NCBI GenBank assembly: GCA_017397315.1
Contig: JAFQJA010000020.1
Location: 1-61,002, forward strand
Source: Clostridia bacterium
Lineage (GTDB): Bacteria > Bacillota > Clostridia > Monoglobales > Firm-18
Reading direction: 5' to 3'
DNA: 61,002 bases
Shown here: in pieces, positions 1-61,002 of the stretch
How the letters are laid out: each line of letters begins with the position of its first letter
Position numbering within the stretch: the stretch's first letter is position 1
Program-made: the position numbers and the translations under genes
The notes under the pieces: model-generated
The model's input: only the letters and a program-made list of their open reading frames with translations
Database searches by the model: none
Told to the model about the DNA's origin: nothing

Positions 1-244
1 GCATTGCTGCTCTACTAATTACCCATGGCATAGAAGCACACTTGATTGCAAATCCAAGCAAGGATCCAAAAGATGTAGCTAAAGCAACTACGGGCGATAT
101 AAACATAGAAATAATTGTGGGTAAATGTGATGCAAAGGTTGCGGTAAAAGGGCCTAACGGAATTGTTGGAAACACATTAGGTATTAATATAGATAATGAA
201 GTTAAAAGTGCCGCAACAACCAAATCTTTAGTTTTTATTTTCAT
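1..244 (-). CDS. ECF transporter S component (partial, cut by window edge)
   Basis: The ATG is at 244, with a TAAGGAGTG ribosome site about 8 bases upstream, and the frame stays open through base 1, so only the first 81 residues are present. They are strongly hydrophobic, with an N-terminal helix (LVVAALLTSLSILIP) and the pattern ASHLPTIISMFISPVVALA, which resembles the substrate-binding S components of energy-coupling-factor vitamin transporters, in particular the niacin type NiaX as I remember it. It would bind a vitamin in the membrane and use a shared EcfA/A'/T module encoded elsewhere. The substrate cannot be fixed from this fragment. It lies 13 bases downstream of the DUF4330 genes. The long plus-strand frame opposite it is a shadow. 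Confidence 0.6.
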   Translation of the reverse strand, partial: MKIKTKDLVVAALLTSLSILIPNVFPTIPLGPFTATFASHLPTIISMFISPVVALATSFGSLLGFAIKCASMPWVISRAAM

Positions 245-257
245 TTTAAAACACTCC

Positions 258-752
258 TTATTTATAAATACTTGTTACTACACCTTCAACAGCAGAATAC
301 TTGCTTTTAATTCCATAAGTTGAATTAACATTAATTTTGTTGTTCGAAGATGTAAAATAACTGTTGCCATTAATTTTACCTTGTATTTCAAAGGTTAAAG
401 TTATGTTGTAATTATCAGGAACTATAGCATTAACAGCAGTGCCGTCTGCTTTTTCAATCAACTTTGTAGCAGGTTTTGCATCGTAGTTTATTAATGTTCC
501 CATATCATCACCGGTTTTTAATATATTGTAAAAATTTGTATCAACACTGTTGTTTATAGCGTCTAAGGTGCTTCTTCTTACATTTTCAATTTCCATGGTG
601 TAATAAAATGTATCATTTTGAACTATAGCCTTGCCTTGATCACCAGAAAACCTTACATATACTCCTGCAAAAACTAAAACCGCCGCAACAATTACGATAA
701 TATCAACAATGCTGATTTTTCCAAATAATCTGCCGTTTTTGTCAATAATCAT
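258..752 (-). CDS. DUF4330 family membrane-anchored protein (second of tandem pair)
   Basis: A protein of 164 residues with a short cytoplasmic N-terminus (MIIDKNGRLFGKISIVD), one membrane helix at about residues 16-33, and an extracytoplasmic domain of about 125 residues. The N-terminal pattern and size fit DUF4330, a family of unknown function found in Clostridia. Its ATG overlaps the stop of the preceding paralogue by one base (TAATG), which suggests translational coupling. Both copies sit at the end of a run of cell-surface polysaccharide genes, so an envelope role is a reasonable inference, but nothing in the sequence shows a catalytic motif. Confidence 0.7.
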   Translation of the reverse strand: MIIDKNGRLFGKISIVDIIVIVAAVLVFAGVYVRFSGDQGKAIVQNDTFYYTMEIENVRRSTLDAINNSVDTNFYNILKTGDDMGTLINYDAKPATKLIEKADGTAVNAIVPDNYNITLTFEIQGKINGNSYFTSSNNKINVNSTYGIKSKYSAVEGVVTSIYK

Positions 753-1246
753 TACTGTTCCCCTCCTGTTTTTTCAAGTTTAACTATAAAACCTTCCGGA
801 GAGGCAACCCCGCCTCCGCTAAAAGGCATTTTAATGCCTACGCGCAACTCTTCAGTGTTACCAACAAAAAATTTACTGTTTTCATAAGCGTCAGTTTTTA
901 TTGTAACAAGAGCCTGAAATTTATCAGGATATGTGTCCCAGAAATATTCACCTTTAATTATGTCTTCTGCAAGTCTTTTATATGGTTCAATAACAACATC
1001 TGTTATCACACCATAGTCGGAATTTTTAACACCGTAAACAACTTGTTTTCCCACCGCTTCAGTAAAAGCCTTTGCAGATGTTTCTGTAAGGTCTTTAACC
1101 TCAACAGTAAATTCCAAGGAAACAGGTGTACCAAGGCTTGCCTTTGTCTTGTTAACCCTCGTAAATAAAAATGTGCCCACCAATAAAATTGCAATTACAG
1201 TAAAAATAATAACATAGTCAAGTATGTTTAATTTAAACTTAGACAT
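752..1246 (-). CDS. DUF4330 family membrane-anchored protein (first of tandem pair)
   Basis: 164 residues with a single membrane helix at about residues 10-30 (DYVIIFTVIAILLVGTFLF) followed by a soluble outer domain. It has the same length and plan as the next gene, and both share a short conserved stretch reading like Y-G-V/I-K near mid-protein, so the two look like an old tandem duplication that has diverged strongly. The start has an AGGAGG ribosome site upstream at 1254-1259. It follows the glycosyltransferase by 13 bases in the same direction. Function is unknown; an accessory role in surface polysaccharide assembly is only a guess from position. Confidence 0.65.
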   Translation of the reverse strand: MSKFKLNILDYVIIFTVIAILLVGTFLFTRVNKTKASLGTPVSLEFTVEVKDLTETSAKAFTEAVGKQVVYGVKNSDYGVITDVVIEPYKRLAEDIIKGEYFWDTYPDKFQALVTIKTDAYENSKFFVGNTEELRVGIKMPFSGGGVASPEGFIVKLEKTGGEQ

Positions 1247-1259
1247 AAAAACTTCCTCC

Positions 1260-2375
1260 TTACTTGTTAAGTAAATCCATATAATACTGTTCCATGTTTT
1301 TTGTCATAATCACAGATGTAAATCTTTCATTGAATACTTTTTCGCAACATAATGATATGTCGGAATATAATTTTTCGTCAGATAAAAGCTTTATAACCTG
1401 CTCCGCTATAAACTGACCGGATTTTTGGGGAACAACAAATCCGTTAACTTCGCTCGTAATCAGTTCAGGATTTCCGCCAAAATCACTTACAACCGCAGGG
1501 ATACCAAGACTCATTCCCTCTAACAACGACAGGCTGGCTGCTTCTGTGCCAAATGACGCATTAACCTGAACATCAGTAATACTTTCAAGTTTATAAATAT
1601 CTTGCAAGAAACCTGTAAAAATCACATAATCATCAAGCATTTTGTCCTTTGCGTATGCTACAAGGCTGTCATACTCCTCTCCTGTACCGGCAATTACAAA
1701 TACTGCATTTATACCTTTAAGCATTGCTGTTTCGGCAGCATCAATAAAGTACTTGTGTCCTTTGACCTCGGTAAGCCTTGCAATAATAGATACAACTTTT
1801 TTATCTTTTGGAATACCAAGTTTTTCTTTATACTGCTCTTTTTCCTGACTGGATAAAACAGTCGGTTTGTCAATTCCGTTATATATAACCTTAATTTTGC
1901 TCTCGTCAATTCCTGTATCAACAACATTTTGTTTTGCCGCTTCGGCAACAGCAATAATTCCTGATGACAAAAACTTGTCCGCGATTTTATTTAAAAATCT
2001 GTATATTGGGTTTGAGAATTTTTTATCAACAGGGAAAACGCTGTGCCTTGTATAGCAAATTTTCTTAACACCTGTAAGACGAGCCGCAATTCGTCCCGAC
2101 AGACTTGCGTGAGTGTGAACAATGTCTGGTTTTATTTCTCTAAGTACCTTAATCAGTTTCTTCGTTACCTCTTTGTCATAGGAAGTTTCAGCCATTCCCT
2201 CAACTTCATAATAATTAAAACCCAGTTCATTTATTCTTGAAATTAAAAGACTGCCTTTTGGAACAATAACGGAAACATCAAACCGCGCTCTGTCGCAATT
2301 ATTAAGATATGTTAACAGATATCGGCCTGCACCACCAATATTCGAATCACTAATTATGTGTGTTATCTTTATCAT
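1260..2375 (-). CDS. Glycosyltransferase family 4 protein
   Basis: A 371-residue GT-B fold retaining glycosyltransferase. Visible features are the N-terminal glycine-rich loop NIGGAGRYL (residues 12-20), the sugar-nucleotide domain beginning at about VVSIIARLTEVKGH (194-207), and the GT4 E-x7-E motif with E278 and E286 before GIPAVVSDFGGNPELI. It would transfer a sugar from a nucleotide donor onto a lipid-linked or protein acceptor on the inner face of the membrane. Its first 26 bases overlap the end of the upstream ligase gene, so the two are probably co-translated in a surface-glycan operon. Donor and acceptor cannot be told from the sequence. Confidence 0.88.
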   Translation of the reverse strand: MIKITHIISDSNIGGAGRYLLTYLNNCDRARFDVSVIVPKGSLLISRINELGFNYYEVEGMAETSYDKEVTKKLIKVLREIKPDIVHTHASLSGRIAARLTGVKKICYTRHSVFPVDKKFSNPIYRFLNKIADKFLSSGIIAVAEAAKQNVVDTGIDESKIKVIYNGIDKPTVLSSQEKEQYKEKLGIPKDKKVVSIIARLTEVKGHKYFIDAAETAMLKGINAVFVIAGTGEEYDSLVAYAKDKMLDDYVIFTGFLQDIYKLESITDVQVNASFGTEAASLSLLEGMSLGIPAVVSDFGGNPELITSEVNGFVVPQKSGQFIAEQVIKLLSDEKLYSDISLCCEKVFNERFTSVIMTKNMEQYYMDLLNK

Positions 2376-3786
2376 ATAAAACCCTCCTGCATCCCAAACC
2401 TATACCGATAAATATCCAGAATAGTAACATTACTCGGTAGTTGTACCATACATAGTCAAACATGCCCTGCAGTAAAAAACCTAATATCCCCGCAAGTGAT
2501 GCAGCACAACATATACCTGCTATTCCTTTTCTGTCGCTTATAAAACCAATATATATTTTCTTTAAAGCCACTATCATCAAAACGGCAAAAGTAAGAAGAC
2601 CTGCAATACCCGTTTCGCACATAATCTGCAAATACAGATTGTGAGCGTGAGGAGCAATAATTCCGCTGTATGAATAAAATGGATAAATCTGATTGTATGC
2701 ATCACTGCCAAGACCTATACCGTACAAAGCAAAATCCTTTAACATATTGATTGTTCCGAGCCATATATACAGCCTGTACGAAGACGAAGAATCGGATAAA
2801 TCGCCAATGCTGGTAAATCTTGTAATGATACTCTCGGGCAACACAAACGGCAAAGCACATAAAAGTAAAATACCCGCTATAATAAATCTTTTGTCAACCA
2901 GTACAACAAACACCGCAGCAGCAAGTATAAGCCCTAACCAACAGCCTCGGGACTGCGTAAAAATCATACATAGTGCCATAATGCCGAAAGCACCTGCAAA
3001 AATGACTTTGTTAAGAAACTTTTTGCATCCCCAAATCATACCTGCAGATAAAGGCAGTGCAAGTAACAAATATTCACCAAGTACATTGGGGTTTTCCAAT
3101 GTTGAATAAACCCTTACGGTAATTTCCTCAAACATTTCATCATCAAGCCAGGCATGTCCTAAATTATTGCCGAAAAACTGCTGATAAATTCCGTATAAAG
3201 AAACAAAAACACCGGCCGTAATAAATACAGTTATGGCTGTAACTGCTTTTTCTTTGCTATCAAGTGCTTTGATTACCACAAATACAAATGCAATAAATGG
3301 CAAGTAAACCATATAAATTTTAATACTGGACATTATCGCAAGAGATGTAACTGTACAAATACCGAAAATTAAAAGAAGAAGTATTACCAGAATACCAAAA
3401 CCGTCTAATTTTATAGGCTCAGCATTTATAAAAATTCTGTGTATAAAATACGAAAAGAAAGTAATTCCCACTAATGCAAGGCACGCAAATGTAGGCACAA
3501 AGGGTGCCAGGAATATTGTTGCATACACAAACAAATGGTATTTTGATATATATTTAATAAGTAAACTGGTCTCTCCCAATTTCTTAATTTTTTCCGACGC
3601 TTTTAAGTTTGAAAGCCACATAACAGGTTTGTTTATGATTTTAAAAATGACACTGTTTTTAAACTTGTTGTCATCTAAATCACGAGTAAAATAGTACCCG
3701 ACTGTACTGTTGTCCCATTTGTTCTTGCACCACAAACATAAAAAAACTATGAATTTGTAAATTAAACTGTTTTTAATTAAATTCAT
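2350..3786 (-). CDS. O-antigen ligase / WzyC-type polysaccharide polymerase
   Basis: 478 residues with about ten to twelve membrane helices after a basic N-terminus of some 85 residues. The WzyC landmarks are present: STLENPNVLGEYL (residues 228-240), TQSRG (277-281), GIGLGSDAY (356-363 region) and the outer-loop motif PHAHNLYLQ (379-387). Proteins of this family join or polymerise lipid-linked glycans on the outer face of the membrane. In a cell with an SLH-anchored surface layer the product may be a secondary cell-wall polymer or surface glycan rather than true O-antigen. It sits between murJ (sharing one base) and a family 4 glycosyltransferase, which supports an envelope role. Confidence 0.82.
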   Translation of the reverse strand: MNLIKNSLIYKFIVFLCLWCKNKWDNSTVGYYFTRDLDDNKFKNSVIFKIINKPVMWLSNLKASEKIKKLGETSLLIKYISKYHLFVYATIFLAPFVPTFACLALVGITFFSYFIHRIFINAEPIKLDGFGILVILLLLIFGICTVTSLAIMSSIKIYMVYLPFIAFVFVVIKALDSKEKAVTAITVFITAGVFVSLYGIYQQFFGNNLGHAWLDDEMFEEITVRVYSTLENPNVLGEYLLLALPLSAGMIWGCKKFLNKVIFAGAFGIMALCMIFTQSRGCWLGLILAAAVFVVLVDKRFIIAGILLLCALPFVLPESIITRFTSIGDLSDSSSSYRLYIWLGTINMLKDFALYGIGLGSDAYNQIYPFYSYSGIIAPHAHNLYLQIMCETGIAGLLTFAVLMIVALKKIYIGFISDRKGIAGICCAASLAGILGFLLQGMFDYVWYNYRVMLLFWIFIGIGLGCRRVLYDKDNTHN

Positions 3787-5309
3787 TATTTAACTCCTTT
3801 TTTCATTACTTGCAACAGTTCTTCGTTTTTTATCAGTAAAAGTAAAAGAAAATAAACAACTGCACATATTATAACGGTTATTGCAACTGACAAAATCATT
3901 CCTGCACCTGCGGTAACTGATTTAACTAACCAACCGATTGCAAACATAACCAGACCGCAAAGTAAAGTTTTGAAAATTTCTAAAAGCAATTTGCCGTCAA
4001 CAAGTTTTTGAAACTCTTTGTTAACAAAAACAGAAAGAATAACTGACACAAAAATCAAACCAACAGAAGACGAAAGAGCAAGTCCGTTTACTCCAAAAGT
4101 TGTATATTTCATAAATACCCATGATAAAACTGCAGTCAGAACAATACCTGAAATTGAAGCAATCATTGGAATTTTTGCTTTTTTAAGTGCATAGAAACAC
4201 TTGTTTACTATTTCGTTGTAACCATAACTTACCATTCCAATGCTGTAAAAGAAAAGTGCTCCTGAACACAACTTGACAGACAGTTCATTAAACTCGCCTC
4301 TGGCATAAACAAGAGTAATGATTTCTTTTGACAGTAACATCATACCCAAAAATATAGGCACAGTTATTATTACAATAGTTTTAATAGAAGATTTTAAAAC
4401 TTTAGCAAACTGTTGCTTGTCGCCGTCAGTACCGAAACGAGACATAGACGGAAAAATATAATTCGTTATAGCAAATGCGAAAACACCTACAACAATAATA
4501 TAAAGCCTGTTAGCATAATCAAGAACAGCCGAGCCACTTCCGCTATAAAGATATGAAGCAAAATTTTTATTAATAAGTACTGTTATCGGTTGAACCCACG
4601 AAGCGACAAGAATAGGCAAAGACAATTTCGCAACATCTTTAATGCCCTCGTTTTTAAAATTCAGTACAAATCTGTATCGGTAGCCTTTTTTGAAAAGGGC
4701 AGGAATTTGCACAAACAACTGCATACTCCAACCTAATAACATAGTGATTGCAAGACCGTAAACACCAAATTTGTCATTAAAAAACAGCAGGTAGCCTATT
4801 ACAATCAGATTGGATACAAGACTTATAACAGAGGGAATATTAAACTCATCAAAAGACTGCAAAATGCCAACTACACTGTACGCAAGCCCTGTAAATACAG
4901 TTGTAGGCAACAGTATTATCAGTAACCTTGCAGTTATTTCCTTTGCATCAGTACCAATTCCGCTTGCAACAATATTTACAAGAAAATCAGGAAATACAGC
5001 ACCTAGTATTGAGAAAACAACTGTAATTACAAATACAAGGTTGATAAAACTGTTGGAAAATTCATAAGCTTTTTCTTTGTCCCCTTTTTGCAAAAAGCCG
5101 TTAAAAACAGGTATGAAACTTGATAAAATTGCTGCACCTAAAGTTAAATCAAAAAAAGCAACAGGAATGGTACTTGCGTTTAAAAACGCAGTACCCAAAA
5201 CACCTGTTCCGTAATAATTAGCAACTAAAACATCACGAAACAGGCCCATCAGTTTTGATAAAAATGTTGCAACAACAATAAAACTAACTGTTTTTACGGC
5301 CTTATTCAC
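3786..5309 (-). CDS. murJ: Lipid II flippase MurJ
   Basis: 507 residues with about 14 hydrophobic segments and the MurJ/MviN N-terminal signature: LSKLMGLFRDVLVANYYG, with Arg25 and Asp26 in the first helix. MurJ moves the peptidoglycan precursor lipid II, or in some paralogues another lipid-linked glycan, across the membrane. Length is typical. It starts 3 bases after the ireB stop and shares one base with the downstream WzyC-type ligase. Because a glycan ligase and a glycosyltransferase follow directly, it could flip a surface-polymer intermediate instead of lipid II; sequence alone does not decide between these. Confidence 0.9.
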   Translation of the reverse strand: MNKAVKTVSFIVVATFLSKLMGLFRDVLVANYYGTGVLGTAFLNASTIPVAFFDLTLGAAILSSFIPVFNGFLQKGDKEKAYEFSNSFINLVFVITVVFSILGAVFPDFLVNIVASGIGTDAKEITARLLIILLPTTVFTGLAYSVVGILQSFDEFNIPSVISLVSNLIVIGYLLFFNDKFGVYGLAITMLLGWSMQLFVQIPALFKKGYRYRFVLNFKNEGIKDVAKLSLPILVASWVQPITVLINKNFASYLYSGSGSAVLDYANRLYIIVVGVFAFAITNYIFPSMSRFGTDGDKQQFAKVLKSSIKTIVIITVPIFLGMMLLSKEIITLVYARGEFNELSVKLCSGALFFYSIGMVSYGYNEIVNKCFYALKKAKIPMIASISGIVLTAVLSWVFMKYTTFGVNGLALSSSVGLIFVSVILSVFVNKEFQKLVDGKLLLEIFKTLLCGLVMFAIGWLVKSVTAGAGMILSVAITVIICAVVYFLLLLLIKNEELLQVMKKGVK

Positions 5310-5312
5310 AGA

Positions 5313-5558
5313 TTATTTCTCCTTAAGATACTCTTTGACAATTTCTTCTAATAATTCGTCGCGTTCTAATTTTCTGATAATAGAACGGGCGTTATTATGA
5401 CCTGTAATATATGTGGGGTCGCCGGATAAAATATATCCTACTATCTGACTTATCGGATTATAACCCTTTTCCTTTAATGCGTTGTAAACAGTCATAATAA
5501 TTTCTCTGGCATATATCTCTCTGTTGTCTTGCAAATCAAATTTTGTTGTTTCATCCAT
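5313..5558 (-). CDS. ireB: IreB family regulatory phosphoprotein (UPF0297)
   Basis: A small soluble protein of 81 residues that fits IreB/UPF0297 along its whole length, with the core [20 protein letters not shown] and the following [15 protein letters not shown] helix. In Enterococcus the IreB protein is phosphorylated on N-terminal threonines by the PASTA kinase IreK and influences cell-envelope stress resistance. Thr4 and Thr5 here are candidate sites. The kinase and its phosphatase are in the same window at 12.3-14.9 kb. In many Firmicutes this gene sits next to alaS and ruvX; here it lies between pheT and murJ, which fits an envelope connection. Confidence 0.92.
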
Positions 5559-5575
5559 TTAGCAACCCTCCCAGA

Positions 5576-7927
5576 TTACATTTTTCTAAGTTCAGCACCA
5601 AATTTTTCAGATAGTTGATTTAAAATGTTGTCCATTACCGGATTAACATCATCATCAGTTAAAGTTTTGTCTATTGAACGGAATACTATTGAATAAGCAA
5701 TACTCTTCTTTCCTGCACCTATCTGTTCACTTCTGTAAACATCAAACAGTTTCCATGATTCAATAATATTTGTTTTAGTTCTTCTGATAATGTCCTCTAT
5801 TTCTCTTACAGTTACTTCTTCATCAACTATTATGGCTATATCTCTAGTAACCGCAGGGAATTTAGGTAACTGCTTGTATGTTTTAGCAGTCTTTTTATTT
5901 TCCATAATAGCATCAAAATCAATAACAACCATATACACAGGAATATTAATTCCAAAGTTTCCAAGAACTTTTGGATGAACTCTGCCCACAGTCGCACAGT
6001 GCTTTCTCTTTAACAAAATTTTCGCAGTCTGTCCGGGGTGGAATATGTTGTTCTCGGTTTCCCTTTCAATTTCGTAATATGAGATTCCGAACTGTTCAAA
6101 TAGTTTATCAAGAACACCTTTCGCAGTGTAATAGTTTACATTTTTGCCGTACATAGCCGCAACAATTTCCTGCTTTTCGTCAGCAAGATCACTGCCTTCA
6201 ACCTTTAAGTATTTTGTGCCAATTTCATAAAGGTATGCTTCTTCGTTTCTGTAATTGTAATTAACCGCAACTGTGTCAAGCATAGAACCTATTACTGTTG
6301 TTCTCATAATGCTTTGGTCTTCACCCAAAGGATTTGAAATCTTGACATAATTCTGGGGCTCTATGTTCAATTTTTCATATATTTTAGGCGAGTTAAAAGA
6401 CAATGTAATTGCTTCGTAAAATCCCATTGAAGTAAATACATCCATAACCTTGTCAAGAGTTTTTTGCTTGTCGTTTTTCTCTCCTACTATCGCTTCGCCT
6501 TTAATCAATGTTGACGGAATATTGTTGTAGCCGTATATTCTTGCTACTTCTTCGGCTACATCTGCTTCTCCCTCTATATCTGCTCTGAAGGTAGGGATAA
6601 TTAAATTGTCGCCGTCAACTTTGATTTCCAAAGTATCAAATATTCTAACCATTTCTTGTTTGCTGATGTCTGTGCCTAAAAATTCATTGATTTTTTCAGG
6701 TCTGAATTTAATAATGTTATTTTCAGAAAGTTTGTCATAAACATCAATTACACCGGCTATTACTTCACCGGCACCCAAAAGCGTAATAAGTTCGCAGGCT
6801 CTGTTTATAGCATTTAATGTATTGTGTGGGTCAAGACCTTTTTCAAATCTTGCTGAAGATTCTGTTCTCAAACCTAATTTTTTAGCAGTTTTTCTTACAG
6901 AACTTCCGAGGAAATTAGCACTTTCGAATAAAATTTCTGCTGTGTCATCTTTAATCTCGCTGTTAAGACCGCCCATAACACCTGCAACTGCAACTGCTTT
7001 TTCGCCGTCAGCTATAACAAGCATATTACTATCTAAATTCCTGTCAATTTCGTCTAAAGTAGTGATTTTCTCACCATCTTTTGCACGGCGTACAACTATT
7101 TCGTTTCCGCTTAAAAATCTCATATCAAAAGCGTGCATCGGCTGACCATATTCAAGCATTACATAGTTTGTAATATCAACAATATTGTTAATAGAACGAA
7201 CACCTGCGTTTTCAAGTCGTGTTTTAAGCCAGTCGGGAGAAGGCGCAATTTTAACATTTTTAACACCTCTCGCGGTGTATCTTAAACACAAATCTTTGTC
7301 CAAAACTGAAACCTTTACAAAATCATTAATATTGCAACCGCATTCTTTAACTTCGGGCACAGACAGTTTTAACGGCTTGTTGTATGTCGCCGCAACTTCT
7401 CTTGCCAAACCAATTACGCTTAAACAATCGGGTCTGTTAGATGTGATTTCAAATTCAGCAATACATTCGTTTAAGTTGAGTGCTTCTCTTATATCTGTAC
7501 CGATTGCATAACTGTCGTCTAAAATCATAATGCCTTCTGCAGGCTTTGTTGCAATTCCAAGTTCCTCTTCGGAACAAAGCATACCGCAACTTTCAACACC
7601 TCTTAATTTACCTTTTTTAATTTTACCAACAGGTAAAATTGAGTTGTCTTTCGCAACAGGGATTACTGCACCTTCAAAGACATTTTGCGCACCTGTAACT
7701 ATCTGCACAACTTCTTCACCCACATCTACCTGACACACTACAAGTTTATCAGCATCGGGATGTTTTTCTATTTTTAAAATTTTACCAACAACAACATTTA
7801 TAATATCTTCGCCTTGTTGTTCCACAGATTCCACCATAGTTCCGCTCATAGTAATGTCTTCGGCAAATTGTTTAGGTGTAACATCTATATCAACAAAGTC
7901 TTTTATCCAGGACAACTGTACTTTCAT
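5576..7927 (-). CDS. pheT: Phenylalanine-tRNA ligase beta subunit
   Basis: 783 residues, the normal length for bacterial PheT. Domains in order: an OB-fold tRNA-binding region from about residue 40 (VVVGKILKIEKHPDADKLVV), the B3/B4 editing domain (about 210-390, with AVAGVMGG and RTESSARFEKGLDP), the B5 domain (about 405-475), the catalytic-like core, and the C-terminal ferredoxin-fold anticodon-binding domain starting at YKQLPKFPAVTRDIA. With PheS it forms the alpha2-beta2 enzyme that charges tRNA-Phe in the cytoplasm. It follows pheS by 18 bases and is read from the same promoter. Confidence 0.97.
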   Translation of the reverse strand: MKVQLSWIKDFVDIDVTPKQFAEDITMSGTMVESVEQQGEDIINVVVGKILKIEKHPDADKLVVCQVDVGEEVVQIVTGAQNVFEGAVIPVAKDNSILPVGKIKKGKLRGVESCGMLCSEEELGIATKPAEGIMILDDSYAIGTDIREALNLNECIAEFEITSNRPDCLSVIGLAREVAATYNKPLKLSVPEVKECGCNINDFVKVSVLDKDLCLRYTARGVKNVKIAPSPDWLKTRLENAGVRSINNIVDITNYVMLEYGQPMHAFDMRFLSGNEIVVRRAKDGEKITTLDEIDRNLDSNMLVIADGEKAVAVAGVMGGLNSEIKDDTAEILFESANFLGSSVRKTAKKLGLRTESSARFEKGLDPHNTLNAINRACELITLLGAGEVIAGVIDVYDKLSENNIIKFRPEKINEFLGTDISKQEMVRIFDTLEIKVDGDNLIIPTFRADIEGEADVAEEVARIYGYNNIPSTLIKGEAIVGEKNDKQKTLDKVMDVFTSMGFYEAITLSFNSPKIYEKLNIEPQNYVKISNPLGEDQSIMRTTVIGSMLDTVAVNYNYRNEEAYLYEIGTKYLKVEGSDLADEKQEIVAAMYGKNVNYYTAKGVLDKLFEQFGISYYEIERETENNIFHPGQTAKILLKRKHCATVGRVHPKVLGNFGINIPVYMVVIDFDAIMENKKTAKTYKQLPKFPAVTRDIAIIVDEEVTVREIEDIIRRTKTNIIESWKLFDVYRSEQIGAGKKSIAYSIVFRSIDKTLTDDDVNPVMDNILNQLSEKFGAELRKM

Positions 7928-7945
7928 AACCTCTTTACTCTCCCC

Positions 7946-8965
7946 TTAAAATTGTTTTAAAAATCTTAAATCATTTTCATAGAATAAACGCATATCGTCA
8001 ATGTCAAACTGACGCATAGCCACTCGTTCAAGACCGATACCAAACGCAAAACCGCTGTATACTTCAGGGTCAATGTTGCAGGTTTTTAAAACTTTGGGAT
8101 GAACCATACCTGCACCTAATATTTCAACCCAGCCTTCACCTTTGCAAACACGGCAACCTTTTCCGTGGCAAGCAGGACAAGAAATATCCATTTCCGCACT
8201 CGGTTCAGTAAACGGGAAGTGATGTGGTCTGAATCTTGACTGAATACCTTCGCCGTAAAGTTTTTTACAAAATGTATCAAGAGTACCCTTTAAATCAGCC
8301 ATTGTAACACCCTTGTCAACAACAAGTCCTTCAATCTGGTGAAAAACAGGCGAGTGCGTAGCATCAACATTATCACTTCTGAAAACACGACCGGGAGCAA
8401 TAATCCTGATAGGTGGTTTCTGCTGCTCCATTGTTCTTATCTGAACTGGAGAAGTTTGTGTTCTTAACAATACATTTTCGGTAATGTAGAATGTATCCTG
8501 AGTATCTCTCGCAGGATGATCAGGCGGTAAATTTAATGCCTCAAAATTATAGTAATCAAGTTCTATTTCAGGACCTTCAACAATAGAAAATCCCATACCA
8601 ATAAATATATCTTTTAATTTATCAAGAACAAGTGTTAAAGGATGTCTGCCACCTGAAACAAACTGTTCACCGGGCATTGTAATATCAATTTTTTCTGATT
8701 TAATCTTATCTTCAAGTTCTTTTGCCTTGATTTCAGTTTGCATTTTTGAAACGCTTTCTTCCAGAAAATTTCTGATTTCATTTGCAAGTTGACCGATAAC
8801 CGGGCGTTCTTCTGCTGACAACTTACCCATTCCTTTTAAAACATCTGTCAAAACACCTTTTTTCCCAAGATATTTTACACGAAATGTCTCTAATTGTTCA
8901 GCATTTGCGATTTCATTAATTTCGGCTTGTGCAGATGCTTTAATATTTTGTAACTGTTCTCTCAT
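7946..8965 (-). CDS. pheS: Phenylalanine-tRNA ligase alpha subunit
   Basis: 339 residues. An N-terminal coiled coil of about 90 residues is followed by the class II aminoacyl-tRNA synthetase core with motif 2 ([20 protein letters not shown]) and motif 3 ([13 protein letters not shown]). The cysteine-rich stretch [17 protein letters not shown] is usual for bacterial PheS. It makes phenylalanyl-adenylate and transfers it to tRNA-Phe together with PheT. The gene begins a transcription unit: a good sigma-A promoter lies at 9004-9032 and the leader is only about 30 bases, too short for a T-box riboswitch. The ribosome site is GAAAGGAATG ahead of the ATG. Confidence 0.97.
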
Positions 8966-9003
8966 ATATTTTCATTCCTTTCAAAACTATACACAATATT
9001 GGT

Positions 9004-9032
9004 ATTATATCATAAAATTTCCGTTATAACAA
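9004..9032 (-). promoter_or_regulatory. Promoter of pheS-pheT
   Basis: Read on the minus strand: TTGTTA, 17 bases, TATAAT, ending about 38 bases before the pheS ATG. It is the only good sigma-A-like pair in the 71-base gap after rodA, and no terminator is visible between rodA and it, so read-through from rodA is possible. Confidence 0.75.
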
Positions 9033-9036
9033 GATT

Positions 9037-10146
9037 TTAAAAGAAGGTTATTGATTTTTTTCTCATATAAACATTCTGTACCAGACCAAGTGCAATAAAA
9101 TTAGTTAAAACGGAAGAACCGCCATAACTAACAAATGGCAACGGTATTCCTGTAACAGGCATTAGACCGATTGTCATTCCTATATTTTCAAGTACATGAA
9201 AAAACCACATTGCAGCAATACCAATACAAATACAACTGCCTTCAAAATTTCTTGCATTTTTGCCAATTATTACTGTTCTGATAATAAGTGCAAGAAGTAA
9301 TGCCACAACTATAACAGACAGAATAAAACCGCCCTCTTCCCCTATTACCGCAAATATAAAATCTGTATGCTTCTCCGGTAAAATTCCGAGTTGCGTCTGT
9401 ATCCCTTTAAAAATTCCTTTGCCGGAAAAACCGCCTGAACCTATTGCAATTTTACTTTGTAACACATGGTATCCGTAAGTTGTAGGAGCAATTTCGGGAT
9501 ATAAAAAAGCATAAAATCGTTGTTTCTGTATGGTGTTTAACAAAAAGTTCCAAGCAATTACGGACAAAACACTCGCTGCACCTATTGCACATAAAATGTA
9601 TTTCCAGTTAATTCCTGCAACAAAAACCATTACTACAAAAATAAAGACAAACACCATTGCAGTACCAAAATCGGGTTGTAAAAGTATTAAAAACACAGGA
9701 ACAGCAAGATGCAAAATAAGCATCAGTATATTTCTTATGTCATTAATACCATCACCAATACAGTCAAGGTGCTTCGATAATGTAATTACAAAACCTATTT
9801 TTACAAATTCTGCGGGCTGAATACCAACAGGTCCAAATCTAATCCAACCTTTTGTACCGGTGGTTTCCTTGCCCTGACCAATAACTAAAACCAAAAGCAA
9901 TAAAAATATGCAACCACCTGCAATAAATTTCCAGAACAAACTCATATCATCATAGTCCATAAGAGTAATGAGGTACATAATCACTATTCCAATAAACATT
10001 GCAGATAATTGAATAATAATATACTTTAAATTTGAATCAAGAGATTTTGTCGCACTAAAAACAAACACTGTTCCTATAAAAAACAAAACAAGTGTGCATA
10101 TCATTATATAATAATCAATTCTTTTAACTGTATCTCTTATCCTCAT
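9037..10146 (-). CDS. rodA: RodA/FtsW family peptidoglycan glycosyltransferase (SEDS)
   Basis: 369 residues with about ten membrane helices. SEDS-family landmarks are present: PAEFVKIGF (residues 111-119), LLQPDFGTA (155-163), the large outer loop with HTDFIFAVIGEEGGF containing the conserved Asp262, and the C-terminal PFVSYGGSS. These proteins polymerise lipid II into glycan strands together with a class B penicillin-binding protein. The spacing fits RodA better than FtsW, but no mreBCD or pbp2 neighbour is present to settle it. It follows thiN by 8 bases and is the last gene of the long priA-to-rodA run. Confidence 0.88.
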   Translation of the reverse strand: MRIRDTVKRIDYYIMICTLVLFFIGTVFVFSATKSLDSNLKYIIIQLSAMFIGIVIMYLITLMDYDDMSLFWKFIAGGCIFLLLLVLVIGQGKETTGTKGWIRFGPVGIQPAEFVKIGFVITLSKHLDCIGDGINDIRNILMLILHLAVPVFLILLQPDFGTAMVFVFIFVVMVFVAGINWKYILCAIGAASVLSVIAWNFLLNTIQKQRFYAFLYPEIAPTTYGYHVLQSKIAIGSGGFSGKGIFKGIQTQLGILPEKHTDFIFAVIGEEGGFILSVIVVALLLALIIRTVIIGKNARNFEGSCICIGIAAMWFFHVLENIGMTIGLMPVTGIPLPFVSYGGSSVLTNFIALGLVQNVYMRKKSITFF

Positions 10147-10154
10147 ATAAACAC

Positions 10155-10799
10155 CTAAAAACCTAATAAATTTTCACAAATCACAATAAGTAATCCTTTT
10201 TTTACAGTAATTGTCGCAACATCGTCTTCAAACTCATTGCTAATTCCCAGATTATCCTGCCTTATTAAAGTGTGGTTATTTAAAGGATACTTAAGTCCTG
10301 TAGTGGTAACACCCTCTGATATACAAGTAAGGGGTATTATTGACAAACAATCATAACAGTCTTTTTTTATAACAGCAGTGTCAGAAACAAGCATAATCTT
10401 TGTATTGTGAGTAAAAATGACACCTGTAGCACCTTTGTTATATATATATTCTAAAATCATAATTGCTCCGAGAGTGTGTGATAATCTGCTCCCCAATGCC
10501 CCAAGAAGTATAATTTCACTACACCCGTTTTGCAAAGCAAAATCAACACATATGTGCAAGTCGGTCTTATCTTTTTTACAAGGATACCTGTATGTTTTTA
10601 CAGTTTCCGGTACAGAGCCTGAAATCGAGTCCATATCGCCAATTACAACATCAGGCGTAACTCCTACCTCTGTTGCAAGATTGTATCCGCCATCTGCACA
10701 AATAATCATATCAGTATCATTTAACTTTATTCTGTAATAAAGGGAAATATCTTCATACGAAAAATCCCCGGCGGCATATATAAATGCTCTTTTACCCAA
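10155..10799 (-). CDS. thiN: Thiamine diphosphokinase
   Basis: 214 residues matching bacterial thiamin pyrophosphokinase. The catalytic signature GDMDS is at residues 54-58, an acidic nucleotide-binding stretch ICADGGYN is at 33-40, and KKDKTDLHICVDFA follows near residue 75. It converts thiamine plus ATP to thiamine diphosphate. The start is TTG at 10799, chosen because a GAGGTG ribosome site stands 7 bases before it and no ATG is available. The start overlaps the rpe stop by 8 bases. The rpe-thiN order is usual for Firmicutes. Confidence 0.93.
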   Translation of the reverse strand: MGKRAFIYAAGDFSYEDISLYYRIKLNDTDMIICADGGYNLATEVGVTPDVVIGDMDSISGSVPETVKTYRYPCKKDKTDLHICVDFALQNGCSEIILLGALGSRLSHTLGAIMILEYIYNKGATGVIFTHNTKIMLVSDTAVIKKDCYDCLSIIPLTCISEGVTTTGLKYPLNNHTLIRQDNLGISNEFEDDVATITVKKGLLIVICENLLGF

Positions 10800-11457
10800 A
10801 ATTTTTCACCTCACAAATTTCACAGGCTTTTCTAATATCAATCACAGCCTGCTTTGCGTCAGCCTGTCCAAAAATTCCGCTACCGCTTACAATAACATTT
10901 GCACCATTTTTAACTATTTCGCACACATTTCCGATGTATATACCGCCATCAACCTCAATGTCAATTTCATTGCCTATCATTGCTCGTATTTGGGGTATCT
11001 TATCTACAGCATCCATAATTATACTCTGCCCTCCAAACCCGGGAAAAACAGTCATTTGAAGAACCATATCGAAATATCCTATGTATTTTTCCAAAACGCT
11101 GTTTGGAGTATCGGGATTTAATGCAATACCTGCTTTTTTGCCCAATTTTTTAATATGTTTTAAACATTCTAAAATATCATCGGGAGCTTCAGCGTGAACC
11201 GTTATCAAATCACAGCCTATTTTAGCAAATTCATCTAAATATTTTGATGGATTGGAAATCATAAGATGAGTGTCTATAGTAATATCTGTTATTTTTCTTA
11301 CCGCTTTAATAACAGGTATGCCAAAACTGATATTTGGCACAAAATGTCCGTCCATAACATCTAAGTGCAACATATCAGCAGATGTGTCTATCTTCTTTAC
11401 TTCCTCACCTATTCTTGTAAAATCAACGGATAGAAGTGATGGCGCAATTTTAATCAT
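10792..11457 (-). CDS. rpe: Ribulose-phosphate 3-epimerase
   Basis: 221 residues forming a TIM barrel. Signature parts are IAPSLLSVDF at the N-terminus, the metal-binding HLDVMDGHFVPN, TVFPGFGGQ in the middle, and IEVDGGI toward the C-terminus. It interconverts ribulose 5-phosphate and xylulose 5-phosphate in the pentose phosphate pathway. It overlaps the rsgA end by 8 bases and the thiN start by 8 bases, so it is deeply embedded in the rsgA-rpe-thiN operon that is conserved in Firmicutes. Confidence 0.96.
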   Translation of the reverse strand: MIKIAPSLLSVDFTRIGEEVKKIDTSADMLHLDVMDGHFVPNISFGIPVIKAVRKITDITIDTHLMISNPSKYLDEFAKIGCDLITVHAEAPDDILECLKHIKKLGKKAGIALNPDTPNSVLEKYIGYFDMVLQMTVFPGFGGQSIIMDAVDKIPQIRAMIGNEIDIEVDGGIYIGNVCEIVKNGANVIVSGSGIFGQADAKQAVIDIRKACEICEVKNFG

Positions 11458-12322
11458 AATCCTTTATCTCCTTTAACACATCATAAAGTTTTGTGTAACT
11501 TTCATATCTAGTTTTTGGTATTTTGCCATCGTTGACTGCTTTAACTATGCCGCAGGCACCGGCTTTAGTACCAAAGTGATTGCAACCATTAAACCTGCAA
11601 TCGTATTCGTATTGTTTGAATTCTAAAAAACAATTCTTTAACTCTGTAGCACTAATATCAGAAATTTCCAGCAAACTGAAACCGGGAGTGTCTATTACAA
11701 AACCTTCGTTTCCTATGTCAAACAGTTCAACATGACGCGTAGTGTGTTTGCCTCGGTTAATTTTGCTTACATCACCTGTTTCAACTTCAAGTCCGAAATT
11801 GGTTAAAATACTTGATTTTCCAACACCTGAATTACCGGCAAAAGCAGTAATTTTACCCGCAATCTTTTCCCTTAATTCATCTACGCCCTCACCCTCTGTT
11901 GCACAGGTAAATACAGTATCGTAACCGCACCTGTTATAAATGTACGCAATATCTGTACCCTTTAATAAATCAGTCTTGTTAATTACAATTATAACTTCAA
12001 TGTTGTTTTTCGCAGCATACACCGTCAATTTGTCTATCAAAAACAAATCCGGTGCAGGATTTGCTGACGCAATAACAACTGCTATGCAGTCTATATTTGC
12101 AACAGGCGGGCGGATAAGATGATTTTTTCTGACAAGCACATTTTCGATAGCACCCTCGTAAGGATTTTCGTTAACTATTGAAATTTCGACCTTGTCGCCC
12201 ACCATCGGGGTAATATTTAATTTTCTGAATTTCCCTCTGGCACGGCAGGTTGCTACTTTTCCTTCATCTGTTTTAACAAAATAAAAACCGCCTATACCCT
12301 TAACTATAATCCCTTTTATCAT
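11450..12322 (-). CDS. rsgA: Ribosome small subunit-dependent GTPase A
   Basis: 290 residues with the circularly permuted GTPase order that defines this family: the G4 motif NKTD (residues 115-118) comes before the P-loop GNSGVGKS (163-170) and the G3 motif DTPG (211-214). An N-terminal OB fold (about 1-70) and a C-terminal zinc site (C242, C247, H249, C257) are also visible. RsgA acts late in 30S ribosome assembly and checks the decoding centre. It overlaps prkC by 4 bases, as in the usual stp-prkC-rsgA cluster. Confidence 0.97.
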   Translation of the reverse strand: MIKGIIVKGIGGFYFVKTDEGKVATCRARGKFRKLNITPMVGDKVEISIVNENPYEGAIENVLVRKNHLIRPPVANIDCIAVVIASANPAPDLFLIDKLTVYAAKNNIEVIIVINKTDLLKGTDIAYIYNRCGYDTVFTCATEGEGVDELREKIAGKITAFAGNSGVGKSSILTNFGLEVETGDVSKINRGKHTTRHVELFDIGNEGFVIDTPGFSLLEISDISATELKNCFLEFKQYEYDCRFNGCNHFGTKAGACGIVKAVNDGKIPKTRYESYTKLYDVLKEIKDYD

Positions 12323-14226
12323 AACTGAATTGTTTCCTGTTTGCTTAATACATCATCATAATATATTTCAATTTTAACTGTACCGTTTCCGGATAATGTA
12401 ATATTGAAACTTCCCTCGTTTCTGTTGTGCACCTGATTGTGAATAACCGAGCCGTTTTGCACAACAACAATTTTGGTATTATCCTTGTTGGATGGTACTG
12501 AAACTGTGTAATTCTTTCCGTTTACATTTGAACCACCTGAACTTAATACCAAATCAACAACTGTGAACTCCTCTACCTCTTCGTTTACAGGAATACTTTG
12601 CCTTATAACTGTTCCGTTAGGTTTGGAACTTGGCTCTCTTGAAGTTTTTCCAATTCTTAAATTATTGTTTTCGATTACAATTTTAGCCTGAGCATAACTT
12701 AAATTTACAAGGTCAGGCATTGGTATCATACCAAGTTCAGGACCAATGCTTACATAAACAATAATTTCACTGCCTGTCTCAATGGTATCGCCTGCTTTGG
12801 GCTCTGTTCTTATAACTGTATCTTTAGGAATTGTTGAACTGTGTTCTTCAGATTTGGTTACCACGAAGCCTAAATTGTTTAGTTCAAATTCAACACTTGA
12901 GTATTCCTGTCGTTCGTAATTGACAATTCTGCTCTTTTTTGAGCCTTTGCTTACAGTTACGCTTACATCAAAAGGAGTTTTCTTAACAGTACCCGGTTGA
13001 GGGTCTTGCGAAACTATAACACCCTGGTCGTATTTGGCACTGTCAACTTCCTGTATCATAACAATATTGATTTTCGCTTTTTCGTATTCTTTCTTAATAT
13101 CTTCGTAAACTTCGCCGACAACATCAGGAACTTTCTCCTCTTTTGAACCGCCACTAAAACCGCCAAGATAAGATGCAATTCCAATACCAAATATAAGTAT
13201 TAGACAAAGGGAAACTATGATTGCAAAAATAACCGTCTTTTTATCACTGTTATCAGTATCTTTGACTTTGGGTTGGTCGGTAACTTCCTTTTCCATTTCC
13301 AATACCTTTTTAATTACTTCATCTGTATCTTTAAATTTCATTGTTTTTCCAAAGTCATCACTACTGTGAGAATTTGAAATAATCACATCAGGAGAAGCCT
13401 CTGCTGAATGTAAATCAACGAGCATTTCCTCTGCAGAAGGATATCTGTCTTCAGGTCTTTTCTGTATTGCATTTAAAACAATATTTTCAACTGCAAGAGG
13501 AATTGACACATTAATATTCTTTGGTGAAACAGGTCGTTCCTGTATGTGCTTAATTGCAATAGAAACATGACTGTCCCCGTCAAAAGGCAGTTTGCCTGTT
13601 AACATTTCATAAAGAACTATACCTAAAGAATACAAATCGCTTTTTGCATCTGTAATGCCACCTCGGGATTGTTCCGGTGAAAAATAATGAACAGACCCAA
13701 TAGCACTTTTTGTAATAGTAACGGTGTTTTTTGTTACAGCACAGGCAATACCAAAGTCTGTAACTTTAAGTTTTCCGTCTTTAGTAATTATAATATTATG
13801 AGGTTTAATATCTCTGTGAACTACTCCGTTTTTATGAGCGTGTCGCAAACCCTCGCAAATCTGTATAGCATAGTTTAAGGCTTCTCTCCATGACAATACT
13901 TTTTGTTTATCTATGTATTCCTTAAGAGTTATACCTTCAACATACTCCATAACAATATAATTTATTGAATATTCATCAATGTAATCCTGACCAACATCAT
14001 AAACCCCAACAATGTTTGGATGATTAAGACAAGCCGCTGCTTGTGCTTCAACTTCAAATCTGCGTAAAAACTCCTTATCCTGTGCAAGTTCAGGACGCAA
14101 AACTTTTACAGCCACTTTTCTGTTTAACAATTTACACTGTGCAAGATATACATACGCCATACCTCCTGCACCAATTTCTTTTAATATTTCATATCTGTTT
14201 CCCAAATTTTTACCAATTAAATTCAT
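12319..14226 (-). CDS. prkC: PASTA-domain Ser/Thr protein kinase (PrkC/IreK type)
   Basis: 635 residues. The Hanks-type kinase domain (about 12-275) has the glycine loop GAGGMAYV (19-26), Lys41, HRD (137-139) and DFG (157-159). A juxtamembrane linker is followed by one membrane helix (331-354) and three PASTA repeats outside the cell (about 365-427, 432-495 and 501-564), then a C-terminal extension of about 70 residues rich in Asn, Gly and Ser. It would sense muropeptides or lipid II and phosphorylate cytoplasmic targets. The partner phosphatase is just upstream and a likely target, IreB, is at 5.4 kb. All key catalytic residues are present. Confidence 0.96.
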   Translation of the reverse strand: MNLIGKNLGNRYEILKEIGAGGMAYVYLAQCKLLNRKVAVKVLRPELAQDKEFLRRFEVEAQAAACLNHPNIVGVYDVGQDYIDEYSINYIVMEYVEGITLKEYIDKQKVLSWREALNYAIQICEGLRHAHKNGVVHRDIKPHNIIITKDGKLKVTDFGIACAVTKNTVTITKSAIGSVHYFSPEQSRGGITDAKSDLYSLGIVLYEMLTGKLPFDGDSHVSIAIKHIQERPVSPKNINVSIPLAVENIVLNAIQKRPEDRYPSAEEMLVDLHSAEASPDVIISNSHSSDDFGKTMKFKDTDEVIKKVLEMEKEVTDQPKVKDTDNSDKKTVIFAIIVSLCLILIFGIGIASYLGGFSGGSKEEKVPDVVGEVYEDIKKEYEKAKINIVMIQEVDSAKYDQGVIVSQDPQPGTVKKTPFDVSVTVSKGSKKSRIVNYERQEYSSVEFELNNLGFVVTKSEEHSSTIPKDTVIRTEPKAGDTIETGSEIIVYVSIGPELGMIPMPDLVNLSYAQAKIVIENNNLRIGKTSREPSSKPNGTVIRQSIPVNEEVEEFTVVDLVLSSGGSNVNGKNYTVSVPSNKDNTKIVVVQNGSVIHNQVHNRNEGSFNITLSGNGTVKIEIYYDDVLSKQETIQL

Positions 14227-14238
14227 AAGTTCGCCCCC

Positions 14239-14937
14239 CTACAAGCATAATAGAACAGCCGTAATATTATCAACTCCGCCACTTTTATTAGCAAGGTCAA
14301 TTAACTGATCAACAGCTGTTTCGGGATTATTCAAAATAATATCAAGCATCTGTTCTTCGCTTACATAGTTTGATAATCCGTCGGAACAAAGTAAAATGTA
14401 GTCGCCTTTGGTACAAATAATTCTGTTTACATCTATTTCAACATATTTGTCAGTCCCAACAGCCCTGGTTATCAAATTCTTCTGCGGGTGGTTTTCGGCC
14501 TGAAGTTTTGTTATCGTTCCGCTGTCAAGCAACCTTTGTATAACAGAATGGTCTTTAGTCAGCTGTAAAATACTTTCACCATTAATGTAATATGCTCTGC
14601 TGTCGCCGACATGTGCAATAAAAGCAATGTTGTTTTCCATTTTGAGTAATACAACGGTAGTTCCCATACCGTCAAGTTCAGGAACTTTTAACGAATGTTC
14701 GAAAACCTCGTTATTTGCCTTAACTATAGCTGTTCTTAATATGTCTTCCGTATCTCCGTTGTTTTGTGATAAGTAACTTTTGATAGAAGACACCGCAAGA
14801 GCACTGGCAGTTTCCCCGCCTTTGTGGCCTCCCATACCATCAGCCACAAGACACCACTCTCCCGATTGGTCAATATAAAAATTGTCTTGGTTTGAATTAC
14901 GCACCAATCCCTTGTGCGTGTTTCCGTAAATTTTCAT
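14239..14937 (-). CDS. stp: PP2C-type Ser/Thr phosphatase (Stp1/IreP/PrpC)
   Basis: 232 residues, slightly short for the family. The metal-binding signatures of PPM phosphatases are in order: RNSNQDNF (Asp18), VADGMGGHKGGE (31-42), HVGDSRAY, LLCSDGL and GGVDNITAV near the C-terminus. It removes phosphate from proteins modified by the PASTA kinase encoded 12 bases downstream. It follows rlmN by 12 bases in the common rlmN-stp-prkC order. Cytoplasmic; no membrane segment. Confidence 0.95.
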   Translation of the reverse strand: MKIYGNTHKGLVRNSNQDNFYIDQSGEWCLVADGMGGHKGGETASALAVSSIKSYLSQNNGDTEDILRTAIVKANNEVFEHSLKVPELDGMGTTVVLLKMENNIAFIAHVGDSRAYYINGESILQLTKDHSVIQRLLDSGTITKLQAENHPQKNLITRAVGTDKYVEIDVNRIICTKGDYILLCSDGLSNYVSEEQMLDIILNNPETAVDQLIDLANKSGGVDNITAVLLCL

Positions 14938-14949
14938 CGTTATTACCTC

Positions 14950-15975
14950 TTACTTATTCATTTCGTTTCTTCGGAGCTGTCCGCAGGAAGCTTCAATATC
15001 AGAACCTAATGTTCTTCTTACAGTTGCATTAACTCCAAAAGACTGTAACGCATTTAAAAATCTTATTACATTTTCCTTGCTGCTTTTCTTAAGTCCGCTT
15101 TCCGGTACAAAATTTGCCGGAATAAGATTAATATGGCAAAGCATATTTTTAGTAATTGATGAAAGTCGTTTTGCGTGCTCGTAAGTGTCATTTAATCCAT
15201 CAATCAGTATATACTCAAAGGAAATTCTTCTTCCTGTGCTTTCTATGTAATCTTTGCAACAGTCAATCAGACTGTCTACGCTGTATTTTTTATTAACAGG
15301 CATAATTTTGTTTCTTGTCTCGTCGTCGGGTGCGTGTAAAGACACAGATAAAGTAATAGGCATTTTTTCTTTTGCCAACATATTAATTTTATCTACAAGT
15401 CCGCATGTTGATAAAGATATGTGCCTGTAGCCTATATTCATTCCATTTTCATCATTTACATTTTTAAGAAATGTAATTATGTTGTTGTAGTTGTCTAAAG
15501 GCTCTCCTATTCCCATAAGCACAATATTTGAAATACGCTCACCTAAATCAGCCTGTATAAGTGCTGCCTGCCCCAGTATTTCTCCGGAAGTTAAATCTCT
15601 GTCTTTACCACCAATGGTTGACGCACAAAATCTGCATCCCATATTACAACCACATTGAGTAGACAGGCAAAGTGTTATGCCGTGTTTGTATTTCATAGCA
15701 ACACTTTCTACAATGTTGCCGTCGTTTAATTCCAACAGATATTTCACCGTTTCGTCTATACTTGATTTGAATTTCTTGTATATTTTTACAGTAGCAATCG
15801 AGTATAAAGAAGACAATTTTTCTTTTGTAGATTTTGATATGTTTGTCATTAAATTATAATCTGTTACCCCAAGAGCAAACCATAAAAAAATCTGTTTTGC
15901 ACGGAATTTTGGCTCACCTGCTTCTTCTATTGCCTTTTGCAACTGATCAAATGTTAAATCGTTTAAGTTAGTCAT
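14950..15975 (-). CDS. rlmN: 23S rRNA (A2503-C2) / tRNA (A37-C2) methyltransferase RlmN
   Basis: 341 residues. The radical SAM cluster motif is C110-x3-C114-x2-C117 within QCGCNMGCRFC, and the second catalytic cysteine is Cys331 in EASCGQLRR. GEPLDNY (the SAM-binding GEP-type motif) and FEYILIDGLND also match RlmN. The enzyme methylates carbon 2 of A2503 in 23S rRNA and A37 in some tRNAs. The gene overlaps DUF3006 by 8 bases. The neighbours downstream (stp, prkC) are the usual ones; those upstream are less usual. Confidence 0.96.
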   Translation of the reverse strand: MTNLNDLTFDQLQKAIEEAGEPKFRAKQIFLWFALGVTDYNLMTNISKSTKEKLSSLYSIATVKIYKKFKSSIDETVKYLLELNDGNIVESVAMKYKHGITLCLSTQCGCNMGCRFCASTIGGKDRDLTSGEILGQAALIQADLGERISNIVLMGIGEPLDNYNNIITFLKNVNDENGMNIGYRHISLSTCGLVDKINMLAKEKMPITLSVSLHAPDDETRNKIMPVNKKYSVDSLIDCCKDYIESTGRRISFEYILIDGLNDTYEHAKRLSSITKNMLCHINLIPANFVPESGLKKSSKENVIRFLNALQSFGVNATVRRTLGSDIEASCGQLRRNEMNK

Positions 15976-16150
15976 TAAATACCTCTTTTAATAATTTTGA
16001 TGTATCATATCCACTCTTTGCTTCTGTTAATAAATACGATACGCCCTCTTTAGGATTGTCAAACATTTTTTTGGGAACATTTACAACTTCACCGCTGTTA
16101 AGAAGTATCACAGCAGTGTCCCCCTCTATTCTATCAATTGTGATTTTCAT
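15968..16150 (-). CDS. DUF3006 domain protein
   Basis: 60 residues with the DUF3006 pattern: TIDRIEGDTAVILL at the N-terminus and a short charged tail. The family is small, soluble and of unknown function; from memory it is often encoded next to ComEC-like metallo-beta-lactamase proteins, and that is the case here, with the lipoprotein enzyme ending 7 bases upstream. It overlaps rlmN by 8 bases. A small accessory or substrate-presenting role for the hydrolase is conceivable but not shown. Confidence 0.75.
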   Translation of the reverse strand: MKITIDRIEGDTAVILLNSGEVVNVPKKMFDNPKEGVSYLLTEAKSGYDTSKLLKEVFND

Positions 16151-16157
16151 AGTAATC

Positions 16158-16973
16158 CTACCTTCTTTTTAAGTACAAACCGTCAGTTTCAAATGAAATG
16201 TTACCTGTTTCGTATGTTTTTATTATAATTGTATCCTCCAAACGCTTTAAAGTTTCTTTGTGAGGATGAGAATAACTTATACCATCCGCTGAAATCACAG
16301 CATATTTGGGTGAAACACTGTCTATAAATTCTTTTGTACTGCTTGTTTTACTTCCGTGGTGTGCAACCTTTAAAACATCAGCATTTAAATCATAGCCCTT
16401 TGAAAGCATTTCGTATTCGGATAATTGTTCAGCGTCGGCAGTAAACAAAAAAGATACATCTTTGTAACTAACTTTAAGCACCGCGGAGTAATTGTTGATT
16501 TCTTCATACTTACTGCTGTTGGGTGCAAAAAATGTTGCATTTACCAAACTGTCTTCCGGAAATATACTTACTCCGCCTTTTGCCTGATCAACCGGTATAT
16601 TTAACTCAATAATACTTTTAAGGAAATTTTGGTAAACCAAAGTATCATGAGAGACTTTAGGCATATAAATCTGAGATACCTTATAGTTTGAAAGCAACTC
16701 AGTCATACCGCCTATATGGTCGGAATGAGGATGTGTTGCAACTAGCACATCAATTTCTGATACTCCCTTTGCATTCAGAAATGAAATAAGAGAACCAACC
16801 TCACTTGTTTCGCCGGCATCAATTACCATTACATCACCGCCGGGAAGAAATAAAACACTGCTGTCGCCCTGGCCCACATCAATAAAATAAACATATAAAT
16901 TGTCAGGATTATGACTAATTGCACAGCCTGATAAAATAACAACACACAAAACTAACAGAATCAGTCTTTTCAT
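16158..16973 (-). CDS. ComEC/Rec2-like metallo-beta-lactamase fold lipoprotein
   Basis: 271 residues. A lipoprotein signal (ILLVLCVVILSGC, lipobox cysteine at 17) is followed by a metallo-beta-lactamase fold of the ComEC C-terminal kind: FIDVGQGDSSVLF (residues 30-42), ATHPHSDHIGG with the metal motif HPHSDH at 81-86, FTADAE, and VAHHGSKTS. It should be an active metal-dependent hydrolase, probably a nuclease or phosphodiesterase, anchored on the outer face of the membrane. It shares an ATGA overlap with the amidohydrolase upstream. The large ComEC in this window (58.6-60.7 kb) lacks these metal residues, so this protein could supply the missing activity; that is inference. Confidence 0.88.
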   Translation of the reverse strand: MKRLILLVLCVVILSGCAISHNPDNLYVYFIDVGQGDSSVLFLPGGDVMVIDAGETSEVGSLISFLNAKGVSEIDVLVATHPHSDHIGGMTELLSNYKVSQIYMPKVSHDTLVYQNFLKSIIELNIPVDQAKGGVSIFPEDSLVNATFFAPNSSKYEEINNYSAVLKVSYKDVSFLFTADAEQLSEYEMLSKGYDLNADVLKVAHHGSKTSSTKEFIDSVSPKYAVISADGISYSHPHKETLKRLEDTIIIKTYETGNISFETDGLYLKRR

Positions 16974-17758
16974 TTTAACAACTCCAAAGCATTTTTATAT
17001 AAAATTCTGTCCTTGACTTCCTGCGGAATGTCTAAACTGTTAAAGTAAAAAACATCTTCTTTCTGGCTGTCCCAGGGACAATCAGTGCCAAACAAAATTT
17101 TATCCTCGCCGTGAACTTTAATAATGTCGTAAATATGACTGTCAGGCATTTTACCAAAGGTAAACCCCGTATCAAAGTAAACATTCTCACCGCAAAGTAT
17201 GTCCAAAACATCACCACTTAAGGCGTGAGAGCCCATGTGAGCAAGAACAATTTTATCATATCCAATTTGGTGAAGCATTTTTCTGGCTCGTAATGGGGTG
17301 CACCTAATCGGTCCTCTTATACCCAAATCAAGACCTGCGTGGAAAACAATTATAAGCCCAAGTTTTGCGGCATACTCGATAATTGGATATGTTTTTTCGT
17401 CGTCAATGAAAAAGCCCTGATAATCCGGATGAAACTTGATACCTTTTAGCCCGTTTAATTTAACATTATCTAAAATTTCTTTGTAATTCTCGCTTTTCGG
17501 ATGTACGGAGCCAAAAGAAACAATGCGTTCAGTATTGTTTATTTCACATGCAAACTTGTTGATTGTTTTTTCCTGACCCGGTCGTGTCGCGATAGGCAAC
17601 ACAACGCTTATATCAATTCCGGCTTCCTCGGAAGATTGTCTGAGACAAGATACAGTACCGTCGCAAAAACTGGGTAGTCTGGCTTTGTCCATTAAATACT
17701 CAATAGTTTTAGTTGCAATCGCGTCAGGAAAGGCGTGGGTGTGGAAATCTATTATCAC
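16970..17758 (-). CDS. Amidohydrolase family 2 (TIM-barrel metal hydrolase)
   Basis: 262 residues with metal-binding motifs of the amidohydrolase_2 group: HTH at residues 6-8 (DFHTHAF), IKFHPDYQG, VFHAG, AHMG and the catalytic Asp in LFGTDCPW. Such enzymes hydrolyse or decarboxylate small ring or amide substrates; the substrate is not evident. The start is GTG at 17758, whose first base is the last base of the DUF896 stop codon (TAGTG), so translation of the two is probably coupled. The next gene overlaps its stop by 4 bases. Confidence 0.85.
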   Translation of the reverse strand: MIIDFHTHAFPDAIATKTIEYLMDKARLPSFCDGTVSCLRQSSEEAGIDISVVLPIATRPGQEKTINKFACEINNTERIVSFGSVHPKSENYKEILDNVKLNGLKGIKFHPDYQGFFIDDEKTYPIIEYAAKLGLIIVFHAGLDLGIRGPIRCTPLRARKMLHQIGYDKIVLAHMGSHALSGDVLDILCGENVYFDTGFTFGKMPDSHIYDIIKVHGEDKILFGTDCPWDSQKEDVFYFNSLDIPQEVKDRILYKNALELLK

Positions 17759-17934
17759 TATATATCACCATCCACAACTTCAACATTGTCAAGAATTTGT
17801 CTGAAATTTGCCCTGAATTCTTCTAGATACTGTTTTCTTAGGTTTTCCTGTAAAACTTTTTCTTCATCAGTTAACCCTTGCTCTCTCTTTTTTTTTGCAA
17901 GTCTGTTAATTTCGTCGATTAGTTTTTTGTCCAT
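17758..17934 (-). CDS. DUF896 small protein (UPF0291/YnzC family)
   Basis: 58 residues, MDKKLIDEINRLAKKKREQG followed by LTDEEKVLQENLRKQYL and a short acidic tail. This fits DUF896, whose Bacillus members include YnzC, a two-helix hairpin encoded with SOS-linked genes. Function is unknown. The ATG at 17934 is 3 bases after the rsmB stop and its TAG overlaps the GTG of the amidohydrolase, so it is translated as part of the operon. The protein is almost entirely predicted helix and highly charged. Confidence 0.9.
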   Translation of the reverse strand: MDKKLIDEINRLAKKKREQGLTDEEKVLQENLRKQYLEEFRANFRQILDNVEVVDGDI

Positions 17935-17937
17935 TAT

Positions 17938-19194
17938 TTACTCCTTTATCATTTTGCAAATATAAAATCCGTCGCTACCCTCATAAGGCATTATAGTCTT
18001 GTCCTGCACAATTTTAAAATTACTGCCTTTTATAAAACGGTCAATAACATCACGGTTTTCATTTTTGTTTATGGTGCAAGTGGAATACACTAACTCCCCT
18101 CCGTGCTTTAAATACCTTGAGGCATTTTCTAAAATTGTATCCTGTATTTTTATAATTTCTTCAATATTCTCAGGAGTTCTGTGCCACTTTATGTCAAATT
18201 TTTTCCCTATAACACCAAGACCGCTGCATGGCACATCAGCCAGAACTTTGTCAGCCTTACCAACATATTCTTCATTTAATATCATACTGTCCCACACTTT
18301 GGCATTTACACAGGTTATACCAAGTCTTTTGCAGTTACTTTCTATTATGTCCACTTTGTGCGGGTATAAATCAAAAGCAACTATTGTTCCGTCATTATTT
18401 ATTATTTCCGCCATATGTGTTGTTTTTCCGCCGGGTGCAGAACAAACATCAATTATAAAATCACCTTTTTTAGGTGCTACCGTTTCCCCTGTCAGATATG
18501 CGGAAATATCCTGAGGGGTAAATAACCCGTCTTTGTATTCTTTGAGTTTACTCAAATCGCCAAAGTCTGAAATTTCAAGCATATCATCACAAATGGTGTT
18601 ATTAACTTTTATTCCTGTGTTTTCTAACCTTTCTTTTAAACATTCTGACGAAGTTTTAATTTTATTTACCCTTATCGTAGTTGGCGAAACCTTTGAAAAA
18701 GCATCAAATGTTTTTATAGTATCTTCTAAACCATACTGACTTTCGAGCATTTCCGTAAGCCAGTCTGGTACAGAATAAAAAACACTTATATTGTCTTTTG
18801 GATACAAAACATCACCATTTCTCACAATGTTTCTTAATATTGCATTAACAAAACCCGCAGAAGCACCGTGCCCGTATCTTTTTGCAAGTTTAACACTCTC
18901 ATTTACTGCAGCGCTGTGCGGAATTTTATCCATAAATAAAATCTGATAAATACCCATTCTAAGAATGATTTTTATCCACAAGGAAATTTTATTCAGTTTT
19001 TGAGTGCTGTAATTTTCAATTATATAATCAAGGCGTCTTTTTTTGTCAGTAATTCCGTAAACCAGATTTGTTATAAGGTTTATATCCTCTTTTAACATAT
19101 CGGCGTTCAACTGTTGTTTTAAAGCTTTGTCGCAATATGCGTTGTCTTTTTCAATCATATAAAGCGTTTTAAGGACAACTTCTCTGGCGGTCAT
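17938..19194 (-). CDS. rsmB: 16S rRNA (cytosine-967 C5) methyltransferase RsmB
   Basis: 418 residues. A NusB-like RNA-binding domain occupies about residues 1-135. The SAM-dependent methyltransferase domain has the SAM loop DVCSAPGGKTTHMAE, the Asp/Pro/Cys motif VLADVPCSGLG, and the catalytic cysteine in VYSTCTI. It methylates C967 of 16S rRNA. It overlaps fmt by 4 bases (ATGA), the order usual in Clostridia: priA, def, fmt, rsmB. Full length and all motifs intact. Confidence 0.96.
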   Translation of the reverse strand: MTAREVVLKTLYMIEKDNAYCDKALKQQLNADMLKEDINLITNLVYGITDKKRRLDYIIENYSTQKLNKISLWIKIILRMGIYQILFMDKIPHSAAVNESVKLAKRYGHGASAGFVNAILRNIVRNGDVLYPKDNISVFYSVPDWLTEMLESQYGLEDTIKTFDAFSKVSPTTIRVNKIKTSSECLKERLENTGIKVNNTICDDMLEISDFGDLSKLKEYKDGLFTPQDISAYLTGETVAPKKGDFIIDVCSAPGGKTTHMAEIINNDGTIVAFDLYPHKVDIIESNCKRLGITCVNAKVWDSMILNEEYVGKADKVLADVPCSGLGVIGKKFDIKWHRTPENIEEIIKIQDTILENASRYLKHGGELVYSTCTINKNENRDVIDRFIKGSNFKIVQDKTIMPYEGSDGFYICKMIKE

Positions 19195-20102
19195 AAAAGC
19201 ACCTCTCCAACAGAAATTTTATATCCTCGCAACAAATCCTGAGCGCTCATTCTCTTTTTACTTTCAAGTTGCAATTCTGTAATTTCTACTGCCCCGCCGT
19301 TACAAGCAACAACAATTTTATTGTTGGTATCAATGATAACGCCTTTATCGCCTTTGCCGGCGGAAACAATTGCACCATAAACTTTAATTCCTTTTCCGTT
19401 TAAAGTAGTGTGTGCAGTTGGAAATGGATTAAGCCCGCGAATAAAATCAACAATCTCTTTCGGGGTTTTACTCCAATCTATCTTTGTATTCTCTTTTGTA
19501 AGCATTCCGGTATATGTTGCCTCGTTTTCATTCTGCTTAACAGGAATAATAGTGTCAATTTTATCAATAGTATCAGTTAAGACACACGGACAAATTTCAC
19601 AAATAATGTCGTGCAGTTCTCCTGCAGTCATATAGGGCGTAATTTCTATTTCTTTTTTTAAAAGCATATCTCCTGTATCAAGTCCCTCGCTCATAATCAT
19701 TGTTGTAACACCGGTAACTGTATCGCCGTCCATTATTGCCTTGTTTATGGGACAGGCTCCTCTGTGTTTAGGTAAAAGAGATGCGTGAACATTTATACAA
19801 CCATATTTGGGATATTCAAGTACATATTTAGGTAGTATTCTGCCGTAAGCAACAACTGCAATTAAATCAGGTTTATATTTATAAAGCACAGGCAAAAAAG
19901 CATTTTCCTTAAAAGTATCAGGCTGAATAACATCTATACCTAAATTGTCTGCAGTTTCTGCCACAGGGCATCTTGACAATATATGTCCTCTTCCTCTTGG
20001 CTTATCAGGTTGTGTTACAACACAGCAAACATTATAGGATTTATGAACTTCATTCAAAAACGGTACTGCAATATCAGGAGTACCCATAAACATTATGTTC
20101 AA
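19191..20102 (-). CDS. fmt: Methionyl-tRNA formyltransferase
   Basis: 303 residues with an N-terminal formyltransferase domain and a C-terminal OB-like tRNA-binding domain. The catalytic triad is in place: Asn104 and His106 in INVHASLLPKHRG and Asp142 in SEGLDTGDML. The usual SLLPxxRGAAPI is SLLPKHRGACPI here, a mild change. It formylates initiator Met-tRNA using 10-formyl-THF. It begins immediately after the def stop and overlaps rsmB by 4 bases. Confidence 0.97.
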   Translation of the reverse strand: MNIMFMGTPDIAVPFLNEVHKSYNVCCVVTQPDKPRGRGHILSRCPVAETADNLGIDVIQPDTFKENAFLPVLYKYKPDLIAVVAYGRILPKYVLEYPKYGCINVHASLLPKHRGACPINKAIMDGDTVTGVTTMIMSEGLDTGDMLLKKEIEITPYMTAGELHDIICEICPCVLTDTIDKIDTIIPVKQNENEATYTGMLTKENTKIDWSKTPKEIVDFIRGLNPFPTAHTTLNGKGIKVYGAIVSAGKGDKGVIIDTNNKIVVACNGGAVEITELQLESKKRMSAQDLLRGYKISVGEVLL

Positions 20103-20579
20103 TCAGTCTTCATTCCTCTCCAAATCTACAAATTCTGTAACATGAGTGGTAAATAAAACACCGTCCAAATGGTCAATTTCGTGGCAAAATGCACGGGCTA
20201 AAAGGTCTTCACCCGTCATTTCAAATTGTTTACCGTGTCTGTCCAATGCTCTTACGGTAACTTTTTTGGGGCGTGTAACATATCCCCATCTGCCGGGAAC
20301 ACTCAAACACCCCTCCACATCATTAACAGCACCTGAGGTTTTAATAATTTCAGGGTTAATAAGTTCAATAAGACCTTCACCAATATCTATTATGCAAATT
20401 CTTTTTAAAATTCCCACTTGGGGAGCGGCAAGACCTACGCCACCGGACAACACAAGGGTATCGTGCATATCATCTAAAAGCATTAAAATTCTGTCATCTA
20501 TTTTTTCAACCGGACGGCATTTCTTGTTAAGAACCTCATCGCCGAATTTAACAATATTTCTGGTTGCCAAGTAAATCAT
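20103..20579 (-). CDS. def: Peptide deformylase
   Basis: 158 residues with all three family motifs: [10 protein letters not shown] (47-56), EGCLSVPG (89-96, metal ligand Cys91) and HEIDHLDG (133-140, metal ligands His133 and His137 with catalytic Glu134). It removes the N-formyl group from new proteins co-translationally, working downstream of Fmt, whose gene abuts it. It starts 4 bases after the priA stop. Confidence 0.97.
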
Positions 20580-20583
20580 CCTT

Positions 20584-22974
20584 TCAGTTCATAGAGTTTG
20601 GATTAATGTCAATAAAAATCTTATTTTTGCAGTTGCAATATCTGTCGTTTAACTGCCTTAAAATAGGATATATTTCTTTTGTTCTGGATGTTTTTATAAT
20701 TATTCTCCACCTGTATAAGTTGTTGATTTTACTGTATGGCGAAGGAGCAGGGCCTAAAACATATATACCTTTGTCTCTTAAATAATTTGCAATTTTTTTA
20801 AGTTCGGCACTTATTTCGTGCTCTGACTTACCCATCATCATTATCATAATTATATCACAAAACGGCGGATTGTTAAACCGTTCCCTTATTTTTATTTCAT
20901 TTTGATAAAAACCGACATAATCGTGATTTGTAGCAAAAGTAACTGCATAGTGGTCGGGCTGATAAGTCTGAATAATAGCACGACCGGAAATATTACCTCT
21001 GCCTGCTCTTCCGCAAACTTGTGTTAATTGGCAAAATGTTCGTTCTGCTGAACGAAAATCATCAATATTAAGTGATAAATCTGCCGCTAAAACTCCCACC
21101 AAAGTTACATTTTTGAAATCAAGACCTTTTGTAACCATCTGTGTTCCGAGCAAAATCGGCACATTGTTTTTGTTGAATTTTTTAAGTATTGCCTCGTGGG
21201 AATTTTTCCCGGTTGTTGTATCGGCATCCATTCTTAAATAACTGTCTGCCCCAAACAGCGTTTTAATTTCTTCCTGTACTTTTTCTGTTCCTGTTCCTAA
21301 ATATCTAATGTGTTTACTTCCGCAAGATGGACACAGTGTAACATTCCCGGTCTCAAAACCGCAATAATGACATTGTAAACTGTCCGTATTTTTATGATAA
21401 GTAAGGGGAATACTGCAGTTTTTGCAAACCACAGGCTGACCACAGACTCTGCAAGTAACAAAACTGTTGAATCCCCGTCTGTTCAAAAATAAGATAGTCT
21501 GTTGTCCGTTTTCTATATTTTTGTATATTTCTTCTTTTAGAACATCGCTAAAAACACTCTTGTTACCGCTTTTTAACTGGCTTCGCATATCAACAACGGT
21601 GGTTTTTGGCAGTCCGGTATTGTTGTGCCTGCTGTTTATTTCATATAAATCATAGACACCGTCTTTTGCAAGTTTAAAACTGTTAACTGAGGGGGTTGCA
21701 GACCCAAAAAGTACCATCGCATTTTCCGTTTTTCCTCTGTGCAATGCAATTTCTATAGCGTTGTAACAAGGCGGGTTTTCTGATTTATATGTACCTTCAT
21801 GTTCTTCGTCAATTACAATAATTCCAAGATTATCAAAAGGGGCAAAAATTGCAGAACGGGCACCAACTACCACATTCACCTGATTATTTAATATTCTTTG
21901 CCACTCGTCGTACCGTTCTCCGCTTGATAAACCGCTGTGCAATACACTTACCTGTTCTCCAAATCTGCCCACGAAACGCTCAACGGTCTGAGGTGTAAGA
22001 GAGATTTCAGGAACAAGAACTATTCCCTGTTTACCCTGCTTTAATATATATTCTATAATCTGCAAAAAAACTTCAGTTTTTCCGCTTCCTGTAACCCCTC
22101 TAATAAGAGATGGCTTTAAATCTTTGTTGTCCCATTTTTTCTTAAGGCTGTCCAGCACTGCTTTTTGCTCATCAGTAGGTGTCATAGGACTTGTTTTTTT
22201 AATGCTTTCAATATCATAACTGTTACGAAGTTTTACCTGTTCATAAATCTCAATAATGCCTTTTTTGCAAAGGGCATTTGCAGATGCAGAAGACACCGTA
22301 TCCCTTAAAGGTAATTCTTCCGTCTGCAATAGAACCTCAATTATTTTAGCCTGGTTTGGTGCTTTTTTATTTAAGGCAGGAAGCATATTTATTGCTTCGT
22401 CCTTTGACACCTTAAGGCGTACCATTTTAACTTTAACCTGAGGTCTCTTTAAATTAATATCCTCTTGTATTTTTATAATACCATCATCACACAATTTTAA
22501 AAGAGCTGTCTTTGACTGAACTTTGCTGTAGGGAATTTTACCGCCGTTATTTAACAGTTGCTCAATAATTGTTCTTTTTGTCAAAGATTTACCGCATATA
22601 TCATCAATATTAAAATACTTTTCAGTAAGTATAACATATCTATTTGATTTGGCAATAATACCAGAAGGAATAACAAGCCTTATTGCCTGATTATAAGTAC
22701 AAAGATATTTGTGTTTTATCCACATCGCCAATTCAATCTGTTTTTGATTGCATAGCGGTTTTTCATCTAAAACTTTTGTAATGTTCTTAACATTAATATG
22801 AGGACAGTTTTCAGTAAATCCCACAATAACTGCCTCAACAGTTTTGTTTCCGTTACCAAAAGGCACAAGAACACGGCTTCCCAACTGTGCACCGAAGTTT
22901 TCATCAAGGGCATAGCAAAAAAGCCTGTCTAATTCTTTTGAATTATTGGAAATTACTACATCTACAAAACGCAA
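20584..22974 (-). CDS. priA: Primosomal protein N' (replication restart helicase PriA)
   Basis: 796 residues. An N-terminal DNA-binding region ([12 protein letters not shown] near 33) is followed by the superfamily 2 helicase core with Walker A GVTGSGKT (293-300) and DEEH (389-392). Four pairs of zinc-binding cysteines ([30 protein letters not shown]) lie at about 510-560, then the C-terminal helicase lobe. It reloads the replisome at stalled forks. No nearby ATG exists; the start is TTG at 22974, preceded by GGGTGG. Its promoter overlaps a terminator-like hairpin. It opens the def-fmt-rsmB operon. Confidence 0.96.
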
Positions 22975-23014
22975 AAAACCACCCTATGTTATTGTATCAC
23001 ATAAGAGTGGTTTT
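22973..23014 (-). terminator. Intrinsic terminator after the UPF0182 gene, overlapping the priA start
   Basis: Minus strand: AAAACCAC (23014-23007) pairs with GTGGTTTT (22982-22975), with an inner 5-base stem ACATA/TATGT (plus coordinates 22999-23003 and 22985-22989), followed by a T run. It starts 8 bases past the UPF0182 stop. The T run contains the priA TTG start codon. Confidence 0.65.
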
Positions 23015-23019
23015 GTCAA
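22991..23019 (-). promoter_or_regulatory. Promoter of the priA operon
   Basis: Minus strand: TTGACA (23019-23014), 17 bases, TACAAT (22996-22991). Transcription should begin near 22984, giving a leader of only about 10 bases before the priA TTG, with GGGTGG as the probable ribosome site. The promoter lies entirely within the hairpin described as the upstream terminator. Confidence 0.7.
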
Positions 23020-23021
23020 AA

Positions 23022-25664
23022 CTAATTGTGTGTAAAATCTTCAATATTTTTGTATAAAGAACGCAGATTTTCTATGTTATAATCAAGTTCGTTTAAGGCT
23101 TTTCCGTAATTCCCCCAATCACTTTGTCCAAGGTACTCTTTAACCAAATCATAACTTGAAATTATATTACCGATAATATCATAAGCAGAACTATCTTCCA
23201 CCTTAGAAATATCACCTTTAAAACCAAATAATTTTTCGAAACATTCGTCAAGCGTTGTTTCACAAACAATTGTGTTATTGTATAACACAGAAACAAATGC
23301 CAAAGAGCCGTAGTTGTACTTATCCCCTGTTTTTATAAAATATGGCTTAATGTATAACACATTATTATTGATATGGGCAACTACCATATTTCCTCTTATA
23401 ACTTCTCCTTTTGCCAAACGCAGTTTATCTATAACGGAATTGTCAGCCTCCATCTCGTTTTGTGCAACTGTAGTTCCTGTAATATTGTCAATATAGTTAA
23501 GATATACAAGCTTACCGTAATTATTTTGTCCGGCATACGCCGTAAACATACCGGTAATGCTTTCGCTGTTGCTTTTTGTGTATGGCAAACACAGTTTAAA
23601 AGCAGGGGATTGGTTGTTTACGCCAAAATACTGGTACGACGGCAAAACATCTGTTAATACATCATCTTTTGAAGTTTCTTTAGCGTTAGCATAAATATCC
23701 TTTTTGTTGTAAAAGTCATAAACACTGTCTGTATGATATGTTTTGTATAAATTATACTGAATTTTAAACAAAAATTCAGGATATTTAATGTGGCTCTTTA
23801 TATCCTCAGGCATAGGCGTACCAGAAAACAATGAGGGATATGTCTTTTCGTAAAATAAAATTAAGGGGTCTGAATAATCCGTGATATAGAAATCAACAGT
23901 ACCGCCGTAAGCATCAATAACTGCTTTTGCTGAATTTCTTATATAATTGTAACTGCCGGTATATTGAGAATACGGATACCATTCAGAAGTAGTATAAACA
24001 TCAACCACCCATTTAAGTCTCCCTTCATTGTCGACAACAATGTAAGGGTCCTGGTCGTAAGTAAAGAATGGTGCCACCTCATTTAATCTGTCATATAAGT
24101 TTCTGTTTATCAGAAGTTTACTGTAATTTTCAAACTTGTCAGACATTATAAGTTTAATATCACCTAATTTTACAGCATATATAAGTCTGGTAACAGGATT
24201 TAAAAGTACCCCGCCGTTTCCGTTGTAGTTGTATCCGCTTGATACAGTTTCGTCAAACTCACCATTTGATGTTCCTACAACACAGTAATCGTTATTGTAT
24301 TCACCGTAATAAATTCTCGGTTCTGTAACACGAGGTGCGTCGTTTGATGAAAAAGACGGAATGTCTTTCACAACAAGGCGTGGAAAACCGCTTTCGTTGA
24401 CGCTGTTGTCAGAACATAAAACAACTCCGTTTCCGTGAGTGTATTTGTAAGTTTTCTCTTCATAAGTCAAAGGTGTGCTGTTGATTTTTGACAAATCTAT
24501 TTCCCTTGCTGAACTGCTTACCACAGAGGGTATTCCGTTCAAATTATAAAATACAGTGTCAATATCGTTAAAAATATAATTTTTGTTAACATTTTGTACT
24601 TCGTTTATATAGTTTAATGTGTTCTTGTCTTCATTAATTTTTATATTTGAAACTGTACTTATATTTTTAGTTATATCTGCTCCGTCAAGATTATCAGTGC
24701 ACAAGACATCTTCTTTTACAACACCATCAAGCCCATATGCAGATTTGGTAAATTCCATATTGTAACCGATATATTGCTCGTTAAGTTCGTATTGCTCACG
24801 GTCAACAATTTGTGCAGTAAAAGACACAAGAACAAAAACTAATGGATATATTAAAACAGATAAAACAGCACTTTTATTTTTTGAACGAAGAACAGAAATT
24901 ATAGCAAGAATAACAGATAACAATAAAACGGCAGGGGCAACATTGTAAAACTTAAGCCAAACAGAAACATCTGTATAGTTTGCACCGGTTAGCCCCTGAT
25001 GTTGTTTAAAAATTATAGAATCAGCAAGAAATTTATAAGTAAGTATTTTGACAATGAAAAACAGTATAACAGTTACTACTATGTGAACCACGATACCCTT
25101 TTCATTTATAATACTCTTAATCTTTCGAATGTCGTGTCCTGCATAAATTAAAAAATAAGATAGGCAGTTTACAAAAATAAGCCCCCCTGACAAAAAGGAA
25201 AGAGCATTAATTATTGTAATATAAAAGGGACGCTGAAACACATAATATCCTACATCCTGATGAAAAATAGGGTCTCCCAAACCAAACCATTTGCTGTTTA
25301 TAAACGGCAAAAATGCCTGTGCAAGGTCAGAAACATATAAATAAGACAAAACACCTGTAAAAATGACACATAAGCAAATAAGCACAGGTGTTTTACCAAA
25401 CATTGTAACCGTGGTATCTATTTTAGAGGCATTTCCTTTGACAAATAAAAAATTAGTATATACAACCGTAAATGAAATAACAACAGTTAAGAATAACGAA
25501 ATAAAAGTAACTGTCATATTTGTTTTATATACCGCAACAAACTTCTCACCAATTTCAAGAAGTTCAAGGTATTCAGAATATAAATAGGCAACAAAAACAA
25601 GACCTGCCAAAATAAAAGCAATAGTCAGAGCAATTATTGTTCTTGTTATTGTTTTTTTGTCCAT
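23022..25664 (-). CDS. UPF0182 family membrane protein (COG1615)
   Basis: 880 residues from the ATG at 25664, preferred over an upstream GTG because an AGGTG site precedes it. The first ~300 residues hold about seven membrane helices. The remaining ~580 form a large, mostly polar domain probably outside the cell, with stretches such as YDQDPYIVVDNEGRLKWVVD that are typical of this family. Found in actinobacteria, clostridia and cyanobacteria; function unknown. It follows ftsY closely, is the last gene of the recA-to-ftsY run, and is followed by a terminator. Confidence 0.92.
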   Translation of the reverse strand: MDKKTITRTIIALTIAFILAGLVFVAYLYSEYLELLEIGEKFVAVYKTNMTVTFISLFLTVVISFTVVYTNFLFVKGNASKIDTTVTMFGKTPVLICLCVIFTGVLSYLYVSDLAQAFLPFINSKWFGLGDPIFHQDVGYYVFQRPFYITIINALSFLSGGLIFVNCLSYFLIYAGHDIRKIKSIINEKGIVVHIVVTVILFFIVKILTYKFLADSIIFKQHQGLTGANYTDVSVWLKFYNVAPAVLLLSVILAIISVLRSKNKSAVLSVLIYPLVFVLVSFTAQIVDREQYELNEQYIGYNMEFTKSAYGLDGVVKEDVLCTDNLDGADITKNISTVSNIKINEDKNTLNYINEVQNVNKNYIFNDIDTVFYNLNGIPSVVSSSAREIDLSKINSTPLTYEEKTYKYTHGNGVVLCSDNSVNESGFPRLVVKDIPSFSSNDAPRVTEPRIYYGEYNNDYCVVGTSNGEFDETVSSGYNYNGNGGVLLNPVTRLIYAVKLGDIKLIMSDKFENYSKLLINRNLYDRLNEVAPFFTYDQDPYIVVDNEGRLKWVVDVYTTSEWYPYSQYTGSYNYIRNSAKAVIDAYGGTVDFYITDYSDPLILFYEKTYPSLFSGTPMPEDIKSHIKYPEFLFKIQYNLYKTYHTDSVYDFYNKKDIYANAKETSKDDVLTDVLPSYQYFGVNNQSPAFKLCLPYTKSNSESITGMFTAYAGQNNYGKLVYLNYIDNITGTTVAQNEMEADNSVIDKLRLAKGEVIRGNMVVAHINNNVLYIKPYFIKTGDKYNYGSLAFVSVLYNNTIVCETTLDECFEKLFGFKGDISKVEDSSAYDIIGNIISSYDLVKEYLGQSDWGNYGKALNELDYNIENLRSLYKNIEDFTHN

Positions 25665-25676
25665 TTTCACACACAC

Positions 25677-26588
25677 CTATTCAAATAAAACATCAGCAAA
25701 CTGTTCAGCATTAAATGGCTGAAAATCGTCAGTCCCCTCACCAACTCCTATGAATTTTACAGGTATGTCCTGTTCGTTTTTAATTGCAATAACTATACCG
25801 CCCTTGGCTGTACCGTCAAGTTTGGTAAGTATAATACCAGAAATGTCGGCAACTTTAGAAAAGTTTTTAGCCTGGCTTACCGCATTTTGACCTGTTGTTG
25901 CATCTAAAACAAGCATACATTCTTTTTGAGCGTCAGGAAGTTCTCTGTCAATTATTTTATTGATTTTTGCAAGTTCGTCCATAAGATTTTTTTTGTTATG
26001 AAGTCTGCCCGCAGTATCGCAAATAAGCACATCTTTCTTACGGGCTTTGGCTGCTGATATCGCATCATATACAACCGAAGCAGGGTCGCTTCCCTCTTTT
26101 TGTTTTATTAAGTCAACTCCAACTCTTTGTGCCCAAACTTCCAATTGCTCAATTGCCGCAGCCCTGAATGTATCCGCCGCAGCAAGAATAACGCTTTTTC
26201 CTTGACTTTTAAACAAATTTGCCATTTTTGCAATAGAAGTGGTTTTCCCTACGCCGTTTACACCAATTACAAGTATAACGGCAGGTGATGTTTTAAGTTG
26301 AAATTCACCCTCAACACCATCAGTTAAAATATCAGCAACTATTTCTTTTAATGCAGGAAGCAAAAGTGAAGAATCTTTAATCTTGTCCTGATGTGCTTTT
26401 TGTCGTAATCTTTCAATAATTTCACTTGATGTATCAAAGCCTACATCAGACATTATTAGAATATCCTCCAACTCTTCAAAAACACCTTCATCAACAGACT
26501 TAAATATGTTTAAAATTTCGTTGGTTCGTTCTGAAAGCTGACTTCTTGTCTTAGAAAGTCCTGCTTTTATTTTATCAAATAAACTCAT
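25677..26588 (-). CDS. ftsY: Signal recognition particle receptor FtsY
   Basis: 303 residues: a short N domain plus a GTPase G domain, without the long acidic A domain of enterobacterial FtsY, as usual in Firmicutes. Motifs are GVNGVGKTT (109-117), DTFRAAA (139-145), DTAGR (191-195) and TKLDG. It docks SRP-bound ribosomes at the membrane. It follows smc by 12 bases, the standard order, but the ylxM-ffh pair that often comes next is replaced by a UPF0182 gene. Confidence 0.97.
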   Translation of the reverse strand: MSLFDKIKAGLSKTRSQLSERTNEILNIFKSVDEGVFEELEDILIMSDVGFDTSSEIIERLRQKAHQDKIKDSSLLLPALKEIVADILTDGVEGEFQLKTSPAVILVIGVNGVGKTTSIAKMANLFKSQGKSVILAAADTFRAAAIEQLEVWAQRVGVDLIKQKEGSDPASVVYDAISAAKARKKDVLICDTAGRLHNKKNLMDELAKINKIIDRELPDAQKECMLVLDATTGQNAVSQAKNFSKVADISGIILTKLDGTAKGGIVIAIKNEQDIPVKFIGVGEGTDDFQPFNAEQFADVLFE

Positions 26589-26600
26589 CGTTTATCTCCT

Positions 26601-29600
26601 TTATTGTGCATTAACTACCTGGTCGATATTAATTGAAATTAGTTTTGTTACACCTTTTTCCTGCATAGTAACACCGTATAAAATGTTAGCAGATTCCATA
26701 GTGCCTCTTCTGTGTGTAACAACAATATACTGTGTTTTACCAATATTTTTATTTAAGAAATCTGCAAATCTGTAAACATTAGCATCGTCAAGTGCTGCTT
26801 CAATTTCGTCCAAAATACAAAACGGCGACGGACGGACTTTTAAAATAGCAAACAGTAAAGCAATAGAAACAAGTGCCTGTTCACCGCCTGAAAGTTGCAT
26901 TGTACTTTTAATTGATTTCCCGGGGGGATTAACATTAATCTCAATACCGCTTTCCAAAACATTATTTGGGTCAGATAACTTTATAGAGCCTTTACCTCCG
27001 CCAAATAATTCCACAAAAATATTGGAAAAGTGTCCGCTGATTTCAGCAAATTTTACATCAAACTGCTGACGCATAACAAAAAGCATTTCAGCAATAACAC
27101 TTTCTAAATCAGACTTGGCTTTCTCCAAATCATTTCTTTGAGCAGACAAAAATTCATATCTTTCAGATACCGTTTTATATTCTTCAATGGCATCAACATT
27201 AATATTACCAAGGGCTTTTATCTGTCCTTTAAAACTGCTTATTTGTTTTTGTGCCTCACCAACAGGACCAATATCTGTTTTTAATTCCTCAGCAGTAATA
27301 AGACTTAATTCGTACTCATCCCATAATCTGTTCACGATATTTTCAAGTTCAGTTTCGGACTTTTCTTTTCTGCTTTCAAGTCTTACCTGCTCCTGCTGAA
27401 CAGCAAGTTGATTTTCGTGTAACCTCTTCTGTTCTTCCTGCAAATTAAGAACCGTTTCCTGTTGATTCTTTCTGTCTGCTTCTTTTTCTGAAATAGTTTT
27501 ACGCATATTTGTAATTTCAGCTTCAACATCAGCAATCTGGTTGTTTTTAAATTCTATATCCTCATATAAACCGTCAATGCTGTCTTTGATTTCAGAAATA
27601 TTCTCCTGCTTTCTTACTATCGCAAGTTGATTTTCGGTAATTCGTTCGTTTGAAAGCCTGTTAATTTCATTGATTCTTTCGATGTCTTTTTTTACCTCGC
27701 TGTAATCAAGTTTGACAGCGATCAACTTTTCAGAGAGCAATTCTTTTGAAGAAGAAACTCTGCTTATATTATCTTTTATTACCGAAGATTTGACTTTTAA
27801 TACTTCAACCTCTTCGTTATATTTAGCAATAGTATCAGCACCTGTTTCGTCAATGTTTTTAACATCGTCAAGTTGCATCTGTAACTGTTTTAACTCAACT
27901 TCAATAGACGCTTTGGCATTTTCACCTTTTTTAAGCATTTCTTCTAAATGCTTTAAATCTGATTCTGCAGAAATTAACTGCTCATCAAATTCTTTTTGTT
28001 GTTTTAAAATTAATTCGTTATTATTTGCAACTTCCAGAAAATCTTTTTCCAACTGCTGTAACTCATCTTGCAAAGACTGTAACTGCTTTTCATTCTGAGG
28101 TATTATTTTTTCTAAATCAGTGCGTTCTGTAGCGCGTGAGAAAATACCCTGCCCGCTTTGTCTGCTTCCGCCTGTCATGGAACCTCCGGGAGCAATCAAA
28201 TCGCCGTCTAAAGTTACAATTCTGTAAGTGTTTTTATACTTGTTTGCAAGTTCTACTGCATTGTCAATATTATCGACAACAACAATTCTTCCAAGAAGTT
28301 GTCTCATTATACCGGCATACATTTTGTCATACGAAACTAAATCTACAGCAACGCCTAAAAAGCCCTTTTCTTTTTCGATAGGTTTTTGGTCAATGGTTTT
28401 TCCATCGCAAACATCAACGGGCAGAAAAGTGGCGCGTCCGAATTTATTAGTTTTTAAATAAGCAATAGCATTTTTGGCATCGTTTTGTGTCTTGGTAACA
28501 ATATTCTGGGCAGAACCTCCAAGAGCGACCTCAATAGCAATTGTGAACTGTTTAGATACCTTAATCAATTGTGCAACAGTACCATAAATTACAGTATTTT
28601 TGATACTGTTTTCTTTGTAAGCGCTCATAATCTTTTTAACAGAAAAACCGTAGTTGTCAAAAGAATCTTCCAAATCCGTCAGCATCTTAAGCCGTGATTT
28701 TTGTTGCACCAACAAGTTCTGCATATCGTTAACAGACTGATAAATCTGTTGCTTTTTTGCGTTTAATGAACTCCCCTTATCTTTACACAAGTCAAGTTCT
28801 TTTTGATTTTTCTCTGACTTCAACTTAAGGTAAACAGCGTTTTCCTTCGCATTGTCGTAGTTTTCCTTCAACTGTCTGTATTCGTCGTTCGCTTTGCCGT
28901 AATCTTTGTCAACTAAAATCTGCCTTTCAGCCAGCGTGGTTTTTAAGGTGTTGTTACCTGTAATTTTGTAACGCAACTCTGAAATATCATTCATTTTTTC
29001 AATCAGTAATGAATTGACATTCTCAAGATTTTTGTTTTCTTCATCAAGTCTTTGTTCCGTTTGTTCAAGTTCTCCCTGAATTTTGTCTATTTCTTCTTTC
29101 AAATTTTCGTATTTATTATAATACTTTTCTGTTTCATCACTATCACTGTTGTCGATATTTTTAGCATTAATTTTAAGTTCAGCGATTTCAGTTTCTATTC
29201 TTTTTATGCTGTCCTCGTTATTCTCAATTCTGTTCTTCAAAATAGCAATATCGCTCTGATATTCAGCCTTTACATTGTTTAGTGTTTCAAGGTCAGACCG
29301 TTTTATATTAAGTTCGTCATCTTTAGTGTTTATACCCTCAAAAGCCAATGTAATTTTGTTTTCAATATCTTTAAGTTTGTTTTCAAGGTCAGATGCCTGA
29401 TTAACTATTGTATCGTAATTATCAGTAATATCCTTTAAAATGGACTTGTGTTTTTCAATATTATATAAAGATACATTAACATCCAGAACTCTTAACTGGT
29501 CTCGTATTAATAAATACTTTTTAGCCTTTTCGCTTTGGCTTTTCAATGGACCGATTTGGTTTTCAAGTTCAGTTATAATGTCGTTAACACGGGTAATGTT

Positions 29601-30158
29601 GTCATTAGTGCGAAACAGTTTTCTTTCTGCTTCTTCCTTTCTGTAACGATATTTAGTAATGCCGGACGCTTCTTCGAACATCTGGCGTCTGTCCTCAGGT
29701 TTACTGCTTAATATTTCCGCAATTTTACCTTGGCTTATAATAGAGTAACCGTCTCTGCCTATCCCTGTATCCATAAATAGTTCATGAATATCTTTTAGTC
29801 TTACAGCCGTTTTGTTAATAAAATATTCACCCTCACCCGAGCGAAAAACGCGTCTTGTAACTGATACTTCATCATAATCTATTTTTAATGCTCTGTCGGA
29901 ATTATCAACAACTAATGTTACTTCAGCAAAACCAAGCGGTTTGCGTTTTTCTGTACCGGAAAATATAACATCCTGCATATTTCCTCCGCGAAGCGACTTA
30001 GCACTTTGTTCACCCATAACCCATTTTACGGCATCAGAAATATTGCTTTTTCCGCTTCCGTTAGGACCAACAATGGCGGTAATTCCATCACCGAATTCAA
30101 CAAAAGTTCTGTCTGCAAAAGACTTAAATCCGGTCATTTCGATGGATTTTAAACGCAT
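26601..30158 (-). CDS. smc: Chromosome partition protein SMC
   Basis: 1185 residues from the ATG at 30158, chosen because GGAGGTGAAC precedes it and MRLKSIEMTGFKSFAD is the conserved SMC N-terminus; the open frame runs 26 codons further upstream without family similarity. Walker A GPNGSGKS is at residues 31-38, then about 450 residues of coiled coil, a hinge near 500-650 (ALGGSAQNIV, GSMTGGSR), a second coiled coil, the ABC signature LSGGEQALVS and Walker B CILDEIEAALDD. It forms condensin with ScpA/ScpB and compacts the chromosome. It sits in the usual rnc-smc-ftsY order. Confidence 0.97.
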   Translation of the reverse strand: MRLKSIEMTGFKSFADRTFVEFGDGITAIVGPNGSGKSNISDAVKWVMGEQSAKSLRGGNMQDVIFSGTEKRKPLGFAEVTLVVDNSDRALKIDYDEVSVTRRVFRSGEGEYFINKTAVRLKDIHELFMDTGIGRDGYSIISQGKIAEILSSKPEDRRQMFEEASGITKYRYRKEEAERKLFRTNDNITRVNDIITELENQIGPLKSQSEKAKKYLLIRDQLRVLDVNVSLYNIEKHKSILKDITDNYDTIVNQASDLENKLKDIENKITLAFEGINTKDDELNIKRSDLETLNNVKAEYQSDIAILKNRIENNEDSIKRIETEIAELKINAKNIDNSDSDETEKYYNKYENLKEEIDKIQGELEQTEQRLDEENKNLENVNSLLIEKMNDISELRYKITGNNTLKTTLAERQILVDKDYGKANDEYRQLKENYDNAKENAVYLKLKSEKNQKELDLCKDKGSSLNAKKQQIYQSVNDMQNLLVQQKSRLKMLTDLEDSFDNYGFSVKKIMSAYKENSIKNTVIYGTVAQLIKVSKQFTIAIEVALGGSAQNIVTKTQNDAKNAIAYLKTNKFGRATFLPVDVCDGKTIDQKPIEKEKGFLGVAVDLVSYDKMYAGIMRQLLGRIVVVDNIDNAVELANKYKNTYRIVTLDGDLIAPGGSMTGGSRQSGQGIFSRATERTDLEKIIPQNEKQLQSLQDELQQLEKDFLEVANNNELILKQQKEFDEQLISAESDLKHLEEMLKKGENAKASIEVELKQLQMQLDDVKNIDETGADTIAKYNEEVEVLKVKSSVIKDNISRVSSSKELLSEKLIAVKLDYSEVKKDIERINEINRLSNERITENQLAIVRKQENISEIKDSIDGLYEDIEFKNNQIADVEAEITNMRKTISEKEADRKNQQETVLNLQEEQKRLHENQLAVQQEQVRLESRKEKSETELENIVNRLWDEYELSLITAEELKTDIGPVGEAQKQISSFKGQIKALGNINVDAIEEYKTVSERYEFLSAQRNDLEKAKSDLESVIAEMLFVMRQQFDVKFAEISGHFSNIFVELFGGGKGSIKLSDPNNVLESGIEINVNPPGKSIKSTMQLSGGEQALVSIALLFAILKVRPSPFCILDEIEAALDDANVYRFADFLNKNIGKTQYIVVTHRRGTMESANILYGVTMQEKGVTKLISINIDQVVNAQ

Positions 30159-30174
30159 ATTCTGTTCACCTCCG

Positions 30175-30972
30175 CTACAATAAATTTCTAAAACTCTGAT
30201 GATAAGGACCGCCCAGCAGGTTGTCTCTCGCTTCATTTTCCGTAACCAGCAGTCCTATTCTAATAATTTTAATTTCATTTTTATCAAAAACCGCCTTAAC
30301 ATCTCTGCATATATCAACAGCCTGCTCAACTGTTAAGGGGATATATTTTCCAATTTTATATAACTCTGCCAAGGGTGTATTGTCAAAAACCAAAGTAGGA
30401 TAAATCCTTACAAAATCCGGCTTTAACTTTGCAATTTCATTAGCAGTATAAATTGATTTTTCCTTGCTGTCTCCAATCAGACCAACCATCATTTGTAACC
30501 CTAATTTAAAAGGGTACTTTCTAATTAACGAAACAGCATCTTTAACCTGTTTTGAATTGTGCCCCCTGTGATTTTGTTCTAAAACTTCTTCGCACATTGA
30601 CTGAACACCCAGTTCAATGTCTGTAATACCAAAATCCAAAAGATTATCAAGAATTTCCTTTGAAATTGCATCGGGTCTTGTAGAAAGTCTTATACCGTGA
30701 ACAAGTCCACTGTCTTTGTATTTTTTTGCAACAGACAAAAGACTGCACTGAAGTTTTAAATCAATAGCAGTGAAACTGCCACCGTAAAATGCAATTTCTA
30801 CAAAGTTCCTGGCACTGTCAATAGTAGTCAAGTATTTTAATATTGTTTCCTCAGCCATTTTTGGGGTTACATCTTCAATTTGTCCCGTAATATGCTTCTG
30901 ATTACAAAAAGAACATTGGTGGGGGCACCCTTTATGAGGAACAAAAATAGGAATAATTTTATAATTTCCCAT
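30175..30972 (-). CDS. Radical SAM protein (Elp3-like), possibly shortened at the C-terminus
   Basis: 265 residues from the ATG at 30972, which overlaps the rnc stop by 14 bases; a longer frame exists but GNYKIIPIFVPHKGCPHQC is the natural family start. The iron-sulfur motif is CPHQCSFC (C-x3-C-x2-C), followed by FYGGSFTAID and RLSTRPDAI, which define the Elp3/YhcC-like radical SAM group often found between rnc and smc in Clostridia. The protein stops at LLGGPYHQSFRNLL; many relatives, as I recall, continue for several dozen residues. Substrate unknown, possibly tRNA. The ribosome site is weak, consistent with coupling to rnc. Confidence 0.85.
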   Translation of the reverse strand: MGNYKIIPIFVPHKGCPHQCSFCNQKHITGQIEDVTPKMAEETILKYLTTIDSARNFVEIAFYGGSFTAIDLKLQCSLLSVAKKYKDSGLVHGIRLSTRPDAISKEILDNLLDFGITDIELGVQSMCEEVLEQNHRGHNSKQVKDAVSLIRKYPFKLGLQMMVGLIGDSKEKSIYTANEIAKLKPDFVRIYPTLVFDNTPLAELYKIGKYIPLTVEQAVDICRDVKAVFDKNEIKIIRIGLLVTENEARDNLLGGPYHQSFRNLL

Positions 30973-31645
30973 TGTTTCTGTCAAGCAACAAAAGAGCATT
31001 TTTTGCCGCATTTTGTTCGGCTTCTTTTTTGCTTCTTCCTTTGCCGTCAGCTAAGAATTTTCCGTCAATATGAACAGCAACAACAAAAACCTTGTTGTGT
31101 TCAGGGCCCTTCTCACTTACCCCCATGTAAGTTGCGTGTTTGTCCTTTTGCTGAACCAATTCCTGAAGTTTTGTTTTGTAGTCTTCAAATATCGTTTTAC
31201 CTTTTCTTGCATTATCAATATTCTCACCAAGGAAATCAAAAACAAACTTTTTCGCCGGGTCCATTCCTCCGTCAAGATATATAGCAGCAAGAACAGATTC
31301 AAATACATCAGCCAAAATAGACGGGCGTGTTCTTCCGCCCGTCATATCTTCTCCCTTACTTAACCTTAAATACTTGCCAAATTCAAGTTTGTTGGCTACT
31401 TGCTCTAAAGACTTTTCACAAACAATAGCAGAACGAAGTTTAGAAAGACCTCCCTCTGGAAGTTCAGTAAAATTCTTATATATGTAATCACTTACAACAT
31501 AAGATAATATGCTGTCTCCTAAAAACTCAAGCCTCTCATAACTTTGTGTTTTATTCTCGTTTGCATAAGAACTGTGAGTAAGTGCAGTTAGCAGTAAGTC
31601 TTCATTATTAAATTGGTAATTAATATTTAAAGCCAATCCAATCAT
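30959..31645 (-). CDS. rnc: Ribonuclease III
   Basis: 228 residues: an N-terminal catalytic domain with the signature YERLEFLGDS (Glu40 and Asp44), ADVFESVLAAIYLDGG (Asp113 and Glu116), and a C-terminal double-stranded RNA-binding domain from about residue 157 ending KKEAEQNAAKNALLLL. It cuts double-stranded RNA, including rRNA precursors. It follows acpP by 6 bases; the acpP-rnc-smc order is conserved in Firmicutes. Confidence 0.97.
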   Translation of the reverse strand: MIGLALNINYQFNNEDLLLTALTHSSYANENKTQSYERLEFLGDSILSYVVSDYIYKNFTELPEGGLSKLRSAIVCEKSLEQVANKLEFGKYLRLSKGEDMTGGRTRPSILADVFESVLAAIYLDGGMDPAKKFVFDFLGENIDNARKGKTIFEDYKTKLQELVQQKDKHATYMGVSEKGPEHNKVFVVAVHIDGKFLADGKGRSKKEAEQNAAKNALLLLDRNNGKL

Positions 31646-31651
31646 ACTATA

Positions 31652-31882
31652 TTATTGCATTTTCTCCTTGACATAATTTACAGCATCGCCGACTGTCGAA
31701 ATACCTTCAACATCTTCATCAGGAATTTCAATATCAAATTCCTGTTCTATTGCCATAATTAATTCAACTAAATCAAGAGAATCAGCACCCAAATCCTCAA
31801 TTATTGATGTGTCTAATGTAATATCAGATTCTTTTACTCCAAACTGCTCAACAAGAGCATTTTTAATTGTTTCGAACTCCAT
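31652..31882 (-). CDS. acpP: Acyl carrier protein
   Basis: 76 residues from the ATG at 31882, preceded by GGAGGTAAATTT; an earlier in-frame codon adds 7 residues unlike ACP. The phosphopantetheine attachment serine is Ser35 in [11 protein letters not shown]. The protein is very acidic, as expected. It carries growing fatty acyl chains on its prosthetic group and supplies them to PlsX, whose gene lies just upstream. A promoter is visible in the plsX-acpP gap, giving ACP its own transcription start. Confidence 0.97.
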
Positions 31883-31915
31883 AAATTTACCTCCATTAAT
31901 CAATTTACTAATTTT

Positions 31916-31944
31916 ATATTATAACTACCAAGGCAATTAGTCAA
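31916..31944 (-). promoter_or_regulatory. Probable promoter of acpP
   Basis: Minus strand: TTGACT, 17 bases, TAATAT; an overlapping TATAAT with a shorter spacer of 15 is also present, so the exact -10 is uncertain. It starts 7 bases after the plsX stop codon and would allow extra expression of acpP, rnc and smc. Confidence 0.55.
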
Positions 31945-31951
31945 GACTTTT

Positions 31952-32914
31952 TTATATATTGCTCTCTATTGCACCAACAACATCTTTTTTTGCAAATTCA
32001 GATGCCTGCCTTATTGCATTGTAAAACGCTTCGTCTTTAGAACTGCCGTGAGCCTTTATTACTACGCCGTTTACTCCAAGAACAGGAACACCTCCGAACT
32101 TGTCAGAATTAAGTATGTCCTTCATATTCTTAATACCTTTAGACAATATAAGAGCACAAATTTTCGTAAAAATATTTTTTGTAAGCATTTCTTTTATAAG
32201 TCCTGCAAAGAATTTTGCAGTACCTTCTGTAGTTTTAATAAACACATTTCCTGAAAATCCATCAGTTACCAACACATCAGTAACGCCGTTTAAAACTTCT
32301 CGTGCTTCAATGTTTCCTATAAAATTAATAGGCATTTCTTTTAATAAGGCATGTGCTTTTTTAGACACTTCGTTGCCTTTGGTTTCTTCAACACCGTTAT
32401 TTAATAAACCTATTTTAGGATTATCGATACCCATTAATGCTTTAGCATAAGCATTACCCATTATCGCAAACTGTTGTAAAAATTCTTCTGTGCAGTCAGC
32501 GTTTGCACCGCCGTCAATTAATAATGTATAACCTTTTTTGGTGGGAATAATAGCACCTAATGCCGCACGCCTGATGCCTTTAATCCTTTTAACTATAAGT
32601 GTTGCACCGCTTATAACAGCACCTGTGCTTCCTGCAGAAACGAAAGCGTCGCCCTTTTTATCGGCAAGCAATTTAAGTCCTACAACTATTGAAGAGTCTT
32701 TTTTTGTTCTAATTGAATTAACAGGGTCGTCATCGCAATCAATTATTTCTTCGGTATGTACTAAACTAATCTTGTCATTCTGAGGTAAATCAATTTTGTT
32801 TTTGTCGCCGACAAGAATTATTTGAACGCCCAGTTTCTCAACAGCCATAAGGGCACCTTTAACCACTTCACTCGGAGAGTTGTCTCCTCCCATTGCATCA
32901 ACAATTATCTTCAT
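31952..32914 (-). CDS. plsX: Phosphate acyltransferase PlsX
   Basis: 320 residues with the PlsX N-terminus IIVDAMGGDNSPSEVVKGA, the central FVSAGSTGAVISGAT and VTDGFSGNVFIKTTEG, and C-terminal GGVPVLGVNGVVIKAHGSS. It makes acyl-phosphate from acyl-ACP and phosphate, the first step of the PlsX/PlsY route to phosphatidic acid. PlsY and GpsA are encoded at 43.6-45.3 kb. The gene lies between pgsA and acpP; fapR and the fab genes that often accompany it are not seen in the window. Confidence 0.97.
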   Translation of the reverse strand: MKIIVDAMGGDNSPSEVVKGALMAVEKLGVQIILVGDKNKIDLPQNDKISLVHTEEIIDCDDDPVNSIRTKKDSSIVVGLKLLADKKGDAFVSAGSTGAVISGATLIVKRIKGIRRAALGAIIPTKKGYTLLIDGGANADCTEEFLQQFAIMGNAYAKALMGIDNPKIGLLNNGVEETKGNEVSKKAHALLKEMPINFIGNIEAREVLNGVTDVLVTDGFSGNVFIKTTEGTAKFFAGLIKEMLTKNIFTKICALILSKGIKNMKDILNSDKFGGVPVLGVNGVVIKAHGSSKDEAFYNAIRQASEFAKKDVVGAIESNI

Positions 32915-32925
32915 ATAGTTATCTC

Positions 32926-33465
32926 CTAATCAACATTTTTAAATAAACCAATATTACTAATTAAATATTCTGCACCTGAATAAACAGTTAAAATTACCGC
33001 TAATGTCATAAGAATAAATGAAATTCCAAAAGGCAAAACATAAATTCTGTCAAAAAGCATCGCAATAATCGCAAATAACTGAATAACAGTTTTTATTTTT
33101 CCGGTTGTTCCTGCAGCAATCACTTTACCGGCAGAAATTGCAAGGATTCGTATCCCTGTAACCATAAATTCTCTGAAAGTAATTATTATTACATACCATG
33201 GATTTAAATCACCTGTAAAGCACAAGCATATTAATGCTGCAGTAACTAACATTTTGTCTGCAAGCGGGTCTGCAAATTTACCAAAATTGGATACCAAATT
33301 GTATTTTCTTGCAATGTGTCCATCAACAAAATCGGTAATTGAAGCAATGGTGAATACAACTGTGCAAAGTAATTTTCCCAATGTTTTGTCGCAATACAAA
33401 AACAATGCAATGAAAACCGGTATCAAAATTATTCTAAAAATCGTTAATTTGTTTGGTAAATTCAT
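32926..33465 (-). CDS. pgsA: CDP-diacylglycerol-glycerol-3-phosphate phosphatidyltransferase
   Basis: 179 residues with about five membrane helices and the CDP-alcohol phosphatidyltransferase motif D-x2-DG-x2-AR-x8-G-x3-D-x3-D, read as DFVDGHIARKYNLVSNFG then KFADPLAD (Asp45, Asp48, Asp66, Asp70). It makes phosphatidylglycerophosphate, precursor of phosphatidylglycerol and cardiolipin. The ATG at 33465 has AAAGG 10 bases upstream; a TTG two codons earlier overlaps the rimO stop and is less likely. The rimO-pgsA order is common in Clostridia. Confidence 0.95.
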   Translation of the reverse strand: MNLPNKLTIFRIILIPVFIALFLYCDKTLGKLLCTVVFTIASITDFVDGHIARKYNLVSNFGKFADPLADKMLVTAALICLCFTGDLNPWYVIIITFREFMVTGIRILAISAGKVIAAGTTGKIKTVIQLFAIIAMLFDRIYVLPFGISFILMTLAVILTVYSGAEYLISNIGLFKNVD

Positions 33466-33467
33466 AA

Positions 33468-34781
33468 TCAATCAACCTTTCTGTTGCCAAATAAATCGTA
33501 ATCAATATAGTTATCTATTACTACATCAACAAATACGCCTTCGGGAATTCTTTCTTTAGAAGTGAAGAATACTTTTCCGTCAATATCAGTTGAATCCGCT
33601 TCAGTTCGCCCGTAGTGTTGCTTAATAATAGTGTCGTATCCTTCAACCAAAACCTTAACGGTTGTGCCTATTTTTGAAGAAGATATCTCGTTAATCACAT
33701 CATCTTGTGCAAACATAAGCATTTCCTGCCGTTTTAGTTTCACTTCCTCGTCTATCTGTCCGTCCATGTTCGAAGCAGGAGTGCCCTCTTCGCAGGAATA
33801 GGCAAACACGCCAAGACGCTCAAATTTGCACTGCTTAATAAAATCAAGCATTTCGCCGTACTGCTCGTCTGTCTCGCCGGGGAAACCGGTAATCAATGTT
33901 GTTCTTATTGTAATTCCCGGAATTTTTAGTCTTAACTTTTCAATAACATTAATAATTCCTTCTTTAGTACTTTTTCTCCCCATTTTTTTTAGTATTTGGT
34001 TATTGCAATGCTGAATAGGTATATCAATATACTTGCAGATTTTATCATTGTTCGCCATCATATCTATTAATTCATCAGTAATCCTTTCAGGATAACAATA
34101 ATGAAGTCTTATCCAAATAAAACCATCTATTTTACAAAGTTCCTCTAAAAGTTCCGCAAGTTTACACTCACCGTATAAATCAATACCATAACAAGTTGTA
34201 TCCTGCGCTATAACAATTAATTCTTTTACACCTTCTTTTGCAAGGTCTTTAGCTTCATTTACCAGTTCATCAATAGGTCTGCTTTTAAACCTACCTCTTA
34301 TTGACGGAATAACACAGTAAGTACAATGGTTATCACAACCGTCCGCAATTTTTAAATAAGCAGTATATGGCGGTGTCTGCAACATTCTGTTTGTGTTCAA
34401 ATGACTGTAACTCCTGTCGCACAATACAACAGAGTCAGTTGAGTTGATTACATCTTTTAATTTATCATATTCACCTACGCCTACTACGGCATCAACTTCA
34501 GGCATTTCAATTAAAATCTGTTCTTTATAACGCTGTGCCATACAGCCTATAACAATAAGTTTTTTTAAATTACCATCCTGTTTCCACTGTGCAACATCTA
34601 ATATCGTTTCAATAGACTCTGTTTTAGCGTCGTTAATAAAGCAACAGGTATTAACAATAACAACATCCGCTTCTGACTCGTCTGCAATAATATCAAATCC
34701 GTCTTCTTTTAACATTCCGAGTATATTCTCGGTATCAACTAAATTTTTTGCACAACCTAATGACGCAATCGCAATTTTCAT
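33468..34781 (-). CDS. rimO: Ribosomal protein uS12 methylthiotransferase RimO
   Basis: 437 residues in three domains: an N-terminal UPF0004 domain whose cluster cysteines are Cys10, Cys46 and Cys80; the radical SAM core with C149-x3-C153-x2-C156 (GCDNHCTYCVIPSIRG); and a C-terminal TRAM domain (about 370-437). SLGCAKNLVDTE and GRFKSRP favour RimO over MiaB. It adds a methylthio group to an aspartate of ribosomal protein S12. It overlaps recX by 4 bases and precedes pgsA. Confidence 0.95.
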   Translation of the reverse strand: MKIAIASLGCAKNLVDTENILGMLKEDGFDIIADESEADVVIVNTCCFINDAKTESIETILDVAQWKQDGNLKKLIVIGCMAQRYKEQILIEMPEVDAVVGVGEYDKLKDVINSTDSVVLCDRSYSHLNTNRMLQTPPYTAYLKIADGCDNHCTYCVIPSIRGRFKSRPIDELVNEAKDLAKEGVKELIVIAQDTTCYGIDLYGECKLAELLEELCKIDGFIWIRLHYCYPERITDELIDMMANNDKICKYIDIPIQHCNNQILKKMGRKSTKEGIINVIEKLRLKIPGITIRTTLITGFPGETDEQYGEMLDFIKQCKFERLGVFAYSCEEGTPASNMDGQIDEEVKLKRQEMLMFAQDDVINEISSSKIGTTVKVLVEGYDTIIKQHYGRTEADSTDIDGKVFFTSKERIPEGVFVDVVIDNYIDYDLFGNRKVD

Positions 34782-35242
34782 AATTCGTCCTCATATTCAA
34801 ATACATTATTTATATACTCAAAATCAAAGCCTTTGCGAATAAAAAATCCAATGGCTTTTTGTCTGTATTTATAATCGTTTAATTTTGAAAAATCAATGCG
34901 GTTGAGTGCAAGTTCCTTTATAACCTTATCAAAATCAATGTCAAGTTTTGATAAAACATCTTCAATTACAAATTCGTCAACGCCTTTTAAAATCAGTTCG
35001 TTACGAATTCTTTTAGGTCCGTGAAACTTAAATGCAACCGCATCTTTAATAAATTTTTCTGCATAATCGGCATCATCTAAATATCCAAGCATTTTGTAAT
35101 GTTGCGCAACTTCTTCGGAAATTTCTTCGCTGTATCCTTTTTGTATAAGTTTATTTATAAGTCCGCGATAAGTATATGACACCTTTCCCATAAGTTTAAC
35201 CGCTGTAACTTTTGCCTCGTATAACAAATCATTACTCGGCAT
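34778..35242 (-). CDS. recX: Regulatory protein RecX
   Basis: 154 residues, all helical, made of three RecX-type three-helix repeats; recognisable parts are [25 protein letters not shown] and [14 protein letters not shown]. RecX binds RecA filaments and limits their growth. The ATG lies inside the last codons of recA (11-base overlap), so its synthesis is probably coupled to recA. It is followed by rimO with an ATGA overlap. Confidence 0.92.
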
Positions 35243-36281
35243 CTAATTCACCGTCATCAAAAGAGCCTTCAACTGCATCGGGTGTTCCTTCTGCAGCAAT
35301 TTTAGCCAGAATTTCATTTTTAAGTCTTTCTGCATCTTGCGGGTTGTCTTTAAAGTATTGTCTTGCACTTTCTCTGCCCTGACCAAGTTTTATATCTCCG
35401 TAATTAAACCAAGAACCACTTTTTTTACACAATTTGAACATAATACCAAGGTCGATCAAATCTCCCTCTTTAGAGATACCCTGACCGTACATAATGTCAA
35501 ACTCTGCAATTTTAAATGGCGGAGCAACTTTATTTTTAACAATTTTCGCTCTTGTTCTGTTTCCGATAGGACCGGAAGTATCCTTAAGAGTAGCAATTCT
35601 TCTTACATCAATTCTGACAGAAGCATAGAACTTCAGAGCACGACCGCCTGTTGTAGTTTCTGTTGGACCGCCGTAGCCACCTGTAGCAATTGTTGCTCTT
35701 AACTGGTTAATAAACACAACTATTGTATTTGATTTATTAATAAGTCCGCTTAATTTTCTTAAAGCCTGAGACATAAGCCTTGCCTGCAAACCAACATGAG
35801 CGTCGCCCATATTGTCTTCTATTTCCTGTTTGGGAACTAAAGCAGCAACGGAGTCAACAACTACCAACTCAACCGCACCGCTTCTCACAAGGCATTCAGC
35901 AATTTCCAATGCCTGTTCACCATTGTCAGGCTGTGAAACGATTAATTCGTCAGTATTTACACCTAAAGCACGGGCGTATTTGGGGTCTAAAGCGTGTTCT
36001 GCGTCAATAAATGCTACAGTACCGCCGTTTTTTTGAATTTCAGAAGTAATGTGAAGTGCCACGGTAGTTTTACCTGAAGATTCAGGTCCAAAGATTTCGA
36101 CAATTCTTCCTTTTGGAATACCGCCTATACCTAATGCAATATCTAATGAAATAGAACCTGTCGAAACTGCTTCAACATTCATTGCAGAATGTTCGCCAAG
36201 ACGCATAACTGCACCTTTGCCGTATTTCTTTTCTATTTGACCCATAGCAAGTTCCAGCGCTTTTTTTCTCTCTTCATTCAT
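35232..36281 (-). CDS. recA: Recombinase RecA
   Basis: 349 residues. Walker A GPESSGKT is at 65-72, followed by ATP-capping EHALDP, the Walker [10 protein letters not shown], the L1/L2 DNA loops ([19 protein letters not shown] and [13 protein letters not shown]), and an acidic C-terminus ending DDGELDAE. It catalyses strand exchange and stimulates LexA cleavage. The ATG follows AGGGATATAAATT. A promoter is present in the gap after the CinA-type gene, but I see no LexA-type operator there. Confidence 0.98.
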
Positions 36282-36303
36282 AATTTATATCCCTCCAAAT
36301 ACT

Positions 36304-36332
36304 ATAATATTATAAAATGCAATTACCGTCAA
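36304..36332 (-). promoter_or_regulatory. Promoter of the recA operon
   Basis: Minus strand: TTGACG (36332-36327), 17 bases, TATTAT (36309-36304), giving a leader of about 20 bases. The -35 element contains the TGA stop codon of the upstream CinA-type gene. No GAAC-N4-GTTC type SOS box was found around it. Confidence 0.65.
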
Positions 36333-36799
36333 TGATTATTTTCAACAAAATCATACAGCATATTTAGTGCTTTTACAACTGCACTTTTTCTTACATTGTC
36401 CCTGTCGCCATCAAAGTGATTTTCTGTAACAACATCATTAACGCTGATAAATACCAGTCCAACAGGCTTTTCGGCAGTTCCTCCGGTAGGTCCGGCAATT
36501 CCGGTTATACCAACTCCAATATCAGAACAGTTCGCCTTTTTTACGCCCATCGACATTTCCAATGCTGTCTGTCTGCTTACTGCCCCATAGTTGGACAAAG
36601 TTTCTTCCTTTACTCCAAGATACTTCATTTTTGCTTCATTGGAATAAGTAACAATACCCGCATTAAAAACTTCAGAACTTCCGCTTACTGCAGTAATCGC
36701 ACCTGACAAAAGACCGCCTGTGCAACTTTCGGCAGTCGAAACAGTAAGGTTGTATTTTTTTAGTAACTCAACAATTTTGTTAGCGTCTTTTAACAACAA
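36329..36799 (-). CDS. CinA C-terminal domain protein (nicotinamide-nucleotide amidohydrolase, PncC type)
   Basis: About 156 residues covering only the amidase domain of CinA: TVSTAESCTGGLLSGAIT near the N-terminus, GIVTYSNEAK, and ITGIAGPTGGT. Such enzymes deamidate nicotinamide mononucleotide to nicotinic acid mononucleotide for NAD salvage. The N-terminal MoCF-like domain of full CinA is absent. The gene begins inside the end of thiI. No ATG is available; TTG at 36799 has AGGGAG at a suitable distance, while TTG at 36817 would give 6 more residues. It precedes recA, a common order. Confidence 0.85.
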   Translation of the reverse strand: MLLKDANKIVELLKKYNLTVSTAESCTGGLLSGAITAVSGSSEVFNAGIVTYSNEAKMKYLGVKEETLSNYGAVSRQTALEMSMGVKKANCSDIGVGITGIAGPTGGTAEKPVGLVFISVNDVVTENHFDGDRDNVRKSAVVKALNMLYDFVENNH

Positions 36800-37946
36800 C
36801 GGTTTCAACTCCCTCAAGCGACCTTTCCATCATTGGCTGTAAATCCAGCAATGCCTCACTTTTTTTAATTTTTTCAAGGACCGGTTTTGTATTGGGATGT
36901 TTCGGTGTAAATACAGTGCAACAATCCTCGTAAGGCAAAATAGAGGTTTCAAATGTACCTATTTTTCGGGCAATAGTAATAATCTCATCTTTATCCATGC
37001 CAATTACAGGGCGGAATACAGGCAAATCAGAAGCATCATCTGTTACTCCTAAAGCCTGAATTGTCTGAGATGCCACCTGACCGATGCTTTCACCTGTAAT
37101 CAGTCCCAATGAACCGTTTTTCTTTGCAACCGCATTTGCTATATACATCATAATTCTTCTCATTATAACAGTCATTTGCTCTTGCGGGCATTTTTCATTT
37201 ATTGCAAGTTGAATTTCAGTAAAAGGAACTATATAAACATTAATCCTACCGCAATAGTCAGCAAGAATTTGTGCTAATTCCAAGACTTTTTCTTTTGCTC
37301 GTTCGCTTGTGTAGGGATAACTGTAAAAATGAACAGCATCTATTGTTACCCCTCTTTTTGCAACCATATATCCTGCAACAGGACTGTCAATTCCGCCCGA
37401 CAACAACAAAGTCGCTTTGCCGTTTGTACCAACAGGCATTCCGCCCACACCCTGAATTTTTGACATATAAATATACGCAGCAAAATCTCTTATTTCTACC
37501 ATAACAAGTATGTCGGGATTGTGAACATCAACTGTTAAGTTTGGATTATTATCTAAAATCGCTCCTCCAACCTCCATAGACACAACAGGAGATTTTATAG
37601 GAAAGTTTTTGTCTGCTCTTTTTGTTTCTACTTTAAATGTATTTCCTTTTTCATTTTTTATAAGATTTGCCGCAAGTTCACAAATTTTGTCTAATTCCTT
37701 TGGAACGGTGTATGCAACAGTAGCTGAAACTATTCCAAAAACTTTAGACAATCTTACTGCAAGGCTGTCCATATCAACAGTGTCGTCTAACGCCTCTACA
37801 TAAATAGTTGCCTGAGCCTTCCATATTTTGACTTTTTCGCCAAATGCACTTTGCTTCAAATTTTTTATAAGAGCATCTTCAAATATAGGTCTGTTAAGGC
37901 CTTTTAAAATAATTTCACCGTATTTTAAAAGAATTACCTTATTCAT
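36780..37946 (-). CDS. thiI: tRNA 4-thiouridine synthase / thiamine sulfur carrier enzyme ThiI
   Basis: 388 residues: N-terminal ferredoxin-like and THUMP RNA-binding domains (about 1-165), then the PP-loop ATP pyrophosphatase domain with LLSGGIDSPVAGYM (SGGIDS at 183-188). There is no C-terminal rhodanese domain, as in Bacillus-type ThiI, which takes sulfur directly from a dedicated cysteine desulfurase. Exactly such an enzyme is encoded just upstream with a 4-base overlap. It makes s4U8 in tRNA and may feed thiazole synthesis. Confidence 0.95.
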   Translation of the reverse strand: MNKVILLKYGEIILKGLNRPIFEDALIKNLKQSAFGEKVKIWKAQATIYVEALDDTVDMDSLAVRLSKVFGIVSATVAYTVPKELDKICELAANLIKNEKGNTFKVETKRADKNFPIKSPVVSMEVGGAILDNNPNLTVDVHNPDILVMVEIRDFAAYIYMSKIQGVGGMPVGTNGKATLLLSGGIDSPVAGYMVAKRGVTIDAVHFYSYPYTSERAKEKVLELAQILADYCGRINVYIVPFTEIQLAINEKCPQEQMTVIMRRIMMYIANAVAKKNGSLGLITGESIGQVASQTIQALGVTDDASDLPVFRPVIGMDKDEIITIARKIGTFETSILPYEDCCTVFTPKHPNTKPVLEKIKKSEALLDLQPMMERSLEGVETVVVKRR

Positions 37947-39073
37947 TTGTATTTCCTCCTGACAAATTTATTTGCCAAAACCGCTGACTTTAAGCATTCA
38001 CAAAAAAACTTTGCTTCTTCAATAGTGTTGTCATTACAAAAACTTAACCTTATACTGCTTTCAACAGTATCCTTGTCAAGCCCCATAGATAACAACACAT
38101 GGCTCAACTGCGGTTTGTTTGATGAACAAGCCGAGCCTGATGATACATATATACCGTTTTGTTCCATTAAGTGCAACAAAGTTTCTGACTTGAAGCCAAG
38201 AATTGATAAATTAAGAATGTATTTTGATGCGTTTTCGCAACTGTTAATAACACAACCGTCTATTTCTTTAGTAACAAAATCAATAATATAGTCTTTAATA
38301 GTACTGTCAAGGTTGTTTTCGTATATTTCTGCAGCCTTACCAAAGCCGACTATTCCGGGCACATTTTCAGTACCGTTTCTTATTCCGTTTTCCTGACCTC
38401 CACCGAGTATTTGAGGGGAAATCTTTATACCCTTTTTAATATACAGTGCTCCACAGCCTTTTAAGCCATTGACTTTGTGAGCAGATACTGATACCAAATC
38501 TATGTTCTTATAACTAACCGGCACTTTCAAAAAACCTTGCACATCATCTACATGAAACAGCGTATTCGGATTTTTGTCTTTAATCGTCTGTGCAATTTTC
38601 TCTATAGGCATAATTGCACCTGTTTCGTTGTTAACATGCATTATGCTTACCAGTAAAGTATCGGCATCAATCAAGGTTTCTAATTGTTCATTATCTACAA
38701 TTCCTTCTTTAGTTACATCTACATATTTAACATTATAACCTTGTTGCTCCAGTTTTTTAAAGCATTCTGTAACAGACTTGTGCTCAACTTTTGAAGTAAT
38801 TACCGTTCCTTTTTTACGAAGTGAATATACGCTTCCAAAAATGGCTATGTTGTTGCTTTCAGTTCCTCCTGATGTGAAAAACACCTGCTTTTCGTCAACA
38901 CACATTTTTTCAGCTATAACAGTTCGTGCATATTTAACGGTTTTTTCTGCGTTAAGCCCCATTCTGTGTAATGACGACGGGTTTCCGTAATTGTTCGTCA
39001 TTACCTCCAACACACTGTCTATTACTTCTTTTTTCGGTTTCGTAGTTGCACTGTTATCAAAATAGACTTCCAT
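37943..39073 (-). CDS. Cysteine desulfurase (NifS/IscS family, ThiI partner)
   Basis: 376 residues of a class V PLP enzyme. The Schiff-base lysine is Lys200 in SAHKVNGLKG, His98 (KVEHKSV) stacks on PLP, and the catalytic cysteine is Cys316 in SGSACSSNK, in the longer loop typical of group I enzymes. It moves sulfur from cysteine to a persulfide and passes it on. Its ATGA overlap with thiI indicates it is the ThiI sulfur donor (NifZ-like), rather than the iron-sulfur assembly enzyme. Upstream, 10 bases away, is the HAD-LuxS fusion. Confidence 0.94.
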   Translation of the reverse strand: MEVYFDNSATTKPKKEVIDSVLEVMTNNYGNPSSLHRMGLNAEKTVKYARTVIAEKMCVDEKQVFFTSGGTESNNIAIFGSVYSLRKKGTVITSKVEHKSVTECFKKLEQQGYNVKYVDVTKEGIVDNEQLETLIDADTLLVSIMHVNNETGAIMPIEKIAQTIKDKNPNTLFHVDDVQGFLKVPVSYKNIDLVSVSAHKVNGLKGCGALYIKKGIKISPQILGGGQENGIRNGTENVPGIVGFGKAAEIYENNLDSTIKDYIIDFVTKEIDGCVINSCENASKYILNLSILGFKSETLLHLMEQNGIYVSSGSACSSNKPQLSHVLLSMGLDKDTVESSIRLSFCNDNTIEEAKFFCECLKSAVLANKFVRRKYK

Positions 39074-39083
39074 TAATAACTTC

Positions 39084-40187
39084 CTATCTGTAAAATTTAT
39101 CTGAAAAACCGCTTTTTAAAACATTTTTTGCGTAAAGTTTAGCCTTTTTCAGACTGTGTAATTTGTAATTACCGCATTGAATTTCGTTTTGTGCGGATAT
39201 TTCAACTGTATCTAAAACTCTATTTAATGATTTATGTAATATGTCAATTACAAAATCAACCTCGGGCTCACCCCAGACAGTCATATAGAAACCTGTCCTG
39301 CAACCCATAGGCGATAAATCGATAATATCGTCAGTATAATCTCTTAAATATGTTGCAAGTAAGTGTTCTAATGTGTGAATTCCGTCGCTTTTCATTTCAC
39401 TGACATTGGGTTGAGTAAATCTTATATCAAATTTTGTAACAATATCGCCTGATTTTCCTTTTTGAGATGTGCACTTTCTTACAAAAGGTGCTTTTACTTT
39501 TGTATGGTCTAAAGAGAAACTCTCAACATTCATTTCTTTAATAAGCGGTAGTATCTCACTCGGATGAGAAATTATGTACTGTGCTCCGTTTTCAGTAAGT
39601 TCATCAATTTTTCTAAATCCCCAAAGAACGCCAACGGTATTAAGATTAGCACCACGCCCTGTTAACATATCGGTTTTTGTATCACCAAAATATGCACATT
39701 CATTTGATTTTACACAAAAATCCGAAAGTAACTTGTCTATCATATCGGAAGCAGGTTTCAAAGCATATCCTGAATTTCCTCCCATTACACCGTCAAACTG
39801 TATTTCCGGAAATAATTGTTCTACAACATTAACCAAAATATGATAAGGCTTATTTGACGCAATACCGATTTTATAACCCTCTTTTTTAAGTTCTTTCAGC
39901 ATATCGATTATTCCGTCATACGGTACTGTTTTAAACATATAATCTTGGTTATATATCTCATCATAGGTTTTCGCAACCTTGTCGTATAACTCTTTGTCGT
40001 CAATTCCAAGTTCGTTAAACATATTCTCAATTTGTTTCAAATAACCGTTTCCGACAAAATATTTGTATTTTTCGGTTTCAATAGACGGCAAATCGTATGT
40101 CGAAAGGGCAAGGTTGCCGAAATACGCCAAAGTATCAATCGTGTTTGCTAAAGTTCCGTCCATATCAAAAATACACGCTTTTATCAT
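39084..40187 (-). CDS. Fusion protein: HAD hydrolase + S-ribosylhomocysteine lyase (LuxS)
   Basis: 367 residues in one uninterrupted frame. Residues 1-217 are a HAD phosphatase of the phosphoglycolate phosphatase type: DMDGT (Asp8, Asp10), Ser111 in IASNKP, Lys144 in ALKP, and GDTKTD (168-173). Residues 219-367 are a complete LuxS: ESFSLDHTKVKAPFVR, metal ligands His271 and His275 in HTLEH, Glu274, catalytic Cys296 in SPMGCRTGFY, and ligand Cys338 in IQCGNY. LuxS cuts S-ribosylhomocysteine to homocysteine and the AI-2 precursor DPD. Met219 begins the LuxS part but has no clear ribosome site, so a fused product is expected. It overlaps the HD gene by 4 bases and precedes the cysteine desulfurase. 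Confidence 0.93.
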   Translation of the reverse strand: MIKACIFDMDGTLANTIDTLAYFGNLALSTYDLPSIETEKYKYFVGNGYLKQIENMFNELGIDDKELYDKVAKTYDEIYNQDYMFKTVPYDGIIDMLKELKKEGYKIGIASNKPYHILVNVVEQLFPEIQFDGVMGGNSGYALKPASDMIDKLLSDFCVKSNECAYFGDTKTDMLTGRGANLNTVGVLWGFRKIDELTENGAQYIISHPSEILPLIKEMNVESFSLDHTKVKAPFVRKCTSQKGKSGDIVTKFDIRFTQPNVSEMKSDGIHTLEHLLATYLRDYTDDIIDLSPMGCRTGFYMTVWGEPEVDFVIDILHKSLNRVLDTVEISAQNEIQCGNYKLHSLKKAKLYAKNVLKSGFSDKFYR

Positions 40188-40726
40188 TTTGTTGCCTCCG
40201 TAAGTAAATTAAGATACATTTTTTCGATTACTTCCATATCAACAAAATCAAGTAATGGCTTAGAAACAATCGGGGATGTTAATTTGAAAGCACCTTTATA
40301 TACATGGTTGTCCTCAAATTCCACGCATAAGAAATTGTCATCAATTTCACCTATTATACTGCGTTCTTCATCAGTTAAGCCATGTATTCCAAAACGCTTG
40401 TAAATACAATCCTGAATTGCCTTTTCCAGTTTGAAATATTCAGGCAAAAACTGTTTTACAGGTCTTGTAATATCTGAAATATAACCCTCACTCGCATCAT
40501 GTAAAAGTAAAGCCAGTTGTATTTTTTCGCTGTAACCACGAGTTTTTGCTTCGTTGTAGCAGTTTATACAATGCTGTGCAACTGAGTAAAAATGTCCAAG
40601 ATGTCCGTTTCCTCTGCACATCAAAGACAAAGAATGTGCTATATCAACAGGGTTTATGTCATCAGGTTTTGGGTTGGTAATATAAAACCTTATTCCGGTA
40701 TAAGTAACAATAAAATCCTTGCTCAT
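40184..40726 (-). CDS. HD-domain phosphohydrolase (YfbR-like 5'-nucleotidase group)
   Basis: 180 residues from the ATG at 40726, one base after the proS stop; a longer frame runs into proS without family similarity. The HD metal motifs are visible: His31 (DIAHSLS) and/or His52 (VAQHC), His76-Asp77 in LLLHDASEGY, and a late Asp in GEIDD. The layout TYTGIRFYITNPKPDDI followed by DIAHSLSLMCRGNG matches a group of small HD hydrolases also found in phages, with deoxynucleotidase-like activity likely. It overlaps the HAD-LuxS gene by 4 bases. Confidence 0.85.
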   Translation of the reverse strand: MSKDFIVTYTGIRFYITNPKPDDINPVDIAHSLSLMCRGNGHLGHFYSVAQHCINCYNEAKTRGYSEKIQLALLLHDASEGYISDITRPVKQFLPEYFKLEKAIQDCIYKRFGIHGLTDEERSIIGEIDDNFLCVEFEDNHVYKGAFKLTSPIVSKPLLDFVDMEVIEKMYLNLLTEATK

Positions 40727-40727
40727 A

Positions 40728-42164
40728 TTAATAAGCCTTTCCCCAATAAACCATCTTTTTAGCAGGTTTACCGCAACAAACGCATTTGTCGGTGATTGTT
40801 TCCTGTTCAAATGGCATACATCTTGAAGATAGTCCGGCTTCTTCCTTTATCTTTTCTTCGCACGCTAAATCACCGCACCACATTGCTTTAACAAAGCCCG
40901 TCTTGTTGTCTGCAATGTCTTTTAATTCCTGAAAATCTTTAGCGTAATAAGTATTGTCTTCCCTTATTCTCTTTGCATTTTCAAACATATCATTTTGAAT
41001 TGTAACAAGTAAATCTGAAACTTCCTTCTCGATATTATCTAAGGAAACAATAATTTTTTCTCCGTTGTCTCGTCTTGCAAGAACTGCCTGATTTTGTTCT
41101 AAATCTCTTGGGCCTACTTCTACACGAACAGGAATACCTTTCATTTCGTATTCACTGAACTTCCAACCCGGTGATTTGTCGCTGTCATCAAACTTAACAG
41201 TAAATTTATCACCAAGTCTGTCTGCTACTGCTTTTGCACCTTCTAAAACTCCGGGTTTATTCATAGCAACAGGAATAACTGCAACCTGAATAGGAGCAAT
41301 ATTGGGAGGCAACACAAGACCATTGTTGTCGCCATGCATCATAATAATTGCACCGATTAAGCGTGTTGATACGCCCCATGATGTCTGATGAACATACTGA
41401 AGTTCATTGTTTTTGTCTGTATATTGAATGTCAAATGCTCTTGCAAACCCGTCGCCAAAATAATGGGAAGTACCTGCCTGCAATGCTTTACCATCGTGCA
41501 TCATACTTTCAATAGTATATGTTCTTTCTGCGCCTGCAAATTTCTCTTTGTCTGTTTTTTGTCCTTTAATTACGGGAATAGCAAGATAATCCTCGCAGAA
41601 TTTCGCATAAATGTTAAGCATCTTTTCTGTTTCTTCCAACGCATCTTCTTTAGTAGCGTGAGCTGTATGTCCCTCCTGCCACAAGAATTCAACAGAACGA
41701 AGGAAAGGTCTTGTAGTTTTTTCCCATCTTACAACACTGCACCACTGATTATAAAGTTTCGGTAAATCTCTGTAAGAATGTATAATATCCGCATAATGAG
41801 AGCAGAAAAGAGTTTCAGAGGTAGGTCTTACGCAAAGGCGTTCCTGAAGTTTCTCGCTACCGCCGTGAGTAACCCACGCAACTTCGGGAGCAAAGCCCTC
41901 AACATGGTCTTTTTCTTTTTGCAAAAGTCCTTCAGGGATAAACATAGGCATATACACATTTTCGTGCCCTGTCTCTTTAAACATTTTATTAAGTTGTTTC
42001 TGAATATTCTCCCAGATAGCATATCCGTACGGTCTAATAACCATACAACCTCTAACGCCTGAATAATCAATTAAATCTGCCTTTTTAACAATGTCTGTGT
42101 ACCATTTGGCAAAATCAACATCCATTGAGGTAATATCTTCTACAAATTTTTTCTGTTCTTTCAC
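40728..42164 (-). CDS. proS: Proline-tRNA ligase (archaeal/eukaryotic-type)
   Basis: About 478 residues of the short ProRS class without the bacterial editing insertion: [34 protein letters not shown], class II motif 2 ([16 protein letters not shown]), and a C-terminal zinc-type domain with CGDLACEEK and CVCCGK. It charges tRNA-Pro. Start: GTG at 42164 is favoured, with AGGA 10 bases upstream; TTG at 42173 would lie on top of that site. It follows the solute-binding lipoprotein and precedes the HD hydrolase. Confidence 0.95.
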
Positions 42165-42182
42165 TCGTACCAAATCCTTTCG

Positions 42183-43646
42183 TTACTTTAATTTCCATAA
42201 ATGTATATCATTGTATATATTGTTTCTTGTTGGGGATAATCCTGACAAAACATTGTCGTTAAATAATAACATACCGGTATCAAAAAACAGAGGTACTATC
42301 TCCAAATTTCCACATGTTAAATCCTGAATTTTTATAAATATTTCTTTTTTATCTTCATCAATACTGCAGTTTTGCAGTTGATTAAATAAGTCGTTCGCTT
42401 CTTCGCTGTTTCCGATTACTGCTTTCGAAATCATTTCAGGGGAATAGTTAATTTCGCATACCGCCAAATCGTAATCTCCGTTATAATAAGCATCTTTATA
42501 ATCGTTCCAGTTTAATACCGAAACTTCCGCATTAAAGCCTACAGAAATCAAATTGCTTTTTACCTGTGTTGCGGTTTTTAATTTAATTTCACTTTCCTCG
42601 TTGACTATTATCCTTAAGTTAACACCGTCTCCTGCGTTGGCAGAAACCATCTGTTTTGCCTGAGAGGGATTAAATGACAACTTGTACGAGTCTTTATTGT
42701 AAAACTTCCACAAAGGGTTTATAACAGTGTCTGTAACTACCCCGTAGGAAAGCATCGCCATATCTTTTACTGCACTTTTATCTATGGCTTGTGCAACCGC
42801 ACATCTTATATAGAAATTACTAAACACAGGTGTGTTCAAGTTAAGTTTTAAGTAAAAGAAATCACCTGTAGAATATTCTGCTACATTTTTAGCCTCAGAC
42901 GGATACTTGTTCCAGTCTTTAATGCTTGAAGAAATTACATCAATAACTTTTGCATTAAAGGAATAAACGGCTGTATCTTTGTCAGGCAAAATTTTAGCAG
43001 TAATTGTTTTTATGTATGGTTTTTGGTTGCCCCACCATTCATTGTTAACTTTAAATATTATATTTTTATTTTCAGTTTTGTCATATTTAAAGGGACCTGT
43101 ACCAATCATTAAAAAATCGTTGGTTTTTTTTACATACTCCTGCTTGACAATAGGAAATTCCAAAAGATTTGCAAAGCCTGACTGGGGATTGTTCAAAACA
43201 AATCTCACAGTAGTATCATCAACCGCAACAACCTTTTTTACATTGGATAAATTGTAATAATAAATACTGTTTTCATTGTTAAGAATTTCGTTACAAGTTG
43301 CAACAACATCTTTTGCAGTAAATAATGTACCGTCGTGCCAACGCACATCATTTTGCAAAGGCACAGTCCATTCAAGCCCGTTTTCCGAAATAAAATAACC
43401 CCTTGCAAGCGCCGTAGTAATGCTTCCGTCATTGGTAGTTTTCAGTAACGGTTCAAAACATATCCAAGAAAGTTGCATATTTGCATTGTTTTCAGCAAAA
43501 ATAGGATTTAAAGTGGCTGAATTGTAACAATGAATATCTAAATTGTCCTGTAAATCCGTGTATTCCGCTTCATTTATTGTTTTGTCGTTGTTAGAACAAC
43601 CTAAAAACATAAGTAAAACAAGCAGAATAGGCAAAAGCCTTTTCAA
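42183..43646 (-). CDS. Extracellular solute-binding lipoprotein, family 5 (peptide/nickel type)
   Basis: 487 residues with a lipoprotein signal (LPILLVLLMFLGC, lipobox Cys17) and a family 5 binding-protein body: LNPIFAENNANMQLSWICFEPLL, LEWTVPLQNDVRWHDGTLFTAKDVV and GTGPFKYDKTE. Such proteins deliver oligopeptides or other solutes to an ABC importer. No permease or ATPase gene lies near; the neighbours are gpsA and proS. It may therefore serve a transporter encoded elsewhere or have taken on another role, such as peptide sensing. The substrate cannot be read from the sequence. Confidence 0.88.
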   Translation of the reverse strand: MKRLLPILLVLLMFLGCSNNDKTINEAEYTDLQDNLDIHCYNSATLNPIFAENNANMQLSWICFEPLLKTTNDGSITTALARGYFISENGLEWTVPLQNDVRWHDGTLFTAKDVVATCNEILNNENSIYYYNLSNVKKVVAVDDTTVRFVLNNPQSGFANLLEFPIVKQEYVKKTNDFLMIGTGPFKYDKTENKNIIFKVNNEWWGNQKPYIKTITAKILPDKDTAVYSFNAKVIDVISSSIKDWNKYPSEAKNVAEYSTGDFFYLKLNLNTPVFSNFYIRCAVAQAIDKSAVKDMAMLSYGVVTDTVINPLWKFYNKDSYKLSFNPSQAKQMVSANAGDGVNLRIIVNEESEIKLKTATQVKSNLISVGFNAEVSVLNWNDYKDAYYNGDYDLAVCEINYSPEMISKAVIGNSEEANDLFNQLQNCSIDEDKKEIFIKIQDLTCGNLEIVPLFFDTGMLLFNDNVLSGLSPTRNNIYNDIHLWKLK

Positions 43647-43651
43647 TTCTT

Positions 43652-44680
43652 CTACACCTGCTTTTCAGTCATATAATAATCATCTTCCCTTTTTTCTTTA
43701 CGGCACATTAAATCATATACCGCCTCATCGGGAGATTTGTTTTCAAATAAAATCTTATACGCCTCTGTTACAATGGGCATATCAACATTGTATTTTTTCG
43801 AAAGTGCATACGCACATGGTGTTGCTTTTACACCTTCTACAACCATTTTCACTTCTTCTATTGCATCTTTAGGAGACGCTCCCTTGCCGATAAGCACTCC
43901 GGCACGCCTGTTTCTAGAATGCAAACTTGTGCAGGTAACTATTAAGTCGCCAATACCCGAAAGTCCGGTAAAAGTTGAAGGATTAGCACCCATTGCAATT
44001 CCAAGACGGACAATCTCCGCCATACCCCTTGTCATAAGTGCAGCCTTTGTATTGTCTCCATATCCTAAACCATCGCATATACCAACACATAGTGCAATTA
44101 TATTCTTAATAGCACCGCCAATTTCAACACCAATAACATCTGTGTTAGTATATACTCTGAAGGTATCATTCATAAAGACGCTTTGTATTTTTTTGGCAAT
44201 TCCGTGGTCCTCGTGAGCAATAACTATGGTAGTGGGCATACCCACCCCTACTTCTTCTGCATGGGTAGGTCCTGATAATACAGCCACTTTTGCATCAGGA
44301 ATTTCACTCAAAACCGTGTCAGTCAAAAGCATATTGGTGTCTGTATCAAATCCCTTTGAGACAATAACTATAAATTGCCCACTCGACACAAACGGTGCAA
44401 TATTCCTGGCGGTAAATTTAACCGCATTAGACGGAACTGCAATAACTAAAATATCTTTGTCTTTTGCACAATATTCCAAATCATTAGTAAACTGTACTTC
44501 TTTTGGTATTTTTACACCGGGCAACAATGCCTTGTTTTCGTAATCTCTTGAAAGGTTTTCATATTCTTCCTTTAAGTAGGACCACAATACTACACTGTGT
44601 CCTGATTTTGAAAGTAACACAGACAAAGCTGTGCCCCAACCACCTGAACCGATAACGCCAATACTACTCAAATTAATCAT
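43652..44680 (-). CDS. gpsA: Glycerol-3-phosphate dehydrogenase [NAD(P)+]
   Basis: 342 residues with the N-terminal dinucleotide loop GSGGWGTAL (11-19), LSGPTHAEEV in the middle, the catalytic lysine region GAIKNIIALCVGICDGLGYG, and TGLSGIGDLIVTCTS. It reduces dihydroxyacetone phosphate to sn-glycerol 3-phosphate, the acceptor used by PlsY, whose gene overlaps its start by 8 bases. The der-plsY-gpsA order is typical of Firmicutes. Confidence 0.97.
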   Translation of the reverse strand: MINLSSIGVIGSGGWGTALSVLLSKSGHSVVLWSYLKEEYENLSRDYENKALLPGVKIPKEVQFTNDLEYCAKDKDILVIAVPSNAVKFTARNIAPFVSSGQFIVIVSKGFDTDTNMLLTDTVLSEIPDAKVAVLSGPTHAEEVGVGMPTTIVIAHEDHGIAKKIQSVFMNDTFRVYTNTDVIGVEIGGAIKNIIALCVGICDGLGYGDNTKAALMTRGMAEIVRLGIAMGANPSTFTGLSGIGDLIVTCTSLHSRNRRAGVLIGKGASPKDAIEEVKMVVEGVKATPCAYALSKKYNVDMPIVTEAYKILFENKSPDEAVYDLMCRKEKREDDYYMTEKQV

Positions 44681-45293
44681 TTCCTTTCGGTTGTTTTCTT
44701 TTTTTAAAGCAGTTTTCAGTCCCTTTGAACAATCTTACTATATTGCTACGGTGTCTGTATAACCCAAGAACACAAGCAAATATTCCGAGCAACAAAAATC
44801 TATCTTTAAAAGGCCCTGTATAAAATAATAACACACCTGCAGGGAATGATAAAAAAATAAAAATTGAACCTAAAGAAACATAACCGGTGATAAACATAAT
44901 TGCGACAGCAATGGGGATTACCGGAATACCTATTCTCCAGTCAAGCATTACCAAAGAACTTATTGTCGTTAAAACACCCTTACCGCCTTTAAAACCAAAA
45001 AATATCGGATAATTATGTCCCAAAATAACTCCCAGAGCAGAACAATATTCTGTAATTCTATCTTTAAATATAAAACGCGCAATAAGAATAACAAGCACTG
45101 TCTTTAAAATATCACAAATAAATACTGCAGCCCCTAATAGTTTACCATAATTTCTTAAAACATTGGTAAACCCCGCATTGCCACTCCCTTGGGTACGAAC
45201 ATCTTCTTTAATAAAAATCTTTGAAAATACTATAGAAAAGTTTACGCTTCCCACTAAATATGCTATAACTAACATAATAATATTGTTTAACAT
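44673..45293 (-). CDS. plsY: Acyl-phosphate:glycerol-3-phosphate acyltransferase PlsY
   Basis: 206 residues with five or six membrane helices and the three PlsY motifs: YLVGSVNFSIVFSK, RTQGSGNAGFTNVLR, and LGHNYPIFFGFKGGKGVLT. It moves the acyl group from PlsX-made acyl-phosphate to glycerol 3-phosphate. It lies 15 bases downstream of der and overlaps gpsA by 8 bases, so acceptor and acyltransferase are made together. Confidence 0.96.
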   Translation of the reverse strand: MLNNIIMLVIAYLVGSVNFSIVFSKIFIKEDVRTQGSGNAGFTNVLRNYGKLLGAAVFICDILKTVLVILIARFIFKDRITEYCSALGVILGHNYPIFFGFKGGKGVLTTISSLVMLDWRIGIPVIPIAVAIMFITGYVSLGSIFIFLSFPAGVLLFYTGPFKDRFLLLGIFACVLGLYRHRSNIVRLFKGTENCFKKRKQPKGND

Positions 45294-45308
45294 ACAAAAG
45301 CCTCCATA

Positions 45309-46631
45309 TTAATTTTTGTCCTTTTCTCTTAAAACAAATTTAATTGCACTTCCCTCAAAACCGAAGGTGTTTCTCAACTGATTTTCAATGTATCTTATAT
45401 AAGAAAAATGGGCGAGTTTTTTGTCGTTTACAAATAACACAAATGACGGCGGTTTAATGCCCGTCTGTGTAAGATAATAAATCTTAAGCCTTTTTCCTTT
45501 GTCTGACGGTGGCTGAACTCGAGCAGTAGCGTCATTTATCACATCATTCAACATACCTGTTGAAATACGCATAGAACTTTGGTTATCAATGTATTTTGCA
45601 AGTTCAAAAATTTTATTAAGTCTTTGACCTGTTTTTGCAGATACAAACAAGATTGGAGCGTATAACATAAAACCAAGTTTTTCTTGTACTTCTTTTCTGA
45701 AATTGTCCATTGTACTTGTATTTTTTTCAATTAGGTCCCATTTGTTTACCGCAACCAGACACGCCTTGCCGTTTTCGTGTATGTAACCTGCAATTTTAGT
45801 GTCCTGCTCAGTTACTCCGTCTGTCGCATCTATCATTAAAACCGCCACATCTGCTCTGTCAATAGAACTTAATGAACGAATAACACTGTAGCGTTCAATT
45901 TCTTCTTCAATTTTTCCACGCTTTCTCATTCCTGCGGTGTCAATAATCATAAACTTTTCGCCGTTTACAGTAACTATTGTGTCGATACTGTCGCGGGTGG
46001 TTCCTGCAACAGGACTTACTATAAGTCTTTCTTCTCCAAGCATTTTATTAACAAAAGAGGATTTTCCGGCATTTGGTCTGCCCACAACTGCAATTTTAAA
46101 AATACCTTCTTCTTCATCAGTTGTCTCTATACTGTCAAAATGCTCTACAACGGCATCTAACATATCGCCAAAACCCATTCCGTGAACACTCGAAACTGCA
46201 ATGGGTTCACCTATTGCCAGATTATAAAAATCATAGAATACTAACGGTGGCTCACCGGGAGCATCGCACTTGTTACATGCAAGAACAACAGGCTTACCGC
46301 TTTTTCTGAGCATTGTGGCAACATCTTTATCAGCAGCAGTAACTCCCTCTTTAACATCAACAACAAATATAATTACATCTGAAGTTTCAATAGCAATATC
46401 AGCCTGTTCACGCATAAGAGTTAATATTTTACTGTCGGTAGTAGGCTCGATGCCACCGGTGTCAACGATTTTAAACTGTTTTCCTGCCCATTCGGCATCT
46501 GCATATATTCTGTCTCTGGTTACTCCGGGAGTATCTGCAACAATAGACAATCTTTTACCTATAATTTTGTTAAATAGTGTTGACTTTCCCACATTAGGTC
46601 TGCCTACAACTGCAACAATAGGCTTTGCCAT
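45309..46631 (-). CDS. der: Ribosome biogenesis GTPase Der (EngA)
   Basis: 440 residues with two consecutive GTPase domains, the family hallmark: GRPNVGKS at residues 10-17 with DTGG and NKCD, and GRPNAGKS near 185 with DTAGMRKRG and NKWD. A C-terminal KH-like domain (about 355-440) follows. It helps assemble the 50S subunit. It begins 5 bases after the DUF512 gene and precedes plsY. Confidence 0.97.
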
Positions 46632-46636
46632 ATATC

Positions 46637-47905
46637 TTATCCTCCAATAATTTCTTTTAGTTTTGCCCCATCATTGGGAACTGTTATAACTTTTATGTTA
46701 AGGGCCTGTTCAATATCTCCTATGGTATAATCATCAAGTAATAACCTGTCATAATTCAACAATACTTCCGGGAGAATAAGTACTTCGCCCAAATCTTTCC
46801 CTTTTAACTGCTCTACTATGTCTTTTCCTGTCAACAATCCTGCAACAGTAATAGTATTACCAAAAAAGTTGTTACTAATTGCAACAACATTTACTTTGTC
46901 AGTTACCCCGTCAACAAGTTCTCTTAAGTACGGTGCCGCACTTACGCCTGTAGCGATTGTTTTTTTTGTAGTAACCTCAGGTTTTTTTGCGTTGTTCCAT
47001 TCCTCTATAAACGAACTTAAAAGGCCTACTCCGTTTTCAATTTGCAAATAATCCTCGTAAAAAGATGCATCTGGAAGCGGATGCTGTGCTTTTACATAAA
47101 ATTCGTCAGAAGCAAATACAAAGCTTGTTCCAAGTTCTTTTAAACATTTTCTGCTGTGGTTGTATACCTGTGTGATAACACGACCCGCATCGTCTTTATC
47201 AAATCCATCAAGTTTACAAAGACCGTCTCTGTGGCAGGTAAGCCCTACGGGAACAACAGACAAACTTTGAACATAAGGATAAAGTTTTGCTAGTTCGGTA
47301 ATAGTTTCGTCAAGATATACTCCGTCATTTATTCCTTTGCACAAAACCACCTGACAGTCCATAAATATTTTCGCGTCGTAAAAACGCTTAATTACAGACA
47401 AAACATCAGAATTATTGTTGTTAAGCATTTTAGTTCTTAATTCACTGTTTACGGTATGCACAGAAACATTTATGCGGGGCAAATGCATATCAATAATTCT
47501 ATTAATATCCTGCTCTTTTAAGTTAGTTAAAGTTATATAATTGCCCATTAAAGTTGAGAGCCTGTAGTCATCATCTTTATAATATAAAGACTTTCTCATA
47601 TTTTTGGGAAGCTGGTCTATAAAACAGAAAATGCACTTGTTTTGACACCAACGCTCTTTGTCAATCAAATAGTTATCAAATGTAACGCCGAATTCCTCGT
47701 AATCCTCGTTAATTATATCCACAATTTCTACTTCACCGTTAATTTTTTTAATTTCAATTTCATATTGTTCCGATGCCGTTAAAAAGCGGAAATCAAGTAT
47801 GTCTTTTAGCGGTGTGCCGTTGACGGAAACAATTATATCACCGGGCATAACACCTATATCAAAGGCTATGGAATTTTCCGCAACCGACTTTACAACTGCC
47901 TCCAA
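46637..47905 (-). CDS. DUF512 radical SAM-like protein with N-terminal PDZ domain
   Basis: 422 residues. The N-terminal ~60 residues form a PDZ-like domain ([19 protein letters not shown]). Then comes a radical SAM-like motif C87-x3-C91-x2-C94 (CQNKCIFC) and the DUF512 C-terminal domain. This family is widespread in Clostridia and cyanobacteria; as I recall it usually stands next to der, as here. Its reaction is unknown. The start is TTG at 47905, with AAGGAG 9 bases upstream. It is the first gene after the rpmF terminator. Confidence 0.9.
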
Positions 47906-47946
47906 AAATCAACACTCCTTAACGAAAATTTTTGCTTATAAATAGG

Positions 47947-47972
47947 AAAAAAAGAGGTTGATGCCAACCTCT
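47947..47972 (-). terminator. Intrinsic terminator after rpmF
   Basis: Minus strand: AGAGGTTG, loop GCAT, CAACCTCT, then a run of T (plus-strand A run 47947-47953). The stem of 8 pairs is perfect and begins 7 bases after the rpmF stop, separating rpmF from the DUF512 gene. Confidence 0.9.
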
Positions 47973-47979
47973 CAAAAAT

Positions 47980-48159
47980 TTACGCTTCTTTTTTAATGAC
48001 TTCCTTGCCGTTGTAGTAACCACAGCTTTTGCAAACTCTATGTGGCAATTTAAATTCTTGACAATTTGGACATTTTACCAAACCGGGCAAAGATAATTTC
48101 CAATTAGCTCGTCTTTTATCGCGTCTTTCTTTTGATACTCTTCTCTTAGGTACTGCCAT
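47980..48159 (-). CDS. rpmF: 50S ribosomal protein L32
   Basis: 59 residues: [18 protein letters not shown] at the N-terminus and a four-cysteine zinc ribbon (CPNCQE and CKSCGYY). A typical Firmicute L32. The ATG at 48159 was chosen because it gives the conserved MAVPKR start and has GAGGAGTG upstream; the open frame extends 12 codons further. The DUF177-rpmF pair is widely conserved, and a strong terminator follows. Confidence 0.97.
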
Positions 48160-48206
48160 GTGTAAACACTCCTCCTCAATATTGCTGACAAACAAAAATA
48201 AAACCG

Positions 48207-48665
48207 CTATTTCTTTTTAGGATATTTAGGTTTTAAAAATCGCTCGTCTATAATGTCATCCGGTACGCATTGACATTTATTTATGTTCAGATTGCTACCG
48301 CATTTACCACACAAACCCAAACAATCTTCACTGCATAAAAACCTTGATGGTAAATTTATAAGAACATCACCGAACACAATGTCGTCAATATTCAAAATCG
48401 TGCCGTCAAGTTCTACTTCGTCTTTCCCCACGGTCTCTTTGATATCAACTTCAATAGTTGTATTTGTGCATTCAAGACATCTTGCGCAAGGAGCACTTAC
48501 CTCAGCACAAACCGTACCGTAAACTTCAAGACTTCCGGCAAAATTAATGACATAGCCATTAACTTTTGCTGTAATTACTGCATCATCATATTGAAAGTCT
48601 AAAACACCTTCAAAAGATACTTTTTCATTTTGGTTGTTTATAATTGGTAACAAATCTACATTCAT
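48207..48665 (-). CDS. DUF177 (YceD) family protein, 23S rRNA accumulation factor
   Basis: 152 residues with the YceD/DUF177 features: an N-terminal beta-rich half, the CARCLE motif ([10 protein letters not shown]), and a C-terminal cysteine cluster ([16 protein letters not shown] then CQC) that looks like a metal site. YceD proteins are needed for normal 23S rRNA levels in the species studied and are nearly always encoded just before rpmF, as here. A perfect promoter ends 7 bases before the ATG, so the message is probably leaderless. Confidence 0.92.
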
Positions 48666-48672
48666 AGTTAGT

Positions 48673-48701
48673 ATTATACATTTTTTTCATTGTTTTGTCA
48701 A
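48673..48701 (-). promoter_or_regulatory. Promoter of DUF177-rpmF
   Basis: Minus strand: perfect consensus TTGACA (48701-48696), 17 bases, TATAAT (48678-48673). Only 7 bases lie between the -10 element and the ATG at 48665. The -35 includes the TGA stop of the upstream HD-domain gene. Confidence 0.88.
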
Positions 48702-49912
48702 CTGTTTTTTGTAAATTGCAAAGGAATATCTTCAAAATAAGAATGATATTTTATACTACGCTGTTTAGGAAACAAAAAATCATACAATTCAATGAAGTAA
48801 TCGTCGGTCATGCTTGCGATATAATCAACAACAATCTGGTTGGGTTCGGTTTCTTCGTACCTCTCACTTCCATAGTATTTCCTAAATCCGTTAACATAAT
48901 TTATATGGTGAATATATATCGGCGAATTAGTATTACCCGTTATTAAATCAATAAGCAATTTCTGATACATTTTTTCAAACATTGGTGCAACTAACTGGTC
49001 GTTTTTCTTCGTAACTTTAGAATGGTCGTATATATAAGTATAATTTTGCTCTTTACTGTTTTTCAGTTCGTTGAAATAGTCATCATCAAGTTTTATATAG
49101 TTTTTACCGTAACTGTTTTCAATAATATTTACAATCATATTGTTGATAATAACGGCGTTTTGCGTACCTAAGTTATCAGCCTTAAACATTTCATCATCAG
49201 GAAGAATTTTTGTCCTGATTGCATCCTGTCTGTCTTTACCAAGATATGCAATCATATCACAAATTCTTACCACACAACCCTCTAATGTGCACGGAAGCAA
49301 GTGATTTGAAACCTCCTCATTGTTATAACACTCCTCTACAATGGCGTCAAATTCACTAAAAGTTCTTAAGTTAGCAGGCTTGTATTCTCCAAGTTCAAAT
49401 TCACCGTTATGACATAAAATGCCGTCTAATGTCTGCAAACTTATGTTATAATTAAATATTCCGTCTAATACTCTTACGCTGTGCACATTGTGGTGAAAGT
49501 ATCTTCCCGTCTTATCGTTGAATAACTTGTTTAAGTACTTTTCACCTGCATGACCAAAAGGTGTATGCCCTATGTCATGCCCTAAAGCAATTGCTTCAAT
49601 AAGGTCTAAATCAAGATTTAACAATCTTCCTATATTCCGTGCAATACGGGAAACTAATTGCACATGCAAAGCACGCCTTGAAATGTCATCATTTTTATAT
49701 AAAGAAAACACCTGAGTTTTGTCCGTATATCTGTTATAATATGGACTGTGCATAATTTTTTCTGCATCACGAACAAAGGCAGGACGCCATAAATTCCCCT
49801 TGTCGTGGTTGGGACGGCGTCTTACCGCTGTATCCATGTTTAGTTTATCGTCTTTTAAATCCGCTTTTATTCTTTCCTGTAATTCTTTTGAAAGGCAATT
49901 ATACTTTAACAT
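48698..49912 (-). CDS. HD-domain dNTP triphosphohydrolase (dGTPase-like)
   Basis: 404 residues with the dGTPase family pattern: NLWRPAFVRDAEKIMHSP, then TQVF, then the HD motif ALGHDIGHTPFGHAGE with His112 and Asp113 plus His116 and His121. Family members hydrolyse dNTPs to nucleoside and triphosphate and help balance the DNA precursor pool. Length and N-terminal arginine-rich region fit. It has its own consensus promoter at 49930-49958, and GAGGTGGGTAA precedes the ATG. Confidence 0.9.
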   Translation of the reverse strand: MLKYNCLSKELQERIKADLKDDKLNMDTAVRRRPNHDKGNLWRPAFVRDAEKIMHSPYYNRYTDKTQVFSLYKNDDISRRALHVQLVSRIARNIGRLLNLDLDLIEAIALGHDIGHTPFGHAGEKYLNKLFNDKTGRYFHHNVHSVRVLDGIFNYNISLQTLDGILCHNGEFELGEYKPANLRTFSEFDAIVEECYNNEEVSNHLLPCTLEGCVVRICDMIAYLGKDRQDAIRTKILPDDEMFKADNLGTQNAVIINNMIVNIIENSYGKNYIKLDDDYFNELKNSKEQNYTYIYDHSKVTKKNDQLVAPMFEKMYQKLLIDLITGNTNSPIYIHHINYVNGFRKYYGSERYEETEPNQIVVDYIASMTDDYFIELYDFLFPKQRSIKYHSYFEDIPLQFTKNS

Positions 49913-49929
49913 TTACCCACCTCAAAATA

Positions 49930-49958
49930 ATTATATAACGGATTAATAGAGTTGTCAA
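49930..49958 (-). promoter_or_regulatory. Promoter of the dNTPase gene
   Basis: Minus strand: perfect consensus TTGACA (49958-49953), 17 bases, TATAAT (49935-49930), about 17 bases before the ATG. The -35 element contains the TGA stop codon of degV. Confidence 0.85.
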
Positions 49959-50776
49959 TTACTTAGATAACCCAATACAACCCCGCCGTTTTGAGCATAG
50001 TAACTGCATAATCCACCGCACTCATTAATAACAATTTCTGCATCTATAAATTTTTCGTTGATAAGTTCTTTTAACTTAACAGCATCTTGTTCATTGTTGC
50101 AATGAGTAATTATACATTTGCCTGAAAAACCGCTCATTTCCAGTTCCTCAAGTATTTTTGCATAAGATTTGTTTTTACCTCTGCACTTGTGCAATAATTG
50201 AAGTTCTCCATCTTCGTTTGCTTTTCCTACTATTTCAATACCAAGTGCTGACACAACCTTCGCAACAGCACCGTTTACCCTTCCGTTACGCGCAAGATTA
50301 TCAAGAGTTTTTAACCAAAACATCAAGTGCGTTCTTTTTTGATACTGAGCGATTTCTTGTTCTATCTCATGAAATTCCTTGCCCTCATTGCGCAACTGAA
50401 TAATTTTTTCTACAATCAATTCCATCTCCGGACCTACAGAAAGTGAATCTATAATGCAAATTTTAGCATCTTCGTGTGTCATTAAATATTCATCTTTTGC
50501 ACTTGTAGCACATGAATAACTTGCAGACAAATTACTTGAAATGGTAATTGCAAAAATCTCGTCTGCACCTTCAAACGCTTCAAGCCATTCGGAAATGTTT
50601 GGACATGATGTTGATGATTTTTCCTTGCTGTTACCAAAATCAGCCATCATTTGACTAACATCCAAATCGTTGTTGTCAATGTATTCTTTATCACCTAAAT
50701 AAATCTTAAGAGGAACTACCGAACAATTACCCCCTTTAATATTTGATGATGAATCTGCTACAATTTTAAAACTCAT
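49955..50776 (-). CDS. DegV family protein (fatty-acid-binding)
   Basis: 273 residues from the ATG at 50776, with GAGGTG 6 bases upstream. The DegV fold is shown by FKIVADSSSNI at the start, STSCPNISEWLEAFEGADEIFAITISSNLSASYSCA in the middle, and VINECGGLCSYYAQNGGVVLGY at the end. DegV proteins bind a single fatty acid; in several Gram-positive species relatives (FakB) pass it to a fatty acid kinase. No fakA is visible here. It faces a DUF1836 gene across a shared control region. Confidence 0.9.
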   Translation of the reverse strand: MSFKIVADSSSNIKGGNCSVVPLKIYLGDKEYIDNNDLDVSQMMADFGNSKEKSSTSCPNISEWLEAFEGADEIFAITISSNLSASYSCATSAKDEYLMTHEDAKICIIDSLSVGPEMELIVEKIIQLRNEGKEFHEIEQEIAQYQKRTHLMFWLKTLDNLARNGRVNGAVAKVVSALGIEIVGKANEDGELQLLHKCRGKNKSYAKILEELEMSGFSGKCIITHCNNEQDAVKLKELINEKFIDAEIVINECGGLCSYYAQNGGVVLGYLSN

Positions 50777-50807
50777 TTTATGCACCTCATTATCGAAATC
50801 TTTTTAT

Positions 50808-50824
50808 CGGTTATTTAATAACCG
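50808..50824. repeat. Inverted repeat A, degV leader (candidate operator)
   Basis: A perfect 17-base palindrome, CGGTTATTTAATAACCG, with 8-base arms around one central base. It lies just downstream of the expected degV transcription start (near 50828), where a bound protein would block elongation or initiation. Confidence 0.6.
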
Positions 50825-50834
50825 CTCTAAAGTT

Positions 50835-50863
50835 ATTCTAACATCCTTTGTTAGAATTGTCAA
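50835..50863 (-). promoter_or_regulatory. Promoter of degV
   Basis: Minus strand: TTGACA (50863-50858), 17 bases, TAGAAT (50840-50835). Its -35 element is the left arm of inverted repeat C, and inverted repeat B fills the spacer and -10 element. Confidence 0.8.
50836..50856. repeat. Inverted repeat B, over the degV -10 region (candidate operator)
   Basis: TTCTAACA, five bases, TGTTAGAA: perfect 8-base arms. It covers almost all of the degV promoter from the spacer through the -10, so any protein bound here would compete with RNA polymerase. Confidence 0.6.
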
Positions 50864-50874
50864 TATCTTGACAA
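50857..50874. repeat. Inverted repeat C, over both -35 elements (candidate operator)
   Basis: TTGTCAA, four bases, TTGACAA: perfect 7-base arms, each carrying the -35 hexamer of one of the two divergent promoters. A further TGACAA copy lies at 50896-50901. Part of the symmetry follows simply from two back-to-back TTGACA elements. Confidence 0.5.
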
Positions 50875-50896
50875 CTTTTTTCATTCATGATATACT
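50868..50896 (+). promoter_or_regulatory. Promoter of the DUF1836 gene
   Basis: TTGACA (50868-50873), 17 bases, TATACT (50891-50896), 16 bases ahead of the ATG at 50913. Four bases separate its -35 from that of the divergent degV promoter, so polymerase probably cannot occupy both at once. Confidence 0.8.
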
Positions 50897-50912
50897 GACA
50901 ACGGTGATAAAT

Positions 50913-51443
50913 ATGAATGAAAAAATGCTCAAAACAATATCTGAGCCTATTAAAAATTTTAGATTTCCTAAATTCGAGGAAATTCCTGATGTTGGACTGT
51001 ATCTTGAGCAGACTACAAAATACATTTCACAAATATATGCACCTGTTCAGGAAATAACACTAACTTCCTCTATGATTAGCAATTATGTAAAAAAAGGACT
51101 TATACCAAATCCTGTTAAAAAGCAGTATAACAGAGAACAGATTGCGTATCTTATTTTTATTGCTTCTGCAAAACTTGTGCTTTCAATGGATTTTATAAAC
51201 ACCTTATTAAATATTCAGAAAAAAACTTACAGTGCACAATCGGCTTATAATTACTTTTGCAATGAGTTGGAGAATATGTTAAGAATCACTTTTGGGCTTG
51301 AAGCAGAAATAACCGAAATTGATGATAATAGAACGAAATATCCCCAAATCAAAGCTCTGCTTCGAACTGCTATTTCGAACATTGCAAATAAAATATATCT
51401 TGAAAAATGTTTCTTGTACTACAACAAAAACGATATAATTTAA
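50913..51443 (+). CDS. DUF1836 family putative transcriptional regulator
   Basis: 176 residues from the ATG at 50913, with GGTGAT upstream; an earlier in-frame start would lie upstream of the promoter -10. The segment TLTSSMISNYVKKGLIPNPV followed by KKQYNREQIAYLIFI looks like a MerR-like winged helix, the feature of DUF1836. The C-terminal half is helical and probably dimerises or senses a ligand. It is divergent from degV with shared promoter DNA, so it is the natural candidate to regulate degV and itself. It ends in a bidirectional terminator. Confidence 0.85.
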   Translation: MNEKMLKTISEPIKNFRFPKFEEIPDVGLYLEQTTKYISQIYAPVQEITLTSSMISNYVKKGLIPNPVKKQYNREQIAYLIFIASAKLVLSMDFINTLLNIQKKTYSAQSAYNYFCNELENMLRITFGLEAEITEIDDNRTKYPQIKALLRTAISNIANKIYLEKCFLYYNKNDII

Positions 51444-51444
51444 T

Positions 51445-51480
51445 AAAAAAGGAGAGGAACAATTGTTCCTCTCCTTTTTA
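51445..51480. terminator. Bidirectional intrinsic terminator between DUF1836 and the SLH gene
   Basis: A perfect palindrome from 51446 to 51479 (17-base arms: A-run, GGAGAGGAACAA and its complement, T-run). It serves the plus-strand DUF1836 gene and the convergent SLH gene, whose stop is 7 bases away. Confidence 0.92.
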
Positions 51481-51486
51481 ATATTG

Positions 51487-54333
51487 TTATCTTATAATTT
51501 GATATACCAAAACAACTCTGTTGTTTACAACATACACAAATATTTCTGATGCCTCAACGCCTGTTGTACTTTCAATATTACCTTCATCATCTCTTACAAT
51601 AAATTGTTTTGTATCTTCGAATGAAGGCATAGCCTTTAAGATGTTATCAGCACCAAGTGTAACCTTATTATCCTTATAAGCGCTTGCATCATATACAGCA
51701 AAGACAGTGCTTGATGTTACTTTGAATGAATACTCATCATAAGCGTCTTCGTTAATCAATGTATTCAGGTCGTTTGTTTTAGCAAGCAAGAATGTATCTT
51801 CGTCTGCACCTACCAACAAACCGTGTGCAACAACATAATCTGAATCTGTATCGCCTGCAACACCTTCTCTGTAGAATGCAGATGACATTGAAGAACCGCT
51901 TACTGACAATAGTTTTTCAGAATAGTTGTTAAAGTCATCGCCTGTAAATGCAACTCTGTAGATATCACCTGCAATTGCATCGTCAAACTTAGATGTGTTC
52001 TTTGTAAGTGCATCGTCTTCAGTTGCATCGTTTGTTACGCTCTGGCCGAACATATAACCAAATACATTATAAACTGTTTCGCCTTCGCTGTTTGTTGTCA
52101 GGTTCTTATTAGTAGTAATGATAATCGGAGAATCTGCCGACAATGTATTTCCGCTTGATGTACCATAAACAACTATACATTTAACTTTACCTACCGAACC
52201 TGATGTATAGTCATACGCTTCAATGTTTGAATATGACTGGCCATCTTTAAATGAACTTAAAGTTTTCTTAGCATAAGCATCATAATCTGTTCTGTCTGAT
52301 GGTACAGTAAATATTATTGTACTTGAGTCAACCATAAATTTGTTTGAACCATTAATGAACTGATTTGTTGATGACTTGTATTCATAAGAAGAATTGGATT
52401 TAACAAGTGTCAAATTAGTATCAGTTTCACTACTACCATCATAAATTGTATCAACTGCAGTAATGTTACCCTGATTGTTCTTAGTGATTTTTACTAACTG
52501 AGAACCATTGATACCATTTTCATCTATATTTGTTGTAATGCCTGTCAATACTGTTTCAGCAGTATCAAAATCTTGATAAGTTTCACCGTCAATCTTGATT
52601 TTACTTGCAGCGTAAACTGTTGTTTTAGAACCGCTTTGTTCAATTAGTCTGAACGCCAATGTTTCGTTTTCTGCAGCAACACCGCACAAGAATGCGTATG
52701 TCGTGTTAAGAGAAGAAACTTTTTCAAAAGCAGCTATGTTGCCGTCTTTGTCAAGGTAGAATTTAACTGAATCATTTATAGCCAAAGCATCGATTTGTGT
52801 AGCAATATAAGTTTTGGCATATTTTGATAATTTATAATCCTTTCCGTCTACACCGATTAAATCAAAGTCTAAATCAAGAGAGGTAATGTTACCTGTTACA
52901 CTATTATTTGAAACAATAACATCAATTACGCTTCTGCCGTTAGCACCTACACTTTGTTTAACAGAAATAACATTGTATTTTGATAAACTTGAGAGTGAAA
53001 CTGTAGAACCGTTTGATGCTCTTGTCATAGTAAGTGTAGTAAAGTCATCATCAGCGTCTAATGTAACTGTGTTACCCTGAACTGAACTTTTGTACATATC
53101 AATAACCATTTTCTGAGATGTACTTACAGAACCTACAACATAAGTAATATAAGATACTATATTAATTTTGTTAAATGTTCCGTTGTTAGTAGTGCTCATT
53201 AATTCAATACTTCCGGAATCAATACTAAATACTTCAGAAGGAGTTTTTGAACTATTGTCAATTACTCTGCCGTTAATTGAAATAATCGGGTCTGCTGAAA
53301 TATCAACAACTGTAGGTTTTCTGTCAGTTTCTCTTTCCCAATAACTGATTTCAACACCTGAACCCCAAGTTCCTGTTACACTGTTCAAACTATCAGGTGC
53401 AATTTTAACGATAGCTGAACTCTTTGTTGTATCCTGCAAATATACAAGTGTTTTTTCGCCTGCATTGTTTTGTTTGTAATAATATTTAACGCTTCTGCCA
53501 ACCAAACCGTCAGTTTCAACTGAACCTGCGTAGAAGGTTTCGCTAGCACCTAAATCATTTTCGTAAAGTATTACCTCGCCTTCATGTGCTACAGCACCTG
53601 AAGCGTCAGCAGAACTCTTGTTATCAGCAATCAATTCGCCGAAACCGTTGTAAATTTTCAATTTGTTGTTCAACAAGTTTGTACCTTGTAAAATTTCAGT
53701 TCTTTCCATACCGTTATATGTTTTTGTTTCCATTAAGTCAACTTCTAAAGAATTGAAAACCATAGTTGCTATATCGCTTCTTTTTGCCGGCATATTATAA
53801 CCCGTTATTATACCAAAGTCGATGCCTAAATCCGAAGCAACATTTGTGTAACCGGCTGGCCAAATTGCGTCAAGGTTTCCGCCAACTGACTGAAGAGCCA
53901 TCGGATAATAACCCAAAGCACAAACAATCATTTTCAAAGCCTGTTCAACAGTAACTTGTGCATTTGGTGCAAACTCAGTCTCACTCATACCGTTGATAAT
54001 TTTCAGGTCATAAGCAGTTCTTATGTCGCTGATAGCCCATGCAGCAGCATCTAAATCGAGAAATGACATACCAGCAGGGTCTTTACTGCCAATTCCGCTT
54101 TTACCAAGAGCTCTTACAAGCATAGTTGTAAATTCCGCTCTTGTTACTTCTCTTTCAGGACCAAATGTCCCATCTTCATATCCGTTGATTATTTTCAAAG
54201 CAGACAATAACGATACTGCTTCTGAATAATCCGCATTTTCACTTACATCAGGAAATGTACTTGCATATGTAAATGTACTAACTGCAAAACATAAAACCAA
54301 TATAAGTGAAAGAATTTTAAAAGACTTTCTCAT
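51487..54333 (-). CDS. S-layer homology (SLH) domain surface protein
   Basis: 948 residues from the ATG at 54333, with AGGAGGTAAA upstream and a signal peptide ending at about residue 24 (FTYA). Three SLH repeats follow: 27-78 (INGYEDGTFGPEREVTRAEF), 89-142 (INGMSETEFAPNAQVT) and about 153-198. SLH domains bind pyruvylated secondary cell-wall polymers. The remaining 750 residues are rich in Ser, Thr, Asp, Asn and Val, with very few cysteines, and look like repeated beta structure; I recognise no enzyme. It has its own promoter and strong terminator, which fits an abundant surface or S-layer protein. Confidence 0.9.
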   Translation of the reverse strand: MRKSFKILSLILVLCFAVSTFTYASTFPDVSENADYSEAVSLLSALKIINGYEDGTFGPEREVTRAEFTTMLVRALGKSGIGSKDPAGMSFLDLDAAAWAISDIRTAYDLKIINGMSETEFAPNAQVTVEQALKMIVCALGYYPMALQSVGGNLDAIWPAGYTNVASDLGIDFGIITGYNMPAKRSDIATMVFNSLEVDLMETKTYNGMERTEILQGTNLLNNKLKIYNGFGELIADNKSSADASGAVAHEGEVILYENDLGASETFYAGSVETDGLVGRSVKYYYKQNNAGEKTLVYLQDTTKSSAIVKIAPDSLNSVTGTWGSGVEISYWERETDRKPTVVDISADPIISINGRVIDNSSKTPSEVFSIDSGSIELMSTTNNGTFNKINIVSYITYVVGSVSTSQKMVIDMYKSSVQGNTVTLDADDDFTTLTMTRASNGSTVSLSSLSKYNVISVKQSVGANGRSVIDVIVSNNSVTGNITSLDLDFDLIGVDGKDYKLSKYAKTYIATQIDALAINDSVKFYLDKDGNIAAFEKVSSLNTTYAFLCGVAAENETLAFRLIEQSGSKTTVYAASKIKIDGETYQDFDTAETVLTGITTNIDENGINGSQLVKITKNNQGNITAVDTIYDGSSETDTNLTLVKSNSSYEYKSSTNQFINGSNKFMVDSSTIIFTVPSDRTDYDAYAKKTLSSFKDGQSYSNIEAYDYTSGSVGKVKCIVVYGTSSGNTLSADSPIIITTNKNLTTNSEGETVYNVFGYMFGQSVTNDATEDDALTKNTSKFDDAIAGDIYRVAFTGDDFNNYSEKLLSVSGSSMSSAFYREGVAGDTDSDYVVAHGLLVGADEDTFLLAKTNDLNTLINEDAYDEYSFKVTSSTVFAVYDASAYKDNKVTLGADNILKAMPSFEDTKQFIVRDDEGNIESTTGVEASEIFVYVVNNRVVLVYQIIR

Positions 54334-54386
54334 AAGTTTATTTACCTCCTTAAATAAATGAACATCATATTGATACTCTTGACAAC

Positions 54387-54415
54387 ATATTAACATTAAA
54401 ACACTGTGATTGCAA
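54387..54415 (-). promoter_or_regulatory. Promoter of the SLH protein gene
   Basis: Minus strand: TTGCAA (54415-54410), 17 bases, TAATAT (54392-54387), giving a leader of about 47 bases that ends in a strong AGGAGG site. A longer leader than the neighbours and a strong ribosome site fit high expression. Confidence 0.6.
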
Positions 54416-54462
54416 TAGTTTTAACAATTTTGTAATGTAAGAGATAATTTTTCCTTTTTCTC

Positions 54463-54491
54463 TTGTAAACCTGCTTATTTTTTGTTAAAAT
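54463..54491 (+). promoter_or_regulatory. Promoter of apgM-ytvI
   Basis: TTGTAA (54463-54468), 17 bases, TAAAAT (54486-54491), about 33 bases ahead of the apgM start. The 191-base gap between the divergent SLH and apgM genes otherwise holds only the SLH promoter and AT-rich spacer. Confidence 0.6.
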
Positions 54492-54524
54492 ATATACATA
54501 CGATGATGAAGGAGTTGTTGTAAT

Positions 54525-55715
54525 TTGAAATATGTTGTAATTCTTGGAGACGGAATGGCGGACTGTCCCGTTTTAGAATTAGAGAACAAAACACCTTTGC
54601 AGGTTGCCCATAAACCATATATAGATTATTTGTGCAAAAACGGAACAACCGGTCTTGTAAAGACTGTTCCTGATGATATGCCACCGGGTAGCGATGTTGC
54701 AAACCTTTCAGTTATGGGTTATGACCCGTATTTGTATTACACAGGGCGTTCACCTTTAGAGGCTGTAAGTATGGGTGTGGATGTTTCAGCGGATGACACA
54801 ACTTTCAGAACAAACCTTGTAACATTGTCAGACGAACCTGATTACAAAGATAAAAAAATGATTGATTACAGTTCGGGAGAGATTACTACAAAAGAGTCCA
54901 GAGAACTTATGAAATATATTCAGGAAGAACTTGGTGATGAAATAAGAAGTTTTTACGGCGGTATTTCATACAGACACCTTCTTTTGTGGCACGGACTTGA
55001 TAAACAATTCAAACTCACTCCTCCTCACGATATTTCAGGAAAAGTTATAGACGAATATTTACCCGACAACGAAATACTCCTTGACCTTATGAAAAAAAGT
55101 TACGAATTATTAAAAGACCACCCTATAAACAAGGACAGAGTGCAAAGGGGACTTAACCCTGCCAATTCAATATGGATGTGGGGGCAAGGAAAAAAGCCAG
55201 AACTTGCATCATTTGAAGATAAATACGGAATAAAGGGTGCGGTTATATCAGCAGTCGACCTTGTAAAAGGTATTGGAATTTGTGCCAAAATGGACAGTAT
55301 AGATGTCGAAGGAGCGACAGGAAATATTGATACAAACTTCGCCGGAAAAGCACAGGCAACAATAGACGCTCTTGAGCAAAACGACTTTGTGTATGTGCAT
55401 ATGGAAGCCCCTGACGAATGCGGACATCATTTTGAAATTGAAAATAAAATTAAATCTATTGAATTAATTGACAGCATTGTGGTTAAAACTGTATATGAGT
55501 ACTTAAAAAACAGCGGAGAGGATTTTTCAATTATGGTTCTGCCTGACCACCCTACTCCTCTTAAAATAGGAACTCATACAAGCGACCCTGTTCCTTATGT
55601 TATTTACAGAAGTGATGAAAAGGAGAAATCAGGGCTTTGTTACAACGAAAAAGATGCAATAAACGGAGAGTTTGTTGAAAAAGGACACACTCTTATGAAA
55701 AAATTTTTATCGTAA
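54525..55715 (+). CDS. apgM: Cofactor-independent phosphoglycerate mutase (ApgM type)
   Basis: 396 residues of the archaeal-type enzyme in the alkaline phosphatase superfamily: VVILGDGMADCP with metal ligand Asp9, PPGSDVANLSVMGYDP (53-68), and the late metal site LPDHPTP. It interconverts 3- and 2-phosphoglycerate in glycolysis. Length is normal. The start is TTG at 54525, with AAGGAG 10 bases before it and no ATG in range. In many clostridia this gene stands apart from the main glycolytic operon, and it does so here, followed 13 bases later by ytvI. Confidence 0.92.
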   Translation: MKYVVILGDGMADCPVLELENKTPLQVAHKPYIDYLCKNGTTGLVKTVPDDMPPGSDVANLSVMGYDPYLYYTGRSPLEAVSMGVDVSADDTTFRTNLVTLSDEPDYKDKKMIDYSSGEITTKESRELMKYIQEELGDEIRSFYGGISYRHLLLWHGLDKQFKLTPPHDISGKVIDEYLPDNEILLDLMKKSYELLKDHPINKDRVQRGLNPANSIWMWGQGKKPELASFEDKYGIKGAVISAVDLVKGIGICAKMDSIDVEGATGNIDTNFAGKAQATIDALEQNDFVYVHMEAPDECGHHFEIENKIKSIELIDSIVVKTVYEYLKNSGEDFSIMVLPDHPTPLKIGTHTSDPVPYVIYRSDEKEKSGLCYNEKDAINGEFVEKGHTLMKKFLS

Positions 55716-55728
55716 AGGCTGATAGTAT

Positions 55729-56808
55729 ATGGATATTAAAAAACACATTAAATTCTTTATAATTGTTGCATACATTGTACTTGCGTATTTTTTGATAACA
55801 TTAGTAATGCCAAAAACATTAGGATTGTTTTTGCCGTTTATCGCAGCATTTATTCTTGCGGCAATTGCAAATCCGGTTTCGTCTTTTCTTAAAACCAAAT
55901 GGAAATTCCCGAAATTCCTGGCAACCGCAGTTTCGCTTTTATTAATCGTTTTTGTTCTTTCGGGAATTATTACGCTTGCAGTAAACAGGATTATTTCTGA
56001 ACTTACAAGTTTCGCTCAGAATATTCCTAAAATTACTTCAACGGTTACAGATACTTATTATTATCTGACAGACAAATGGGAACTTTTCCAAAAATCTGTT
56101 TCCCCTGAAATTTACCAATATGTTATGGATTTTGCAGGTGAACTTGCAGATACTGCCAAAAATCTTGTGGCATCTCTTACAAAAATTACAATCAGCAGTG
56201 CTACAAATGTTGCAACATCTATACCGGGAGTTTTGATATTCATTGTTGCATTGGTACTTTCATCAATTTTTATTACCAACGACTACAGTAATATTAAATC
56301 ATTTATTCTTATGCAGTTCCCGGAAAACGCAAAAAATAAATTGCTGTCTATTAAAAAATATACAGCAATTGCATTTAAAAAATATATAAAAGGTATGCTT
56401 ATTATAATGGCAATAACCTTTGTTGAAGTTTTAACAGGTTTATGTATTCTTCGTGTAGAGTATGCGTTTACTGCAGCGTTATTGATTGCTTTCATAGATG
56501 TATTGCCTATTTTTGGAGCAGGTGCAGTTCTTATTCCCTGGGGAATTATATCGCTTATCACCGGCAACTTCAGTTTCGGAATTGGAGTTCTTGTGTTATA
56601 TGGCATAATAACAGTAATAAGACAATTTATAGAGCCAAAAATCATCAGTAACTCCCTTGGAACACACCCTCTTTTAACTCTTGTCGGTATCTATGTAGGA
56701 TACAAACTGTTTGGAATTATCGGTATGATTTTAACACCTGTGATCGTGCTGGTTCTTACCTCACTTCATAAAGCAGGTATAATTAAAATTTGGAAGAATG
56801 AGCAATAA
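55729..56808 (+). CDS. ytvI: AI-2E family transporter-like membrane protein (YtvI sporulation type)
   Basis: 359 residues with seven or eight membrane helices and a soluble middle loop (about 95-160). The C-terminal half has the family signature IDVLPIFGAGAVLIPWG and RQFIEPKIISNSLGTHPLL. It resembles the sporulation integral membrane protein YtvI, one branch of the AI-2E superfamily; transport of AI-2 by this branch is not established. Its last 26 bases overlap the end of the convergent prmC gene, and a terminator lies further inside prmC. Confidence 0.85.
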   Translation: MDIKKHIKFFIIVAYIVLAYFLITLVMPKTLGLFLPFIAAFILAAIANPVSSFLKTKWKFPKFLATAVSLLLIVFVLSGIITLAVNRIISELTSFAQNIPKITSTVTDTYYYLTDKWELFQKSVSPEIYQYVMDFAGELADTAKNLVASLTKITISSATNVATSIPGVLIFIVALVLSSIFITNDYSNIKSFILMQFPENAKNKLLSIKKYTAIAFKKYIKGMLIIMAITFVEVLTGLCILRVEYAFTAALLIAFIDVLPIFGAGAVLIPWGIISLITGNFSFGIGVLVLYGIITVIRQFIEPKIISNSLGTHPLLTLVGIYVGYKLFGIIGMILTPVIVLVLTSLHKAGIIKIWKNEQ

Positions 56809-57625
56809 CTACACGCAAAATTCCTGCTAAATCTTTTATGGCGGTTATGTTTTCATAACCGTCTTTTTTTAATATTTCCATAACTTTTTCACCTTGGTCG
56901 TGCCCTACTTCCAAAGCCATAAGATATTTATCCGTCAAAATCTTCTTACCAGTATCTGATATTTTTTTATAAAAATCAAAACCGTCTTCACCACCGTATA
57001 AAGCGTGATAAGGCTCAAAATTTTTTACATCATCTTCTAATGTTTCAATGACCTTGGGCGGTATGTATGGCGGATTGGAGACAATAGCATTATACTCTCC
57101 TTCAGGCACTTCGTTTAATATATCGCACTTTAAGGTTTTAAATCTTCTAATCACTTTATTGTTTTCTGCATTTCTTACTGCAACTTGCAATGCTTCGTCA
57201 GAAACATCAAGACCCGTAACTTTGCAGTGTTTGCAATTAGCAAGAACACTAATGCCGATACATCCGCTTCCTGTACCAATGTCTAACACATTAACTCTTT
57301 TGTTTTTAATAACGCCAATTACATATTCTACTAAAGTTTCGGTATCAGGGCGGGGAATTAATACATTGTTATCAACATAAAAATCAAGGGACATAAACTC
57401 CTTTTTACCAAGAATATAAGCCATAGGTTCGTGTTTTGCCCGCCGAGACAGCAAGTCAAAATAACCTTCCCACTCAGCAAGGTCAGTTTTTCTGTTATTA
57501 ATAACAAACAGTTTGTCCACCTTTAGATAGTGGGCAAGTAATAACTGTGCATCTAAAACACATGTAGTTATTCCGTTTTGTTTTAATAATTCAGTTCCCT
57601 GAATAAGTAAATCGTTAATCTTCAT
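56783..57625 (-). CDS. prmC: Peptide chain release factor N5-glutamine methyltransferase
   Basis: 280 residues: an N-terminal helical domain (1-75) and a SAM-dependent methyltransferase domain with VLDIGTGSGCIGIS (GTGSG at 117-121) and the catalytic NPPY at 184-187. RPDTETLVE (92-100) is also typical. It methylates the glutamine of the GGQ motif in RF1 and RF2. In many Firmicutes prmC follows prfA; here it follows holA, 23 bases away. Its final codons overlap ytvI, and codons 252-262 also encode a plus-strand terminator. Confidence 0.95.
   Translation of the reverse strand: MKINDLLIQGTELLKQNGITTCVLDAQLLLAHYLKVDKLFVINNRKTDLAEWEGYFDLLSRRAKHEPMAYILGKKEFMSLDFYVDNNVLIPRPDTETLVEYVIGVIKNKRVNVLDIGTGSGCIGISVLANCKHCKVTGLDVSDEALQVAVRNAENNKVIRRFKTLKCDILNEVPEGEYNAIVSNPPYIPPKVIETLEDDVKNFEPYHALYGGEDGFDFYKKISDTGKKILTDKYLMALEVGHDQGEKVMEILKKDGYENITAIKDLAGILRVVIAHSSKF
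56842..56870 (+). terminator. Plus-strand terminator for apgM-ytvI, inside prmC
   Basis: CGGTTATG, loop TTTT, CATAACCG, then TCTTTTTTT on the plus strand: a perfect 8-pair stem followed by a T tract. It is 34 bases past the ytvI stop and lies within the coding region of prmC on the other strand. Confidence 0.85.
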
Positions 57626-57648
57626 AGAATTAACTGTCCCCCTAATAT

Positions 57649-58638
57649 TTAATCAAGCATTGATGCCATAACTACCTCAAGAGCGGTGTATCCGTCAATC
57701 AAACCCGTCTTAATCTTTTCATCATAATCAAAGCACATCTTCATAACTTCTCTTAATTTCTTTCCGTCTTGTTTAGTTGCCTGAAATCTGTATTTCTTTC
57801 CAAGCCACTTTCTGTTTTGGGGTAGGTATAACTCTGGATTTTTACCCAAACTCATTAAAGTCTTGAACATAAGAATTTCTGAGATTGACGAATATATAAT
57901 TGCCAGAATTTCAGTAGGCTGTTCCTTGTTCACTTTAAACTCGTGCAACAAAGAATATGCCTCATTGCTGTTTTTGTTAAGAAGATAGTCTGCCATAGTG
58001 AAAACCTTGTATTCTACAGGCACTGTAACAAGAGCATCTATATACTTTTTTGAAATTACCTCTTCTTCTGTTCCTGCAATAAGTTTTGAACACTCAACCT
58101 CAAGTTTTTCAAGAGAGCAGGAACACAAAGATATAAGATAATTCATATCTTCAATAGTCATCTTTTTGTTTTCAAGTGCAAATTTTCTGTTTACCCACGC
58201 ACGCAAATTTTCTGGGGACTGCTTTTCAAATTCCGTAACAACCCCTTTGTCCTCAATCAGCGACAAAAGTTCTTTTTTGATTTTGCCCGCTGTTTGTTCC
58301 ACAAAAATAACTACCGCATACGAGGGTAAATCTGACAATAATTCCGATAACAAATCTTTAAATACGGCATTTTGCAAAAAACCGCAGTTTTTTAGAACAA
58401 TCATTTTTTTATCACTCATTTGCGGATACGATAACACATAACTTGCAAACTGTTCGTAATCTGCAGTTTCATCAGTAAATTCAAAATAATTGAACTCCAA
58501 AAAATCAGTTACGGTTTTGTCTTTTATATTTGAAACATAATTGTTTAAAAGATACTTTTCTTCACCGTAAAACAAGTATAAATTTGCTATGTCATTGTTT
58601 TGAATTGTCTTTTTCAGTTCTGGAATAGTCAGTTTCAC
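57649..58638 (-). CDS. holA: DNA polymerase III subunit delta
   Basis: 329 residues matching HolA along its length: NIANLYLFYGEEKYLLNNYV near the start (the degenerate P-loop region), VEQTAGKIKKELLSL in the middle, and the C-terminal helical domain with EILAIIYSSISEILMFKTL. It loads the sliding clamp as part of the clamp-loader complex. It starts 4 bases after comEC, the conserved comEC-holA order; rpsT, which often follows on the opposite strand, is missing. Confidence 0.94.
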   Translation of the reverse strand: MKLTIPELKKTIQNNDIANLYLFYGEEKYLLNNYVSNIKDKTVTDFLEFNYFEFTDETADYEQFASYVLSYPQMSDKKMIVLKNCGFLQNAVFKDLLSELLSDLPSYAVVIFVEQTAGKIKKELLSLIEDKGVVTEFEKQSPENLRAWVNRKFALENKKMTIEDMNYLISLCSCSLEKLEVECSKLIAGTEEEVISKKYIDALVTVPVEYKVFTMADYLLNKNSNEAYSLLHEFKVNKEQPTEILAIIYSSISEILMFKTLMSLGKNPELYLPQNRKWLGKKYRFQATKQDGKKLREVMKMCFDYDEKIKTGLIDGYTALEVVMASMLD

Positions 58639-58642
58639 AAAA

Positions 58643-60724
58643 TCACCTTAATGTTTTTGCAGATATAATACCACTGTCTATTGTAAAAGTAACAGAACCG
58701 CAAATATCTGTACTATAGTTTAAGTATAACATATTATTGTTTTGTTGTAAACAGTCTCCTATTACAAATTGTGCACCGCAGTTTTGTATAAATAAACTAT
58801 CAGGTTGTGCTGGTACATCGTATACTACAACATCAGCCTTTATTCCTTTTAGTTTTTCATTATTCAATTCATTGTCCTTGTATGGTGCAACCAAATATAT
58901 ATGTTCACTAACAGAAACGGTAACAACTGCCTTTTTGTGGTCGACTTTAGATTTGTACGGCATATAACTCACGGGAGTAATTTTAACTCCGTCAACAATA
59001 ATACTATCCTTGTGGTAATACTTAAAAGAAAAATCTCCCTCGCATTTTTCTCCGGCAACTTTTGGCATACAAACTTTTGCAACAACAAGATTGTCGTTAT
59101 CTGTTGTTATGGTTTTTTGAAAGTTGTTAAAATATAGGACATCAACAAGTTTTATGTTGTTTCTAGTTATGTAGTTTTCTGCGCTATCAAAACCATCTGT
59201 ACAAATAATAATGTTTTTACCACTGTCCGTAACAATATGCATAACTGTACCGTTGTTTTCAAACACAGTAACAACAGGACCTTCGTTGTTTGATAATGTA
59301 AAATCTTTTACGATAAACACAAGCACTAATGCAATAACAAGTGCCGTAATCTTTTTGTATCTTAAAACAGCAAAATATGCAGCACATACAATTAAACACA
59401 AAGCAATAATCAAATATACAGAGGGTACTGCTGCCATTATTCTAAATAAGTCGAAATGAGCAAAAGCGTCAGAAATAAGTATTGTTAACTTAAGCAGAGG
59501 TTTTGTTATAAAACTTATAAATGGCAAAACTTGCGATATAAAACCCAGTGGTAATAGCAGTGTAATTATCGGCGTAATAACAACGCTTGTAAAAAACATT
59601 GCAAAAGACACATAGTTGAAATAGTAAAAACACAACGGCATAAGAGTTATAAATAAGAGCCCTAAACTGTAAAAAGTAAACTTTTCTTTTGTTCCTGCAA
59701 CTAGTGCAAATGTTGCGAAAAAGGAAAGTAAAAAGCCTGCATCACCGGCAAAATAAGGATTAACAACAATAATTACTGCACCGGAAAACATTAGAGCAGT
59801 CATCATATCGTATCTCTTGAATAACGATAAAACCACCAAAGAATACACCGCCATAATAAGAGCTCGTAAAACAGACGCCTGACCGCCTATTAAACACAGC
59901 AATAAACCCATAAATATTAATATTACAGATACATAAATTTTGCCGTGCTTTTTTAAAAAGGATAGCCAAAAACCTATAAATGATAATAAAATACTTATAT
60001 GTGCACCGGATACAACTGCAATATGCGATAATCCGCTGTATGCAAGGCTTTTCTTGAGTTGAGGTGAAATGTCAGACTTATCGCCTATAAGCAACGCCTT
60101 TAATAAACCCGCCTCGGCTTTTTTATAATGCAAATCTATATTGTTTGTAATTGTTTTACGCATTTGATAGCCAATTTTATATAAATCCGTAAAATAACCG
60201 GTTTTGGTAATTTCACAATTCGTAATGCTTCCATAGATATATCTGGCTTTACAGTAACTATTGTAATCCAAATCTCCGTAAAACGCAGGCCCTTTATACT
60301 GCAACAACTTTCCTTTGACAGTAACCTTATCACCCACAGCAATATCTTTACCGCCATAATATGAATAATAAAACCGCATTTTAATTAAAATCTTTTTGTT
60401 ATTTATAATATCTGCCTGAACAATGTTATCGTCGACTATTTTTCCTTGAATATCTACTTTCGCGCCATATAAATTATCAGTTGTAAAATGTCCGTAAAAA
60501 GTATATACCCCGCAGTACATACTGCCAAAAAACAAAAATACAATGGACAAAATGCAGGAAACTATTAAATCATTATTGTTCTTTATAAAGCCGTAAATTG
60601 CAAAAGAAGACAATGTAATAGTTAAACAATATAAAATTATGAGAGAAACATTAATCGGAAAAACGATTATACAAAAAGCAGCAACCATTACCGAAACACT
60701 TGCTACACATAAAGGGTTTTTCAA
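58643..60724 (-). CDS. comEC: ComEC/Rec2 family DNA-uptake channel protein, C-terminal domain degenerate
   Basis: 693 residues: N-terminal helices, a DUF4131 OB-like domain (about 25-175), the competence transmembrane domain (about 205-455) with LSHIAVVSGAHISILL (232-247) and GGQASVLRA (280-288), and a C-terminal region (484-693) in the place of the metallo-beta-lactamase domain. There the usual DVGQGD reads VFENNGT (487-493) and the metal motif HxHxDH is absent (YFNNFQKT at 531-538). It should form the channel for single-stranded DNA. The start is TTG at 60724 with GGGAGGT upstream. It heads the comEC-holA-prmC operon. Confidence 0.9.
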   Translation of the reverse strand: MKNPLCVASVSVMVAAFCIIVFPINVSLIILYCLTITLSSFAIYGFIKNNNDLIVSCILSIVFLFFGSMYCGVYTFYGHFTTDNLYGAKVDIQGKIVDDNIVQADIINNKKILIKMRFYYSYYGGKDIAVGDKVTVKGKLLQYKGPAFYGDLDYNSYCKARYIYGSITNCEITKTGYFTDLYKIGYQMRKTITNNIDLHYKKAEAGLLKALLIGDKSDISPQLKKSLAYSGLSHIAVVSGAHISILLSFIGFWLSFLKKHGKIYVSVILIFMGLLLCLIGGQASVLRALIMAVYSLVVLSLFKRYDMMTALMFSGAVIIVVNPYFAGDAGFLLSFFATFALVAGTKEKFTFYSLGLLFITLMPLCFYYFNYVSFAMFFTSVVITPIITLLLPLGFISQVLPFISFITKPLLKLTILISDAFAHFDLFRIMAAVPSVYLIIALCLIVCAAYFAVLRYKKITALVIALVLVFIVKDFTLSNNEGPVVTVFENNGTVMHIVTDSGKNIIICTDGFDSAENYITRNNIKLVDVLYFNNFQKTITTDNDNLVVAKVCMPKVAGEKCEGDFSFKYYHKDSIIVDGVKITPVSYMPYKSKVDHKKAVVTVSVSEHIYLVAPYKDNELNNEKLKGIKADVVVYDVPAQPDSLFIQNCGAQFVIGDCLQQNNNMLYLNYSTDICGSVTFTIDSGIISAKTLR

Positions 60725-60757
60725 TTTATGTACCTCCCAACATCTAAAATTGACATT

Positions 60758-60786
60758 ATATTACCATATTAATGTAATTTTGTAAA
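60758..60786 (-). promoter_or_regulatory. Promoter of comEC-holA-prmC
   Basis: Minus strand: TTTACA (60786-60781), 17 bases, TAATAT (60763-60758), with an overlapping TATAAT-like alternative two bases further on. The leader would be about 27 bases and contains GGGAGGT. Confidence 0.6.
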
Positions 60787-60832
60787 GAAAACATTTTTCG
60801 CATTCGGTCCCCCTCTTCGCACCTTTTTGCTA

Positions 60833-60857
60833 AAAAACAGTACCCCGTACTGTTTTT
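60833..60857. terminator. Strong hairpin, terminator-like on both strands
   Basis: AAAAACAGTAC, loop CCC, GTACTGTTTTT: a perfect 11-pair stem with A and T flanks, so it can end transcription in either direction. An outer pairing of TTTTTGC (60824-60830) with GCAAAAA (60864-60870) encloses it. It lies between the tRNA-Lys terminator and the comEC promoter. Confidence 0.7.
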
Positions 60858-60865
60858 CTATACGC

Positions 60866-60883
60866 AAAAACCCTCTCAGGGTT
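60866..60883 (-). terminator. Small second terminator-like hairpin
   Basis: Minus strand: AACCCT, loop GAG, AGGGTT, then TTT. The six-pair stem overlaps the T-arm-like sequence and is mutually exclusive with it. It would back up the main tRNA-Lys terminator. Confidence 0.4.
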
Positions 60884-60908
60884 CGAGTCCCTTCTAATTT
60901 ATCCACCA
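60877..60908 (+). other. Orphan tRNA 3'-end-like sequence (T-arm and CCA)
   Basis: On the plus strand a T-arm-like hairpin (GGG, loop TTCGAGT, CCC at 60879-60891) is followed 14 bases later by CCA at 60906-60908, preceded by TTTATCCA. No matching 5' acceptor strand, D-arm or anticodon arm is found in the 100 bases upstream, and the distance from T-stem to CCA is about four bases too long. It is therefore not an intact tRNA; it may be a remnant or an inverted partial copy of a tRNA end. Confidence 0.4.
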
Positions 60909-60911
60909 ACG

Positions 60912-60939
60912 AAAAAATACCACCCTATCGGGTGGTATT
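60912..60939 (-). terminator. Terminator of tRNA-Lys
   Basis: Minus strand: AATACCACCC, loop GATA, GGGTGGTATT, then TTTT. Ten perfect pairs, 5 bases past the CCA end. Outside it, CACCAACGA (60904-60912) and TCGTTGGTG (60941-60949) form a second 9-base inverted repeat that includes the tRNA 3' end. Confidence 0.9.
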
Positions 60940-60944
60940 ATCGT

Positions 60945-61002
60945 TGGTGCGCCATCGGGGACTCGAACCCAGGACCCATTGATTAAGAGTCAATTGCTCT
61001 AC
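60945..61002 (-). tRNA. tRNA-Lys (anticodon CTT), partial at window edge
   Basis: The 3' part of a tRNA on the minus strand: the end of the D-arm (GTAGAGC), an anticodon arm ATTGA-CTCTTAA-TCAAT with anticodon CTT, variable loop, T-arm with TTCGAGT loop, acceptor strand ATGGCGC, discriminator A and an encoded CCA (60945-60947). The 5' acceptor and most of the D-arm lie beyond the window. The T-stem pairs CTGGG with CCCCG, leaving a T-C mismatch at the second pair, where relatives I remember have CCCAG or CCGGG partners. Confidence 0.9.

Follow-up and report, generated by a model that had tools for sequence, protein, structure and literature searches.

The window, a stretch of 61,002 nucleotides from a Clostridia bacterium, contains on its minus strand one uninterrupted frame of 367 codons that starts with ATG and has its sole stop codon at the end (Table 1). 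Pfam located HAD_2 at residues 5–187 (119.8 bits; cut-off 23.8) and LuxS (PF02664) at residues 220–360 (169.3 bits; cut-off 27), and the score for the NCBIfam LuxS equivalog NF002606 (222.7; cut-off 208) placed the protein in that family. The first-pass annotation, which gave no strand, had described a single frame joining a HAD hydrolase (residues 1–217) to a complete LuxS (residues 219–367), and this was confirmed by translation, by both profile collections, and by residue mapping. LuxS is normally a free-standing homodimer of approximately 150–160 aa per chain, with its active site at the dimer interface, and is studied as a drug and signalling target. The fused LuxS likewise has a complete domain above the curated cut-offs (PF02664; NF002606) with all metal and catalytic residues, whereas it is preceded by 218 HAD residues and no linker.

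Table 1. Features of the HAD-LuxS locus (positions in the window)
Feature	Position	Strand	Remarks
HAD-LuxS fusion gene, 367 aa	39084..40187	-	ATG at 40187; stop codon ends at 39084; conserved in G001 and G002
HAD (C1-cap, Gph-like) phosphatase half, residues 1–217	39537..40187	-	D8, D10, S111, K144, D169, D173
LuxS half, residues 219–367	39087..39533	-	metal ligands H271, H275, C338; catalytic E274, C296; R256; S223/H228/K252
Junction: HAD C-terminal helix (209–221 in the model) continuing directly into the N-terminal end of LuxS; M219 ATG conserved, no Shine-Dalgarno sequence	39525..39563	-	
GGAGG, ribosome-binding site 7 nt upstream of the fusion-gene ATG; shared by all three genomes	40195..40199	-	
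Upstream HD-domain-like gene, 180 aa from the likely ATG	40184..40726	-	ATGA overlap with the fusion gene; weak HD_3/YfbR-like matches
Downstream class-V aminotransferase (NifS-like cysteine desulfurase)	37943..39073	-	gene order kept in G001

The upstream HD-domain-like protein may be a divergent nucleotidase whose translation accompanies that of HAD-LuxS. In a relative from the same genus (G001), approximately 260 bases (L053:2650-2910) separate the HD gene from the fusion gene; they are without counterpart in the window or in the third genome (G002) and look like an inserted repeat.

Residues of both putative active sites were mapped. Ten positions of Bacillus subtilis LuxS (1IE0; S6, H11, K35, R39, H54, E57, H58, D78, C84, and C126), to which metal binding, catalysis, and substrate contact are usually ascribed, align with S223, H228, K252, R256, H271, E274, H275, D290, C296, and C338 of the fusion protein, and 10/10 are identical. 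The LuxS half therefore carries the HxxEH...C metal ligands, the catalytic Cys and Glu, and the substrate residues. Motifs I–IV of HAD subfamily IA (DxD, S/T, K, and GDxxxD) are represented by D8/D10, S111, K144, and D169/D173; across an alignment of 40 sequences, S111 is nearly invariant and the other residues are fully so. By these alignments, both active sites are complete, in agreement with the earlier description, with every HAD motif and all LuxS metal and catalytic residues present.

The same 367-aa fusion was found in two further MAGs of the genus, RGIG9907 from yak rectum (G001; JAGCLT010000056.1) and RGIG2178 from goat colon (G002; JAFQVC010000050.1), with 92% and 91% identity, respectively, in gapless alignments without an indel at the junction, which is the same in 3/3 genomes of the genus. 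Synonymous divergence between the genus members was approximately 0.7–1.2 (NG86) and dN was 0.02–0.07, and, measured against synonymous change, these comparisons make the fusion an old one. The dN/dS values (NG86) were approximately 0.025–0.04 for the HAD half and 0.05–0.08 for the LuxS half, and such low values indicate that both halves are under purifying selection. The fusion is known from three incomplete MAGs (completeness of 84%, 89%, and 70%, the last being G002), and the origin of the window in an incomplete MAG could suggest an assembly or sequencing artefact joining two genes. However, the same junction recurs at a synonymous divergence of about 1 in three MAGs, whose host animals, as far as known, differ, and neither relative has the stop or frameshift at the junction that the first-pass annotation had named as evidence against the fusion. 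Because two more MAGs share the fusion with no junction indel at dS values of approximately 0.7–1.2, it is no assembly error; the artefact reading has a negligible probability and is, for practical purposes, refuted.

Separate polypeptides arising from internal initiation at Met219 had also been named as evidence against a fused product. Codon 219, at which the alignment places the beginning of free LuxS proteins, is ATG in 3/3 genomes, and both features would be compatible with part-time production of free LuxS beside full-length HAD-LuxS. However, the Shine-Dalgarno consensus match at M219 is 3 nt long, not above background, and belongs to the class seen most often at internal in-frame ATGs (161/342), whereas GGAGG stands before M1 in the window and in both relatives. 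Since M219 lacks a ribosome-binding signal beyond background and M1 has one, two separate products would be improbable, and we consider even part-time internal initiation very unlikely.

The distribution of the architecture was surveyed by LuxS family searches covering 100 relatives, 391 class-level and 398 phylum-level genomes (overlapping sets), and all 16 available genomes of family f22. Among the matches listed, the LuxS frames longer than 300 aa were HAD-LuxS (3/3 genomes of this genus), LuxS-MTAN (G023, G036, and G761), and a TadA-like deaminase joined to LuxS (G560), and no HAD-LuxS was found outside the genus. Long frames upstream of LuxS in G017, G727, G700, and G715 were all shorter than 300 aa, and Pfam, applied to that of G017, matched LuxS alone. 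The LuxS-MTAN proteins resemble HAD-LuxS in placing LuxS in a two-enzyme polypeptide, but there LuxS comes first and is followed by the enzyme of the preceding pathway step, whereas the HAD partner is N-terminal. A scan of approximately 85,000 species genomes with two HAD peptides, which was keyed on this HAD subfamily so that LuxS joined to a different HAD would escape it, returned the two sister MAGs as the only fusions among the loci listed; the remaining 78 loci matched essentially the HAD half alone. No plasmid record matched both halves by tblastn, and no LuxS relatives were found in the viral contigs scanned. The architecture is unusual, as the first-pass annotation had implied, and was confined to this genus of ruminant-gut Clostridia among the genomes searched and the matches listed. 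According to the annotation, such a fusion is not known to have been characterised, and we found no description of HAD-LuxS or of any natural LuxS fusion in the open-access literature searched. The gene is a real and conserved fusion of two known enzymes and is apparently undescribed.

Phylogenetic trees were used to examine the origin of the two halves. A LuxS tree of 119 rows placed the fused LuxS as sister to that of an f22 genome (G066; SH-aLRT 92; 76% identity; distance 0.4) within a starred 13-row clade, the rest of which consisted of f22 genomes. LuxS proteins from the own order (family f4 and others) were located elsewhere, across a long branch, and LuxS was not found in five genomes of the own family (G003–G007). 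The position inside the f22 clade and away from the own order suggests horizontal gain of LuxS followed by fusion behind a HAD gene, and horizontal gain is the simplest reading of the tree. The HAD tree placed the fused HAD nearest to a HAD of the same f22 genome (96/89 support), as might be expected from a joint transfer of both halves, but the distance of approximately 2 substitutions per site was far above the 0.4 for LuxS. Among the genomes of the genus, HAD and LuxS have diverged at comparable rates. In G066, the HAD gene and luxS lie on different contigs, and free-standing HAD homologues are common in gut Clostridia, across the order, and in the own family (G007, 46% identity). We read these data as pointing to separate histories of the HAD and LuxS halves and regard a joint transfer as conceivable. 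Synteny behind gpsA was dropped as evidence for a resident origin of the HAD half: the HADs that follow gpsA at L083, L094, L095, and L114 fall in a separate HAD clade in the trees. Read as a horizontal gain of LuxS, the locus clearly illustrates how an acquired gene can later be fused to another.

We then related the fusion to the S-adenosylhomocysteine pathway. LuxS is single-copy in the genome of the window and in both relatives, with the fusion as the only LuxS. Free MTAN above the NCBIfam cut-offs was found in the genome of the window and in G001 and was not found in G002 (70% complete), and a 789-aa MetH-like frame with a homocysteine S-methyltransferase domain was present in all three. 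SahH was not found in the three genomes, a provisional result from incomplete MAGs (84%, 89%, and 70%). Because LuxS and MTAN were found and SahH was not, the genus appears to recycle S-adenosylhomocysteine through MTAN plus LuxS, whereas three sister genera of the same family (G004, G005, and G007), in which SahH is present and LuxS absent, use SahH. LuxS may have replaced SahH, as far as incomplete genomes indicate. In the proposed route, MTAN, encoded by a separate gene, would convert S-adenosylhomocysteine to S-ribosylhomocysteine; the fused LuxS, as the putative sole S-ribosylhomocysteine lyase of the cell, would yield homocysteine and DPD/AI-2; and the MetH-like methyltransferase would remethylate homocysteine. 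The contrast between the sister genera and the fusion genus points to a change of S-adenosylhomocysteine route inside a single family. In the sister genera, SahH lies beside a PNP-family gene, probably encoding an MTA phosphorylase (G004:C1:237376-239367, G005:C22:17968-19966, and G007:C26:23725-25742).

Phosphoglycolate-phosphatase-like proteins gave the HAD half its best matches, both by profile (NF009695 and TIGR01449) and by fold (PDB 2hi0 and 3mc1). It shares the fold and the four motifs with Gph-like HAD hydrolases, but, besides being fused to LuxS, it scored far below the equivalog cut-offs for phosphoglycolate phosphatase (Gph; NF009695, 123 against 225; TIGR01449, 87 against 180) and below that for the pyrophosphatase PpaX (86 against 218). 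No substrate-defined NCBIfam cut-off was passed by the HAD half, which is probably a generic phosphoglycolate-phosphatase-like enzyme. The first-pass annotation had proposed a role on a phosphorylated sugar or an AI-2-related compound, or simple tethering as the alternative. A more specific form of the first proposal is that the HAD half is a pathway enzyme that dephosphorylates a sugar phosphate linked to SAM by-products, such as 5-deoxyribose-1-phosphate or phospho-DPD, which would make the protein a bifunctional detoxification or signal-control fusion. Precedents exist: a HAD-IA phosphatase dephosphorylates 5-deoxyribose-1-phosphate in Synechococcus elongatus (PMC8102628), the LuxS-MTAN proteins of other Clostridia demonstrate that pathway partners do fuse with LuxS, and a curated MTAN-phosphatase fusion (NF005213, PRK06698; 459 aa) links a phosphatase to MTAN, which belongs with LuxS to the two-step S-adenosylhomocysteine route. 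However, in NF005213 the phosphatase is joined to an N-terminal MTAN; HAD-LuxS has no MTAN domain, and its HAD half has no close match to this entry, which is outside its best 25 NCBIfam matches. A pathway link would also predict related HAD genes near luxS elsewhere, and the finding of none at 118 other LuxS loci (0/118), most with at least 1 kb on both sides, counts against it. Moreover, this HAD subfamily occurs in genomes without LuxS (e.g., G007, G035, and G048), and the MTAN route yields an unphosphorylated sugar, so that an additional kinase or phosphorylase would be needed. We consider the pathway-phosphatase reading unlikely, and slightly less likely still a bifunctional enzyme whose HAD half acts on a phosphorylated metabolite of SAM by-product or AI-2 metabolism, so that dephosphorylation and LuxS flux or AI-2 output would be coupled within one polypeptide. 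The generic Gph-like subfamily, the scores below the cut-offs, and the absence of related HAD genes from the luxS loci lend the proposed AI-2 or sugar-phosphate role little support, and simple tethering fits best. Should the HAD half prove specific to the pathway, a phosphatase step so far missing from the metabolism of AI-2 or SAM by-products would come to light.

An AlphaFold2 monomer model (mean pLDDT 84.8; pTM 0.66) was built from 40 sequences, only three of which, nearly identical, cover LuxS, and its inter-domain geometry is therefore not to be trusted. The HAD half was mostly at pLDDT of approximately 90–97, and a PDB fold search with the model recovered both the HAD and the LuxS folds. 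The HAD C-terminal helix extends into the first LuxS residues, and its continuity over residues 209–221 means that no flexible linker is predicted. The weak segments of the model (residues 223–229, 260–266, and 334–340) include, or lie next to, positions that align with the LuxS active site (S223, H228, and C338). Such weak segments would be expected if the second subunit of a dimer were needed. LuxS is a homodimeric metalloenzyme (PMC6371041). The absence of a linker and the predicted continuous helix would fix the HAD rigidly near the LuxS N-terminus (S223 and H228, corresponding to B. subtilis S6 and H11), as might be expected if the HAD half were no longer relevant as a phosphatase and instead helped the acquired LuxS to fold, stay stable, or dock. 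We regard this as quite unlikely, given that the HAD catalytic residues are all conserved and that dN/dS is even lower for HAD than for LuxS.

We favour, with a probability of roughly 0.6, the reading that gene fusion has tethered two independent, catalytically complete enzymes, of which LuxS would act as the S-ribosylhomocysteine lyase and HAD as a generic phosphatase. Under the tethering reading, LuxS would have been gained horizontally from an f22-related lineage, luxS would have been fused in frame downstream of a HAD phosphatase gene, and the protein would form a (HAD-LuxS)2 dimer held together by LuxS, with the HAD domains outside and engaged in general small-phosphate phosphatase work. 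The fusion would provide co-expression and tethering, probably with neither a new reaction nor channelling. We counted in its favour that an unrelated N-terminal partner of LuxS, the TadA-like deaminase of G560, also exists. Retention in three diverged genomes counts weakly against pointless tethering, the argument being weak because re-splitting would need a new ribosome-binding site. As a natural fusion under selection, the gene indicates that the LuxS N-terminus, close to residues aligned with the B. subtilis active site, tolerates a linkerless 25-kDa domain.

Other unusual luxS arrangements were encountered in the searches. LuxS with a C-terminal MTAN (PNP_UDP_1) is encoded at L033:4394-5596(-) and L034:3834-5006(-) in G023 and G036 (f4) and at L217:4198-5328(-) in G761 (f20); the f4 and f20 groups are apart in the LuxS tree, possibly reflecting two origins of this natural two-step fusion. 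The TadA-like deaminase domain and LuxS of G560 (f20) occupy one open frame at L218:5025-6026(-), either a fusion or the result of a lost stop codon. On Clostridioides difficile NZ_CP149720.1, classed as a plasmid by its record, luxS is clustered with genes for a methionine synthase activation domain and a homocysteine methyltransferase (L260:3995-7518).
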